From assembly GCA_021292105.1 (NCBI GenBank), contig CM037866.1, positions 8,276,482-8,340,481 of the forward strand: a DNA stretch of 64,000 nucleotides, read 5' to 3'. Under the pieces are notes generated by a model that was not told the DNA's origin, made no database searches, and worked only from the letters and a program-made list of their open reading frames with translations. How positions within the stretch are numbered: position 1 is the stretch's first letter; each line of letters starts with the position of its first letter. This DNA comes from Anadara kagoshimensis. Its lineage: Eukaryota; Mollusca; Bivalvia; Arcoida; Arcidae. The translations under genes and the position numbers were made by a program. Positions 1-64,000 of this stretch are shown here, piece after piece.

Positions 1-340
1 GCTGCAACGGATATTGTTATATCGACATCTTTTCGGCGACTATCTATACTTATCTCGGCGACCGAGCTTTGACATCATTTTGTTCAGTAAGTGTTAAACT
101 TTCAACAGGTCGAAAGACAAATTCGAAGATGTGCATTTGTTGTAATTGCAATTATTATTGGATATATTTTATTAAATTATATTTAAAAAAGTAAGTCATT
201 GTTATTCGTTTTTTTTTAATTATATAAGTTGTAGCGTTTATATTGAAATATATATTGTTGAACTTAATTTTAATGCAGTGGAATCATCAATTTTCGCCGG
301 TGCAAGTCGTACACGTGTCAATTTTTGTTCAAGGTTAATC
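1..340. other. Unassigned AT-rich sequence with a less AT-rich first 120 bp
   Basis: The first 120 bases contain several CG dinucleotides and a donor-like GTAAGTG at 90, so they could be the tail of a neighbouring exon or UTR. No conserved coding frame is recognisable. Confidence 0.25.
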
Positions 341-342
341 AG

Positions 343-612
343 ACTGACCAATCAAATTTATTTATTTGTCCAGATCGGTACTCTTTTAAGTGTACAAGGT
401 TGCGATTAAGGTACTTTGTCATCGTTAAGTGTTTGGTTTTAGTACACTTTCCATAAAAAAGTCCTAATTTTTAGTACTTTTAATTTTAAAAAAAAACCCA
501 CCAAAATGGAAAAAATCCGTCTAATTTGACCTTTTCATTTTATCAGTCCGTTTATAAATCCGTTTTAAATTTTATGGTACAAATCCGTCTAAACGTATTG
601 GTCAGCCTGCCG
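343..612 (-). repeat. Dispersed repeat R1, copy 1
   Basis: About 270 bp, shared with 5287-5565 (opposite orientation) and 58555-59237. Both ends carry 'GGTCAGCCTG/ACTGACCAAT' type sequence, suggesting inverted termini. No coding content. Confidence 0.7.
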
Positions 613-1054
613 GTTTTTTGTAATACTCTTATTCACGAATTTATTGCAAACGAAATAGAATATGCTTACATTACCTAAATTGTAAAATCTAAAACCCCTT
701 ATTAAACAACTTCCAAAAAAATTGTGTTTTCTTAAGAACCACAAAAATTAATGATATTACTGTATACAAAATTGGTTTTTTAAAATGCCTATTGATTAAT
801 TAAGTGATTGATTGATTGTTTTATAACGTGTAGAAAGTAGAAGAAATTTTCCACGTTCAAGTATTTTGTCAAATTTTAACCAATAATAAATAGATCTAAA
901 TTACATATTATACCAGTTTTAATTTTACAGCATTAGACGGCCGTTTCGGAATACAATTCCTCATCAAAAGTGCTTGGACCAAAATTGTGAAATAAAATAT
1001 CTAAAAGACTTTATTTTCAGTATTTTACGTGTGTATAACACAAATCAATTAAAG

Positions 1055-1165
1055 GTGTTCAGTCGGTGGCCAAGTGGTCTACACGCCAGTTTATCAATCT
1101 CAGCCCCTGTGACAAACTTTCTCACACTGGGATGTACATGTATCTCGGTTGGGATTCGAACCTAG
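1055..1165 (+). mobile_element. tRNA-like SINE head
   Basis: An A-box-like GGCCAAGTGGTCTACACG and a B-box-like GGGATTCGAACC are spaced as in a tRNA-derived pol III promoter, but the flanks do not fold into a clean acceptor stem. It reads as a SINE fragment of a type different from the others in the window. Confidence 0.5.
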
Positions 1166-1403
1166 CCGGCAGTAAGAGACGCTACACAAATGTATATGGT
1201 CCGTACGTGCGAGTACTAGAGCAACATAACGTAAATAGATATACAGTACAGGTATGTCAAAAGTTAAACAAGAAGTTTACAAATTAGTGTCAATTCAACA
1301 AATCATTTCTATATATATCGCGGTAGCTGTTACCTATCGTTCTGCGGGAGTTTCGGACACTACATTTTTGTAGCTATTCAGGCAGCGAACCTGTAAGCTC
1401 AGT

Positions 1404-1884
1404 GCAGGGGTCCTACCATTCCAATAATTTTGTCCCTGTCCTATATTTTCCTAAATAATTTGAAAGACCTATATTTCCCTATATTTCGTATAATTTTAAC
1501 CCTTTCCAATATTTTCCTATATAATTTGAAAGATCTTCTATATTTCTGATATTTTTGTTACTGGTAGCATCAGGAGTTCAGAATGGGACATTTACATATC
1601 TGACATTCCCCCCACATTTAGTACATACAATGTATCTGAAGCAAGATTAACATTTATGTATATCTAAAACAGTAAGTGTACATTTGAAGTTGCCAATATT
1701 TTATGTTTGTTAGTAAAACAAGGAAAGGGAAAGGCTGAAGGGGAGGAAAGGTGACCATGGATGTATATTTTGTGTATAAACTTTTTAAAAATATTCCTAT
1801 AATTTCAGTGAAACTTCCTATAATTTTGACCCCATATTCCTATTTTTCCTACATTTTTGGACCCCAAAACTGGTAGGACCCATG
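1404..1884. mobile_element. Non-autonomous TIR element (CAGGGGTCCTACCA termini)
   Basis: Left CAGGGGTCCTACCA and right TGGTAGGACCCATG are inverted (13 of 14). TCAGT flanks both sides (1399-1403 and 1885-1889), a 5-bp target duplication. The interior has short repeated 'TCCTATATTTTCC' blocks and no ORF. Confidence 0.65.
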
Positions 1885-1909
1885 TCAGTATTAAAATTTC
1901 GACAGGTCC

Positions 1910-2167
1910 GGCCCCAGTTTCACGATCATTCCTTAGCTAAGATTTTCCTTAGCTTAAATTTAGTTAATTTTGGTACTCTCGTTTTGAAACTATGGATGAA
2001 TATTTTTGTCAAAACTAAATGTAAATGTTATAATATAGAAGTAACCTTAAAAATGGCATCTTAAATTCCTGAATATCTTGAAATTAACAGAATTATAAAG
2101 ATTTGAAATTTGGCAAGATTTAAGTTAAGGAAAATCTTAGCTAAGGATTGATTGTGAAACCAGAGCC
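1910..2167. mobile_element. Palindromic MITE with about 50-bp inverted arms
   Basis: Left arm begins near CAGTTTCACGATCATTCC and TTAGCTAAGATTTTCC; the right end is its reverse complement with few changes. The spacer is about 150 bp and non-coding. It lies directly beside the preceding element. Confidence 0.75.
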
Positions 2168-2329
2168 TGTAGTGTAAAATACTAAGGAATTGGTAATTTT
2201 TAGACAAGCTCTATTTCTGCTACGACTGTCAACAAATCATTTAACTTCTCCTACAGATTTAAAGATGGATTGCTATTCAGCTACGGTTTTCTAAAGTATG
2301 GCATTGGATATGGAAACTTACAATTAAAT

Positions 2330-2378
2330 TTCATTTCAATAAATAAATAAAAAATAAAATAAAAATTTAAAAGAAATA

Positions 2379-2410
<32 letters not shown>

Positions 2411-2640
2411 AGTGAAGTAAAGTAAAACATTTAAAAAAGAAAAATAAATAAATAAATGGTTAACAAATTTATTAATTAAAATATTAAAATTTTTAAAAGA
2501 AATATAAATAAATAAATAAATGGTTAATAAATTTAAAAATTAAAATATTAATTTTAAAAATATAAAATAAAAAGAAAATTGAGAAAATACTAAAAGATTA
2601 CAGATTAAATAACAATAAATAACAGAAATAAACAAGAAAT
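2330..2640. repeat. AATA-rich low-complexity tract
   Basis: Long runs of (AAAT)n interrupted by A-rich sequence; no gene signal. Confidence 0.9.
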
Positions 2641-2989
2641 AACATTTTGGTTTTGTTTATTAGTGCATTGATTACACACAATAAATAAAATATATCTAGA
2701 CAAAATATTGGCAAATCATAAAATAATTTAACAAATTTAACACATGGAAAAATCTATCCTTCAAAAACAATACAATAAAACAAATAAAATACTTGTTGAG
2801 CAACAATTTCAAAATGATTTATACAAAATTAAGTGCTAAAAGAGTATAATGTCAGGAAATTAAAATTTTTGTAAAAAAAAATTCTTTGATCTTAGAAAAT
2901 CCAATTTAGTTTTCTAAACTAGATTGTTCAGAACTTTTATTTTCATATACTGTATATTGGCAACTGTCTGAATGAGCAAATTAAGTGAA

Positions 2990-3250
2990 TTTCTGGTACA
3001 TGTGGTAAGTAGGTAGCTTTTTGTGATTTGACTTATGTTCAAAGGGCCATTGCACCCAAGAAAATGAGCTTACCTACCCAAGTTAATGATATGCACATTT
3101 TATATCAATATTGATGATTTGCATTATTTTTCATAAAATAGTGCTTCATTGTTTTGGAGAATTTCACGGACAAGAAGTGTGTTGACAGATCTGAATGAAA
3201 GAGCAGACTGAAGTTTAAATTTATATCCCCCTCTTTCTTTCAAAGGTGGA
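2990..3250 (+). repeat. Dispersed repeat R2 ('TTCAAAGGGCCAT...'), copy 1
   Basis: About 260 bp with 'TATGTTCAAAGGGCCAT' near the start and 'TATCCCC.TCTTTCTTTCAAA' near the end. Related copies lie at 29385-29640, 53935-54210 and 54440-54690, with a partial one at 42100-42200. Confidence 0.65.
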
Positions 3251-3310
3251 AGATAGAAATAAAATACAACGATTTTACAATGATAATACATTTTTGTCAA
3301 AAAAAAAAAA

Positions 3311-4650
3311 CAAGAGGCCCATGGGCCTTATACGCTCACCTGATAACTAATGGCTAGCTGATAGATTTAAAGAAAACATAAATACTAAACCCCAATGAAT
3401 TTTTTCTTTACATGAAAATGATCATTGCATCAATACCTACAACATTCTAATATACATGCCTATACAAAACTTTTATAGTTTTCAAGATAATTAACCATTT
3501 CAGTATTGTTTTCGCATCTGTGACCTTGACCTTTGAACCCATGACCTTTTCCTATACGTCAAAATGATCATTGTATCAATACCTACAACATTCTAATATA
3601 CATGCCTATACAAAAAGTTTATAGTTTTCGAGATAATTAACCATTTCGGTATTGTCTCGCATCTGTGACCTTGACCTTTGAACCCATGACCTTTTTCTAT
3701 ACATCAAAATGATCGTTGTATCAATACCTACAACATTCTAATATACATGCCTATACAAAAAGTTTATAGTTTTCGAGATAATTAAACATTTCCGTATTGT
3801 TTCGCATCTGTGACCTTGACCTTTGAACCCATGACCTCTTTCTGTACATCAAAATGATCGTTGTATCAATACCTACAGCATTCTAATATACATGCCTATA
3901 CAAAAAGTTTATAGTTTTCGAGATAATTAAACATTTCCGTATTGTTTCGCATCTGTGACCTTGACCTTTGAACCCATGACCTTTTTCTATATATCAAAAT
4001 GATCGTTGTATCAATACCTACAACATTCTAATATAAATGCCTATACAAAAAGTTTATAGTTTTCGAGATAAGTAACCATTTTGGTATTGTTTTACATCTG
4101 TGACCTTGACCTTTGAACCCATGACCTTTTTCTATACACCAAAATGATTGTTGTATCAATACCTACAACATTCTAATATACATGCCTATACAAAAAGTTT
4201 ATAGTTTTCGAGATAATAATTATAATCAGAGGTAAAAAAAATTAGGTCACGACCTTCACAATTGACCTTGACCTCAATTTGAAGATACTAACAAGAAGAT
4301 GTCAAAACTGAAAACCCCATGTCATTATCTGGCCAAATAGTCAAGTTATAACAATTTGAAGCTATTTTACGATTTTTTCAAAATTAAATGCAAAAACGCG
4401 TAACCTATTTTTTGTCCGAATTTCACAAAATAAACAAACTATAGGCTAAAGACCCTAGAGAAGCCAAATATCACATCAGATTTTTTCTCTAATCAATACT
4501 TTCGGAGAAGAAGATTTTTTAAGATTTTTGCACCCCTAGGTCACCTTGACCTAGTTATGGTAGCCATGGCAACACCACGAACAAATTTGAATTGCACCGA
4601 CCAAGACATGCATCTGACCAAGTCTCGTTGAAATCTGCCCAGTGGTTCGT

Positions 4651-4689
<39 letters not shown>

Positions 4690-4737
4690 GACGACGACGA
4701 CGACAGCAGACAACGGACAAATTGTGATCAAACAAAT
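3311..4737 (+). mobile_element. Large dispersed repeat 'AAGAGGCCC', copy A (3' truncated)
   Basis: It begins ACAAGAGGCCCATGGGCC then CGCTCACCTG, holds about six 145-bp tandem units with TGACCTTGACCTTTGAACCC, and ends in (GAC)n and CAGACAACGGACAAATTG. The terminal CTCAGGTGAGCTA seen in full copies is missing. No ORF of note; probably non-autonomous. Confidence 0.8.
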
Positions 4738-5040
4738 GTGCTATGAGAATATAATATCATGAATTTTTGTAATAGAAATCCTTCATCTTGGAAAACCTAT
4801 TACAATTTTCAAAATCAAATTCTTCATAAATCCTGTTTTCTCAGACTCTATATAGGCAACTGTCTGCATTTCTATGTTTTAACATATTTATTTAAATAAT
4901 TAGAAGACAAATTTCCAAAACTTGTGAAAATATATATACATTTTTGTAATTAGTATTATTTAAAGCATTTCTCAGAAATTGGTTGCCACTTTCATAATAT
5001 GTTATGTTACACGTTAAAATTTATAACAATTATAATAATA

Positions 5041-5270
5041 ATAATTTATTATACCACACACACGCCTTTGTAACACATGTTAAAATTTCATAATTATAAC
5101 ACACACAAACACACAAACACACACAGTCACATCTTTGTGTCGTAATAAACTCAATTATAATAATAATAATAAATCATACATAGACACGGACACAAATGCA
5201 CACTTTTGTAATGTGTTATATATAAAACCACATATGAAACTTATATAATATCATGAATATGGACTTTAAA
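5041..5270. repeat. CA- and AATA-rich simple sequence
   Basis: Imperfect (CACACA) and (ATAATA) runs repeated about every 60-110 bp; no gene signal. Confidence 0.6.
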
Positions 5271-5286
5271 GACAAGTGGTCTTCAT

Positions 5287-5565
5287 AATGCAGGCTGACC
5301 AATTCGACAGATTTATTGGTTTTAAATGGATTTGTACAATAAAAACGAATAAACAGATGGAGAAAACAAAAAGGTCACATTAGACAGACTTTCCCCATTT
5401 TGACAGGGGTTTTTAATTTACAGTACTTAAAATTTGACTTTTTGTATAGAAATTGTACCAAAATCAAACACTTAACAATATAAAATTACCTAAATGGCAA
5501 CCTTGCACACTAAAAATGTACTTATCTGGACAAATAAATAAATTTCATTGGTCAGCCTGATAATG
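5287..5565 (+). repeat. Dispersed repeat R1, copy 2
   Basis: Same family as 343-612, opposite orientation; it ends 'TTGGTCAGCCTGATAATG'. It is followed by a (TA)n stretch at 5571-5595. Confidence 0.75.
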
Positions 5566-5600
5566 AGATATATATCTATATATATATATATATGTATATC

Positions 5601-5905
5601 TTTGGTCAAAGTATAAAGTAATCTGACCTTGAAATACTGGTCTTAATTGACAAGTGGTTTTTATATAGAGGTTATCTTTGACCAAAATATGCAGTAAGCA
5701 TGGTAATATGACCATGAAGTACTGGTCTTAATGGACAAGTGGTATTTATATATATATATATACAGGTTATCTTTTGGCAAAATAACAAACAATGTGACCT
5801 TGAAGTACTGGTTTTAATGGACAAGTGGTCTTTATATACAGGTTACCTTTTGCTAAAATATCAACCAATGGGACCTTGAAACACTGGTCCTAATGGACAG
5901 GTTGC
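5601..5905 (+). repeat. Tandem repeat, about 85-95 bp unit, four copies
   Basis: The unit holds 'TGACCTTGAARTACTGGT' followed by 'GACAAGTGGT.TTTATATA' and 'AGGTTA.CTTT'. Related single units lie near 32900-33060 and 45420-45600. Confidence 0.8.
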
Positions 5906-6066
5906 ATTGTTATTTATTTGGTCCTTTCCAATTTGTTTAAGGGCATATTTCTGCTTAAATGCTTAAAGCTTCTAAGTTTGCATTTTTTTTCATTAATATC
6001 TTTTTTTTTGTCTTTTTTCACATTTATGCAACATATATAAAATGTATTGATAAAATTTACAGAAAG

Positions 6067-6102
<36 letters not shown>

Positions 6103-6810
6103 CACAGAAAAACTTGATACATGAGCAAATAAAACATGTCAGCTTTCAATTTTGTCTACTAAAATGGTGGCCATCAATTTTGTCTACTAAAATGTGGCCA
6201 AACGACCTGGAATTGTGTCTGGCGACCTAAAATTTGTAAATGGTGGCCACCTTGTCCACTTTTTTACCTTTTGTGACCAAAGAACAGATATATATCTTTG
6301 TTACAGAATTTATATTAATGTTACGGAATGTTCATGATACTGTTACCAATTCAGGCAATATAATGGACACTTTACATCTTCATTATTGTGATGTATGTAA
6401 ATGATTGTAAGTCAATTTTAAGAATGTGCATTTTTGTTTTCCATACCTAAAAATGCCTTAATCTTTCTTCATTTGAAAGAAAATGTTGCCTGGTCACTTG
6501 GAATTATAATTATAATAAATTTACAACCAGTTTAATCTGTCACTGACTACTCCAACCTTGGCCATGAACTGGCCATTTTTGTTGATATCAATATTCAAAA
6601 AATGTATCGATATATCGTATCAATGGATTTTATCGATGATATATCCATCTGTCAATGAAAGCCTTACCATAAATAGACTTTTGGGATGTGTGAGTTACTT
6701 TTCCTTTACTGCTAAACATTGCACATGTTTATTTACCCAAGAAGATTTACAAAGTTTAACACAGTTTCATGTACCCTGACAAGTAAACTAATTGCTATGT
6801 GAGAAATTTC

Positions 6811-7560
6811 GAATTCAAGTCAATTTGCCCCACGGTAAATTCGCCCCCACTTTCAACAAATTCGCCCCCATGTCAAAATCGCCCCTTTCAAAATCGCCCC
6901 TACTTCTTGCAAATTCGCCCCCATTTTTTTCCAATAACCATATAACAAATAATTTTTTGATTTTTTATTTTTTTATATAAAAATCAAATGAAAATAATGC
7001 TACTTTAGAAATGAAACATTTAATAATGGATTTAACTTTCATGTTTAATTAATTAGTCAATGTTGCTTTTGACAAAATAATTTTTATAAAATACAGACAC
7101 AATGCATTTGATGTTACCAGGAACAGAGAAATTGTTTCGAAAGGAGCGCTTGGTATGTTGAAAAAGATGTTTTTTAATGATTTCTCTCAACGGTGTAATC
7201 TATCAATACTCTAATATTATTCTTTAATAAACGTTAAGTATTTTGTTTTTACTGTACCCACTGTTATGGTTATAGCAAAATCTTACAAAGCCTCGAAAGG
7301 ACTTTTGATTTGAATGTGCGACAAAAAACATTGCAATAAAAACAATACATTACAAAATAATTTGTGTGCCATGAGTTATTTAGGCATATCCGAGGTCGTA
7401 AAAAAATAATTTTATGTTACTTTTACAATCTCAATAAAAGAAGATAATTTTTCAAAAATTGGGAGCGAATTTGACAGTGGGGGTGAATTTGCAAAAAGTG
7501 GGGGCGATTTTGACATGGGGGCAAATTTGATGAAAGTGGGGGCGAATTGACCCGATACCA
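6811..7560. mobile_element. TIR element with arms built from 'AATTCGCCCCCA' repeats
   Basis: About 110-bp inverted arms carry repeated AATTCGCCCCCA and AAAATCGCCCC blocks on the left and their reverse complement on the right. AAATTTC flanks both ends (6804-6810 and 7561-7567). Related host-repeat copies at about 13255 and 20345 lack the insert, supporting the boundaries. The interior is AT-rich and non-coding. Confidence 0.75.
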
Positions 7561-7847
7561 AAATTTCTTTGAAGGGTGACAAATATATATGTCACCCTTT
7601 TAATTTATATACATTTTAAAATATCATGAATATACATCTATATAAAAATTTAAATGTTTAAAACATTTGAATTGAGATTGCATTTCACTGGCCTTGGCGG
7701 CAAGAAGTTACTTTATAAGAAGGCAATTTCTTTGTTTAAATACTGATCATTTAGTGTGAATAACCTAAATTTATGAATAAACACAAAATCACTAGCCAAT
7801 ATGAGACAATACATGAATGTCACATATCAAATTCAGGTGCACAGGTC

Positions 7848-8038
7848 AAAAAAAAAAAAAAAAAGGGGGGGGGGGGGTGAAGTGTCAAAAGGTCAAAACT
7901 TAGAAATTATAACTTGGTAATGTTGGGGCAGGGGTATTCGTCTCTCAGGGGACTGTAATAGTTGAAATAAATCTGGAGGGTTATTGGAATAGAGGGCGAA
8001 AAAGGGGGGGGGGGGGGGGGGGGGGGGAGGAGGGTGTC
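7848..8038. repeat. Poly-A, poly-G13 and poly-G24 tracts
   Basis: A run of A followed by 13 G (7865-7877), then 24 consecutive G at 8004-8027 continuing into GGAGGAGGG. It could form G-quadruplexes; homopolymers of this length are also prone to sequencing error. Confidence 0.9.
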
Positions 8039-8334
8039 TGAAAATTTTAACTGTGTGATTAACATGCTTACAGGTAAAAAAAACAACATTATTTTATTAA
8101 AATGAAAATTTGAAAAAAAAATTCTCATTTAATACATGTAAAGGTACCTGAGGAATAAATTCATGTTTGCAATATTATTTATTAAAATCAATTCTATGGT
8201 ATATCAAATTAAAAATTGTCTCATGACATACCCATATTTGATTTGGAGTCTAATAATGCCCGCAAATAACAAATTCATATTGCATGGAGAAAAGGGAAAT
8301 CTCTCAATTTTTTGTGAATTGGACCAGGCGTCTT

Positions 8335-8650
8335 GTAAATATGAATTCTAGCTAGCAGTTAAATGATGAAATATGTGAACAAAAACGTTAATATTACAAA
8401 ACACCAAAATGTTAATAAAACATAATATTGACCAGTATATTAATTTAGTTTAATTTGAGTTCAGATTGATTTTTGACATGAATTTATTTTGAAAATAAAT
8501 AAATAAATATGAATTCTAGCTAGCAGTTAAATGATAAAATATTTGTATAACAAAACACTAAAATAGTTATAAAAATCATAATATTAACCAATATAATATT
8601 AGTTTTATTTGAGTTCAGATTGTTTTTTGACATGAATGAATTTTAATTTT
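8335..8650. repeat. Direct duplication of about 165 bp
   Basis: 'TATGAATTCTAGCTAGCAGT' followed by AAATGAT occurs at about 8339 and 8508, with matching downstream sequence to 'GAGTTCAGATTG.TTTTTGACATGAAT'. Confidence 0.75.
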
Positions 8651-8907
8651 GATTTTTGCCATATTTATGGTCAATTATTTTAATAAATTTTTTTTTTTTG
8701 CTAAATTGTGAGAATCAACTTGTTTGTGAAAAAAACCCCATAAAACCTAATATATGTGTAATTGTAAATGGGTCCCAATATCTGCCATATATAGCCCAGT
8801 GAAAGGCCTGAAGAGGCCCACAGTCCAAATAAATGGTGACATTCTTAATACAAAATGTGTAAAAAAGGCTAAGTTTGTTTGTGGGGTTTTATATATGCAA
8901 TAGGGAT

Positions 8908-8913
8908 TTTATT
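8908..8913 (-). terminator. Candidate poly(A) signal AATAAA, 25 nt after the stop
   Basis: AATAAA on the minus strand starts 25 nt downstream of the TAG, which would give a very short 3' UTR. In DNA this AT-rich such hexamers are common by chance, so a longer UTR using a later signal is possible. Confidence 0.35.
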
Positions 8914-8937
8914 TGGTCTTAACTTAAAACTAAATCT

Positions 8938-9044
8938 CTACTGTTTAACTCGTAATATAAAACCAGCTATGGCCAATAAACCAAAACTCCAGCCAATGGT
9001 CACCAAGTATCCTCTCCATACAGCTAAATATTCTATACCCCAGC
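8938..9044 (-). CDS. ABCH exon 20 (last), TM6 and stop, residues 653-687
   Basis: 107 nt, acceptor TTTACAG, ending in TAG at 8940-8938. It encodes [18 protein letters not shown] then TM6 and a short basic tail RVKQ. The acceptor with the first about 28 nt of the exon is tandemly repeated upstream. Confidence 0.94.
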
Positions 9045-12000
9045 CTGTAAAATACAAAAATTAAATAAATAATTGTAGTAAAAAACAATTATATGACTAA
9101 AAAATGCATACTGATCAACCGACAATACAACCCAAAACATGACACAAAGATAATGGTCATTAGATAGCTAAATATTCTATACCCTACCTGTAAATTACAA
9201 AAATTAAATAAATAATTGTAGTAAAAAACAATTATATGACTAAAGAGCACGTACTGGTCAACCCACGATACAACCTTACTTAAACATGACACAAAGATAA
9301 TGGTCATTAGTCATTAGATATCCACTAAGTAAGGTAGCTAAATATTTTATATCGCAAATCTGTAAAACACAAAAATTAAATAAATTGTAGCAGTGAGAAA
9401 CAATTATATGACTGAAAAGCCCATACTGGTCAACCGACGATACAACCCAAAAGATGACACAATACAAGTTAATGGTCCCTAGGCAAGATGGCTAAATATT
9501 CTATACCCCATGTTTAAAATACAAAACTTTAATTATAGTACATTGATTGACTGAATGGGGTTTTACCTCCCAGTTAAGAATATTTAACTTATATTGAGAT
9601 GAATCCAGCTATAGGTGAAGTGACTGAAAATTTTACCATTGCAATGAACTCAAGCCAATGTGCAGGGATGGTTCTTTTTATGTACCACACTTGTCCTGAC
9701 ATTGAGCAACTGTTTATAATGTCTCTTCAAATTTCATTTCTAAAGGTGAGCAAAAAAAAAACTGTTGCTACCTTTTTTTACAGGAACTTAAACATCAATG
9801 AACATGATGAAGCAAGCTACTTACAAATTGTGGACACAAACACAATGGAAGCCCAGGCTTATCAAGCTTTCGAAAAGTTTTATGGACGTCATCACAATAT
9901 TGTTGATACGTATGATGTCTCTGTATTCTAAATAACCCTGAATATATTCGACATCTCGTAGTTCAGGTTTCATTTCATGCTCAATTTTGATAAAACCTTG
10001 TAGTGGTAGCTAGCTAAACAGAAGGTGCTTACTCTTCCTGGGCAACCAGCCTCAGTCTTACTATGCTGATGGAAGTTTACATGCCTGAATTGATTTGTCG
10101 GGTTTCAGTTTTCACTTTGCTTTGGGATTGGTGTTATGACATGGATTGGTATAGTTGTCTTTGATATTTTCATGAAAATAACTCTGAACATATGAAAGTT
10201 TATCATGATACTTGTGTAACTGCTGATGTCATTGTGCGGTATCCACCAAACCTACCTTTACTCAGAATACATCTCATAGCCTCTGAAGCATAAGTCATGG
10301 GTAAACATACACTAATATATCTCATCCATTCTGGTTCAGCTTGTATCGGCCATATAATACCTAGAATTATATCATACAGTAAACTAGAACTGTCTCTTGA
10401 GAGCCAAATACCTCCAGCCCCCAACATCTACAAGGGTTTAATGTTTCCCTGCGACCTTGGCGTTTCCAATATTACCTTGTTTCTTTGTCATGACACACTT
10501 TTCGTCCATGAAGACTATTCATGTGAAGTTTTTTGATAGTCATTCAAAGCAAGTATGAGATATGGCCTGGACACAATAATAATTTTACATGGACTGACAC
10601 ACATACCTTTGTCAAACAAGTTTGCAGGGGTGGGGTGGTGTGGGGTTTGGAGGGGGGGGTTATAATAATATTATCTTATTATGAAGGAAACTGGAGTGCT
10701 ATGAGAAAATCATAGACACTCGGCAAGTGATCTGTCCTAAGTGTGACTCTAGCATAGGCATTAAGAGGCATTATTCTAAAAGTCAGCTCTTTAGACCAAT
10801 CATCCACCAAGGGCCCTGTCTTACAACTAACAAAAAAAGAAGAAGATTTCTCCAATATCGGACAAGAAAATTCCTGGGTTTTAACAGGGCAAGATTTTTC
10901 TGTCTTGCCCTGGGGTTAACATGGTAAAGACAAGTTACACTACCTATGACACCACAATATCAGTGTGATTGTGACATAAGCAAATTAGGATTGTGATGTC
11001 ATTAGTTTGCAAATGCAAACAACCTAAGATTTTGTGCAGTTTTATGATAAATTTTACCATAATAAATTTTATAAAACAGGAACATATTGGATATGGGAGA
11101 AAAAGAATCAATCCATGCTTTGTAGTGAAGACATAGGAATCTCAGCCTTCGGGATGAGATTCTTTTTTTTTAAACCTCGGCAAGCCTCAGTATATAAAAT
11201 AAAGAACTTGACCCCTCAGGTTGCGATTTCTTTGTCTCAGCTACAAAGCGGGCTAAATGCTTTTAATCCTTATTGATCATGTTGATTGGACACTGCAGAA
11301 CCAACAGAAAACCAACCACAGAATTTTGGAAAGGGACTTGACAAGCTTTCTCATACTAGGATCTGTACCGCTCAAGATTTGTATCTAGGCGAGAAGAGAC
11401 ATAGTGATCTGTAGGCTGACCTTTAAAAGACTGCACAGTCAAACTATCCAGGCAGAAACAAGCATGATGATCTGTATTCTTACCTGTCCTTAAGGTCATC
11501 TCTGCATTATATTAGCATGATAGGGGCTACATTTTTTTTAGAAGCCAGTAAAATTTCATCCACATTGTTCTCTTTTCATGTTATTTGAATCTGCATATAA
11601 AAGTCACCTGCCCATAAAGACCACACTTACTTCTCTTCTTATCTTATGTTGCTCAGTCTGCTTCAATCTCTTTTAGTTGTAAGTGTCCTCAGTAGCAGCC
11701 ACAGGTGATGTTCTCTTTTTCGAAACTCTACAGAGGTGTCTTTAGCATGCACTGAGACATGGGACCTCAATTTTGAGTCTTATCCAAAGACTACTGAGTA
11801 ACAGGCTTTTTCAGCTCTTGTATGGGCAGGAAATGAAAATCATTTCAGAAAATTTACAGGCCCCGAGTGAGGTTCCAACCCACAACCCCTGACTACGAAA
11901 GCAAGTGGCAGTACAGATCGACCATGTCTGCCCATCAAATTAACTGGATCACCTAGGTGACCTTTTTAGACAGGTTTCACTGTAATTGTCAAACTTGGGC

Positions 12001-15000
12001 TTGAGTAGCTCTTATGCTGACCTACCACCGAGTGAGTGAGTAACAGTGTTTTAACATCCCAGCCAAGAATATTTCACTTACATCGAAACATCACCAGATA
12101 TAAGTGAAGGTGCAGAAATTTTGCCAGTGTGTTGTATTGTTTGCCTTATACAGCAGGGTTTTTTATCATGCCATGCCAACTATGACAGGGGACCTCAATT
12201 ATTTTAAGTTACCATCCAAAAGAACCAAGACTGTCATTCTGTAATGCTGAATGTTTGGCAAAAGAACAGTCACTAACCACTTTAATGTCTTGGGTCTAAC
12301 CTAGTGGGGGTTCAAACCCATGACCTCCCACTAAGCACTCTACCAACTGAGCTAACACAGTGGTCCAGTATCACTGAAGTGAAGGTTTTAACCTGGTCAG
12401 GTTTGAGCCCATGACATCCCACTTATGGAGCAAGCACTCTACCAACTCAGCTGTTGACTTACCACTGAGTAACAGCATTGGATAAACAGACCCTAAGGCT
12501 AGCTGTATTGCTGAACTTTCATTTTCACAGACAGCTGAAAATATTACCCCTACAATAAAAACAACAAATACAATATAACATGATATAAGTTTGGCAGGTT
12601 ATACCATCCTGTGCATGTATCCTGTCAAAAAATGTGTGTACCATGAACAGCAGACAAAGAGTACATTGATCTTTGACAGGGTAGTCATGGGGCAGTGTAA
12701 CCTGATAAAACCTTGTATAACAATTTTCTGGCTCTCAAAGCAATACTAGTTTGATTTTTCAACTTTGATTCCATGTTTGGTGACTCATGTTGTCACCATG
12801 TTTGTTTACCATCTCTTAACTTTTGCGATATACAAGCCAGGGATTTATCAAGGGCCTATTTAGGGCCGAAATTCGGCCCCATTCCCAATGGAAAAACATT
12901 GATTTTTCCCAAAATGGGCTGAGAAAATTCCCAATTAGAAAATTGTACCAGATACATAGCTGAAGTCTGGTCATAAATGTGGCTGCTTTTCTCAATCTTC
13001 AATCAACTCAATACACTAAAAGCATTAGATTTAATCATTAATGGCACAAAATGATGTCAAAGTTTTCCCAAAGTGAGCAAAAAGTTGATAGTTTTTCCCA
13101 ATTTTTAGTTTAGGGCCTTTTCCCAAAAGACCCTGATAAATCCCTGCAAGCTACTTTCGCTAAACATGCTTCATGTCTCCTGCGTTTATTTACCCTGGCA
13201 GATTTCAGAACAAAGTTCTATGTACCCCCGCAAGTTAACCAATCACTATGCAAGACATTTCTTTGAAGGGTCAAAAGTACCTTTAATTAGATCATGTAGA
13301 TGTAAGGATGGTTATTATAAATATAAAATAAACAAAGTGGTTCTTGAGAGACAAATACCTTAACCACCTCCCCTCCCCATCGACCCTAGCTTCCAACCCC
13401 TCTATTTATTTTTCTACACACTATTTAGTTCACTGCACAAAAGTGCCTAAAAACTGTATAGCAACACCTTTGAATCCCACTCAGGACAGATTCTACTGAA
13501 AGAATTGAAGTTTGTCAGTTTTCTGGCTGATGGTTTGTGGTTTTTCATCGGTAACTCCTGTTTCCTCCACTATTGTAGAACAGGCAGCCTCACCAATAAG
13601 TAAAAAGAACCATGACTAGGGCATAAAAAAAACATTACTTTATTATACTGATTTAGAAGTTCTTGGATAAATTCCAGCAGCATGCTGCATATCTTCTCAA
13701 TTTCCATAAAAGATCTGAGAGAGCTTGGAACGAAAATATACAGTTACCCTTTTTTATGAGTTGAGTTTTGTAATGGTGTTTAACATCCAAGTCAAGAACA
13801 TATATATCAATTATATCGAGGCATCACCAGCTATAAGCCAAGGAAAATAAATTTTGCCTGTGCTTTGCACTGATGGCATTATACAGCAGGTTTTTTTTTA
13901 TTGTGCCATGCTTTCCGTTACATGGGACCTCGTTTGTTTTAAGTTCCCATCTGAAAATACCATGACTTTCATTTCATAATGCTGAGTGCTTGGTGAAAGA
14001 ACATCCACTACATGCTTTCATGTCTTGGGTCAGACCCAGTCAAGGTTTTAACCTACGACCTCCCACTTATAAAGCCTACTAACTGAGCTAACGCACTTGT
14101 CCCGTTTTCTATGAAGGGAAATAATTATTAGGAATTGCATTTGACCATCCATATGCAAAAATGGCCCTTAGGACAAATATTATATTTTTATTTTTTGTTA
14201 TATTTTTAAAGTACTAACATTGGGTTGTACAAAAATAGCAGGAAAAGTGGAATCATCCTGGTAATAGCGGAGAAATTGTGAAAAAAAACCACAAAGACAT
14301 GTTTAGGTAACCATGGTAACAGACCATGTTGGTTACATTCACATTTTTTTTGTGTATTATGATGGGACTGTTTTTAGTGCCCCTTTAGTTTGAGAAATTT
14401 CAATTTTAAAAATCACAAATTTGTTTGATTATTATTAACAAACTTACCTAAAGTCATACCACAAAAACCTTGAAGTAAGACTAAAATTATCACCCAAATT
14501 AATGGACCTTTATACGGTACCTGAAAATAGAATGCAGAATTATGTACTGTAAAATAGGATTTATTATATAGGAATATACATGTATGTTTCACATAGAAAT
14601 TAAACAATAAATTCTGAGGTGTTAGCATGCAATATGTATCAATTTTGTTGTGGTACGAGGTTTCCCAAATAATTTTTTTTTCATATTGAATGTTTGATTA
14701 AATGTTTGTCATGTGTGATTGTCGTTTATGTTCAACTTGCCAAATTGCGCAAATTCTTATATCCAATGATCTATTTACAAGAACTAGTGCAATATTTATG
14801 TATATGTATTGTGAGACAAAATGGAGATTTAGATGAAATACTAGTGGGAAATTAATGAAATTCATTTTGCTATATAATAAAATGGTTATTAAACTGATAT
14901 TGAGATTTTACATGAGTGTTCATTAAACCAGTTGAGTTTTGTTGTATGCAACCAGCCTTGATGAAGAGCCATTCATAAATTATTCAACTTTTTTAATAAA

Positions 15001-17854
15001 TTCAAATTTAAAAAATTACTGTGACTCTCACTGCATAGGACATGTAGGATCATATCCCAATTGGAAAACAGATCCAGGGGTTTAAAATTATGTTTTGTAA
15101 TGGAAGGTCCAGGACCTTTTTTTTTTTTTTTGACAAGTCCCACATAAAGTTTGGAAAGTTTAATGTCAACATTGAAATAAGGTTTATGTGAAATTATGTT
15201 ATCATATACAAAAAGAAAGATGGTCCTGGTAGAAAACAGCAGGTCCATCAGACTTTACAGTTTAAATATCAAGGGTCCCAATGTCAAATCAGTAGGTCAA
15301 GGACCTCTGACCCAGGAAATTTTGAACCCCTGAAATCCTAGTGTGAGAGGCTATACACATGATACAGGTCATGTGATAAGGTTGGTAGTTTTCTCTACCT
15401 GACCTTTCAGTTTTTTCCAGTATCCATGAACTGACAGCCTCAATTTAAGTGAAACGATCTTGACTATTGTGTAAAATCTCCTTAATCCACTCCACCGTTT
15501 CAGAAATAACTGCCTGGAAAGAATCTTGACTGGGGTGTAAAACTCCATTATTCTACTACATCATCCGAGTAGACTGGTGGCAGTGGCATAGTGGCAAGAA
15601 AATTGTAGCAGGAGACTGGTGGCAAGGTAGAGAAACACCCAAAATCACAAGGACAACAGTATTATCATATCCCTGATCATCACTGTTGGCAGTGGAATAG
15701 TGGCAGGGGAATGCTGGCAGGGGACTTGTGGCAGGGCGATAAAAAAACTTACATGGAATACCAGTAGTGCGAATATCAGCAGTAATGCCACTTGTACTAC
15801 CATAACTAAAAACTGTGTACATACATGTGCTAGCATGATTTCAAATGTTGTCATACCTAAAAATAGTAACAAATTAATGTTGACATACCTAAAAATAGTA
15901 ACAGATTATACGGTTGCCATACCTAAAAATAGTAACAGATTAAAGTTGTCATATCTTATTATGGTTAATTAATGTACAAAATACACTTATTTACTATTAC
16001 AAGTGATTTTTGTATGACAGAAATTTTCACTATTAGGACACATTAAAAAAAATTGCAAAAATCCCCCCAGGATGAAAATTACATTAAGTCATATTTCATA
16101 CACAAAAAGAGAATAACCCTCTATGAAAAAATATTGAGTTTTTCTATCCTACATGGATAACTTATAATGGATTCTAAATTCTTTATAATTTATCTGCTTT
16201 TTTGCCTTCGGGTGAGATTTTCCTCTCCTATAAATCATAATGAATTCTTATAGTCTCATTAACATTCTGATACAAATGAATAACAAACCAAACCTGCGAC
16301 CAAACTTCTGTCTAGCAGACCTTCCTTCTTCTCCATCACAAATGACAAAGTTGTCAGTCCAGTAGCCAGGAAAAAGGTTATACTGAAACATAAATACAGA
16401 CGGATTTCAATTGAGTAATGATGTTTAACATCCAAGCCAAGAATATTTCACTTATATGAAGATGTCACCAGCTAAAGGCAAAGGTGCAGAAATTTTGCCT
16501 GTGCGTTGCACTGATGGCATTATACAGCAGGGTTCTTTTTCAGTATTCGTTTGCATCTGTGACCATGCCCTTTGAATTCATGACCATCATTCATATATCA
16601 AAATTATCTTCATGGCAATACCTACAATATTCTAGTATTGTGCCTTCACAAAACGTTAATAGTTTTTTTTAGAAAATTAACCATTTCAGTATTCGTTTTC
16701 ATCTGTAACTTTGACTCTTGACCCTTATTCATATATCAAAATGATCGTTAGGCCAATACCTACAATATTCTAATATACATGCCTATACAAAAAGGTAATT
16801 GTTTTTTGAGATAATTAACCATTTCAGTATTTGTTTGCATCTGTGACCTTGACCTGAGAACCTATGATCTTCATTCATATATCAAAGGGGACATAACTCT
16901 TTCATTTGTGCCAATCTGTAAGCCCTTCACCTAAACATCATTATTGCCAAATATCGACCAATCAATATACTCCCATAGCAAATATTAGTAAAATATTTGC
17001 AGATGTTTGGAAAACTATCATTCCTGTGCGCCAGCATCATTATATTAATACAGAGCTGCCAATCCTATTTTATGCAATTGCAGGTCCGTCCAAGATCCAC
17101 ACCGCTAAGCTGGCTATACCATTTAGGCCCGGGGAATAATGAAAAAAAAAAAAAAATAGTGCGCTGTTGTGTAATTTCACAGAGAAATGGATACAATCAC
17201 GATTTTGTGATTTTTCACCTGCTACCGGCACAAAATTAATTCTGATTAGACCTTTAGTCCACCCATGTAATAACTCAAATACGACACGATTACATGTGGA
17301 TTCGAGGGGTAATGATGAATACTGCAAGTCCTCAAACTGTATGCTAATTACGGGTCAGTCCACTTCTTGGCGTATCAGTGGGAATTCACGTGTAAATGCG
17401 GGATGAGCCCGCAGGTTGCTGGTCAGTTGGCAGCTCTGTGAATAGCCATATTCAACTTCATTGCAACTTAACTTAAAATTACTGACTATGTACCTAATAC
17501 CTGAAGGAAAAAAGAAAGCAAGGCAGACCCAAAAACACCACGAGGAGAACTTGGGGAGAACTGGAGAAGATGGCACAAGACAGAGACAAGTGGAAAACTC
17601 TAGTCCTTGACCTATGTGACCCTGGGCGTAACAAGGTCTAGGTAGGTAGGTAGTTGGGTATGTACCTGAGTATTATGCCTGGTGCCATAAAATTAGTAAA
17701 ACTTGGATTTTTACTGCCATATATAGGATCCTCTATCTACAAATAAAAATATAATAGGATAAAAATATTATACTCGTTTGGTTTTTTGGCAGGTTATAAT
17801 ACCCAAGGTGAATTCTGATAATGTTTGTTCTAATAACATTGAAAAAAACATGGT

Positions 17855-17899
<45 letters not shown>

Positions 17900-20800
17900 T
17901 GATAGAAAAACATGAAATTGTTTTGCTCCAATAATTCCTTTGTTTCAAGCATTCTGATTGGTCATATTTTTCTGTTAAGTTTGCATGAATGGATTGGCTC
18001 TCAGTGAGGTCATCTTATAATAAATGACCCACAGAGGCATTTGAATTCCTACGTCATAGCGATGCTATCTATTTCTTGCTACGGCAACATTGTTATTCAA
18101 ATTGTTGATTTGTTGTTGAAAAAGTTCTAGAAATTTAATTACATGTATAACAAATGAAGTTAATTTTTCTTTTTGTTATGGAAGTCTGAAAGAATTGGAC
18201 ATTGCACATGTAAGATAATTCGCTACGCGCATTATTCAGTGTGTAAAATGTCCAATTCTTTCATATTTCCAAAACAAAAAGAAAACTTTACTTCATTTCT
18301 ATTTAAACATTGAAAAAAACCCACAAATTTTTAACAAGAAAATTTGTGGTGACCAATGTGATTGAGAAAAAACAAGGAATTTTCCAGAAAAAAAGTATTG
18401 AAAAAGAAAATGCCCCTAAAATGGGTACAAATAGATGCATAAACTGGAAAATAATTCAAAATGGTGGTGGTGGGAGGGGGGGTGAAGGTAAGGTACACTA
18501 ACATGATATGAGTGAAAGAAGTAGTGCAGGGATTTATCAAGGGCCTATTTAGGGCTGAAATTCGGCCCCATTCCCAATGGAAAAAACATTGATTTTTTCC
18601 CAAAAGGGCTGAGAAAAAATTCCTAATTAGAAAATCGTACTAGATACATAGCTGAAGTCTGGCCATAAATATGGCTGCTTTTCTCAATCTTAAATGAACT
18701 CAATACACTAAAAGCATTAAATTTAATCATTAATGACATCAAAAATGATGTCAAAGATTTCCCATAATGAGCAAAAAGTTAATAGTTTTTCCCAATTTTT
18801 AGTTAAGGGCCTTTTCCCAAAAGACCCTGATAAATCCCTGTGCTAGTACCTGTAAACATATACTAACATTTCTTCATAATATATCATTTTACAGTGGTTA
18901 CCCAAGAAAATACATCTTTAAAGTGAGTGAGTAATGGCGTTTAATGTCCCAGTCAAAAAATATTTCACTTATATTGAGACATCACCAGCTATAGACAAAG
19001 GTGCAGAAATTTTGCCTGTGCGTAGCGCTAATAGCATTATACAGCAGGGTTCTTTATCGTGCCAAGCCTACTAAGACATGGGACCTCGATTATTTTAAGT
19101 TCCCATCCGAAAGAACCGTGACTTCCATTTCGTAATGCCGAGTGCTTGGCGAAAGAACAGACACTACCCACTTTCAAGTCTTGGGTCAGACCTGGCCAGG
19201 GTTCAAACCCACAACCTCCCACTTACGGAGCGAGCACTCTACCAACTGAGTTACCGCTACATCTTTAAAGAAATGGGGGTCATCTCTGTACCACGTGATA
19301 CCCTCTAATTTTTGTGCTGAACAAATATTTCAATTGGCTATGGAATCATATTATTTCTTGTTTTACAACAAAAAAACACATTGTTTCGGGACCTTGTGAC
19401 GTAAACATTTTCTTAAATGTCCCGCACAAACATTAAGGAATGTTGATCATGTAGTGGAGAGATGTAATGATAAAATTCCCTTACCACAATGGGTAAATTG
19501 GCTAAACCTGGATTTAAATGAACTTCATGGAGTAACTTCTCTGCAAAGTCCTGGAATCCTGTCAGAATTTTTTCTTGTAAGATAACTGAAATCTGTTGAT
19601 CTGAAAATATTTACTTAATATTTATACCCCACGCAAACTAGGCTAAGGGGAGTATACAGGAGTCACCAAGTCTGTCTGTCTGTCCATTTTAAATCGTGTC
19701 TGAACCATATCTCATAACTGCATTTTACAACTGACATAAAACATTCACATGAATAATCTTCATGGACCAAACGTGTGTCATGACCTAGAACTTAGGTCAT
19801 ATTGGACAAGTCAAGGTTGTGGGAAAACATTAAACCCTTGTAGATGTTGGGGGTGGGGGGTGGGGTGGGGTGGGGTGGTATTTGGCTCCCAAGAGACACT
19901 TTTAGTTATTATTAGGGCTGTGTATTGGATGGCGAGTTCCAATACAATATGTATCACAATACCTCAAGAGCGATATATGATACAATTTGAGGATACAGAT
20001 ATTATAAGTTATACAGGGCTTTGGCAGGTTACACGGCCCTATGTACCCCGTCAAAGATTTATGTATCCTGAGCCAAAGGCTGTGTAACCTGCTAAAGCCC
20101 TGTGTAACGTTTTTGTCACCTTTCAAAGTGGTACCAGTTGGATCTTTTTAACTTCCATTTTGTATTTTGTGTGACTTGCGTACGTAGTCGCCATGTTTGT
20201 TTACTGTAACTAGACGTCACCATTGTACAAGTTACTTTCCTTTTACCGCTAAACGTTGTTTGCACTCATGTACCCAGGCAGATTTCCGAACATAGTTCCA
20301 TGTACCCCGGCATTAAATTAAGTTAACAAATCGCTATGCGAGAAATTTCTTTGAAGGGTGACAATTTTAGTTATCTTTGTTAATTATGTGTTTTACTTTG
20401 AATCACAATTGTTTTAATCTTGTATTTGTGACGACAGAAATTGATCCCCTTCATGGAATCACCTATCTGATAACCTGAATAATAATTGACATATCACTGG
20501 CCATGCCTTTTATGTTCAGACCCTGGCTGCCATCACAGTACCAAAGCAGCGTCATTGCAACTAATGACTATATGTGTCAGTGAAGTCATAAAATCATAAG
20601 ACCACACAATTCAGGCCAAGTTTTCATTCTTTTTCTAAATCAAGCATGCCAGGCCTTTGTCGGAACATTGTGGGTGTGGCTGTCCATCTATAAATTGCCT
20701 GATACTTTCTTAATTCTGCTACATGGGGATAAGGCAACGTTGGTACATGGTTCTGTGTAACTTCTGTTTACATCAACAAAATAGAATGCCTTCATTTCTG

Positions 20801-23800
20801 ACAACTTTTAAAGTGATTTATTTTCATTGTTACTGAATAATTTAACAAGTGGCAGAAATTCTGACATTCAGAGTGTACTCAGGGAAATGTGCATACCTGT
20901 CAAGGTCCTTATGGAGTCATGCGTGTGATGATGCACTTCTTCGTCGCACATCGCTAGGGGGGTCAGGGGGGATGCTCCCCCTGGAAAATTTTTTGAGATT
21001 ATGATACAAAATCCTGCATTCTCTTGCATTCAAGGGCATTAAATTATCTTATAGAACCACATTCAACTACCCGCTCACACGTTTTATTTTCCGCCATTTC
21101 AACTTTTTATCATGTGATCTTGTTGTCGTTACGTAGTTTCTAAAAGTTCTCCAAGAATTGGAGGAATAACCATGACCAAGTAAGTAAATCTTGTTTTTAT
21201 GTAGTTTTCACTACAGGAAACTAGGATTTGTGAGTTACCAGCAGCTGAAATTATGTGTAGGGAGGGTTCTTATTCCTGCTGTTATTAGTTTTTAGGGTTT
21301 CTTCTAAATGCTGAGTGCTTGGTTAAATAACACACTATTTGCTTGGTCAGACCTGGGAGGGGGGGGGGGGGGGGTGAACCCAGAACCTCCAACAAAGGGA
21401 TCAAGCACTCTATTGAGCTACCAGGGATTTATCAAGGGCCTTTTCAGGGCCAAAATTCTGCCCCATTCCCAATGGAAAAAACATTGATTTTTTTTCCAAA
21501 GTGGGCTGAGAAAAATCCCAATTACAAAATCGTACTCGATACATAGCTGAAGTTTGGCCATAAATGTGGCTGCTTATCTCAATCTTCAATCAACTTAATG
21601 CACTAAAAGCATTAGATTTAATCATTAATGGCATTAAAAATGATGTCAAAGATTTCCCAAATTTAGCAAAAAGTTAATAGTTTTTTCCAATTTTTAGTTT
21701 AGGGCCTTTTCTCAAAAGACCCTGATAAATCCCTGGCTACTGCAGTGGTATGACATCAGACAACATTATCGTCTATGACATAAAACCAGGACTATTACAT
21801 GACATCATTTTATGCTTTTTCTAATCATACCATATTTGTTGTATCTAGAAATCACACATTCATGCTGATCACAGGATTGGATTTATTGAACCCCAAGGCT
21901 CTAGCTGGGCCATTTTTGGGGCTGATATTCTGCCCCAATCACCATTCAAAATCTAACAGTTTTTACACAAATACTTTGCCAATTTCCAAAATTTTGGAAT
22001 ATTCAGCAATAAAACTGAATTTCTGAGTTTCAGTCAAGTTTCAAGACTCTTGCTTGGTTATTTTTGGGGCCAATATTCTGCCTCATTCATAATTTTTTTC
22101 ACTATCATTAAATACATATTTTAGAACTATTGGCATTTAAAACAATATTTTTATTTTATCACGTTAATCATGATAGTTTTCTTTTTCACTATTTTTGCCT
22201 TTATTTTGTGGATTATTTTCACAATTGTAAAGGTCCTGGTACCATTCACAAAAGGGTCAGGGAGAGCCCTGATGGTATTACAACTGAACTTACTTGTCAG
22301 ATCTAAATAAACTTGACACTGCTGCCATCTAGTGTCAGATTAATGTACTCACTTGTCATATCTAAATATAACTTGACACTGCTGCCATCTAGTGTCAGAT
22401 TAATGTACTCACTTGTCATATCTAAATATAACTTGACACTGCTGCCATCTAGTGTCAGATTAATGTACTCACTTGTCATATCTAAATATAACTTGACACT
22501 GCTGCCATCTAGTGTCAGATTAATGTACTCACTTGTCATATCTAAATATAACTTGACATTGCTGCCATCTAGTGTCTGGTTACTAACCCCTGTAGCATTG
22601 GTAAACCTGAAAATAACCAGCAAAAAATATAAGGTATAAAAGATATAACATGTAACATGGTACATTGGAAATGGGATGTCATTTGAATTGTCTCCAAATG
22701 AATATGTTGATACAGTAACTGTAGATTACTTTAATATCGCGAGTATCAAAGTTCGGGTACTTACATCTGAGCTTCATTTCACAAATATGTGTATTCGCAT
22801 CCACAATCCAGGTGAATATTTAATTTCGCTTCCACCTCGTGGAGGGCATATAGTTATCTACCTTTCCTTAGGCTTCTTGTTTTGTTGTTCGTTTCTTAAT
22901 ATATCAAAGTCATTGTAAACAGTTGAAAAGAATTTTAATTGGGCTTCGTCAGTCAGTGTTCAAAGGTAAATTTTAATGGAACCTTGTAAATTACAGTGAT
23001 GTTTCGTCAAGAATTTTTTGTAAATGGTTGAAAGAAAACGTTATTTAAGCCTGCCTATCAAGAAATTTCAATGGAACATTGCATGTGGAACCTTGCAAGT
23101 TACGGCAAAGTTTCGATTTACTTTATTGCCTCTAATATAGCATACTTTTATGACGGTCATAGTCGATTGCCGTCATGTTTTAAATTTTACTTAATAATTT
23201 TCGCGATTCTGGGAATATTCGTGTGATATTTGAAATTGCGACTAAAAGTCCTTGCAAAATTATTTGTTAATAAATCTCTCACGATAAAAAAGTAATCTAC
23301 AGTATTAAACTTAGAGATAGATAGGTAATTATTCCTTTCCCTAAGTAGTCTTGTCATGCAATAAATAGATTGTAGTCGGTTTTTTATTTTTTGCAATACT
23401 GGGCATATTCATGTGATATATAAATTGTCACCACTGAGATTTCTCGCAAAATTATGTGTTAATAAATCTTTCGCGATAAACAAGTAATCTACAGTTATTA
23501 CTGTAGTTTCCAAGAAAAATAACAGAAGAAATAAGTAAACACTATATGTCTTTCTATTGACACTTGAGGGGAACAAAGATCTGTTAAATAGCTTTTTAAA
23601 GAAAAGTGATGGAACAAAATGGTGGTTAAAGAAATCATAGAAATGAAGTGAATTGTGATGTGGTAACAATACTTGTAGAAGATAACTAGGAAGGCTCACT
23701 GTTGTTGCTGGTTCTTTATTCCGGAGGATGTGGGTGTCTGCATGTAGATGTGTGTGTGTGTAGATGTCCAGGTGTGTGTCCAGGTATGATGCATGTGTGT

Positions 23801-26800
23801 GTGTGTGTGTGTGTGGACTGAAACCTGCAACGACCTTTTATACTCTTCTGTCAGGTAACAGAAGGTTAGAGCATGACCTGAACCTTTTTCCAAATATCAT
23901 GATTTGTAAGGTCAATTGGACAAAGGTGCATACATCATGTAATGTCCAGGCTGTACATTATTGAATAATTGCCTAGAGGTAAAGGCTGTATTGAAGGCTG
24001 TCCAAAATAAAAAAGGAAAATCTTTTTTATCCTTTTTACAGGGGTCTTTTCCAGGTATTGAAATATACAATTTCAAGGGAAATTTCCCATGAAACATTTT
24101 TGTAGAAGATTTAAGGGGACAATATCATGTTGCCATTGCCATTGCATAGACTTAATGGATATGAAAAATTTCAGGGGAAATTTCCCGTGAAAAATTTCAG
24201 ATACTTTGATTCTGAAAATTTCAGGGTAAATTTCCCATGAAAACTTCAGATACTTTGATTCTGAAAATTTCAGGGTAAATTTCCCTCGAAAACTTCAGAA
24301 ACTTTGATTCAGAAATATTCAGGGGAAACTTCATGTGAAAACTTCTGATACTTTGATTTAGAAATTTTCAGGGCAAATTTCCCATGAAAACTTCAGATAC
24401 TTTGATTCTGAAAATTTCAGGGGAAATTTCCCGTGTAAACTTCTGATAATTTGATTTGGAAATTTTCAGGGGAAATTTTCCGTGAAAAATTTCAAATACT
24501 TTGATTCTGAAAATTTCAGGGTAAATTTCCCATGAAAACTTCTGATACTTTGATTTGGAAAATTTCAGGAAATTTTCCGTGAAAATTTCAGATACTTTGA
24601 TTCTGAAAATTTCAGGGTAAATTTCCCGTGAAAACTTCAGATACTTTGATTCTGAAAATTTCAGGGTAAATTTCCCTTGAAAACTTCAGATACTTTGATT
24701 CTGAAATTTTCTAAATCAAAATATCAGAAGTTTTCACTTGAAGTTTCCCCTGAATATTTCTGAATCAAAGTTTCTGAAGTTTTCGTGGGAAATTTCCCCT
24801 GAAATTTTCCAAATCAAAGTATCAGAAGTTTTCATGAGAAATTTACCCTGAAATTTTGATTCAGAAAATTTCCGGGGAAATTTTTCGTCAAAATTTCAGA
24901 TACTTTGATTCTGAAAATTGCAGGAGAAATTTTCCGTGTAAACTTCTGATACTTTGATTTGGAAATTTTCAGGGAAAATTTCCCGTGAAAAATTTCAGAT
25001 ACTTTGATTCTGAAAATTTCAGGGTAAATTTCCAATGAAAACTTCTGATACTTTAATTTGGAAAATTTCAGGGGAAATTTTCCGTGAAAAATTTCAGATA
25101 CTTTGATTCTGAAAATTTCAGGGTAAATTTCCCATGAAAACTTCTGATACTTTGATTCAGAAATATTCAGGGGAAATTTCCCGTGTAAACTTCTGATACT
25201 TTGATTTAGAAAATTTCAGGGGAAATTTTTCGTGAAAATTTCAGATACTTTGATTCTGAAAATTTTAGGGTAAATTTCCCGTGAAAACTTCAGATACTTT
25301 GATTCTGAAAATTTCAGGGGAAATTTCCCGTGTAAACTTCTGATACTTTGATTTGGAAAATTTCAGGGGAAATTTCTCGTGAAAAATTTCAGATACTTTG
25401 ATAATTTCAGGGTAAATTTCTCATGAAAACTTCTGATACTTTGATTTGGAAAATTTCAGGGGAAATTTCCCACGAAAACTTCAGAAACTTTGATTCGGAA
25501 ATATTCAGGGGAAACTTCAAGTGAAAACTTCTGATATTTTGATTTAGAAAATTTCAAGGGAAATTTCCCATGAAAACTTCAGATACTTTGATTCTGAAAA
25601 TTTCAGGGTAAATTTCCCTTGAAAACTTCAGAAACTTTGATTTGGAAAATTTCAGGGGAAATTTCCTGTGAAAAATTTCAAATACTTTGATTCTGAAAAT
25701 TTCAGGGTAAATTTCCTTTGAAAACTTCAGATACTTTGATTCTGAAAATTTCAGGGGAAATTTACTGTGTAAACTTCTGATACTTTGATTTGGAAATTTT
25801 CAGGGGAAATTTCCCGTGAAAAATTTCAGATACTTTGATTCTGAAAATTTCAGGGTAAATTTCCCATGAAAACTTCAGATACTTTGATTCTGAAAATTTC
25901 AGGGTAAATTTCCCTTGAAAACTTCAGATACTTTGATTCTAGAAATTTCAGGGGAAATTTCCCATGAAAACTTTTTATAATTTGATTCTGAAAATTGCAG
26001 GGGAAATTTCCCGTGAAAAATTTCAGATACTTTGATTCTGAAAATTTCAGGGGAAATTCCGCATGAAAACTTCAGATAATTTGATTTAGAAAATTTCAGA
26101 TACTTTGATTCTGAAAATTGCAGGGGAAATTTCCCGTGAAAACTTCAGATACTTTGATTTGGAAAATTTCAGGGGAAATTTCCTGTGAAAAAATTTCAGA
26201 TACATTGATTCTGAAAATTTCAGGGTAAATGTCCCATGAAAACTTCTTATACTTTGATTCTGAAAATTTCAGGGGAAATGTAGATTGAGTCTCATTTCCA
26301 TTAAATGTAATGGTGTTCATGTTTCTTACATAAATCATCATCATTTCTGCTGAGACTGAGAGACACTATTTGAAATTTGTCAAACATAAGACCTAAATGG
26401 ACAAAACATGTATCAACATCATAATAGTTACAATGTCATGAAACAATATTTTGACAGTAGTGGTCTGAAACAGGTTTTTTGTGGGAATTTTATCCAAAAT
26501 TTCCTGTAAAAAGTTTTAGAATGTTTGATTGGAAATTATCCCTGAAATCTTTTTTATATAAGTCAATGAATTTGTCATGGTAAATTGCCCCTGAAACCTT
26601 CATTATATAAGTCAATGAATTTTTCATGGGAAAGGATTCCCCTGAAATCTTTATTAAGTCCATGGTAAATTGCCCCTGAAATATTCTTCATATAAGTCCA
26701 TGGTAAAATGCCTCTGAAATCCTTTCAATAAGTCAATGAATTTTTCAGGGGAAATTTCCCCTGAAAACTTCTTCATATCAGTCTATGGGAAATTTCCCCT

Positions 26801-29800
26801 GAAATCTTTATTAAGTCCATGGTAAATTGCCCCTGAAACCTTCTTTAAATAAGTCAATGAATTTTTCATGGGAAATTTCCCTTGAAATCTTCTTGATATA
26901 AGTCCATGGGAAATTTCCCCTGAAACCCTCTTTATTAAGTCCATGGGAAATTGCCCCTGAAATCTTCTTTATATGAGTCAATGAATTTTTCATGGGAAAT
27001 TTACCCTGATATCTTCTTCATATTAATCCATGGTAAATTGCCCCTGAAATCTTCTTTAAATAAGTCAATGAATTTTTCATGGGAAATTTCCCCTGAAATA
27101 TTCTACATATAAAGTCATGGTAAATTGCCCCTGAAACCTTTTTTAAGTAAGCCAATGAATTTTTCATGGGAAATTTCCCTTGAAATATTCGACATATAAA
27201 TCCATGGTAAATTGCCCCTGAAACCTAATTTAAATAAGTCAATGAATTTTTCATGGGAAATTTCCCCTGAAATATTCTACATATAAGTCCATAGTAAATT
27301 GCCCCTGAAACCTTCTTTAAATAAGTCAATGAATTTTTCATGGGAAATTTACCCTGAAATATTCTACATATAAATCCATGGTAAATTGCCCCTGAAACCT
27401 TCTTTAAATAAGTCTATGAGTTTTTCATGGGAAATTTACCCTGAAATATTCTACATATAAATCCATGGTAAATTGCCCTTGAAACCTTCTTTAAATAAGT
27501 CAATGAGTTTTTCATGGGAAATTTCCCCTGAAATATTCTTGATATAATTCCATGGGAAATTTCCCCTGAAACCCTCTTTATTAAGTCCATGGAAAATTGC
27601 CCCTGAAATCTTCTTTAAATAAGTCAATGAGTTTTTCATGGGAAATTTCCCCTGAAATCTTTCTCATATAAGTCCATGGTAAATTGCCCCTGAAATCTTC
27701 TTTAAATAAGTCAATGAGTTTTTCATGGGAAATTTACCCTGAAATCTTTCTCATATAAGTCCATGGTAAATTGCCCCTGAAATCTTCTTTAAATAAGTCA
27801 ATGAGTTTTTCATGGGAAATTTCCCCTGAAATCTTTCTCATATAAGTCCATGGTAAATTGCCCCTGAAATCTTCTTTAAATAAGTCAATGAGTTTTTCAT
27901 GGGAAATTTCCCCTGAAATCTTTCTCATATAAGTCCATGGTAAATTGCCCCTGAAACCTTCTTTAAATAAGTCAATGAATTTTTCATGGGGAATTTACCC
28001 TGAAATATTCTACATATAAATCCATGGTAAATTGCCCCTGAAACCTTCTTTAAATAAGTCAATGAGTTTTTCATGGGAAATTTACCCTGAAATATTCTAC
28101 ATATAAATCCATGGTAAATTGCCCCTGAAACCTTCTTTAAATAAGTCAATGAGTTTTTCATGGGAAATTTCCCCTGAAATATTCTACATATAAATCCATG
28201 GTAAATTGCCCCTGAAAACTTCTTTAAATAAGTCAATGAGTTTTTCATGGGAAATTTATCCTGAAATATTCTACATATAAATCCATGGTAAATTGCCCCT
28301 GAAACCGTCTTTAAATAAGTCAATGAGTTTTTCATGGGAAATTTCCCCTGAAATCTTCTTCATATAAATCCATGGTAAATTGCCCCTGAAACCTTCTTTA
28401 AATAAGTCAATGAATTTTTCATGGGAAATTTCCCCTGAAATATTCTACATATAAATCCATGGTAAATTGCCCCTGAAACCTTCTTTAAATAAGTCAATGC
28501 ATTTTTTCATGGGAAATTTCCCATGAAATCTTCTTCATATAAATCCATGGTAAATTGCCCCTGAAACCTTCTTTAAATAAGTCAATGAATTTTTCATGGG
28601 GAATTTCCCCTGAAATCTTCTTCATATAAGTCCATGGTAAATTTCCCCTGACCCAAAACATCGAGTTAAATAGTAAGTATTGAGACATATGAATTTAATT
28701 TTTTATATATTTCAATACCTGGAAAAGACCCATGTAAAAAGGACAAAAAAGATTTTCCTTTTTTATTTTGGACTGCCTTATTGGTAATGATATAAGAAAT
28801 TATATAAAAATAAATCCAAATATTTTCTGGTTTACAAAATTGTACTTTCGGCTATAATTTATATTATGATTGTGATTTGGACATGGATTGGTATGTTTGT
28901 TTTTACTTTGCTTTGGGATTGTGATTTGAACATGGATTGGTATGTCTGTTTTTACTTTGCTTTTGGATTGTGATTTGGACATGGATTGGTATGTTTGTTT
29001 TTACTTTGCTTTTGGATTGTGATTTGAACATGGATTGGTATGTTTGTTTTTACTTAGCTTTGGGATTGTGATCTGAAAATGCTGAACATGGATTGGTATA
29101 TTTGTGTTTACTTTGCTTTGGGATTGAGATTTGGATTTGCATGTTTGTTTTGGGATTGTGCTCTGAACATAGATTGGTATGTTTGATTTAGATTTACAAT
29201 ATTCTGTGACAATTCAATTATTTTACCTTTGTATCAGATCCTGAGAGAAGTTTTTACCAACACCTATAACCCCCCAGCAGTCACCGGCCTTTACACATTG
29301 TATGGCTGAATTCATGTCCGAGTAATGAATCTGTCAACACAAAAATAATACATACTTGTAAAACATTGGAAAAAAAGAATGAACAATCATATTCAGTGAA
29401 ACAGGATCCCCTACCAGCAGGTTTTGGTCAAAGGGCAATAACTTTCAGGAAAATGAGCAAACCAACTCGGGTTAACTATATGTACATCTCCTATCTATGT
29501 TGATACTTTGCACCAAGTTCCATGAAATAGAGCTTGATAGTTTTAGAGAATTAGTGAAGACACGAAATTCTGATGGATTGAAGGATGGACAAGAACTCAA
29601 ATTTAATATCCCCACCTCTTTCTTTGAAAAGTGGGGGATGATAAGGTGTTACTTTACATTTATATTCAAATTCCATCCAGGGGTTTAAAATGATGTTTTG
29701 TAATGGAAGGTCAAGGACCATATACACGTACCTTCATAACATGCATAAGTTTTAATAGTCCAATAACAACACTGAAAGGTCCATTTACACTTATCTCACA

Positions 29801-32800
29801 CATGTGATCAGGAAATCTAGCTGTTTTATTGGTGCTAGATTTCACTGTCAGGGGCGTAGCTGAGCATGTTGGTAAATTACGCACTGTAAACGTGAAAAAT
29901 GCACCTTTTTCTAGGGGGTATGGGGGCATGCTTCCCCATGAAATTTTGAAAAGATACAACAAAAATGGTGTGTTTTCCATGAATTTCAACCCCTATCTGC
30001 AAATTTTTTTGACTAAACTTCAAAACGAAATTCAAATGACCACTGAATTGTACATTGATTCATATGCATAAATTGTCGTCATTATAATAGTTTCAGTTTC
30101 GAGGGTTAAATTTTGTATTGCTTTCAAGTTTTAAAATAAATCTGTCATGTGATTATTTTTAACATTTTTAAATATGATATTTGACAAAAATAACTTACAC
30201 AGGGTCGTATGTGCGTATGCTCAGCTACGCCCTTGACTGTTTTGCCCTGGTTGTGACAGATCACAAAAACAATCCCAAGTCAACAAGGGAGCATTATAAA
30301 GAAGTTCTACTGTATACTCTACCTTATTTATTGTTTCGTTGTCTAAGCTATTTATAAACAATTGTCCAAATCCTATGGTTTCGTTGTTCACTATGGCAAC
30401 CTGAAGGTCATAGGGGTCACGACCAATGCATAAACAAAACAAAATAATCTGTATGGATGGCAAGATGAACTCAAACAACAGAAACCTGTAAAATGAAAGA
30501 ATACTTTTTTCTTCGATATATATATATGATGCAAGTATTGTATACAATTCATAACAAGAAACCCATGGGCCTTTACGCTCACCTGTGACCTTGACCTTTG
30601 AACCCATAACCCTCATTAATATATCAAAATGATCATTAGGCCAATATCTACAACATTCTAACATACATTACTATACAAAATATTAATAGTTTTCAAGATA
30701 ATTAACCAATTCAGTATTCATTTGCATCTGTGACTTTGACGGTTGAACTCATGACCTTCATTCATATATCAAAATGACGATTTGGCCAATACCTACAATA
30801 TTCCAATACATATGCTTATACAAGAAGTTTATCGTTTTTTAGATAATCAACCATTTAAGTACTCGCTTGCATCTGTGACCTTGACCTCTGAGCCATGACC
30901 TTCATCTATATATCGAAATGACTGTAAGGCCGATACCTACAATATTCTAATATACATGCCTATACAAAAAGTTTATAGTTTTTGAGATACTTGCATCTTT
31001 GACCTTGACCTTTGAACTTATGACCTTTATTCATATATCAAAATGACCATTGTGCTATTACCTACAATATTCTAATATACATGCCTATATAAAAAGTTAA
31101 TAGTTTTGCAGATAATTAACTATTACGGTAATAGTTATGCATTTTTTACCTTGACCTTTGAACCCATGACCTTGATCTATGTATCAAAATGATTGTCAAC
31201 TGGCCAAGGGCTTTTTAGGGCCTTCAGGATAAATTCAGATTTTTAGGGTCAGACTAGTTTTTTATTAGGGCAAACCTCAAAAATTTAAGGACTTTTCCAG
31301 GCCTGGTCCTGTTCCAGATTTATAGTGCTAATTAAGTAATAAAATTCGGGTCTGATCTAGAATTGGCAACAGATACATACTTGAACAAGTTCATGTATTT
31401 ATTTATAGTTTTTTTTTCCCTTCTTAATTTGAAGGATTCATGTTTTTGTAATCTGTTTAGTAACCATTGGACCATGTGGACAGGTAATTGGCCTATCCAT
31501 AGGTTCGTCTAGATACAATAATCAGAGAGGGCTAGAAATGGCAGGATCTAGTCAGACTAGCACTGAACAGAACTAGATGTATGGGTGTTTCTAGGTCTTT
31601 ATAATGAACGTCCTTGGTCAACAGACATAAGTAAGGAAGTAAGCAATTAACATTTCATCGGCCACACCTTTTATGTTCTGACAATGGCTACCATCAGGGT
31701 ACCAGAGCAGCATCACAGCAACTAATGTCATTGACGTTATTAAATGGCACAATTCAGGCCGAGTTTTTATTATTTTTGTGTGTAATTTAAGCATGCAGGG
31801 CCACTGTCTGAACATTGTGGGCGTGGCCAAGGATCTGTCAATTTGTGGGCTGTAATGACTTACCCAATATTCCTTTTCATCAGTGTCAAATTTTTTACAA
31901 CTTGAGCAAAAATATTCTTTGGCGCTGGTAGACCACAGGGACATCTACATGTGTGAAGAACATGGACTGGGTGGTTATTACCTGCAATAAAATTATTAAA
32001 TATAAATTATACAAAGTTTTTGGCAGGTTTCACCGCCCCATGTAGTCCATTAAAACTAGAACGGTCTCTTAAGACCTACACCCCCCCCCCCCAACATTTT
32101 AAGTTTTCCTGCAACATTGACCTTGATTCAAGGTCATGACACACCTTTGTACAATGAAGATTACTTATGTGAAGTTTCATGAGAGTCCTCTGAAACATTG
32201 ATGAGATATGGCCAAGACAGATGGACAAACAGACATGGTGATTCCTATGTACCCTCCCTCAAACTAGTTTGAAGGGGGGATAAATATTCCTTGGCACTGG
32301 TAAACCACAGGGACATCTACATGTGTGAAGAACATGGACTGGGTGGTTATTACCTGTACAGAGATTTATCAGGGGTTTTGGGAAAAGGCCCTAAACTAAA
32401 ACTTGGGAAAAAAAATCAATTTTTGCTCATTTAGGGAAAACTTCACAAAATTTACTTTCCTTTTCATATAAAAACAACACAATTTTCTAATTGGGAATTT
32501 TCGCAGCCCATTTTAGGAAAAACTAACGTTTTTTCCATTGGGAATGAGGTCGAATTTCAGCCTTAAATAGGCCCTTGATGAATCCCTGTTGTATGTAAAA
32601 TGATATTATGTTTATGCTTATGTTGCTCTGTCTGTGGCCTACTCTTTTTGGAACTCTTACAGAGGTGTCTTTTACATGCAATGAGACACAGGACCTCAGT
32701 TTTGAGACTCATTCTTAAGACTGAAATAATATTATAATAGTTGCCCTCATGAAACAAAAATTCTGAATATTTCTGAAAACATTTAAATGTATTCCACCAA

Positions 32801-35800
32801 AAAGTAAGTACATGTAATTTTTTTTATTCCTACTTTTTTTCCTACTTTTTTTAAACCTATGTCCGACTGATTAAAATGATAAATAGTAAAACCTGTCTAT
32901 AATGGCAAACCAAGGGAACCAGTGAAAGTGATCATTATGTGCAGGTGGCCTTTATATACAGGTTTAAATAATATGAATAAAAAACAATTGGGAAACAGCT
33001 GGCCTTTATAAGCAGGTGGACTTTATATTGAAGTGGCCTTTAACGGCAGGTTGGATTATACAAAATATACTGAAAAATCTTTACATAGCACTTGGACAGC
33101 GTCACTAAGCATTTTACTCCAGTGCCCAAACAAAATTGTGAAATTTATAACCAGTGGTCTAAATCAGTCTTTATCTATTCTCTGTCCTATGACCTCTGTT
33201 CAGTTGGTAGAGTGCTTGCTTCGTATGTGGGAAGTTGTAGGTTCAAACCCCGGCTGGATTTGACCAAGACTTAGAAAAATGTAGTGATGATTCTTTCGCC
33301 CAACACTCGATATTTAGAAATGAAAGTCACACTGGTGCCCCTTGCCATGGCACATCAAAGAATCCAGCTCCCTGCATCATGTGTATATTGCGACAAGTGC
33401 AATGCAAAGAAAAAACATTCTGCAACTTCAATTATAGCTGGCGAAGTCTTAATATGAGTTAAACTTGAGACTTGAACATGACCATTGCGAAGATTAATAC
33501 ATCACAAATATTTTTTGTTATATCACGTATAGATAGTTCCCATGTGATGTCACAATGTCAACTTTACAGGTAAAGTAGCGGCCATTTTAGTAGGCATTAG
33601 AAATTGAGTCTCTTAATAATTCTTTCTAAAATAGGGTGTATAACATTTATTGTCACATTGTTGTTATGGGTGCAAAAATCTTATAAAATATACCAAATCA
33701 AAGCAAAACCATTGGCGATTTCATAAATCTAAAAACTTTATTGATATCCTGATCACTTTTTGAAAAACAATAATTTAAAAATTAACAAATCTGGTTAAAA
33801 TAGATAGATAAATGATATAGTCTGCCTAACAAAATGGCAACCAGTCTACTGAAATATTCGTCTGCTACTAGAGGTCCATGAAAACTATCTATATACATGA
33901 TATAGCATAACTCCCATTGCCATGCAAAGCCAACTGAATAAGGCCCGCCGAAAAGTTATGATTAGTTTTCACTGTGACAATAATAACATCAAAGTTTTAC
34001 CTAAGTATGAATTAATATATATACATGTTATATATATTAAAAACTTAAAAAAATAAGTTAAAATGTTTTCTAAAACTGAATTTATTATTTGTAAAACATG
34101 TTTCACCATTGTGTACGGCTCTTCTTGTTACATAATTATAAATGTATATATGTTACATATTTATATGTAACAAGAAGAACTGTACACAATGGTGAAACAT
34201 GTTTTACAAATGATCAATTTATTTGTGTTTTAGAAAACATATAATATATATATCAATTCATATTTAGGTATATATATATATATATATATAATATAATGAG
34301 GAGATACTAAATGAGGGTTTAAAAACAGAAATTCATCAGTTATCTGAAGTGCTTGAATCCCAAAATAATGCAAAAATGCAAGTCATTCCAGATCCAGAAA
34401 TATGGAGGGAGATAAATGAAATCAATCTCGAAAAAAAAGCATCAAGGAGGAAAAGCCAAATAAGGAAAACCTGGAGATAAACAAACACTAAATGTGTGAT
34501 TATGGCCCTTTAATGAACAATTAATGTAATTATCTCCCTTTAAGAATTGTGACGTCATAATAACGTTACTAAAGTAAATGCATCATATTTGCCTGAAGAT
34601 TGCTACCATAAGAACCAACACTAAATGTGTGATTATGGCCCTTAAATGAACAATTAATGTAATTACTTCCCTTTAAGAATTGTGACGTCATAATAACGTT
34701 ACTAAAGTTAATGCATCATATTCGCCTGAAGATTGCTACCATAAACATGAAAGTACTAGCAAAATATTTTTTAACTGTTTCTGTCATAATGTAATAATTA
34801 TTTAAATCATCTGTATATATAGTTTTTAATTCTTGAAGATATATATATATATATACATGTATATAAACACATACCATTATCAATAGATCCATCTGTGCAA
34901 TTATGTAGAGAATTCTCTGCTAGCAAAGGAGTTGTCTCCCCTTGATCATATGCCTGTAATGACTGCTTAAAATGAAAAAGAACATGAAAAACAGCTTCAA
35001 TAACGGTTTTAAAAATATCCAAATGACCAAAAAATATTTTAACCGAATAGTTTGCATGAGGAAGTATACCTTTAAGTTGATTTTTGAGAATCTTCATATT
35101 TTAATTTGCAGCAAATTTAGAAAGTAGTAAATTTCTGACAATATGAAAACATTGCCTACTAAGGTTACGATTTCAGCAAATTTTTCAGGGCAGTACATTA
35201 AGGTTGTCTGCTTGTCCAGTACCAGAGAGTTTAGCTGACAGACAAGTTCAGTGCATTAAGGTTGTCTGCTTGTCAAGTACCAGAGGGTTTAGCTGACAGA
35301 CAAGTGCAGTACATTAAGGTTGTCTGCTTGTCCAGTACCAGAGGGTTTAGCTGGCGGACAAGTGCAGTACATTAAGGTTGTCTGCTTGTCCAGTACCAGA
35401 GGGTTTAGCTGGGGGACAAGTGCAGTACATTAAGGTTGTCTGCTTGTCCAGTACCAGAGAGTTTAGCTGGCAGACAAGTGCAGTACATTAAGGTTGTCTG
35501 CTTGTCCAGTACCAGAGTTTAGCTGACAGACACGTTCAGTACATTAAGGTTGTCTGCTTGTCCAGTACCAGAGGGTTTAGCTGACGGACATGTTCAGTAC
35601 ATTAAGGTTGTCTGCTTGTCCAGTACCAGAGAGTTTAGCTGGGGGACAAGTGCAGTACATTAAGGTTGTCTGCTTGTCCAGTACCAGAGAGTTTAGCTGG
35701 GGGACAAGTGCAGTACATTAAGGTTGTCTGCTTGTCCAGTACCAGAGAGTTTAGCTGACAGACAAGTGCAGTACATTAAGGTTGTCTGCTTGTCCAGTAC

Positions 35801-38800
35801 CAGAGAGTTTAGCTGACAGACAAGTGCAGTACATTAAGGTTGTCTGCTTGTCCAGTACCAGAGAGTTTAGCTGGGGACAAGTGCAGTACATTAAGGTTGT
35901 CTGCTTGTCCAGTACCAGAGAGTTTAGCTGACATACAAGTTCAGTACATTAAGGTTGTCTGCTTGTCCAGTACCAGAGAGTTTAGTTGACATACAAGTTC
36001 AGTACATTAAGGTTGTCTGCTTGTCCAGTACCAGAGAGTTTAGCTGGGGACAAGTGCAGTACATTAAGGTTGTCTGCTTGTCCAGTACCAGAGAGATTAG
36101 CTGGGGGACAAGTGCAGTACATTAAGGTTGTCTGCTTGTCCAGTACCAGAGAGTTTAGCTGACAGACAAGTGCAGTACATTAAGGTTGTCTGCTTGTCCA
36201 GTACCAGAGAGTTTAGCTGACAGACAAGTGCAGTACATTAAGGTTGTCTGCTTGTCCAGTACCAGAGAGTTTAGCTGACATACAAGTTCAGTACATTAAG
36301 GTTGTCTGCTTGTCCAGTACCAGAGAGTTTAGCTGACATACAAGTTCAGTACATTAAGGTTGTCTGCTTGTCCAGTACCAGAGAGTTTAGCTGGGGACAA
36401 GTGCAGTACATTAAGGTTGTCTGCTTGTCCAGTACCAGAGAGTTTAGCTAGGGGACAAGTGCAGTACATTAAGGTTGTCTGCTTGTCCAGTACCAGAGAG
36501 TTTAGCTGACAGACAAGTGCAGTACATTAAGGTTGTCTGCTTGTCCAGTACCAGAGAGTTTAGCTGGGGACAAGTGCAGTACATTAAGGTTGTCTGCTTG
36601 TCCAGTACCAGAGAGTTTAGCTGACATACAAGTTCAGTACATTAAGGTTGTCTGCTTGTCCAGTACCAGAGAGTTTAGCTGACATACAAGTTCAGTACAT
36701 TAAGGTTGTCTGCTTGTCCAGTACCAGAGAGTTTAGCTGGGGACAAGTGCAGTACATTAAGGTTGTCTGCTTGTCCAGTACCAGAGGGTTTAGCTAGGGA
36801 CAAGTGCAGTACATTAAGGTTGTCTGCTTGTCCAGTACCAGAGAGTTTAGCTGACAGACAAGTGCAGTACATTAAGGTTGTCTGCTTGTCCAGTACCAGA
36901 GAGTTTAGCTGACAGACAAGTGCAGTACATTAAGGTTGTCTGTTTGTCCAATATCAGAGAGTTTAGCTGGGGGACAAGTTCAGTACATTAAGGTTGTTTG
37001 ATTGTCCAGTATCAGAGAGTTTAACTGACAGACAAGTTCAGTACATTAAGGTTGTCTGCTTGTCTAGTACCAGAGAGTTTAGCTGACGGACAAGTTCAGT
37101 ACATTGAAATTGAGTGCTTGGTACATTAAGGTTGTCTGCTTGTCCAGTACCAGAGGGTTTAGCTGACAGACAAGTTTAGCAGTCTTAATACTTGTCTGTC
37201 GGGACAAGTGCATTATTGCAAAAATAAAATTAAAACTTGATTATGAACCAATTTGTCCAGTTAATTGTGATTCATCGTCCAAGTAAACAAGCTCAAGGAA
37301 TGGGTATACAATAATACCTCGATTCATCGCCACCATTTGTTCAGTCAAATTTTGGCGTTATAAAGAGCTTTTGCGATAAATTGGGGGAGGCGGATAAGAA
37401 AAAACATAAACAAAATGAATTTGGGACTCCAAAATAATGTGGCCATAGGCGAGGTGGCAAAGTTATAGAGGGGCATTATAACGAGGTTTTACTGTATTTC
37501 ATGTAATTGTAATCGACAAGTAATATATCAAGACTATGTGGGGTGCTTTACCATCACTGCCAACATTGGGCATAAATGAATTTCTAAAATTGATATTCAA
37601 AGTATTTGAAGGATGATCATAGTTGATATTTTGCGATGGATTTCACAAATTTTCTTGAAAATTAAAATCTTATTCACAGTCACAGTATGTAATCAAATTT
37701 GTTTTAATTTATAAGCACATACACAGTCAGTGACTTCAGTCACATGATTAAGATATATTACAAGATTTAAAATGAAAAACAAAGTTGTACTGAAACATGT
37801 GAAATGATGTGTAAAATGAACAAGTTACTGTAAACATATTTATTTTCGTGGTGTACTAATTTTCGCTTATTTTGTGGTTGTTTGTTTTGCGCAAAAATTA
37901 ATACCAAATGAAAATTATATTATGCCTATTGTGTTAAAGTGCATATTTAAAAAAAAAATGTGAAAATTTAACAATGCGTTTATGTCTAAATTTTCTATAC
38001 AGCGAAAATAAATACACACAAAATTAAATATGTTCACAGTATCTTACAAGATTTAAAATGAAAAACAAAGTTGTACTGAAATAATGTACAAGTTGGATAA
38101 GTTATATTTTACTTTTACTTTTCCCGACAAGTCAAAAATTTGTTTCCTTGTCCAAAAGGACAAGTTGCAAAAAAAGTTAAGCGGATGTTATTACCACATA
38201 CTTTTTAAATCTGTATATTTACATTTATGGTGTTTGACTGTATTAAACTCTGCTTCACACCAACTAAAATTATAGGACTATAATTACATTTGCTAATGTG
38301 ACGTCACTCATTTCTTGCTGACACCTATGCCCGTGACGTCATTGATAGGCTGTTCCAGGAATTGGAATTGCATGTCGTACACGACAGTGTTTTAAATTTA
38401 TTTCAGGATTCAAAAACAAAAATAAGATTTTCAAAAAATGCGAAATGTAAATATAACCATTGAACTGTCTAGAAATGGCGTTTATAGTGCTATAACTTCC
38501 ATAATGCTGTGCAAAGCAAACTAGTCATACGATCCATCATTAAACTAAATATGATCATAGTGCACATGGTGATCCTTGAGATTTACACTTATTTAAGTTC
38601 ATGTGACTTTACCCAAACTATAATTTGCATGAAAATTTGTACACGCTAAAATGAATTTTATTCTGTATCTATAGGTTGACTATATTCGAAAATAATGCCA
38701 TTAAAACTTTATTTGTAACTGTAATTGATGGATCGCCGGCCATGCCCACAATGTTTCGATAAAGGCCCGGCATCCTTGAATTTACACACAAAAAGAATGA

Positions 38801-41800
38801 AAACTTGGTCTGAATCATGCCATTTCATGATGTCACTGACACTAGTACGTCATTAGTTGCAGTGAGGCTATTTTGGTACTGTGATGCCGGCCAGGTCGGA
38901 ACATAAAATGCATGACCGGTGATACGTCAATTGTCTGTACTATACAAGCTCACTGCAAACTAAAACACTTTCCAGCCCCTCAATGTTGATGGAAAAAAAT
39001 TGATCGCAGGTGATGTGTTCTTATGATGGTAAACATCTGCGCATAGTTTAAGAATAATTACATACATAACAAATAAACAAACTTGTATTTCTGGCGAAAT
39101 TGTCTAAGTGTGAAAAATTCTGAAATTCTGGAAAAGTCTGGAAAGATAATAATTCTTCAAAATATATCGGATTATACAAACTGATATTCCCTAGAGTACA
39201 ATAACATGAATAAATGGCAAGTTCTCACAATGTTGAACTTTTACAAATTTTCAACAACAAAAAATTTAATTAGACATAACCATGATAAATGAATAGACAT
39301 CAGGACAAAATTGTGTCTAGTGGCAGATGAACAGACAGATGGACGGACAGACAGACAGAAATAAAGATTCCAGGTTATTTCCCCTCCATTCTATGCAGGG
39401 GGTTTAACTGAAGTTAAAACATCTTCTCACCTGAGTTGTTATTCTATGCACTACTGTATTGGATTCTATAATAGGTTCAATAGATGGACAGACAGACAGG
39501 GAGATTCCAGGTTAACCCCCACCCCCCATCCCCACACACACACACAAATTTGTTGCAGGGGGTAAAACTAAAGTTATAACATCTCCTCACCTGAGTAGTA
39601 ATTCTATGTACTATGGTATTAGATTCTATAATAGGTTCAATAGACATACAGACAGACAGGGAGATTCCAGGTTACCCCCCCCCCCCCAACACACACACAC
39701 AAATTTGTTGCAGGGGGTAAAACTAAAGTTATAACATCTCCTCACCTGAGTTGTAATTCTATGTACTACTGTATTGGATTCTATAGATTCAACATCTTCC
39801 CCATATAATTTATCAGTGTGGCACAGTTTCAAGAAAATTGCTTCTAAACTCTGAAAAGAAATACAAGTGGATCTTGTTTTAATTTGCATAAAAAACTTGG
39901 ACAGATCCTAGCATAAGATAATCAGTCAGATTCTAGTGCAAGAATATAAGAATCAATTATGGATATTCATGAAGGATTGGGAAATCTCATCTAACATGTC
40001 TAAAGGGTCGAACATTTCAGTCAGAGACAAGGCTTGACTATCCTACATGGATAAACTCATAGTGATTCTTTCTCTTCTATTTTAATGACAATATTTGGTT
40101 TCTAATACAATTAACATAGACATCGACACCATGTTTGTAAAATCTAACTTTTTTAATCAATGTTCTACTTTAAAACAAGAGGCCCATGGGCCTTAACGCT
40201 CACCTGAGGAACAGTACATATCTTATGCAGAGGTTCAATGGTCAATGACATTAATAAAAGAGAATATCAAAATTTTCAGCAGTAAGGGCCAATAATATGC
40301 AAGTATTTTTGCAAATTAATTATAATAATTATTATAATTATAAGGATGCTATATATAACATATTTAAAGTCTAGCTACAATATATAATATAAACAGCTAA
40401 AACATCTGTATTTTAAAATGTGCATTAGGTTAATACCTACAATATTCCAATATACATGCCTATACAAAGAGTTTATAGTTTTTGAGATAATTAACCATTT
40501 AAGTATTCATTTGCATCTATGACCTTGACCTTTGAACCTATAACCTTCATTCATATATCAAAATGATCAATAGGCCAATACCTACAATATTCTAAAATAC
40601 ATGCCTATACAAAAAGTTTATAGTTTCTGAGATAATTAACCATTTAAGTAGTAGTTTGCATCTATGACCTTGACCTTTGAACCTATGAACTTCATTCATA
40701 TATCAAAATGATCTTGTGCTAATGCCTACAATATTCTAATTTACATGCCCATACAAAAAGTTTATACTTTTTGAGATAATTGACCATTTAAATATTCGTT
40801 CGCAGCTATGACCTTGACCTTTGAACCTATGACCTTCATTCATATATCAATATGATCGTTAGGCCAATGCCTACAATATTCCAATATACAAGCCTATACA
40901 AAAAGTTAATAGTTTTTTGAGATAATTAACCATTTAAGTATTCATTTGCATCTATGACCTTGACCTTTGAACCTATGACTTCATTCATATATCGAAATGA
41001 TCATTAGGCCAATACCTACAATATTCCAATATACATGCCTATACAAAAAGTTTATACTTTTTGAGATAATTAACCATTTAAGTATTCATTTGCATCTATG
41101 ACCTTGACCTTTGAACCTATGACCTTCATTCATATATCGAAATGATTGTTAGGCCAATACCTACAATTTTCCAATATACATGCCTATACAAAAAGTTTAT
41201 AGTTTTTGAGATAATTAACCATTTCAGTACTTGTTTACATCTGTGACCTTGACCTTTGAACCCATGACCTTTATTCATATATCCAAATGACCATTGTGCC
41301 ATTACCTACAATATTCTGATATACATGCCTATACAAAAAATTCATAGTTTTGCAGATAATCAACTATTTTGGTATTCTTGGACATCTGTGACCTTGACCT
41401 TTGAACCCATGACCCTGATCTATGTATCAAAATGATCGTCATGTCAATACCTACAAATAACTGAAAATCCTACGCCATTATCACAAGAAATGTTAAAAAA
41501 ATAGCATTTTTTATCAAAGGTCAAAAACCGGGACATGACCTTGACCTTCGACCTTGACATCAATTGGAAGAAAATTGCAAGACAAGATCAACAGTGAAAA
41601 CTACATACAATTATCTTCAGCCGTTATGAAGTTATAACAATAAATGTCTCATTTTAAAATTACGTTAATTTACGCAAAAAACGTGTAACCCATTTTTCGT
41701 CGAATTTTCATAAAAAACACAATTTTAATGTTCCCAGGTATGCTGAATCCAAATATCCAATCAAAATTTGCCTGCACCTTTTGGTTTCAGAGAAGAAGAT

Positions 41801-44616
41801 TTTTTTGTCTTTTTGCTATTTTTAGTAACAGCGGCCATCTTGTTGGGCGTGGCCAAACCCCGAACACAATTTTGAAAGGCTGTTACCTAGGCATGATAGT
41901 CACCGAGTTTCATCAAATATGGCCCAGTAGTTTTGGAGGAGAAGATTAAAATGTAAAGTTTACACACGACGCACGACGAACGACGGACGACGGACGGTGA
42001 TAGATTCAATAGCTCATCTGAGCCTTTGGCTCAGGTGAGCTAAAAATAATATGATCATCGGAAAAAATGTACCTAATTTTGTTTTTTTTTACAAAATGCA
42101 TTAAGTACAAAATACAAAAGAACGGACAGACGGGCGGACGGATGAAAGGACGAAAACTCGAATTTTATATCACCTTCTTTCGTCGAAAAGTGGGTGATAA
42201 CTAGAGTACCCAGAAAAAACCATGGACCTTTGGAATTTTTTGACAAAATGGCCTACTAAATTTGAGTTTTATAAAAACATGTATTGAGAAGATTTCACTC
42301 ACATTAATATGATATTTCTCTATCAGAGATTTTGGAGTTGCTTCCGCTAATAATCTTCCATTTCTCATCAAACCAACCTGTAATGTAAACCATACAAAAT
42401 AATATTATTATTATTATTATTATTAAATTTCATATTATTATTATGGGTTATTCAAACCATATTTCATACACATCTACAGGCTTAACTGGGAGGCATTCCA
42501 AATCCAAAAAGCGAACTGTCTATTAAAGTCCTAATAATACCCCCACCCAAACATCTACAAGGGTTTAATGTTTTCATGCAACCTTGACCTTTCATTTGGT
42601 CAAGTAGTTTCAGAGAAGAAGATTAAAATTTATGCACACAACGACTGATGCATGGATGCACAAACACTTCAACATGCCATAAGCTCAGCTAGCTTTAGGC
42701 TCATTTTAAAAGTCATGTCAAGATAACATCAAATCTGAAAACCCCATGTCATTATCTTTACTAATAGTCAAGATATAGCAATTTAAATGGATTTTCAAAT
42801 TTCACATAATTTAACGCAAAAACGCGTAACTTATTTTTCAACACAGCAAACTTTAAGGTTAAGACAATGTAGAAACTGAATATCACATCATTTTTTGCCT
42901 CCAATGAGCAGTTCAAAAGAAGAATTTTTGTTTGGTTTTATCTATTTTTAGTAACAGAGGTCATCTTGGATGTCCAAACACCATGATTTGAATAAACTAT
43001 ACTGTTAGACTCTTCTACAGCAAATTTGGTCTCAATTGGCCCAGTAGTTTTGGAGAAGAAGATTAAAATTTACTGATGCACGCATGTATGCATGCTGCAC
43101 CATGCCGTAAGCTCAAATGGCCTGTGGACAGGTGAGCTAATAAATTAATAATTAACATAACAAGAGGCCCAGGGGCCACATCGCTCACCTGAGCAACTTG
43201 CTAGGTAGAAGCCGAAATGAGTTCAGTATTGAAGTGAGTGCAGGGGAGGGAGGTTTTGTACAAACTGAAATCTATACTTCCTACCGATGCTTTTCACTAA
43301 ACAATTTGTAAGTATTTCTATGTACCGTAAAAGGTTGATGTTTCGACAAGCCTCGGCTTATTCCGTTACCTTTTTCTTACAGCATTTCAACCAATGAAAT
43401 AATTTTAAAAAAAATTTTCATCATGGAATCTACCAATCTCAAAAGAGAGAAAATGCATAGGCCGAATACTGTAATCGGGAAATGGCAAATAGAAATTATA
43501 GAATACAGCAGGATTTACATTAAAAATTAGCTTTTAAATACAAGTACAATTAATATATTTCTCATGAACAATATATTTAACTTTATATCAAAATACTTAT
43601 ATAAAAGAATACAGCATGGAAAATACACTATTATTTAACCATGATTTGAACAAACTTGAATCTACACTACCTGAGGATGCTTCCATTTTAATTTGAGCTT
43701 TCCTGGCCTAATAGTTTTTGAGGAGAAGATTTTTAAAGATTCTCTCTATATATTCCTGTGTAAAACTTGACCCCCTCTTGTGGCCCCACCCTACCCCCGG
43801 GGACCATGATTTGAACAAACTTGAATCTACACTACCTGAGGATGCTTCCATTTTAATTTGAGCTTTTCAGGCCTAATAGTTTTTGAGAAGAAGATTTTTA
43901 AAGATTTTCTCTATATACTCCTATGTAAAACTTGATCCCCCTCTTGTGGACCCTCCCTACCCCCGGGGACCATGATTTGAACAAACTTGAATCTACACTA
44001 CCTGAGGATGCTTCCATTTTAATTTGAGCTTTCCTGGCCTAATAGTTTTTGAGGAGAAGATTTTTAAAGATTCTCTCTATGTATTCATGTGTAAAACTTG
44101 ACCCCCCTCTTGTGGCCCCACCCTACCCCCAGGGACTATGATTTGAACAAACTTGAATCTACACTACCTGAGGATGCTTCCATTTTAATTTGAGCTTTTC
44201 TGACCTAATAGTTTTTGAGAAAAAGATTTTTAAAAATTTTCTTTATATATTCCTGTGTAAAACTTGACCCCCCTCTTGTGGCCCTACCCTACCCCCAGGG
44301 ACTATGATTTGAACAAACTTGAATCTACACTACCTCAGGATGCTTCCATTTTAATTTGAGCTTTTCAGGCCTAATAGTTTTTGAGAAGAAGATTTTTAAA
44401 GATTTTCTCTATATACTCCTATGTAAAACTTGATCCCCCTCTTGTGGCCCCTCCCTACCCCCGGGGACCATGATTTGAACAAACTTGAATCGACACTTCC
44501 TAAGGATGCCTCCACAAAAGTTTAAGCTTTACAGGCCGAATAGTTTTGAGAAGAAGATTTTTGAAAAATACCAACAAAGTTTCAATAATTCTCAATTATC
44601 TCCCCTTTAAAGAGGG

Positions 44617-44655
<39 letters not shown>

Positions 44656-44703
44656 TAGTGGTGCTTTGTGCCAAATTTGGTTGAAATCTGCCCAGTGGTT
44701 CGT

Positions 44704-44741
<38 letters not shown>

Positions 44742-44774
44742 GGACAACGACGACGACGACGACAGACAACGGAC

Positions 44775-44806
<32 letters not shown>

Positions 44807-47800
44807 TGGCTCAGGTGAGCTAAAAAAGTTGAGTCAAAGTTGTTTTAGAGTAATTTCTTTAAATCATTAATAAATTGATATTTAACATAAAAAAAAGTTG
44901 AGTCACCATATCAGCTTTGCGAGCCTCTTCTATGTAATGTGTTGTTATTATAATGGTGGTTTCACTTCCTCCCTGACTGGCTATACTGATTAGATGCTCC
45001 CATATCCTACAATATAAACAATAAACATGTTTTACTTATACACTGCCCTCCATAAATATCATACATTTGTAGTGGACTGGGTAGCTCAGTGGTAGAGCAC
45101 TCGCCTATAGTGGGGGGGTCCAGGGTTCGATCCCCAATCCGACCCTGCTTTATTTCTCTTTCCTGTTACATATGGGGGCTTGTCCGACCATCGGAAGTGG
45201 CTGAACAACAGGTTGGTCCCAGGGTGGAACCTGGTGGTTTCGATTCAAGGGAGTTGAATCAAAAAAAGGAAGGGAGGATTCATAAATGTAGTGGTCTTGG
45301 CAGCTCAGTGGTAGAGCACTCGCCTTTAGTGTGGGAGGTCCTGGGTTTTATCCATGGTCAGGCCCTGCATTTTTCCCTATATATCCCCCTCTCAAACTAG
45401 TTTGCAGGGCTGTATAAAATATTGATAGAAATAGTGGACTTTAGACCTATTGAGGGATCATTTAGGACTAAATAAGTGGTCTTTGCATTAGACAGCTGGA
45501 CTTGATAATAAAATCCATTGGGTATACTTAATCCTGGTTGTTGTAGGCAGGTGAACTTTATACAGAGGTGGACTTTACAGCAGGTCATACTGTATATGAT
45601 AGAAATATGTATGTGTATATAAAACAAGAGGCCCATGGGCCTTAACGCTCACCTGAGGCTAAGTATATATCTCATACAGAGGTTCAATGGTCAATAACAT
45701 TTATTAAAGAGAACTCCTAATTTTCAGCAGTAAGGCAGAATTAAATGCAAGGATTTTTGCAAATTAATCATACCTTGTCCCGAGATTGCTACATATAATA
45801 TATTAATATATTATATATATATATATATTCTAGCTACAAAACATTATTTATAAACAGCTAAAAGTATGAAACTATGACCTTCCTCTATATATCAAAATGA
45901 TTGTTAGGCCATTACCTACAATATTGGAATATACATGCCTATACAAAAAGTATATAGTTTTTGAGATAATTAACCATTTCAGTATCCTTTCGCATCTGTG
46001 ACCTTGACCTTTGAATCCATGACCTTAATCTATATATCAAAATGATCGTTAAATCAAAACCTACAATGTTCTAATATACATGTTTGTACAAAAAGTCTAT
46101 AGTTTTTGAGATAATTAACCATTTCAGTATTCTTTTGCCTTTGTGACCTTGACCTTTGAACCCATGACCTTAATCTATATATCAAAATGATCGTTAAATC
46201 AAAACCTCCAATATTGTAATATACATGTCTATACAAAAAGCTTATAGTTTTTTCGATAATTAACCATTTCAGTATTTTTCCGCATCTGTGACCTTGACCT
46301 CTGAACCCATGACATTAATCTATATATCAAAATGATCATTAAATCAAAACCTACAATGTTCTAATATACATGTTTGTACAAAAAGTCTATAGTTTTGAGA
46401 TAATTAACCATTTCAGTATTCTTTTGCCTTTGTGACCTTGACCTTTGAACCCATGACCTTAATCTATATATCAAAATGATCGTTAAATCAAAACCTCCAA
46501 TATTCTAATATACATGTCTATACAAAAAGTTAATAGTTTTCGAGATAATTAACCATTTTGGTACACTTTCACATCTGTGACCTTGACCTTTGAACCCATG
46601 AACTTAATCTATATTTAAAAATGATCGTTAAATCAATTCCTACAATATTGTAATATACATGTCTATACAAAAAGCTTATAGTTTTTTCGATAATTAACCA
46701 TTTCAGTATTTTTCCGCATCTGTGACCTTGACCTCTGAACCCATGACATTAATCTATATATCAAAATGATCATTAAATCAAAACCTACAATGTTCTAATA
46801 TACATGTTTGTACAAAAAGTCTATAGTTTTTGAGATAATTAACCATTTCAGTATTCTTTTGCCTTTGTGACCTTGACCTTTGGACCCATGACCTTAATCT
46901 ATATATCAAAATGATCGTTAAATCAAAACCTCCAATATTCTAATATACATGTCTATACAAAAAGTTAATAGTTTTCGAGATAATTAACCATTTTGGTACA
47001 CTTTCACATCTGTGACCTTGACCTTTGAACCCATGAACTTAATCTATATTTAAAAATGATCGTTAAATCAATTCCTACAATATTGTAATATACATGTCTA
47101 TACAAAAAGCTTATAGTTTTTTCGATAATTAACCATTTCAGTATTTTTCCGCATCTGTGACCTTGACCTTTGAACCCATGACATTAATCTATATATCAAA
47201 ATGATCGTTAAATCAAAACCCACAATATTCTAATATACATGTTTATACAAAAAGTTTATAGTTTTTGAGATAATTAACCATTTCAGTATTCTTTCGCATT
47301 TGTGACCTTGACCTTTAAACCCATGACATTAATCTATATATCAAAATGATCATTGAATAAAAACCTACAATATTTGAATATACATGTTTATACAAAAAGT
47401 TAAAAGTTTTCGAGATAATTAACCATTTAGGTATTGATTTGCATCTGTGACCTTGACCTTTGAACTCATGACCTTAATCTACATATCAAAATGACCATTG
47501 TGCCATTACCTACAATATTGTAATACACATGTCTATACAAAAAGTTAATAGTTTTGCAGATAATCAACTATAACGGTAATAGTTGTGCATCCTTGACCTT
47601 AACCTTTGAACTTATGACCTTGATCTATGTATCAAAATGATCATCATGTCAATACCTACAATTAACTGAAAATCCCATGCCACTATCACCTGAAATGTTT
47701 ATAAAATAGCATTTTTTATCAAAGGTCAAAATCAGGGACATGACCTTGACCTTTGACCTTGACATCTTTTTGAAGAAAATAGCAAGACAAGATCAACAGT

Positions 47801-48799
47801 GAAAACTCCATACAATTATCTTCAGCCGTTATTGAGTTATAACAATAAATGTCTCATTTTCAAAATTACATAATTTTACGCAAAAAACGTGTAACCTTTT
47901 TTTCTTTCAATTTTCATGAAAAACACAATTTTGATGTTTCCAGGTATGCTGAATCTAAATATCTAATCAGAATTTGCCTGCACCTTTTGGTTTCAGAGAA
48001 GAAGATTTTTTTGTCTTTTTGCTATTTTTAGTAATGGTGGCCATCTTGTTGGGCGTGGCCAAACCCCGAACACAATTTTTAAAGGCTGTTACCAAGGCAT
48101 GATAATCGCCAAGTTTCATCAAATTTGCCCCAGTAGTTTTGGAAGAGAAGATTAAAATGTAAAGTTTACACACGACGCACGACACACGACGCACGTCGGA
48201 CGACGGACAGTGATAGATTGCAATAGCTCATCTGAGCCTTTGGCTCAGGTAAGCTAAAAACTAAGGGCCTTGTGGCCCTGTTATCTTAAGGGTGTGCAGG
48301 ACCTAGCTCTCATCACACAGGTTTGAATCAAACCCAGGATAGAGCCCAGTGTGAGAAAGTTTGTCAGTTGCTTAAAGTTTGTGGTTTTCTCAAAGACTAA
48401 GGCATTCTGGTTTTCTCCATGATTTTTGAACTGACCACCTATGAGCTAAAAGGTAGTTAATGGTAATTTAATGAATAAAACAACCAGAATAAACAAATAA
48501 CTAAATAACTAAATAAATAAATAAATTACAAAAAATAACTTTAAATAATAAATAAAGAAAATAATTGCCCCAAAAATAAATTATTAATTAATAAGCAAAC
48601 AAATAAATAAATAATAAAACTGCCAGAATAAATAAATAAACAAAAAATTTACAAAAAATAAATATAGTAAATAAAGAAAATAATTGCTACAAAAAATAGA
48701 TAAATAATCAGATAAATAAATAAATAAATAAATAAAACAAAATTAATTTCTAAAAATAATTTAAAAAAATAAATAAATAAAATAATTGCCACAAAATAA

Positions 48800-48830
<31 letters not shown>

Positions 48831-51800
48831 ATTACTAAAAATAATTTTAAAAAATAAATATAAATAAAATAATTACCACAAAAAATAATGAATAAATAAA
48901 TAAATAACAGCACATACCTTTCTCTAAGGATGGGATCCACACCTACAGTTGGTTCATCAAGGATCAGTAATTCAGGTTCGTGAAGTAAAGCAACTGCAAA
49001 CGACACTCTCCGCTTCTGACCTCCACTTGAAAAAATATTCAAATTGTAAAACCACTGGTTATAAAACATGCGCGAGATGAGATCAATATCTGCTCAATCT
49101 GCGGCCCAAAAATTGGGCCCATTATCTGGGTTCAATAACTGTTTTTCCCCCAAATATTTTGGTTATTGATATTTTCAAATTTGAACAATGTTGAATTAAT
49201 CCAAAATTATATAGAGATGTCACCGGCGTTGTTTGAAATGACGAAAATTTGACATTTGCAGTATGCAGAATTTTTTTTTTCAGGCTTTTATGAAGAATTC
49301 AAGAATAGCAAACTGCATGAGTGACTAAGTCGGTCATGCATTATTTGTTATTCCTGACTGTCTTCATCACAGCCTATAAGATAGGTATAGGGCAAATTGC
49401 ACTGTGCAAGTTTGTTCTCTCAAATTTTTTTGTCAGTAGATGTAAAAGTTGTTGTAAAGACCCAGTCAGGGGTCGAACCCATGACTGCCAATTTATAGGG
49501 TGAGCACTCTACCACTGAGCTACCATACATAGTAGTTAAAAGTCACTGGACCCAATACCAAAGAGAGGTGTGACAGAATTTGGGATAGGACAGAATCCAA
49601 ACTTGTGAAGAAAATTTTTTTTTTGGGCTTGTATGAAGAAATTCAAGAATAGCAAACTGCATGAGCAGCTAATTGGGTCATGCATTATTTGTTATTCCTG
49701 ACTGTCTTCATCACAGCCTTTATGATAGGTATAGGGCAAATTGCACTGTGCATGTTTCTTCTCTCCATTTTTTTTTGTCAGTAGGTGTTAATGTTTTTAT
49801 AAAGAATGAGAGATGGGATACCGCAGAAAAAAATTACCACAGTATACCACACATTCATTAAGATTCGAAATACATGTAGTATATCTATTCCTATCTAAAA
49901 TAACAGCTAAGGAATTTGGGCATTGGATATTTTGAGAATATCAAGGATGCTAACACACAATACAATTCACAGAATTGTCTGTACTTCAACCAAGTTGATT
50001 CAAAACTTGAAATCAAAATCTCATAAGATTATTGTCAATCAAAAATTTTAACAAAATTCAAATGAACACATGAAAATTCAAACTGTTATTTCAACAATTA
50101 TCAACATAATATTGTTTATTAAAATGCCAGTATTCAAAGACTTTACAACAGTATTACTAGTACCTGGCCAGTACCACGGTAAACCGGTATACCGGTAATA
50201 CCACACACAACTATAAAAACTGTTGTTATAAAAAGGACTCTCTCTCTTTCTCTCCATATCTATATTTAAGCATGGATTATGATCAAACTTTGGAACAAAT
50301 ATAACCCATTATGAGATGATGTGTTGCACACAAATTTTAAGTGCATAGGTCAAGGGTCATGGCTCAGTGACAATACATATATTGTGAGAGATTAATACAA
50401 GCTTTCCCCTGCCTTGTAGTGGAGACATAGCAGGGCTCTCGCTGGGTCATTTTTGGGGCCGATATTCTGTCCCATTCACAATTCAAAATCTTAAGTTTCT
50501 TCACAAACATTTTGCTAATTTGCACAATTATGTTTTCACCCAGCATATTTGGATTTTTTCAAATGACCAATATGATGTTTTTTTCACTATTACAAGGGCC
50601 CCAGTCCCATTCACATAAAGGGTGAGAGAAATCTAGATACGATTCTTTATTCATGATAGAACTTGTGCCTAGCTATAAACCATTTTTAAGGGTGCTCCAA
50701 ACTTTCTTGACGGACCTGTAAAGTACTTAAACAATTTCATTGTTATTTACAAGTCCAAGGCTTGCTTGTTGAAATTTCTATTTCTTAACTACAAGACAGG
50801 GGTTGATTCTTTTTCTTCCATATACAAATGTTTCCTATTTCGTACAGGTTTTATGGTAAAAAATTATTCTAAAACTAAGCAAAAAATTACATTCTTTGCA
50901 TGTGCAACCAATGACATCACAATCTAAATTGGTGATGTCACAATCAAAATTATATTGTGATGTCATATATAGCCTGTATAATAGAATCTTACACCAGTAA
51001 CAGTGTAAGACAGATATCTCAAACAAGGGTGAATATTTTCAATGTCCAGAACTCGCTAAAGCTTGTTTTAGACTGGAATATATTCACCCTCGTTTGAGAT
51101 ATCTCTGTCTTACACTGTAACTGGTGTATGATTTTTTTTCACATTTACAACATAAAAACGTGATTTGTAAACAAATATTTGCATCAAATGTTCGGTTTTT
51201 ATACTATTATCCATGCTTACTAAAAATGACATCATCAAATTTTGTTGATGTTCTTGCGTAAAATGATTATGACATCATCAATTAAGTGTGAGTAAGTGAT
51301 TGTGACGTTGAGAAATTTTTGGTTGAGGCAAGTGATCTCATTCTTAGGATGAGACAGAAAAATCTCACATGGGTAAAAATGCAGGATTTGCATGTCTCAT
51401 GTGTGACAAATCTCTTTCTTACACTGTTACTAGTGTAGGATTCTTAAACTCTTTAACTTTGCAGCATAAAACATTATTTGTAAACAAAATATTGCACCAA
51501 ATGTTCAGTTTTCATGTCACCATCCGTTTTCTTCTGAAAATGTCGTAATCTATTTTTGTTAAGGTTATCATGTAAAATGATTATGACATCATTAATTAGG
51601 CATGTGTGATTTTGACATTGGGAAATTTTTGGTTGAGAAAAGTGATCTCATCCGTAGGGTGAGACAGAAAAATCTCACATGGGTAAAAATGTGAGATTTC
51701 CATGTCTCATGTGTGAGAAATAGAAACCTAAAAGATATGACTCTTGATTTACAAATCTGACATTTGCCTGAGGCTTGCTTGTTGAGTTTTCTATTTCTTC

Positions 51801-54389
51801 ACAACAAAATGGGATGATTTCTTTCTTCCATATCCAATATTTTCGTTTTGTAAAGGTTTTATGGTAAAAATTATAATTCTAAAACTATGAAAAAAATTTA
51901 AATGTTTTACATGTACATTTGCAATCAATGACATCACAATCTAAATTGGTGACATCACAATCAAAATGATATTGTGATGTCAAAGCATGTGTAGCTTATT
52001 TTTACCCTTCGGGAGAGACAAAAAAATCTCACCTTGTTGAAACGTTAAAATTTTTTGTCCGATATTAGAGAAATAATAATTTAGATTTACTGGTAGTACT
52101 ATAGCTAGTTACCTTAGTTCACTGATTTGTCTCTCTTTCTTTGGTAAGCTTAAAAACTGCAACAAAAACTCTGTTCTCTGACCAATATAAACACTAGGCA
52201 TACCGTGGATCTGACCAAAATACTTCAAAGTCTCTCCAATTGTCATGTCATTAAATAGTGCCATTTCCTAAAAATAAATAAGGAATTAAATAAAACATTA
52301 GCTACCACTAGAAGGGGGTTTTACCGGAATAAATGCAAAATTCAGGAATAGTTAGACGCTTTCCGTAATCTTTGCAAAAATTCGGAATATTTAATTCAAA
52401 TCTGGAATTTTTAGACCAAATCCGAAATAATCAGACAAAATCCAGAATAATTGGTCAAAATCTGGAATAATTAGAATATCTTTATGATAAATATTACGGA
52501 TTCTAAAAATTCGGGAACAAGTCTGATTATTCCGGTAACTTGTCTGATTATTCTGGCAAAAGACTGATTATTGCGGTAAAAGTCTAAATATTCCAGCAAA
52601 TGTCCAATTTTTTCTCTAAATTTAAAAAAAAATTATTTTTGAGAATTTTTTTAAGGGGAAATGACAAAGATTTCACAATTTGACCATTAAAACTCCAACA
52701 ACATCACATGCATCAGTGATATACAAAATGTAAATTAAATCTAGTTTGTTTACTCACAAAATGTAAGATATTGTATCAATTTAACATCATTGTATTTAAG
52801 ATATTGAGCTATTGCAAGCACGTCAAAATATAATTTGCTGAATCGCAGAACCTCGGTTTGCTGTATTTTAGAAGCTCAGAACTTAAAGTTTTCCAAAAGG
52901 TAGTTTAATTTTTAAAACCATGTAAGAAAATCACAGAGTGTGACACAAAGCATTGGTTAACGTTGTTTTCTCTTTCAGAAGGACCCTGTGACTTTCATTT
53001 CTAAATTCTTAGTGCTTAGAAAAAGAACAGTCACTACCTATTTTCTAATCTTGGTTAGACTGGGACAGAGTTTGAACCCATGACCTCCCACATACAAAGT
53101 GAACACTCTACCATCTAAGCTACCGTCATGGTATTTCTTAAGTGCAGACAAAAGTAGACAAGTACCCTGTATAAATTACCTGAGGCATATAACCAACCAG
53201 TCTACCTGGCACTCCATGCCCAGGCCAGCCAGGCTTCTCGCTTAACACGAGCAGGTGCCCTTTATCCACCGACAGCCTTCCCACAATGCATCTTAACAAA
53301 GTGGTTTTTCCACATCCACTTGGTCCCAAAAGTCCATATCTATCAACATGATAAAAGTAAATAATGAACTTTATCATGTTTATCTTGTTTTCAATTTAAG
53401 TGAGAATAACAAGAATTAATTGTTAATATGTTTAATCATTAAGTTGTCTAGAAATGCTGTGTATGGTGCTATAACTACCACTCCTGTGCAAAGAAAACTG
53501 AATAATATCTAAGGTTAGTGAACATGTTTAACTGATATTGTGAAATGTTGTTCCAAGTTGACTCAACATTTGCACAAGCTGGCATTACTCCTCTTTTCCA
53601 TCTATCCAAGAAATGACCAACTTGATATAAGTGAAAGAATCTTGAATGGATGCAAAAACACTATTACTCTACTCAACCATCCCAGAACTCACCAATTTGA
53701 TATTAGTAAAATAATCTTGACTGGAGGCAAAACAACACAACATTACTCCATTCCATGATCACAGAACTGACTAACTTGATACAAATAAAACTATCTTGAA
53801 CACTATTATTCCACTCCACACCATTTCAGAAGTGACTGTCTTGGTATAAGTAAAAGAATCTTGACTGGGGATAAAGAACACCATTACTCCATCACACCAT
53901 CTCAGGAATGACCAACTTAAAATAAGAACAAGCAAATTCAGTGAATTAGGATCCCTCACCTCAGCCAGTTTTTTTTTATGATTTGCACTTATGTTCAAAG
54001 GGCCATAACTTTGAGGAAAATAAGCAAACCAACTCAGGTTAACAATATCTGCATCTCCTATCTATGTTGATACTTTGCATCATAAAATAGTGCTTCATAG
54101 TTTTGAAGAATTAATGCAGAAAATGATTTCAGACAGATGGATAGACATAAGGAAGGGCGGACGGAAACTTAATTAATAACCCCCCTTCTTTTTTTCAAAT
54201 GACTGGGGTGAAAAATATGATTTCTTAAGTTATCTCCTCATCTTCGAGTATAGTCACTTACATTGCTCCTCTATGTACTGTCATCTGAAGATTATTCAAC
54301 ACAGATAATTTGTTTTTTCCTTTTCCATAGCTCTTGTTTAAGTTCCTCGCCCACACAGCTATGTCGGGTTCAAAGTCTCTGTCTGCCAT
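8938..54389 (-). CDS. ABC half-transporter, ABCH / ABCG20-23-like, 20 coding exons, complete ORF
   Basis: Twenty exons, each with GT donor and AG acceptor on the minus strand, join in compatible phases to 687 codons plus TAG. The product is a membrane ATPase with one N-terminal nucleotide-binding domain and one C-terminal membrane domain; such half-transporters must dimerise, and insect ABCH members move lipids to the cuticle, but the substrate here is unknown. Visible motifs: A-loop Tyr21, Walker [10 protein letters not shown] (48-56), Q-loop Gln96, signature LSGGQ (147-151), Walker B LLILDEP (167-173, Asp171 and Glu172), switch His207. Membrane segments are near 325-345, 490-515, 533-563, 569-600, 603-625 and 664-684. 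A large loop (about 346-485) carries several N-glycosylation sequons. LSGGQ rather than the VSGGE-type signature of ABCG, together with '[14 protein letters not shown]' and '[10 protein letters not shown]', favours ABCH. The length is normal for the family. The start ATG is a choice: the frame stays open for three codons upstream to the acceptor. Confidence 0.93.
9019..9535. repeat. Four tandem copies spanning the exon 20 acceptor
   Basis: 'GCTAAATATTCTATACCC' recurs near 9024, 9168, 9338 and 9492 (spacing about 144-170 bp). Copies 2 and 3 keep a TTTACAG acceptor next to the exon-like edge (AG at 9189-9188 and 9361-9360). Confidence 0.9.
10256..10360 (-). CDS. ABCH exon 19, TM5 end, residues 618-653
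   Basis: 105 nt, acceptor TTCTAG, donor GTAGGT. It encodes [18 protein letters not shown] and [17 protein letters not shown], a hallmark segment ('WP...P..L...S..LP.T.A.E..R.....G') of the C-terminal membrane domain. Confidence 0.95.
10381..10700 (+). repeat. Dispersed repeat R3 ('ACATCTACAAGGGTTTAATG'), copy 1
   Basis: Shared with 32040-32285, partly 42500-42610 and, inverted, 19624-19860. It ends in a GT- and G-rich stretch (10625-10660). Non-coding. Confidence 0.7.
11860..11940 (-). mobile_element. SINE tRNA-like head fragment
   Basis: Reverse-oriented 'AGGTTCCAACCCACAACC' and 'AGCAAGTGGCAGTACAG' resemble degenerate B-box and A-box regions. No intact tRNA fold is visible. Confidence 0.35.
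12030..12452 (-). mobile_element. tRNA-derived SINE, full copy plus second head
   Basis: Read on the minus strand, a tRNA-like head (GTTGGTAGAGTGCTT, GGTTTGAACCC) leads into a body with 'TTTGCCAAACATTCAGCATT' and a tail near 'CACTTATATC.GAGACATCAC'. A second truncated head (12361-12452) lies beside the exon 18 donor. Confidence 0.75.
12463..12549 (-). CDS. ABCH exon 18, TM4 to TM5, residues 589-618
   Basis: 87 nt, acceptor TTGTAG, donor GTAAGT. It encodes [17 protein letters not shown] followed by [12 protein letters not shown], the conserved 'E..AIQ.A.GS.YP.LLLSG' stretch. A SINE tRNA-like head starts about 8 nt into the downstream intron. Confidence 0.94.
12595..12837 (+). repeat. Dispersed repeat R4, copy 1 (5' part)
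   Basis: 'TTGGCAGGTTAT' to 'CCATGTTTGTTTACCATC', continuing after the nested MITE at 13147-13290. Homologous to 20010-20370 and to 6690-6810 plus 7561-7580. Confidence 0.65.
12838..13146 (+). mobile_element. hAT-like MITE M1, copy a
   Basis: Perfect 13-bp inverted termini CAGGGATTTATCA, 309 bp long. A 5-bp target duplication CAAGC lies at 12833-12837 and 13147-13151. The surrounding repeat R4 gives an empty-site comparison at about 20230. Non-coding. Confidence 0.88.
13756..14102 (-). mobile_element. tRNA-derived SINE
   Basis: Same family as 12030-12360. On the minus strand it starts near 'GCTCAGTTAGTAGGC' and ends in 'CATTACAAAACTCAACTC'. About 345 bp, diverged. Confidence 0.75.
14448..14520 (-). 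CDS. ABCH exon 17, TM4, residues 565-589
   Basis: 73 nt, acceptor TTTTCAG, donor GTAAGT. It encodes [18 protein letters not shown] and FCGMTL, matching 'LLQG.CGM..G' of the family. Confidence 0.94.
15075..15332 (+). mobile_element. hAT-like MITE M2 (CAGGGGTTTAAAATT termini)
   Basis: Left CAGGGGTTTAAAATT and right AATTTTGAACCCCTG are inverted (one change). Flanks AGATC and AAATC form a 4/5 target match. The interior has a poly-T stretch. A truncated relative begins at 29679. Confidence 0.7.
15410..15560 (-). repeat. Partial units of the 'TCTTGACTGGGGT' minisatellite family
   Basis: Two units with 'AGTGAAA.ATCTTGACT' and 'AAACTCCATTATTCTACT'. The family also occurs at 53540-53930 and, inverted and expanded, at 59250-59490 and 63259-64000. 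Confidence 0.55.
15753..15856 (-). CDS. ABCH exon 16, TM3, residues 530-564
   Basis: 104 nt, acceptor TTTTTAG, donor GTAAGT. It encodes [18 protein letters not shown] and a hydrophobic run to VFH. The acceptor region is triplicated upstream (15851-15945). Confidence 0.93.
15851..15945. repeat. Three tandem copies of the exon 16 acceptor region
   Basis: 'CATACCTAAAAATAGTAAC' at 15852, 15884 and 15918. On the minus strand each gives TTACTATTTTTAG then GTATG, a plausible acceptor. Confidence 0.92.
16294..16382 (-). CDS. ABCH exon 15, TM2 and cytosolic turn, residues 500-530
   Basis: 89 nt, acceptor TTTCAG, donor GTTTGG. It encodes [18 protein letters not shown] and [12 protein letters not shown], matching the 'E..EGLLDR..VAG' motif. 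Confidence 0.94.
16412..16535 (-). mobile_element. SINE fragment fused to another repeat
   Basis: The tail half of the tRNA-derived SINE ('TTTAACATCCAAGCCAAG' to 'ATACAGCAGGGTTCTTTTTC') stops abruptly and continues without a break into the large dispersed repeat at 16536. Confidence 0.75.
16536..16888 (+). mobile_element. Large dispersed repeat 'AAGAGGCCC', copy B (internal fragment)
   Basis: Two to three 145-bp units ('GCATCTGTGACCTTGACCT', 'TACATGCCTATACAAAAAGG') with neither terminus present. Confidence 0.8.
17522..17641 (+). pseudogene. 3' end of a non-LTR retrotransposon RT ORF
   Basis: A 39-codon open tail reads [20 protein letters not shown], continues [12 protein letters not shown] and ends in TAG. 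This is the common C-terminus of reverse-transcriptase ORFs in RTE-like LINEs ('GRP..TWRR...AQDR..W...V..LC'). It is followed by a (GTAG)n tail at 17641-17654. 5' truncated and inactive. Confidence 0.75.
17666..17736 (-). CDS. ABCH exon 14, entry to TM2, residues 477-500
   Basis: 71 nt, acceptor TTTGTAG, donor GTACAT. It encodes [17 protein letters not shown] followed by APGIIL, the strongly conserved 'PIYG...PSFT.F.APG' motif. A LINE 3' end in opposite orientation finishes about 10 nt into the intron. Confidence 0.95.
17861..17898. repeat. Poly-T tract
   Basis: An almost pure run of about 38 T; on the minus (gene-sense) strand it is poly-A, suggesting an old retroposed tail or slippage. Confidence 0.9.
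18152..18300. mobile_element. Palindromic MITE, about 60-bp arms
   Basis: The left arm includes CTTTTTGTTATGGAAG and GAAAGAATTGGACATT; the right arm is their reverse complement. The loop is about 25 bp. The transcript would form a near-perfect hairpin. Confidence 0.8.
18527..18840 (+). mobile_element. hAT-like MITE M1, copy b
   Basis: Ends CAGGGATTTATCA and TGATAAATCCCTG, 314 bp, about 90% like copy a by eye. No clear 5-bp duplication remains. Confidence 0.87.
18925..19257 (-). mobile_element. tRNA-derived SINE, best preserved copy
   Basis: On the minus strand it begins GGTAACTCAGTTGGTAGAG, then GGTTTGAACCCTGGCC (B box), then a body with 'CGCCAAGCACTCGGCATT' and a tail ending 'CGCCATTACTCACTCAC'. 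333 bp. Confidence 0.85.
19485..19600 (-). CDS. ABCH exon 13, large loop, residues 438-476
   Basis: 116 nt, acceptor TTTCAG, donor GTAAGG. It encodes (N)[18 protein letters not shown] and AEKLLHE, the helical end of the large loop before TM2. Confidence 0.93.
19624..19880 (-). repeat. Dispersed repeat R3, inverted copy with G-rich end
   Basis: It starts near 'ATACCCCACGCAAACTAGG' and ends in a GGGGTGGGG-rich run (19850-19878). Homologous to 10381-10700 in the other orientation. Confidence 0.65.
20010..20370 (+). repeat. Dispersed repeat R4, uninterrupted copy
   Basis: From 'GGCAGGTTACACGGCCC' to 'CTTTGAAGGGTGACAA'. This copy lacks both inserts found in the others (MITE M1 at 12838, GCCCCCA element at 6811) and so serves as the empty-site reference. 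Confidence 0.7.
20480..20690 (+). repeat. Dispersed repeat R5, copy 1
   Basis: 'GGCCATGCCTTTTATGTTC' to 'GAACATTGTGGGTGTGGC'. Also at 31655-31835, and inverted at 38730-38935. Confidence 0.7.
21300..21421 (-). mobile_element. SINE tRNA-like head, interrupted by poly-G
   Basis: Reverse tRNA-like head ('AAGCACTCTATTGAGCTAC') with a run of about 15 G (21359-21373) where the 'GGCCAGGGTTCAAACCC' region would be. MITE M1 copy c starts exactly at its end. Confidence 0.6.
21422..21735 (+). mobile_element. hAT-like MITE M1, copy c
   Basis: Ends CAGGGATTTATCA and TGATAAATCCCTG, 314 bp. Exact 5-bp duplication GCTAC at 21417-21421 and 21736-21740. Confidence 0.9.
21870..22275 (+). repeat. Dispersed repeat R6 ('TTTTTGGGGCTGATATTCTG')
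   Basis: 'GCTCTAGCTGGGCCATTTTT' to 'GGGTCAGGGAGAGCCCTG'. A related shorter copy lies at 50432-50630. The ends AGGCTCT and AGAGCCCT look inverted. Confidence 0.55.
22303..22562. repeat. 60-bp tandem repeat containing the exon 12 donor, five units
   Basis: Four nearly identical 60-bp units plus a diverged fifth. Each gene-sense unit has codons for VKLYLDMT and a donor GTGAGT; the last has a 1-bp deletion (giving TAG in frame) and GTAAGT. Confidence 0.95.
22533..22606 (-). CDS. ABCH exon 12, large loop, residues 413-438, with duplicated donor
   Basis: 74 nt from acceptor TTTCAG to the first of five tandem donors (GTGAGT at 22532). It encodes [15 protein letters not shown] then VKLYLDMT, which joins exon 13 to give the family motif LDMTNQQI. 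Using donors 2 to 4 would add 20 in-frame residues each; the first donor gives the usual family spacing. Confidence 0.88.
23196..23500. repeat. Two direct copies of about 110 bp, 190 bp apart
   Basis: 'GTGTGATATTTGAAATTG' and 'GCAAAATTATTTGTTAATAA' with 'AAGTAATCTACAGT' in the first copy recur in the second. No function visible. Confidence 0.75.
23745..23815. repeat. (GT)n microsatellite
   Basis: Interrupted GT repeats, the longest run at about 23793-23814. Confidence 0.9.
24110..26280 (+). repeat. 49-bp tandem array (left arm), about 44 units
   Basis: Unit 'GATACTTTGATTCTGAAAAT' followed by 'TTCAGGGGAAATTTCCCGTG' and 'AAAACTTCA'. The core GGGAAATTTCCC is self-complementary. A block at about 24703-24855 is inverted. 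Confidence 0.95.
26500..28655 (-). repeat. 87-bp tandem array (right arm), about 24 units
   Basis: Unit 'AATAAGTCAATGAATTTTTC' followed by 'ATGGGAAATTTCCCCTGAAA', 'TATTCTACATATAAATCC' and 'ATGGTAAATTGCCCCTGAAA'. It is a dimer of two diverged halves, and each half matches the reverse complement of the left-arm core. Confidence 0.95.
28866..29180 (+). repeat. 49-bp tandem repeat, about six units
   Basis: Unit 'GATTGTGATTTGGACATGG' followed by 'ATTGGTATGTTTGTTTTTAC' and 'TTTGCTTTGG'. A single related unit lies at about 10110-10165. It ends 45 bp before exon 11's donor side. Confidence 0.9.
29227..29330 (-). CDS. ABCH exon 11, large loop, residues 379-413
   Basis: 104 nt, acceptor TTGACAG, donor GTAAAA. 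It encodes [18 protein letters not shown] and [12 protein letters not shown], matching the 'V..G..WG.I....NF' signature of the loop. N-F-S is a sequon. Confidence 0.92.
29385..29640 (+). repeat. Dispersed repeat R2, copy 2
   Basis: 'CAAAGGGCAATAACTTTCAG' to 'CACCTCTTTCTTTGAAAAG'; same layout as 2990-3250. Confidence 0.65.
29849..30235 (+). mobile_element. hAT-like MITE M3 (CAGGGGCGTAGCTGAGCAT termini)
   Basis: Left CAGGGGCGTAGCTGAGCAT and right ATGCTCAGCTACGCCCTTG are inverted (one change in 19). Exact 5-bp duplication ACTGT at 29844-29848 and 30236-30240. 387 bp, non-coding, about 90 bp downstream of exon 10. Confidence 0.88.
30323..30485 (-). CDS. ABCH exon 10, TM1 and start of large loop, residues 324-378
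   Basis: 163 nt, acceptor TTACAG, donor GTAGAG. It encodes [17 protein letters not shown] (TM1), then [17 protein letters not shown]. Two N-E-T sequons suggest a glycosylated, non-cytosolic loop. Confidence 0.94.
30554..31199 (+). mobile_element. Large dispersed repeat 'AAGAGGCCC', copy C (3' truncated)
   Basis: It starts 'CAAGAAACCCATGGGCC' with CGCTCACCTG, then about four 145-bp units; it ends without the terminal inverted sequence. Confidence 0.78.
31655..31835 (+). repeat. Dispersed repeat R5, copy 2
   Basis: 'CGGCCACACCTTTTATGTTC' to 'GAACATTGTGGGCGTGGCC'. It ends about 30 bp before exon 9's donor. Confidence 0.7.
31864..31924 (-). CDS. ABCH exon 9, connector helix, residues 304-324
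   Basis: 61 nt, acceptor TACCAG, donor GTAAGT. It encodes [19 protein letters not shown], the amphipathic helix preceding TM1 in this family. It is the only phase-1 to phase-2 solution found between exons 8 and 10. Its acceptor and first about 15 nt recur near 32281-32300. Confidence 0.88.
32040..32285 (+). repeat. Dispersed repeat R3, copy 2
   Basis: Includes a C-run (32079-32092), 'CCTGCAACATTGACCTTGA' and 'ACTAGTTTGAAGGGGGGATA'. It separates the two copies of the exon 9 edge. Confidence 0.65.
32281..32356. repeat. Duplicate of exon 9 acceptor edge plus flanking intron
   Basis: About 75 bp nearly identical to 31911-31988, including 'CCACAGGGACATCTACATG' and the acceptor with the first about 15 nt of exon 9. 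A second, incomplete acceptor site. Confidence 0.85.
32359..32588 (-). mobile_element. hAT-like MITE M1, copy d (internally deleted)
   Basis: Inverted relative to copies a-c; ends CAGAGATTTATCA and TGATGAATCCCTG, 230 bp. Flanks CTGTA and TTGTA match 4 of 5. Confidence 0.8.
33188..33470 (+). mobile_element. tRNA-derived SINE, plus orientation
   Basis: Head 'CAGTTGGTAGAGTGCTTGC' and 'GTAGGTTCAAACCCCGGC', body with 'TTCTTTCGCCCAACACTCG', tail 'TTATAGCTGGCGAAGTCTTA'. Same family as 18925-19257. Confidence 0.8.
33998..34270. mobile_element. Palindromic MITE, about 130-bp arms
   Basis: The innermost arms, including TGTAAAACATGTTTCACCAT and TCTTCTTGTTACATA, pair almost perfectly; the outer arms end TACCTAAGTATGAATT and AATTCATATTTAGGTA. 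A (TA)n tract follows. Transcripts would fold into a long hairpin. Confidence 0.85.
34486..34746. repeat. Two direct copies of a 132-bp unit
   Basis: 'ACACTAAATGTGTGATTATG' at 34486 and 34618, each with GTGACGTCATAATAACGTTA and 'GCCTGAAGATTGCTACCATA'. Nearly identical, so recent. It lies about 130 bp beyond exon 8's donor. Confidence 0.92.
34875..34953 (-). CDS. ABCH exon 8, linker, residues 278-304
   Basis: 79 nt, acceptor TTACAG, donor GTATGT. It encodes [18 protein letters not shown] and a variable stretch between the two domains. Conservation is low here, so the call rests on phase compatibility and splice signals as much as on sequence. Confidence 0.82.
35180..37170 (+). repeat. 58-bp satellite, about 34 units with higher-order pattern
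   Basis: Unit 'CAGTACATTAAGGTTGTCTG', 'CTTGTCCAGTACCAGAGAGT', 'TTAGCTGACAGACAAGTG'. Variation is concentrated after TTAGCT (GACAGAC, GACATAC, GGGGAC, GGGGGAC). It starts about 100 bp upstream of exon 8 in gene sense (intron 7). Confidence 0.96.
37315..37497. mobile_element. Possible pogo-like MITE
   Basis: It ends 'CGAGGTTTTACTGTA' and begins 'AATACCTCGATTCATCG', resembling CAGTA.AACCTC termini of pogo/Tigger elements, but the inverted match is short. Confidence 0.4.
37755..38085. mobile_element. MITE (37825-38043) inside a 39-bp direct repeat
   Basis: Inverted termini TACTGTAAACATATTTA and TAAATATGTTCACAGTA. Just outside, 'TTACAAGATTTAAAATGAAA' with 'AACAAAGTTGTACTGAAA' occurs on both sides (about 37757 and 38044). 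Confidence 0.65.
38730..38935 (-). repeat. Dispersed repeat R5, inverted copy
   Basis: 'GCCATGCCCACAATGTTTCG' to 'CGGAACATAAAATGCATGAC'; reverse complement of the 20480 and 31655 copies. Confidence 0.7.
39421..39765. repeat. Three tandem copies of the exon 7 donor edge
   Basis: 'CTCACCTGAGT' at 39428, 39589 and 39741 (spacing 161 and 152). Gene-sense copies keep about 15 codons (ending HRITTQ) and the GTGAG donor, but no acceptor. Confidence 0.93.
39746..39850 (-). CDS. ABCH exon 7, linker, residues 243-277
   Basis: 105 nt, acceptor TTTTCAG, donor GTGAGG. It encodes [11 protein letters not shown], the conserved helix at the domain end, then an acidic linker. The last about 50 nt and the donor recur twice in the downstream intron (39421-39475 and 39580-39640). 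Confidence 0.93.
40174..42042 (+). mobile_element. Large dispersed repeat 'AAGAGGCCC', copy D (complete)
   Basis: It starts 'ACAAGAGGCCCATGGGCC' and CGCTCACCTGAG, and ends 'GAGCCTTTGGCTCAGGTGAG' plus CTA; CTCACCTGAG and CTCAGGTGAG form short inverted termini. Inside are about seven 145-bp units and a tail with ACGACGGACGACGG runs. No transposase. Confidence 0.85.
42303..42377 (-). CDS. ABCH exon 6, end of nucleotide-binding domain, residues 218-242
   Basis: 75 nt, acceptor TTACAG, donor GTGAGT. It encodes [18 protein letters not shown], matching the conserved 'GLMR.GRLLAE.SP' strand and turn that follows the switch region in this family. Confidence 0.93.
42398..42425. repeat. (ATT)n microsatellite
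   Basis: About nine ATT units, 20 bp upstream (gene sense) of the exon 6 acceptor. Confidence 0.9.
42711..43140 (+). mobile_element. Large dispersed repeat, copy E (3' half)
   Basis: 'AAAACCCCATGTCATTATC' to 'CTGTGGACAGGTGAGCTAA'. 5' truncated. The next copy (F) begins 20 bp later. Confidence 0.75.
43160..44822 (+). mobile_element. Large dispersed repeat, copy F (variant with 166-bp core)
   Basis: Same ends as copy D (ACAAGAGGCCCAGGGGCC; GGCTCAGGTGAGCTA), but the core is five 166-bp units ('ACCATGATTTGAACAAACTT', 'CTACACTACCTGAGGATGC', 'CCCCCTCTTGTGGCCC') instead of the 145-bp unit. Confidence 0.85.
44907..45006 (-). CDS. ABCH exon 5, switch histidine, residues 184-217
   Basis: 100 nt, acceptor TTGTAG, donor GTGACT. 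It encodes [10 protein letters not shown] and [18 protein letters not shown]; His207 is the switch histidine. It lies about 85 bp from the end of a large dispersed repeat copy (43160-44822). Confidence 0.94.
45073..45415 (+). mobile_element. tRNA-like SINE pair
   Basis: 'GGGTAGCTCAGTGGTAGAGC' with 'CAGGGTTCGATCCCCA' (45078-45135), and a second, more diverged head at 45297-45355. The first head has good A and B boxes but no clear 3' acceptor stem, so it is read as a SINE and not as a tRNA gene. Confidence 0.65.
45624..48254 (+). mobile_element. Large dispersed repeat, copy G (complete, longest)
   Basis: Starts 'ACAAGAGGCCCATGGGCC', ends 'GAGCCTTTGGCTCAGGTAAG'. About eleven 145-bp units, some in a higher-order dimer of about 290 bp, then the same tail as copy D (with GGGCGTGGCCAAACCCCG). 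Confidence 0.87.
48480..48905. repeat. AATA-rich low-complexity tract beside exon 4
   Basis: (AAAT)n with interruptions such as 'AATAATTGCCACAAAA' repeated about every 100 bp. It ends about 10 bp inside the intron from the exon 4 donor. Confidence 0.92.
48918..49025 (-). CDS. ABCH exon 4, signature and Walker B, residues 148-184
   Basis: 108 nt, acceptor TTCAAG, donor GTATGT. It encodes [16 protein letters not shown] followed by [13 protein letters not shown]. Signature, Walker B and D-loop region are intact. The downstream intron opens directly into a 400-bp AATA-rich tract. Confidence 0.95.
49280..49815. repeat. Two direct copies of about 180 bp, 345 bp apart
   Basis: 'AGAATAGCAAACTGCATGAG' at about 49302 and 49644, each followed by 'GGTCATGCATTATTTGTTAT'. 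Between them lies a reverse SINE head (49460-49525, 'GAGCACTCTACCACTGAGC'). Confidence 0.85.
50810..51990. repeat. Segmental duplication in intron 3
   Basis: 'AGGTTTTATGGTAAAAA' and 'AATGACATCACAATCTAAAT' occur at about 50849 and 51855, and a 250-bp block ('GACATCATCAATTAAG', 'AAAAATCTCACATGGGTAAA') occurs at about 51170 and 51470. TGATGTCAC-type motifs recur. Confidence 0.75.
50985..51132. mobile_element. Palindromic MITE, 55-bp arms
   Basis: The left arm has TTACACCAGTAACAGTGTAA and GACAGATATCTCAAAC; the right arm is its complement with few changes. The spacer is about 40 bp. Confidence 0.82.
52113..52267 (-). CDS. ABCH exon 3, helical subdomain, residues 97-147
   Basis: 155 nt, acceptor TTTTTAG, donor GTAACT. 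It encodes [18 protein letters not shown] and ends in ISEL plus two bases of Ser148, placing the splice site inside the LSGGQ signature. Confidence 0.95.
52318..52612. mobile_element. Foldback-like element with 25-bp subrepeats
   Basis: The left half repeats 'CCGAAATAATCAGACAAAAT' style units, the right half their complement ('GTCTGATTATTCCGGTAA'), so the arms are short tandem repeats in opposite orientation. No ORF. Confidence 0.75.
52955..53130 (-). mobile_element. tRNA-derived SINE head
   Basis: 'GAGTTTGAACCCATGACC' and 'AACACTCTACCATCTAAGC' on the reverse strand, with 'AAAGAACAGTCACTACC' body. It ends about 50 bp from exon 2. Confidence 0.7.
53180..53339 (-). CDS. ABCH exon 2, Walker A to Q-loop, residues 43-96
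   Basis: 160 nt between acceptor GATAG and donor GTAATT. It encodes [17 protein letters not shown] and ends in GYMPQ. Walker A (48-56) and Q-loop Gln96 are both intact, so ATP binding should be normal. Confidence 0.95.
53540..53930 (-). repeat. 84-bp minisatellite, about five diverged units
   Basis: Units with 'GACCAACTTGATATAAGTG', 'AAAGAATCTTGACTGG' and 'CACTATTACTC.A.TCC'; related in reverse to the 80-bp array at 63259-64000. Confidence 0.7.
53935..54210 (+). repeat. Dispersed repeat R2, copy 3
   Basis: 'TTATGTTCAAAGGGCCATAA' to 'CCCCCCTTCTTTTTTTCAAA', about 50 bp inside the intron from exon 1's donor. Confidence 0.65.
54262..54389 (-). CDS. ABCH exon 1 (first coding exon), residues 1-43
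   Basis: The exon runs from an acceptor TTTTAG (exon base 54399) to donor GTAAGT at 54261. ATG at 54389-54387 starts a sequence containing [11 protein letters not shown], the typical start of an ABC domain with A-loop Tyr21. Only 10 nt separate the acceptor from the ATG and they are open in frame, so a longer N-terminus from an upstream exon is possible. It ends with two bases of Ile43. Confidence 0.88.
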
Positions 54390-54439
54390 CAGTCTTGTTC
54401 TAAAATTAAACAAAAACCATAAAATACATTAAATGAAGT

Positions 54440-54690
54440 TCCTGCTCCAGTAGGTGCTTTTTTGTGAATTGCAATTATGTTCAAAGGGCCATAACTTTCA
54501 GGAAAATGAGCAAACTAACTAGGAGGAATGATATGTATATCCCCTATCAATGTTAATGTTTTGTGGCAAGTTTAGTAAACTATTCTTCATAGTTAAGTTT
54601 TGGAGAACTGCTCCAGACAAGAAATGTCTAGATATACAGATGGAAGAATGGACAGGACAAAAGTTTAAAATTAAAAAAAAACAACTCTTT
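54440..54690 (+). repeat. Dispersed repeat R2, copy 4
   Basis: Same layout as 53935-54210 ('TATGTTCAAAGGGCCATAAC'), on the other side of exon 1. Confidence 0.65.
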
Positions 54691-54850
54691 CTTTTAGGTC
54701 TCGTCTGAAAGACCCATGACTTTAATTTCTAAATACTAAGCGCTTGGTGAAAGAACAGTCACTACCTTCTTTTAAGTTTTGGTCACAAGCCAGGGTTCAA
54801 ACCCATGCCCTCCAATAAACGGAGTGAGCTCTCTACCACTGAGCTACTAT
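54690..54850 (-). mobile_element. tRNA-derived SINE (5' half)
   Basis: 'CCAGGGTTCAAACCCATGCC' and 'GAGCTCTCTACCACTGAGC' on the reverse strand, with 'AAGCGCTTGGTGAAAGAAC'. Confidence 0.72.
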
Positions 54851-55043
54851 AGTGGTTAAAAGTCCCTGGACATAATACAAAAGAGAGGGATCTACATCTA
54901 CAGTTGTCATCAAGTAAATTGTACTTGTATATATGTAATCCTTCAAAGTGAAATATTTGTCCAGTGCTTGCAAATGCTAACAGCAGCTTCTTCTAGAGAA
55001 CTGATTTTTTCACCATCCCACAACTGATCCCTCTTGATATAAA

Positions 55044-55440
55044 CAGGGATTTATCAGTATCTTTTGGGAAAATGAGTTGAGTAATGGTGTCTTTTGAGAA
55101 GAGGCCCTAAACTAAAATTGGGAAAACTATCAACTTTTTTGCTCATTTTGGGAAAACTTTGACAGCATGTCAGAAGTCGGTTTGCTCAAGACATCAGAAG
55201 CCTTTGATGTAGAAGTGGTATCTTCATCTTCCTTTGCAGATGTTGTTTTAAAATAATCTAGAATCTTTTACTTGATTTTGCTGATTTGGGGGGTTTCACA
55301 ATTTACTTTCGTTTTCGTTTAAAAACAAAACAATTTTCCAATTGGGAACTTTCTCAGCCCATTCTGGGAAAAAATCAATATTTATTTCATTGAGAATGGC
55401 GATAAATTTTGGCCCTAAATAGGCCCTTGATGAATCCCTG
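55044..55440 (-). mobile_element. hAT-like MITE M1, copy e (with insertion)
   Basis: Ends CAGGGATTTATCA and TGATGAATCCCTG, exact 5-bp duplication ATAAA at 55039-55043 and 55441-55445. 397 bp because of extra sequence near 55150-55300. Confidence 0.87.
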
Positions 55441-55704
55441 ATAAAGTATGTTATTTATATACAAAGCCTAGTATGTGAAAGTTTTGGGTTCTTTTGTTGA
55501 AGGTCATAGGTTTTAATTCTCCGACTACTTAGAATTCTATCTCTTTTACCAGACTGACTGTCTCAATATAAGTGAAAGAATCTAGCTTGACTCGGTGCAA
55601 AACTTAATTTTACTCTCATTTACCAGGCACACTATTTCCAATGCGTACTATTTCATACTGTTTCATAGTAAAGAAGCCTGATTTTAGAGAAAGCGATAGC
55701 TATG

Positions 55705-57797
55705 CGGTAACCCGAAATACCGGATCTGCCCTAATTTACCGGATTGACCGTACGATTTACCGGATCAGCGCCGGATCGACCCTGATATTGTCACATAGAG
55801 TCAAAATGAGGTCAAATATTAGATTTGTACGATATCAATGATGAAAAATATATATTATTATTAATTGTTTTAATCATGGATGCCCGAAAATATCATTATT
55901 ATTTAGTTAAGGTTCAATACTATGCAAATCGCCATGTTGTAATAAGAAATGACATGCCAAAGCAAAAGGACCGCCTTCCTTTAACACTTTGGATCAATCA
56001 AATCTTGAAGTCGATCTGTTACAAGACGCAACAGGTAACTCCATTCAATGTCTTTAATTGACTCAACAGGGCTTCGCTATCAGTGGTAATAATAGGAGGC
56101 GTTATTTAGGTGATTGACGGCACGCGGCGGCCTTTTGTCCATGAAGTCCGTAAAAAGTTATTATTGACATAATGTTGCTCAGATAAAATAATGGCCCGAC
56201 GTCATAAAAATATTTAGACACAAAAAGTTAACTTTTTAAAAGTTTTGGTTATTTAAAATTATTATAATATTTTAATTCTTTCTTTTAAAAATGCGTGAAA
56301 CTTTGTTCATGTTTAATTTGAAATTAAATGAGAGAGATAGAGTAATTTATATTTAATTACATTACACAGATAAATAATGTTTTTCATTGAATTTATCTTA
56401 ATTGGAACTAATTTATATTAAGTCATGATTTTTTCACTGTTTTAATGATTTATTTTTCAGACTGAAATAACAGAGAAAGAAACAATGGGAATCTGAAATA
56501 AGAAACCCTTTCTTTTGACAACATTTAACATAGCAATTCCGATTTGATAAGTAATTTCCCCGGTCGTTGGGCCATGTTTCCAAAGACATTTATACCACTC
56601 CATTATCCTTTAACTGGTTTAATACAACAAAGGTCTAATACATGTACAATATAATCATATTGAGATTCCTTTTGACGACCTAGTAAAAGAAACCAGGAAA
56701 ACTGACAAATTTGCAATCATGATGGATTTAAATTATGCCTTGACCTGTTGACTGCTGCTCTTAAACATCCTATCAGATCATATATCCCCAACTTTCCGTT
56801 GAGTTTTTTTTCCGAACACCACCCCAGAAAAGTTGTAGGTAAATAAGTCAGCTTCACCAGTACCCACGGTTATATATTGACACAAATGGTCTTTCAAAAG
56901 ATATAGTGATGAGTTCGTACCCAATCACTTTGTTACCTTGATGAAACTGCGTTCTGAGACCAGATTGATTGAGACTATTATTATTATAAAACTCTGGAAA
57001 AAAATACTAAATACGACCTTGTTTTATGTTTGTTGAATTACGTTTTGTATGCATTGATTTTATTGGGGTGTGGTAATTTGATATTGTTTTACGTTGTTTT
57101 GTATATATTCACCATTTTATTAAATGTAGATACATATGTCCCAGTCAATTTTTTTCTTAAACATATATCAATAAGCCGTGTCGTTAATTATATTTTGTCT
57201 GATTAACTTTTGTGCCCGATTATATTTTATTTTTAAATGATGTATTTTATTTGTTTCCTGGCGATGTATATAAATAATCACAGTTACGTTTGTTTCCATA
57301 ATTTTATATTTATACTTGCTACTTTAATTAATGTTGTCTAAATAAATGAGTTTATGTGTCAATTTGTATTTCAATAATTACTTTTATTTTTTATAGTCCT
57401 GAAATGCTATTTCCTTTGCATTTAACGAATGATTGGTACTTCCTCGTCAAGATTATACTTATTCCCAGTCAATAATATACTTATTGGAAAAGAGTGTACA
57501 TGTCAGAAAAGTGACGTATTGATTATAATTTGTCAATATATAATATAAATCAAAGTGTGCCAATCAATTAATAATCATCATAAGATTTATCTCCCCTTGA
57601 CTATAATAAGATTTTTTTAATGATTGTGTGTCAATACACCATAGATAAAATCAAAATAAGATTGATTACATCTTATCAACATTATCATTCAATCTATGTG
57701 GCCATATAACCACATATAAGGGTCGATCCGGCGCCGATCCGGTAAATCGCATGGTCGATCAGGTAAATTAGGGCCGATCCGGTATTTCGGGTTACCC
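55705..57797. mobile_element. MULE-like element, 2.09 kb, about 95-bp TIRs, 9-bp target duplication
   Basis: Left GGTAACCCGAAATACCGGAT and its inverted right end are followed by matching arms with repeated TTTACCGGATC and GCGCCGGATC blocks. Flanks ATAGCTATG (55696-55704) and ATAGCAATG (57798-57806) match 8 of 9. Long arms plus a 9-bp duplication fit the Mutator superfamily. No transposase is recognisable. Confidence 0.82.
55825..56061 (+). other. 78-codon ORF inside the MULE-like element
   Basis: MYDINDEKYILLLIVLIMDA then a basic, tyrosine-rich stretch ending QQVTPFNVFN. A donor-like AACAGGTAACT lies at 56029-56039. No family recognised. It could be a captured gene fragment or chance. Confidence 0.2.
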
Positions 57798-58554
57798 ATA
57801 GCAATGTACGCTTTCACTGTTGTGAACGTCGTAGGCATGAAAATTTAGAGTCAGTCAGGTCAGTGGAAACAGAGTTTATTTAGGCCTGAAAATTACAAAC
57901 AAATACAGGCATTGTCCTGTAAACGGGTGTAGTAAACACCAATAATGCTGGTACTGCAACTCCTGAAATACTTCTTTTGCTGGTAACATATCAAATTAGA
58001 TATCTCGATTATATTATATTTTAAATAAAATAAATAAAAAATTATGTGGCCAATACTAAGCTGAAAGATAATGGTGGTTGTTGGTGATTTTAGAGCACTG
58101 GATGATGCAAAAAGATCTAGATGTGCTACAAGTAACATCTACATATTTCAGTCAAAGTTCGATAATCTGATAATTATGCAAATCATGGCAATTTGCTGGG
58201 TTAAGCTTTTAAAAAGTCAATCCACCTTAATTCAAGTTAAACTAAGCCTACAATTGAAATGCCTGAGGTTTTCATCAGCTAAATTTGCACCAAGGTCTTG
58301 TCAACACTGTCTTTTTAAAAACATCTGCAATAATCTCCATGATAAACACATGACGTGATAGGTGACGGTGAAAAAAACACATGGGACATGGAAGTCGGAA
58401 ATGCATAATAGAACACGACTTGGAAACGATACTAACACTGATACGGATTTGTAACTTGCTTTCATACTGGCTGTTGGCCGGGACATGGAGCTGTTAGCAG
58501 CATTTATTTATTTATTTTTTTATTATTTAAATGAAAAAACAAATAAACAAATAA

Positions 58555-59237
58555 ATCATTTATCAATTCGACGGATTTATCCGTTTTTGACGGCAATGAT
58601 TTATACAATTATCATAAAAACGGATAAACGGGCGGATAAAATAACTTGAAAGGTCAAATTAGACGGTTTTTTTTAATTTTTAATTAAATGTACTAAAAAT
58701 CCGGACTTTGTACTAAAACCAAACACATAACGATAAAAAGTACCTAAACGGCAACTTTGCGCACTACTGTAATATAGGTGTTTTAGAAGATGAAAGACAT
58801 TTTTTAATGAGTTGTAACTTTTATGAGGAAGTTTAGATATGAGTTGAACAGTAAAATGAATACTTTTTATACAGATTTTAATGACTTGAGTGAGGAAGAT
58901 AAATTTATTGTTTTAATGAATAATATAAATATTCAACCTTTTTTAGCAAAATGTATTTTAAATATGAGTAATAGAAGAAGTTACTTTTTAAACAGATTGT
59001 AAAACATTTTCTTTTTTTTAATGATGTGTTTTAATAGTATAAGTGATGTTTGATGTGTCTTATAAGTCTTTTAGGCTAAATGTAAAAGCTTTTATATATA
59101 GCAATTATGTAGTAGTTATTTTAGATGTATATTGTAGCTTTTATATATGACACTTAAATAAAATATTTTGAACTTTTGAACTGAACTGAACTTATTTGTA
59201 CCGATCTGGACAATGAATAGATTTGATTGGTCAGCCT
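58555..59237 (+). repeat. Dispersed repeat R1, copy 3, split by a LINE fragment
   Basis: The left part (58555-58768, 'CAATTCGACGGATTTATCC' to 'GGCAACTTTGCGCACTA') and right part (59188-59237, 'TTTGTACCGATCTGGACAA' to 'TTGGTCAGCCTA') together match copies 1 and 2. Confidence 0.75.
58769..59187 (+). pseudogene. 3'-terminal fragment of a non-LTR retrotransposon
   Basis: Codons for EDERHFLMSCNFYEEV, broken by stops, then KMNTFYTDFNDLSEEDKF and NMSNRRSYFLNRL to TAA resemble the zinc-knuckle-like 'ED..HFL..C..Y...R' end of many LINE ORFs, followed by about 190 bp of 3' UTR. 5' truncated and disrupted. Confidence 0.6.
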
Positions 59238-59249
59238 AAGGCGGTAAGT

Positions 59250-59490
59250 TCATGCATGTCGGAGTGGAGTAATGGTTTTTACGCCCCCAATCACAGAGGC
59301 CTGTTTCATAATATTTTTTTCAGTTCCAAAATACCCATAAGTACGTGGTATTTTTTTTTTTTAAAAATACGAGACTGACCACTGTGGCACCAATAAAGTT
59401 TATTTAAATATCGAGACGGTCAATTTATGGATGAAAGAGTGGGAAAGAGTAATGGTGTCTTGCGCCAAAGTCACGACCCTTTTACATAAA
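59250..59490 (+). repeat. Left remnant of the 80-bp satellite
   Basis: About two diverged units ('GAGTGGAGTAATGG', 'AAGAGTAATGGTGTCTTGCG') lie left of the 3.77-kb element, matching the array to its right. Confidence 0.8.
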
Positions 59491-61369
59491 TGGGTCATTC
59501 TCAAAAAATGTAGAAATTCATGTCACCAGCAATAAACATGCAGATATGTTTTAAATTTTATCAATTTAAAGGCTAAAATAGTTTGTACAGGTTCGGAACT
59601 GTAAAATGTTCTTAAAATATTTGATAAATAGTTATACTTTATAAAATTATGTAATCATTTGAGGTGTGATTCTGTTACTTTGTTACTGTCTTTCTACACA
59701 AGTTTTTTGTTTGTCATCAAAATACTTTATTTAATTGTTGATTTATAAATCAAATTTAGATTTTGGCCATTAGATAATCACGTATACTGACTAAATATGA
59801 CGAATTATTCAGTTTAATATGTCAACGAATGATATTTTTCTTGGATAAATAGTGTGTACAATGCTGCACAGTCCTTGGTGTTACCAAACACTAAAAGTGC
59901 ATATATACGAGTTACTGCTCTTTGCATATAAAAGATGGTATATGCTCCCTAGTCTGCAGACATCATGTATTCAGCATCTGGACAAAAATCAAACATCAGT
60001 AAAAACGTAATTAGTAAAAATTGATAAAGATTAGTTTACATTTAACAGTAGATTTATTTTAAGTCTGTAGTGTTACCGTTGTGTATACAATACCAAGAAA
60101 GAAATAAGAAAAATACACCTTTCTAAAGTTTTGGCAACGTTCAAAATTCAGATGTAGCATGTGTTTATGCTGAAGGAGGCATTATTTTTTAAACTATGCG
60201 TTAATATCTGAAAATATGTCCATTGTGTAACTGTCCTTGGTATTACTGTAGAAATTGGTTATTCCAGAGACAAATTTAGTGTTACCACAGACATTAAAAC
60301 TAATTAAGTGGATTTTTTGTAATTTTGTCAAAAATATTGAAAACAAATGTTTAAAAGACATTGGCACACCTTTAGTTGTACAATTATGGTGAAAGAAAAT
60401 ATTAGATGACCGGTTATCATACTGTTATTCTATTCTGGTTACACCAATGACTGAATACGGTAACACCAGGGACTTTTATTTTATAGATTGTTCCTATACC
60501 TAGTAGAAATTAGCAAACAATAACTATGTATATTTTGAGCAATAGCAACTGACCAATCCTTTAGTTATAATTCGTCGAACTACAGAAATATATGATGAGA
60601 ATTTTTAGATACACCAAAGACAAAAATGTAACACCAGGGACTTTATATTAATTATACTTTTAATACTATATGCACTGTCAGAAATACGTAAGTTTCCTTT
60701 ATTTTGACTGATCTTTTGAATGTAAATAAGGTTCTTGGATTGGTCTTTTGCTGTAAAAGTAATAAATGATTTGTATATTCCTAAATTTTGAAATGTTAGT
60801 TACACCAGTGACACAATTAGTAACACCATGGACTACTGGTATATATTTTAAATTGTTTTATGTAATACATACAATCTGAGTTATATCACGGTGGCTATCA
60901 CATATTCCAGATTCATATATGGGTCTTCGCTTACCATGAACAATTGATTTTGCGCTATGTTGTCAGAGATATCATATTGAAAATGAAGTAACACCAGAGT
61001 CAAACAAGTAAAGCCACCGAGTTGTTCACAGACAAGATATAATAAGAAAGAGAAAGAATGTAATAGATTTACGACAGAGTAAAACAGATCCTTAGGGTGG
61101 ACCTAAAAAGCTAAAACAAATAAAACCACAGTAAGTACGCAGACAGTAGGACACACAGTAGATATTCAGACAGACGCGTCGTTGCGAAGGGGCATTCAAT
61201 ATTTAAGACAGATGCACTGAAAATAGACCTACTACAGAATTTGATACAAAATTAGGAGAATTTGTACAGACCGATGACTCCACAACAGATGCGATGAAAT
61301 ATGTGGCTACACGAGACCAAAGGACATATTTAGACAGATCAAACAATAGTTGAACAGACTGACCTTTTA

Positions 61370-61960
61370 GTAGACTCTATGTCAGATATAGCAGGCGACA
61401 CTATAATAGAATTGGTGACAGATAAAGCTGCAGATAAACAGATAGATTACCCTTTAGCACAACTCAGATATAGTTCCAGATAGACAGACAGACAGACAGA
61501 TAACCCTATAGCAGACCCAGTGACAGATATAGTTACAGATAGACAGACAGTTGACCCTATAGCAGACTCAGTGTCAGATGTAGCTACAGATAGACAGACA
61601 AATGACCCTATAGCAAAGTCAGTGACATATATAGCTACAGATAGACAGGCAGATGACCATATAAAACTGAGTGACAGATATAGTCACGGATAAACAACAT
61701 ATTTCTCTATAACAAACTCAGTGACAGATATAGCTACCGGTACAGATATATTTTCCCTATAGCAGACTCGGTGACAGATATAGCTACAGATAGACAGATT
61801 TTCCTATATAAGACTCATTGACAGATATAGCTACTGCGAAACAGACAGATGAAAGCAGACTCATTGGCAGATATAGATACTGAAACATAGATGACCCTAA
61901 AGCAGACCCATTGACAGATATAGCTACCGAGAAGCAGACATAACCCAACAGCAGGTTTGA
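61370..61960 (+). repeat. CAGA-rich degenerate tandem array
   Basis: About eight to ten units of 50-75 bp with 'GACAGATATAGCTACAGATA', 'GACAGACAGATGACCCTATA' and 'GCAGACTCAGT'. No stable frame. Confidence 0.85.
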
Positions 61961-62181
61961 TGATTGATATAGCTGCTGATACTTTCGTTAAATCCTACTG
62001 TGATTGTTGATGTTTGCTACATTTTGAAATTTCACAGTCAATATTCTTTCAAATAATACCGAGGCGGTCAGTTTCTGGAGGAAACCAGAGTGCCTGGTCC
62101 GAGTTGGATTTAAACCTGTGAGATATGAAGCACTGTGATCTGTGAGCGTGCACTTTAAGTGTACTTTAGCATTTTTATTTG

Positions 62182-62312
62182 GTAGATCTGCCATATACCA
62201 CTTTTTTAATTTAATAATAAAATACACTCAAAAAGTGGTATATGACAGTATCATATACCACTTTTTGAATGTATTTTATGATTAAAAAAGTGGTATACGA
62301 CAGATCAACTGT
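62182..62312. repeat. Compound palindrome
   Basis: Arms of about 63 bp ('CATATACCACTTTTT', 'AAAATACA.TCAAAAAGTGG') are mutually inverted and each contains a smaller inverted repeat of TATACCACTTTTT. It lies inside the right half of the 3.77-kb element. Confidence 0.85.
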
Positions 62313-63258
62313 CTTTGGTGTTGTCTGTGGTGTTACCAATATATAAAATGACATCAAATGGTACAAATTTTACAAGGAACTATTATATTTCAATCGTTTA
62401 TTTATTTATTTTAATTTACTAGGTAAATCGCGAGTTTTAAGATAAAATAAAAGATCATCAAATCAAAATACTACAATATTGTCCCTGGTGTTACAAAGGT
62501 GTCTCTGGTGTTAACAAAACAATTGGTAAACATTGGATAATCTTGAGGAATGTAAATTTTTCTTTTCAAATATCTGTTTAAACTCCATTTTTGAGAGATA
62601 GAATATAATGTAAGATGTATTGTCTTACTTTTGTTCCCCAACACGCATTGGAATTTCAGTATTTTAAATGGCTGTCTTTGGTGTTATTCTTTTTGTCTTT
62701 GGTATAACTTCTAAATGTCTGTGGTGTTGCCATGGTCTATTCATTCATTAATTTGCACAATGTAAATAAATTTTGTTAACTTATAATTAATTATAAATTA
62801 CGTATTAAGTACTTTTCTATGAACCAGTAAAGAACGCGTGCCACAAAAAAGGCAGTAACTTATTATAAAATTCCGTTCTTGCAATATTTTTAGTTTATCA
62901 TTTCGAGATTTTAAGATTGTTATTTAAGTGTTAAAATGAAAAATACAGTCTCAAATTTTAAATGATATGTCAGCTAGTTTGTTATTCATGTATAGAAATA
63001 GGTTTTATATTTAAAATCTACTTAAATATAGATATTTTCAAAAACATAAATGATGGTTACTCCAGAGGACATTATGAAGCACAATTTTAAATTCAATTTG
63101 ATATTCTGTCAAAAAGAACCAATGTCTTGTGTGCATATTTCTCAGAATGAAATTTTATGTTTCAAATATTGATTTCGAACCAATGAAATGACGGGATTCA
63201 ATTATTTTTTTATCGTTATTTTGGTTTGTGGAATTTCTACATTTTTTGAGAATGACCC

Positions 63259-64000
63259 TTATATCGAGACAGCCAAATCATGGATGGTGGAGTGGGGAAG
63301 AGTAATGGTGTCTTGTGCCAAAGCCACGACCCTTTCACTTATATCGAGATAGCCAAATCATGGGTGGTGGAGTGGGGAAGAGTAATGGTGTCTTGTGCCA
63401 AAGTCACGACCCTTTCACTTATATCGAGATAGCCAAATCATGGATGGTGTAGTGGGGTAGAGTAATGGTGTCTTGTGCCAAAGTCACGACCCTTTCACTT
63501 ATATCTAGACAGCCAAATCATGGATGGTGGAGTGGGGAAGAGTAATGGTGTCTTGTGCCAAAGTCACGACCCTTTTACTTATATCTAGACATCCAAATCA
63601 TGGATGGTAGAGTGGGGAAGAGTAATGATGTCTTGTGCCAAAGTCACGACCCTTTTACTTATATCGAGATAGCCAAATCATGGATGGTGGAGTGGGGAAG
63701 AGTAATGGTGTCTTGTGCCAAAGTCACGACCCTTTCACTTATATCGAGACAGCCAAATCATGGATGGTGGAGTGGGGTAGAGTAATGGTGTCTTGTGCCA
63801 AAGTCACGACCCTTTTACTTATATCGAGACAGCCAAATCATGGGTGGTGTAGTGGGGTAGAGTAATGGTGTCTTGCGCCAAAGTCACGACCCTTTCACTT
63901 ATATCGAGACAGCCAAATCATGAATGGTGGAGTGGGGAAGAGTAATGGTGTCTTGTGCCAAAGTCACGACCCTTTTACTTATATCGAGACAGCCAAATCA
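63259..64000 (+). repeat. 80-bp satellite, nine units or more, running off the window
   Basis: Unit 'ATATCGAGACAGCCAAATCA', 'TGGATGGTGGAGTGGGGAAG', 'AGTAATGGTGTCTTGTGCCA', 'AAGTCACGACCCTTTTACTT'. Copies differ at a few positions only. The true length cannot be seen. Confidence 0.96.

Follow-up and report, generated by a model that had tools for sequence, protein, structure and literature searches.

The window (the whole stretch of DNA that was analysed, 64,000 nucleotides) carries at 59492-63258 a non-autonomous, internally deleted cut-and-paste DNA transposon of a young family, bounded by the perfect 28-bp terminal inverted repeats (TIRs) that a sequence-only reading had already reported. 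Its features are given below, where the sites are occurrences of the motif described further on, L069 is a longer coding relative and family B is a related family in the same genome.

59492..63258, + strand: non-autonomous transposon copy, 3767 bp, with paired perfect 28-bp TIRs
59492..59519, + strand: left TIR, 28 bp, perfect inverted repeat
59870..60246, − strand: outer left block of four outward-pointing sites found by weight matrix (59870-59884, 60062-60076, 60217-60231, 60232-60246), at the same positions in L069 and family B
60258-60272 and 60279-60293, + strand: first two inward-pointing sites (weight matrix)
60438..61002, + strand: inner left inward-pointing pairs 60438/60460, 60608/60628 and 60799/60820, and a single site at 60988 (matrix)
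61278..61981, + strand: 51-bp tandem array, probably a decayed remnant of the coding repeat in the second frame of L069
62188..62305, no strand: nested palindromic insertion (~120 bp), in the young-copy consensus and absent from L069, just inside the innermost right sites
62310..62730, − strand: inner right block of seven inward-pointing sites (62310, 62322; 62480, 62500; 62673, 62694, 62716; weight matrix)
63056..63070, + strand: outer right outward-pointing site GTTACTCCAGAGGAC, found by eye and missed by the matrix
63231..63258, − strand: right TIR, 28 bp, perfect inverted repeat

The terminal 28-mer, searched with up to three mismatches in the 1.1-Gb genome, gave 86 forward and 95 reverse matches, against none in either direction for the same 28-mer read backwards, and from these 181 matches the copy number of the family is about 90. 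Among the 100 matches listed (181 in all), 88 formed 44 head-to-head pairs and 12 were single; these 44 listed pairs span 3633-8065 bp (median 3825 bp), with none shorter than 3633 bp. Forty of them were retrieved for copy analysis. Three (L034, L061 and L064) were left out of the consensus and of the site-retention and target-site duplication (TSD) counts because their flanks are the same as those of another copy, and L065, which has a 2-kb size excess, was left out of the consensus alignment. Exact TSDs of at least 4 bp were present at 32 of 37 loci (4 bp at 30 and 6 bp at two) and absent from the other five; they are 86% A+T, and 11 of the 32 are ATAT. Two marks of cut-and-paste transposition, TIRs (perfect over 28 bp) and a TSD of fixed length (32/37 loci), are thus found here. 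In the 35 aligned copies the left ends are 97.6-99.5% identical to the consensus and the right ends likewise, with one copy at 87.6%. This identity, together with the exact TSDs, shows that the family has been recently active, as the sequence-only reading had supposed from the identical termini. One of the five loci that lack an exact TSD is the window copy (AAAT/TTAT), which abuts an 80-bp tandem array (window 63258-64000) and has one similar 84-bp unit on its left flank (59408-59491). L061, 290 kb away (G000:C10:8626567-8630337), is 99.8% identical to the window copy and has the same 40-bp flanks, so the window copy is part of a duplication.

The search for an autonomous copy that had been proposed succeeded in part: L069 is a coding relative of greater length (8065 bp, TSD TAAC) that shares the 28-bp TIR, but its ends are only about 80% identical to the young-copy consensus and its frame is broken. 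Among the TIR-sharing copies examined, none was recognised as the recent source of the young copies. The first frame of L069 encodes a putative transposase of 822 residues with a candidate D-D-E triad (D492, D575 and E608 of P0001) that is conserved between the L069 and L071 proteins; the second frame overlaps the first in another reading frame and has an OTU-like signature, 17-residue repeats and a stop near its end. The OTU-like domain scored 16 bits in Pfam against a cut-off of 23.3, and neither protein had any other credible match in Pfam, NCBIfam or the PDB, including a fold or family match that would support a DDE core in the transposase. A genome search with the L069 protein returned 60 matches, down to 28% identity. 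There was no relative among six stretches matching L069 peptide patterns, and a 20-mer from the end had no match in viral contigs.

hAT elements make 8-bp TSDs, and CACTA/EnSpm elements have CACTA-type termini with TSDs of 2-3 bp. The 4-bp TSDs found here (30 loci, with two of 6 bp) do not fit the former, and the GGGTC ends together with the 4-bp TSD do not fit the latter, so that the analogy with these two groups drawn by the sequence-only reading stands as a comparison of how the ends may work but falls as a class assignment. Ginger1, in the passages of PMC2836005 cited here, has TGTNR termini and CCGG or CCGT as TSD; the present ends are GGGTC or GAGTC, and neither TSD occurs among the 32. 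The likeness to Ginger1 lies in the OTU-domain transposase and the 4-bp TSD given in the same passages, with the OTU score here below threshold. The TTAA-specific TSD of Kolobok and piggyBac, from which the KolobokP lineage differs (PMC9587614, in part), was found in 0/32 cases, and Academ, with a 3-bp TSD according to the cited part of PMC5199201, does not match the 4-bp TSDs. Sola2 is described in the cited part of PMC3627910 as having AT-rich 4-bp TSDs (AWWT, ATAT, AAAT, ATTT) and short TIRs; it resembles the present family in both respects, although the fit, made from this description, is by the TSD alone and the passages concerned mention neither an OTU domain nor site arrays.

With a weight matrix for the motif GTAACACCANNGACA, the window element has 20 sites (20 shuffles averaged 0.25) and L069 has 22 (shuffled sequence averaged 1.35). 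The word TAACACCAGGGAC, with up to three mismatches, occurs 32 times in the window (12.5 expected; 0/100 shuffles reach 32), and 16 of these occurrences lie inside the 3.8-kb element. In family A, that of the window element and L069, the sites are confined to the outer 1.55 kb on the left and the outer 0.95 kb on the right, with one weak interior exception in L069. In the window element the two sites of a pair usually lie 20-22 bp from each other, and the pairs recur at about 170-210 bp, so both the pairing and the recurrence at 170-190 bp that had been noticed at first sight are real. Steps between sites of the same orientation within a cluster are mostly 18-22 bp, with seven of 12-16 bp, and those of at least 18 bp average 20.6 bp. 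With cluster centres grouped by hand and one 367-bp interval of family E excluded, 22 intervals between clusters have a mean of 192 bp (sd 13), some of them being 167-219 bp. The arrangement has two directions at both ends, the outer sites pointing outward and the inner ones inward. The four outer left sites have their GAC anchors at element positions 381, 573, 728 and 743, the last two forming a four-site group with the inward sites at 60258 and 60279, and the nine left inward sites, in the opposite orientation, run from 779 to 1509. On the right the single outer site (63056-63070) lies 190 bp from the end, is unchanged in L069 and is found at the same place in families B and C. The sequence-only reading had the motifs facing the nearer end throughout, which does not hold, as the outer sites and the inner ones have opposite orientations. 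Within one family the left layout does not resemble the right (1/8 and 2/9 sites matched). By eye, all five families (L069, L071, L074, L073 and L075) also have a TGTC word immediately interior to the terminal repeat, some 29-41 bp from the left end; it is possibly a terminal half-site of the motif.

Motifs and spacing are retained in the other copies, whose loss would have spoken against the sequence-only reading: all eight outer-left sites are kept (within 10 bp) in 34 of 36 copies and all seven right sites in 32 of 36. The left exceptions, in which the sites are shifted, are L048 (a small deletion) and L065 (whose size excess is near that end); those on the right are L036, L037, L057 and L067. 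Interior sites number none in 32/36 copies, one in three and 13 in one, presumably L065 with its left end displaced. Conservation is higher in motif columns than in the rest, with 94.8% against 78.2% on the left and 95.1% against 84.1% on the right.

Families in this one genome share related ends, a frame resembling a transposase with an OTU-like domain after it, and the two-way layout, but each has its own motif: GTAACACCANNGACA in A, TGTTACTGGAAAGACA in B, GGTAACAGGAATGACA in C, CGGTACTGAC in D and TAACGTATYTGAC in the more distant family E. The family-specific sites are 15-16 bp long and uniform within a family, and 4-bp TSDs are seen in A and B. Family B is represented by L071 (6650 bp, TSD ATAC/ATAC), which has one uninterrupted frame of 1405 residues that shares 42% identity with the L069 transposase. 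The TIR of B is found at 10 exact places, and its end pattern gave 5+8 matches against 0+3 for the reversed control. L072, another member of family B, was given no independent weight. The end of family D occurs at eight places (reversed control 0). That of C, with 9+10 matches, is no more frequent than its reversed control (13+11), so only its seven matches with up to two mismatches were used, six of them beside a transposase match. The right end of family C (L077), an imperfect TIR match with an unconfirmed TSD, has four sites spaced by 20 bp, with an outer site of opposite orientation. The E transposase, from the genome search with the L069 protein, is about 29% identical. A second copy placed the end of E 10 bp further out than had been assumed, giving, by arithmetic, sites at 400, 593, 762 and 777; the earlier end was used in the matrix, layout, interval and periodicity comparisons, and because it had been guessed, E is kept out of base-level claims. 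L076, tried as a further family, was not used, since its end matched nothing well and it had a single, weakly repeated word. Genome-wide, the pair pattern of A had 211+187 matches (control 11+39), many of the 100 listed lying in one satellite, and that of E 2+3 (control 0+0). The pattern of D had 9+2 (control 2+38), most of the nine in one repeat on C6, and that of C 66+53, below its control of 111+121, so only the matches at C elements were used.

Despite the different motifs the sites lie at nearly the same positions. Aligned on GAC, the left anchors of L069 and B are 381/381, 573/572, 728/728, 743/744, 778/778, 799/799, 963/962 and 985/981, all in the same orientations, so that 8/8 L069 sites in the first 1020 bp agree within 4 bp; B has an extra left site at 1001. 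On the right, 6/7 sites of L069 and 4/7 of the window copy agree with B within 5 bp. Random placement of the B clusters reached the L069 agreement in none of 5000 trials at either end, and circular shifts reached it in 0.5% (left) and 0.2% (right), near-zero shifts reproducing the match. The gap from the outer right site to the next sites is 351 bp in A, 349 in B and 348 in C, and the distance of the outer site from the end is 190, 191 and ~189 bp, respectively. The left intervals of C (189, 165, 15, 34, 21, 170, 21) follow those of B (191, 156, 16, 34, 21, 163, 19), with an offset that grows from 7-8 to 25 bp, and those of D (347, 15, 35, 20) follow A (347, 15, 35, 21) with an offset of 9-10 bp, apart from a weak D site at 133 that has no counterpart. 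Compared with A or B, five or six sites of C or D match at a tolerance of 10 and 0-2 at a tolerance of 3, and some of the tolerance-10 matches of C link non-corresponding members of a pair. In family E the first four sites are kept and the four-site group is missing. Matrix matches below 13 bits (D 579, B 3066, L069 2884 and three weak ones in E) were left out of this comparison.

Such agreement might reflect common descent only, with indels rare here and the spacing under no selection. Shared descent does contribute to the A/B layout, since a slight similarity remains between the left sites (35% identity against 29% in shifted alignments); on the right the intervening sequence is at random level (32% in both) and yet six of the seven L069 sites match. 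Over positions 1-800 on the left the consensus differs from L069 by one indel per 134 substitutions, and in random walks at this lowest ratio eight sites stayed within 4 bp in 8-18% of runs, which speaks for descent. However, in this stretch the young copies carry 21 distinct indels for 161 distinct substitutions (Fisher p 7e-5 against the L069 contrast), and at seven indels per 100 substitutions the sites stayed in place in 0.02% of runs. The same difference is seen further in on the left (800-1560; 12 indels per 171 substitutions long-term against 40 per 206 in young copies, p 0.003) and at the right end (10 per 135 against 47 per 226, p 0.003), although the right end does not have the near absence of indels of the outer left. 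Long-term divergence shows fewer indels per substitution than the young copies do, and those that arise have therefore been lost over time; constraint seems to have produced the low long-term ratio, and we consider unselected descent improbable.

We regard it as probable, from the sequence comparisons, that the arrays are transposase-binding sites whose geometry is selected while their letters co-evolve with the transposase of each family. Because families in one nucleus use different motifs at the same positions, each set would be bound by the family's own transposase, and because the motif differs as a set between families an element-encoded protein fits better than a host factor. Regulatory DNA often has clustered sites, which could be taken to favour a host factor, but the change of motif at the same positions within one genome makes this very improbable. 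The observation made in the sequence-only reading is thus confirmed in part, and its interpretation partly supported, the motif differences between families pointing to the transposase binding that it proposed. The transposase would bind probably as dimers, as suggested by the 20-21-bp spacing of pairs, which corresponds to two helical turns. Before excision a number of occupied clusters, each at a set distance from the cleavage site, would be gathered into a large end complex. As the ladder is fixed, the contacts of this complex may extend to about 1 kb from the cleavage site; its defined shape would constrain the spacing, and the motif letters would drift along with the DNA-binding domain. 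Alternatively the sites could be targets of a repressor encoded by the element, or be used by the transposase promoter, the layout being one for transcription and not for excision. In L069 and L071 the left arrays do precede the transposase frame, but an equally rich array is found at the right end, downstream of the coding region, and the left array is kept in 34/36 mostly non-coding copies; a role in transcription as the reason for the layout seems to us quite unlikely.

The ~190-bp step suggests that one nucleosome may lie between successive occupied linkers. A stronger form of the transposase-binding reading, which we hold possible but rather unlikely, would make the step a nucleosome core plus a linker holding a site pair, with the arrays positioning nucleosomes or using the host repeat length and the end complex assembled on chromatin. 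The mean of 192 bp (sd 13) over 22 intervals is consistent with this, none of 100,000 random placements was as even as the seven left clusters of L069, and a pair footprint of ~36 bp plus 147 bp comes, by arithmetic, close to the step. Periodicity of dinucleotides at 10 bp exceeds that of 98% of window segments in three of seven end segments but not in the other four, and one of the three (E) was measured from the end placed 10 bp off; the intervals that range over 167-219 bp and the grouping of clusters by hand also count against it. The cluster positions have no consistent helical phase, only the steps within clusters being near two turns. The full picture, in which dimers on linkers ~190 bp apart would set an end complex over defined nucleosomes, so that geometry is the conserved signal and the letters turn over with each transposase, we put forward tentatively and think unlikely as a whole.

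Several transposase sites in an asymmetric, fixed arrangement are found at each end of the bacterial elements phage Mu and Tn7, which are much shorter and without a repeated 190-bp step. In Hermes (hAT) subterminal repeats are bound by BED domains in a rigid pattern over about the first 50 bp, and binding by auxiliary transposases at the repeats further in is called unlikely (PMC10368747, in the part cited); the likeness, as far as that part goes, lies in short repeated sites inside the ends, their rigid placement relative to the TIR near the left tip and the asymmetry of the ends, while the pattern here reaches ~1 kb with a 190-bp step and is common to families with different motifs. Galileo (P superfamily) has THAP sites ~70, 561-577 and 701-718 bp from the end within long TIRs, for which its authors suggest a higher-order complex (PMC3688188, in the part cited). 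It shares with the present families the possession of several transposase-binding sites, here putative and drawn from sequence, but its sites are few, two of them inside tandem repeats of the long TIR, and a conserved ladder across families as found here goes unmentioned in the cited part of that paper. In the literature searched, which was covered in part, we recognised no description of a subterminal geometry conserved at the base level over ~1 kb. The usual picture of subterminal transposase sites is one of loose clusters adding avidity, whereas here positions are kept to a few bp over ~1 kb while flanks and motif change. If the binding is true, the number, order and distance of transposase subunits in the end complex could be read from sequence; the families would be a natural experiment in which a DNA-binding domain co-evolves with about 20 sites at once, and they offer a test of whether transposition uses nucleosome spacing.

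Elsewhere in the genome, satellite-like arrays with units of 20 or 25 bp contain motif-like words (ACACCAGTGAC; GTAACAGGTCTGAC) at G000:C2:63049139-63053868, C1:46689472-46691425 and C11:25512951-25513263, and these satellites have perhaps grown out of such transposon ends. The window also holds arrays of ~138-145-bp units with shared wording at 3401-4217, 40415-41456 and 45867-47662, with shorter relatives at 16538 and 30583 (five places in all).
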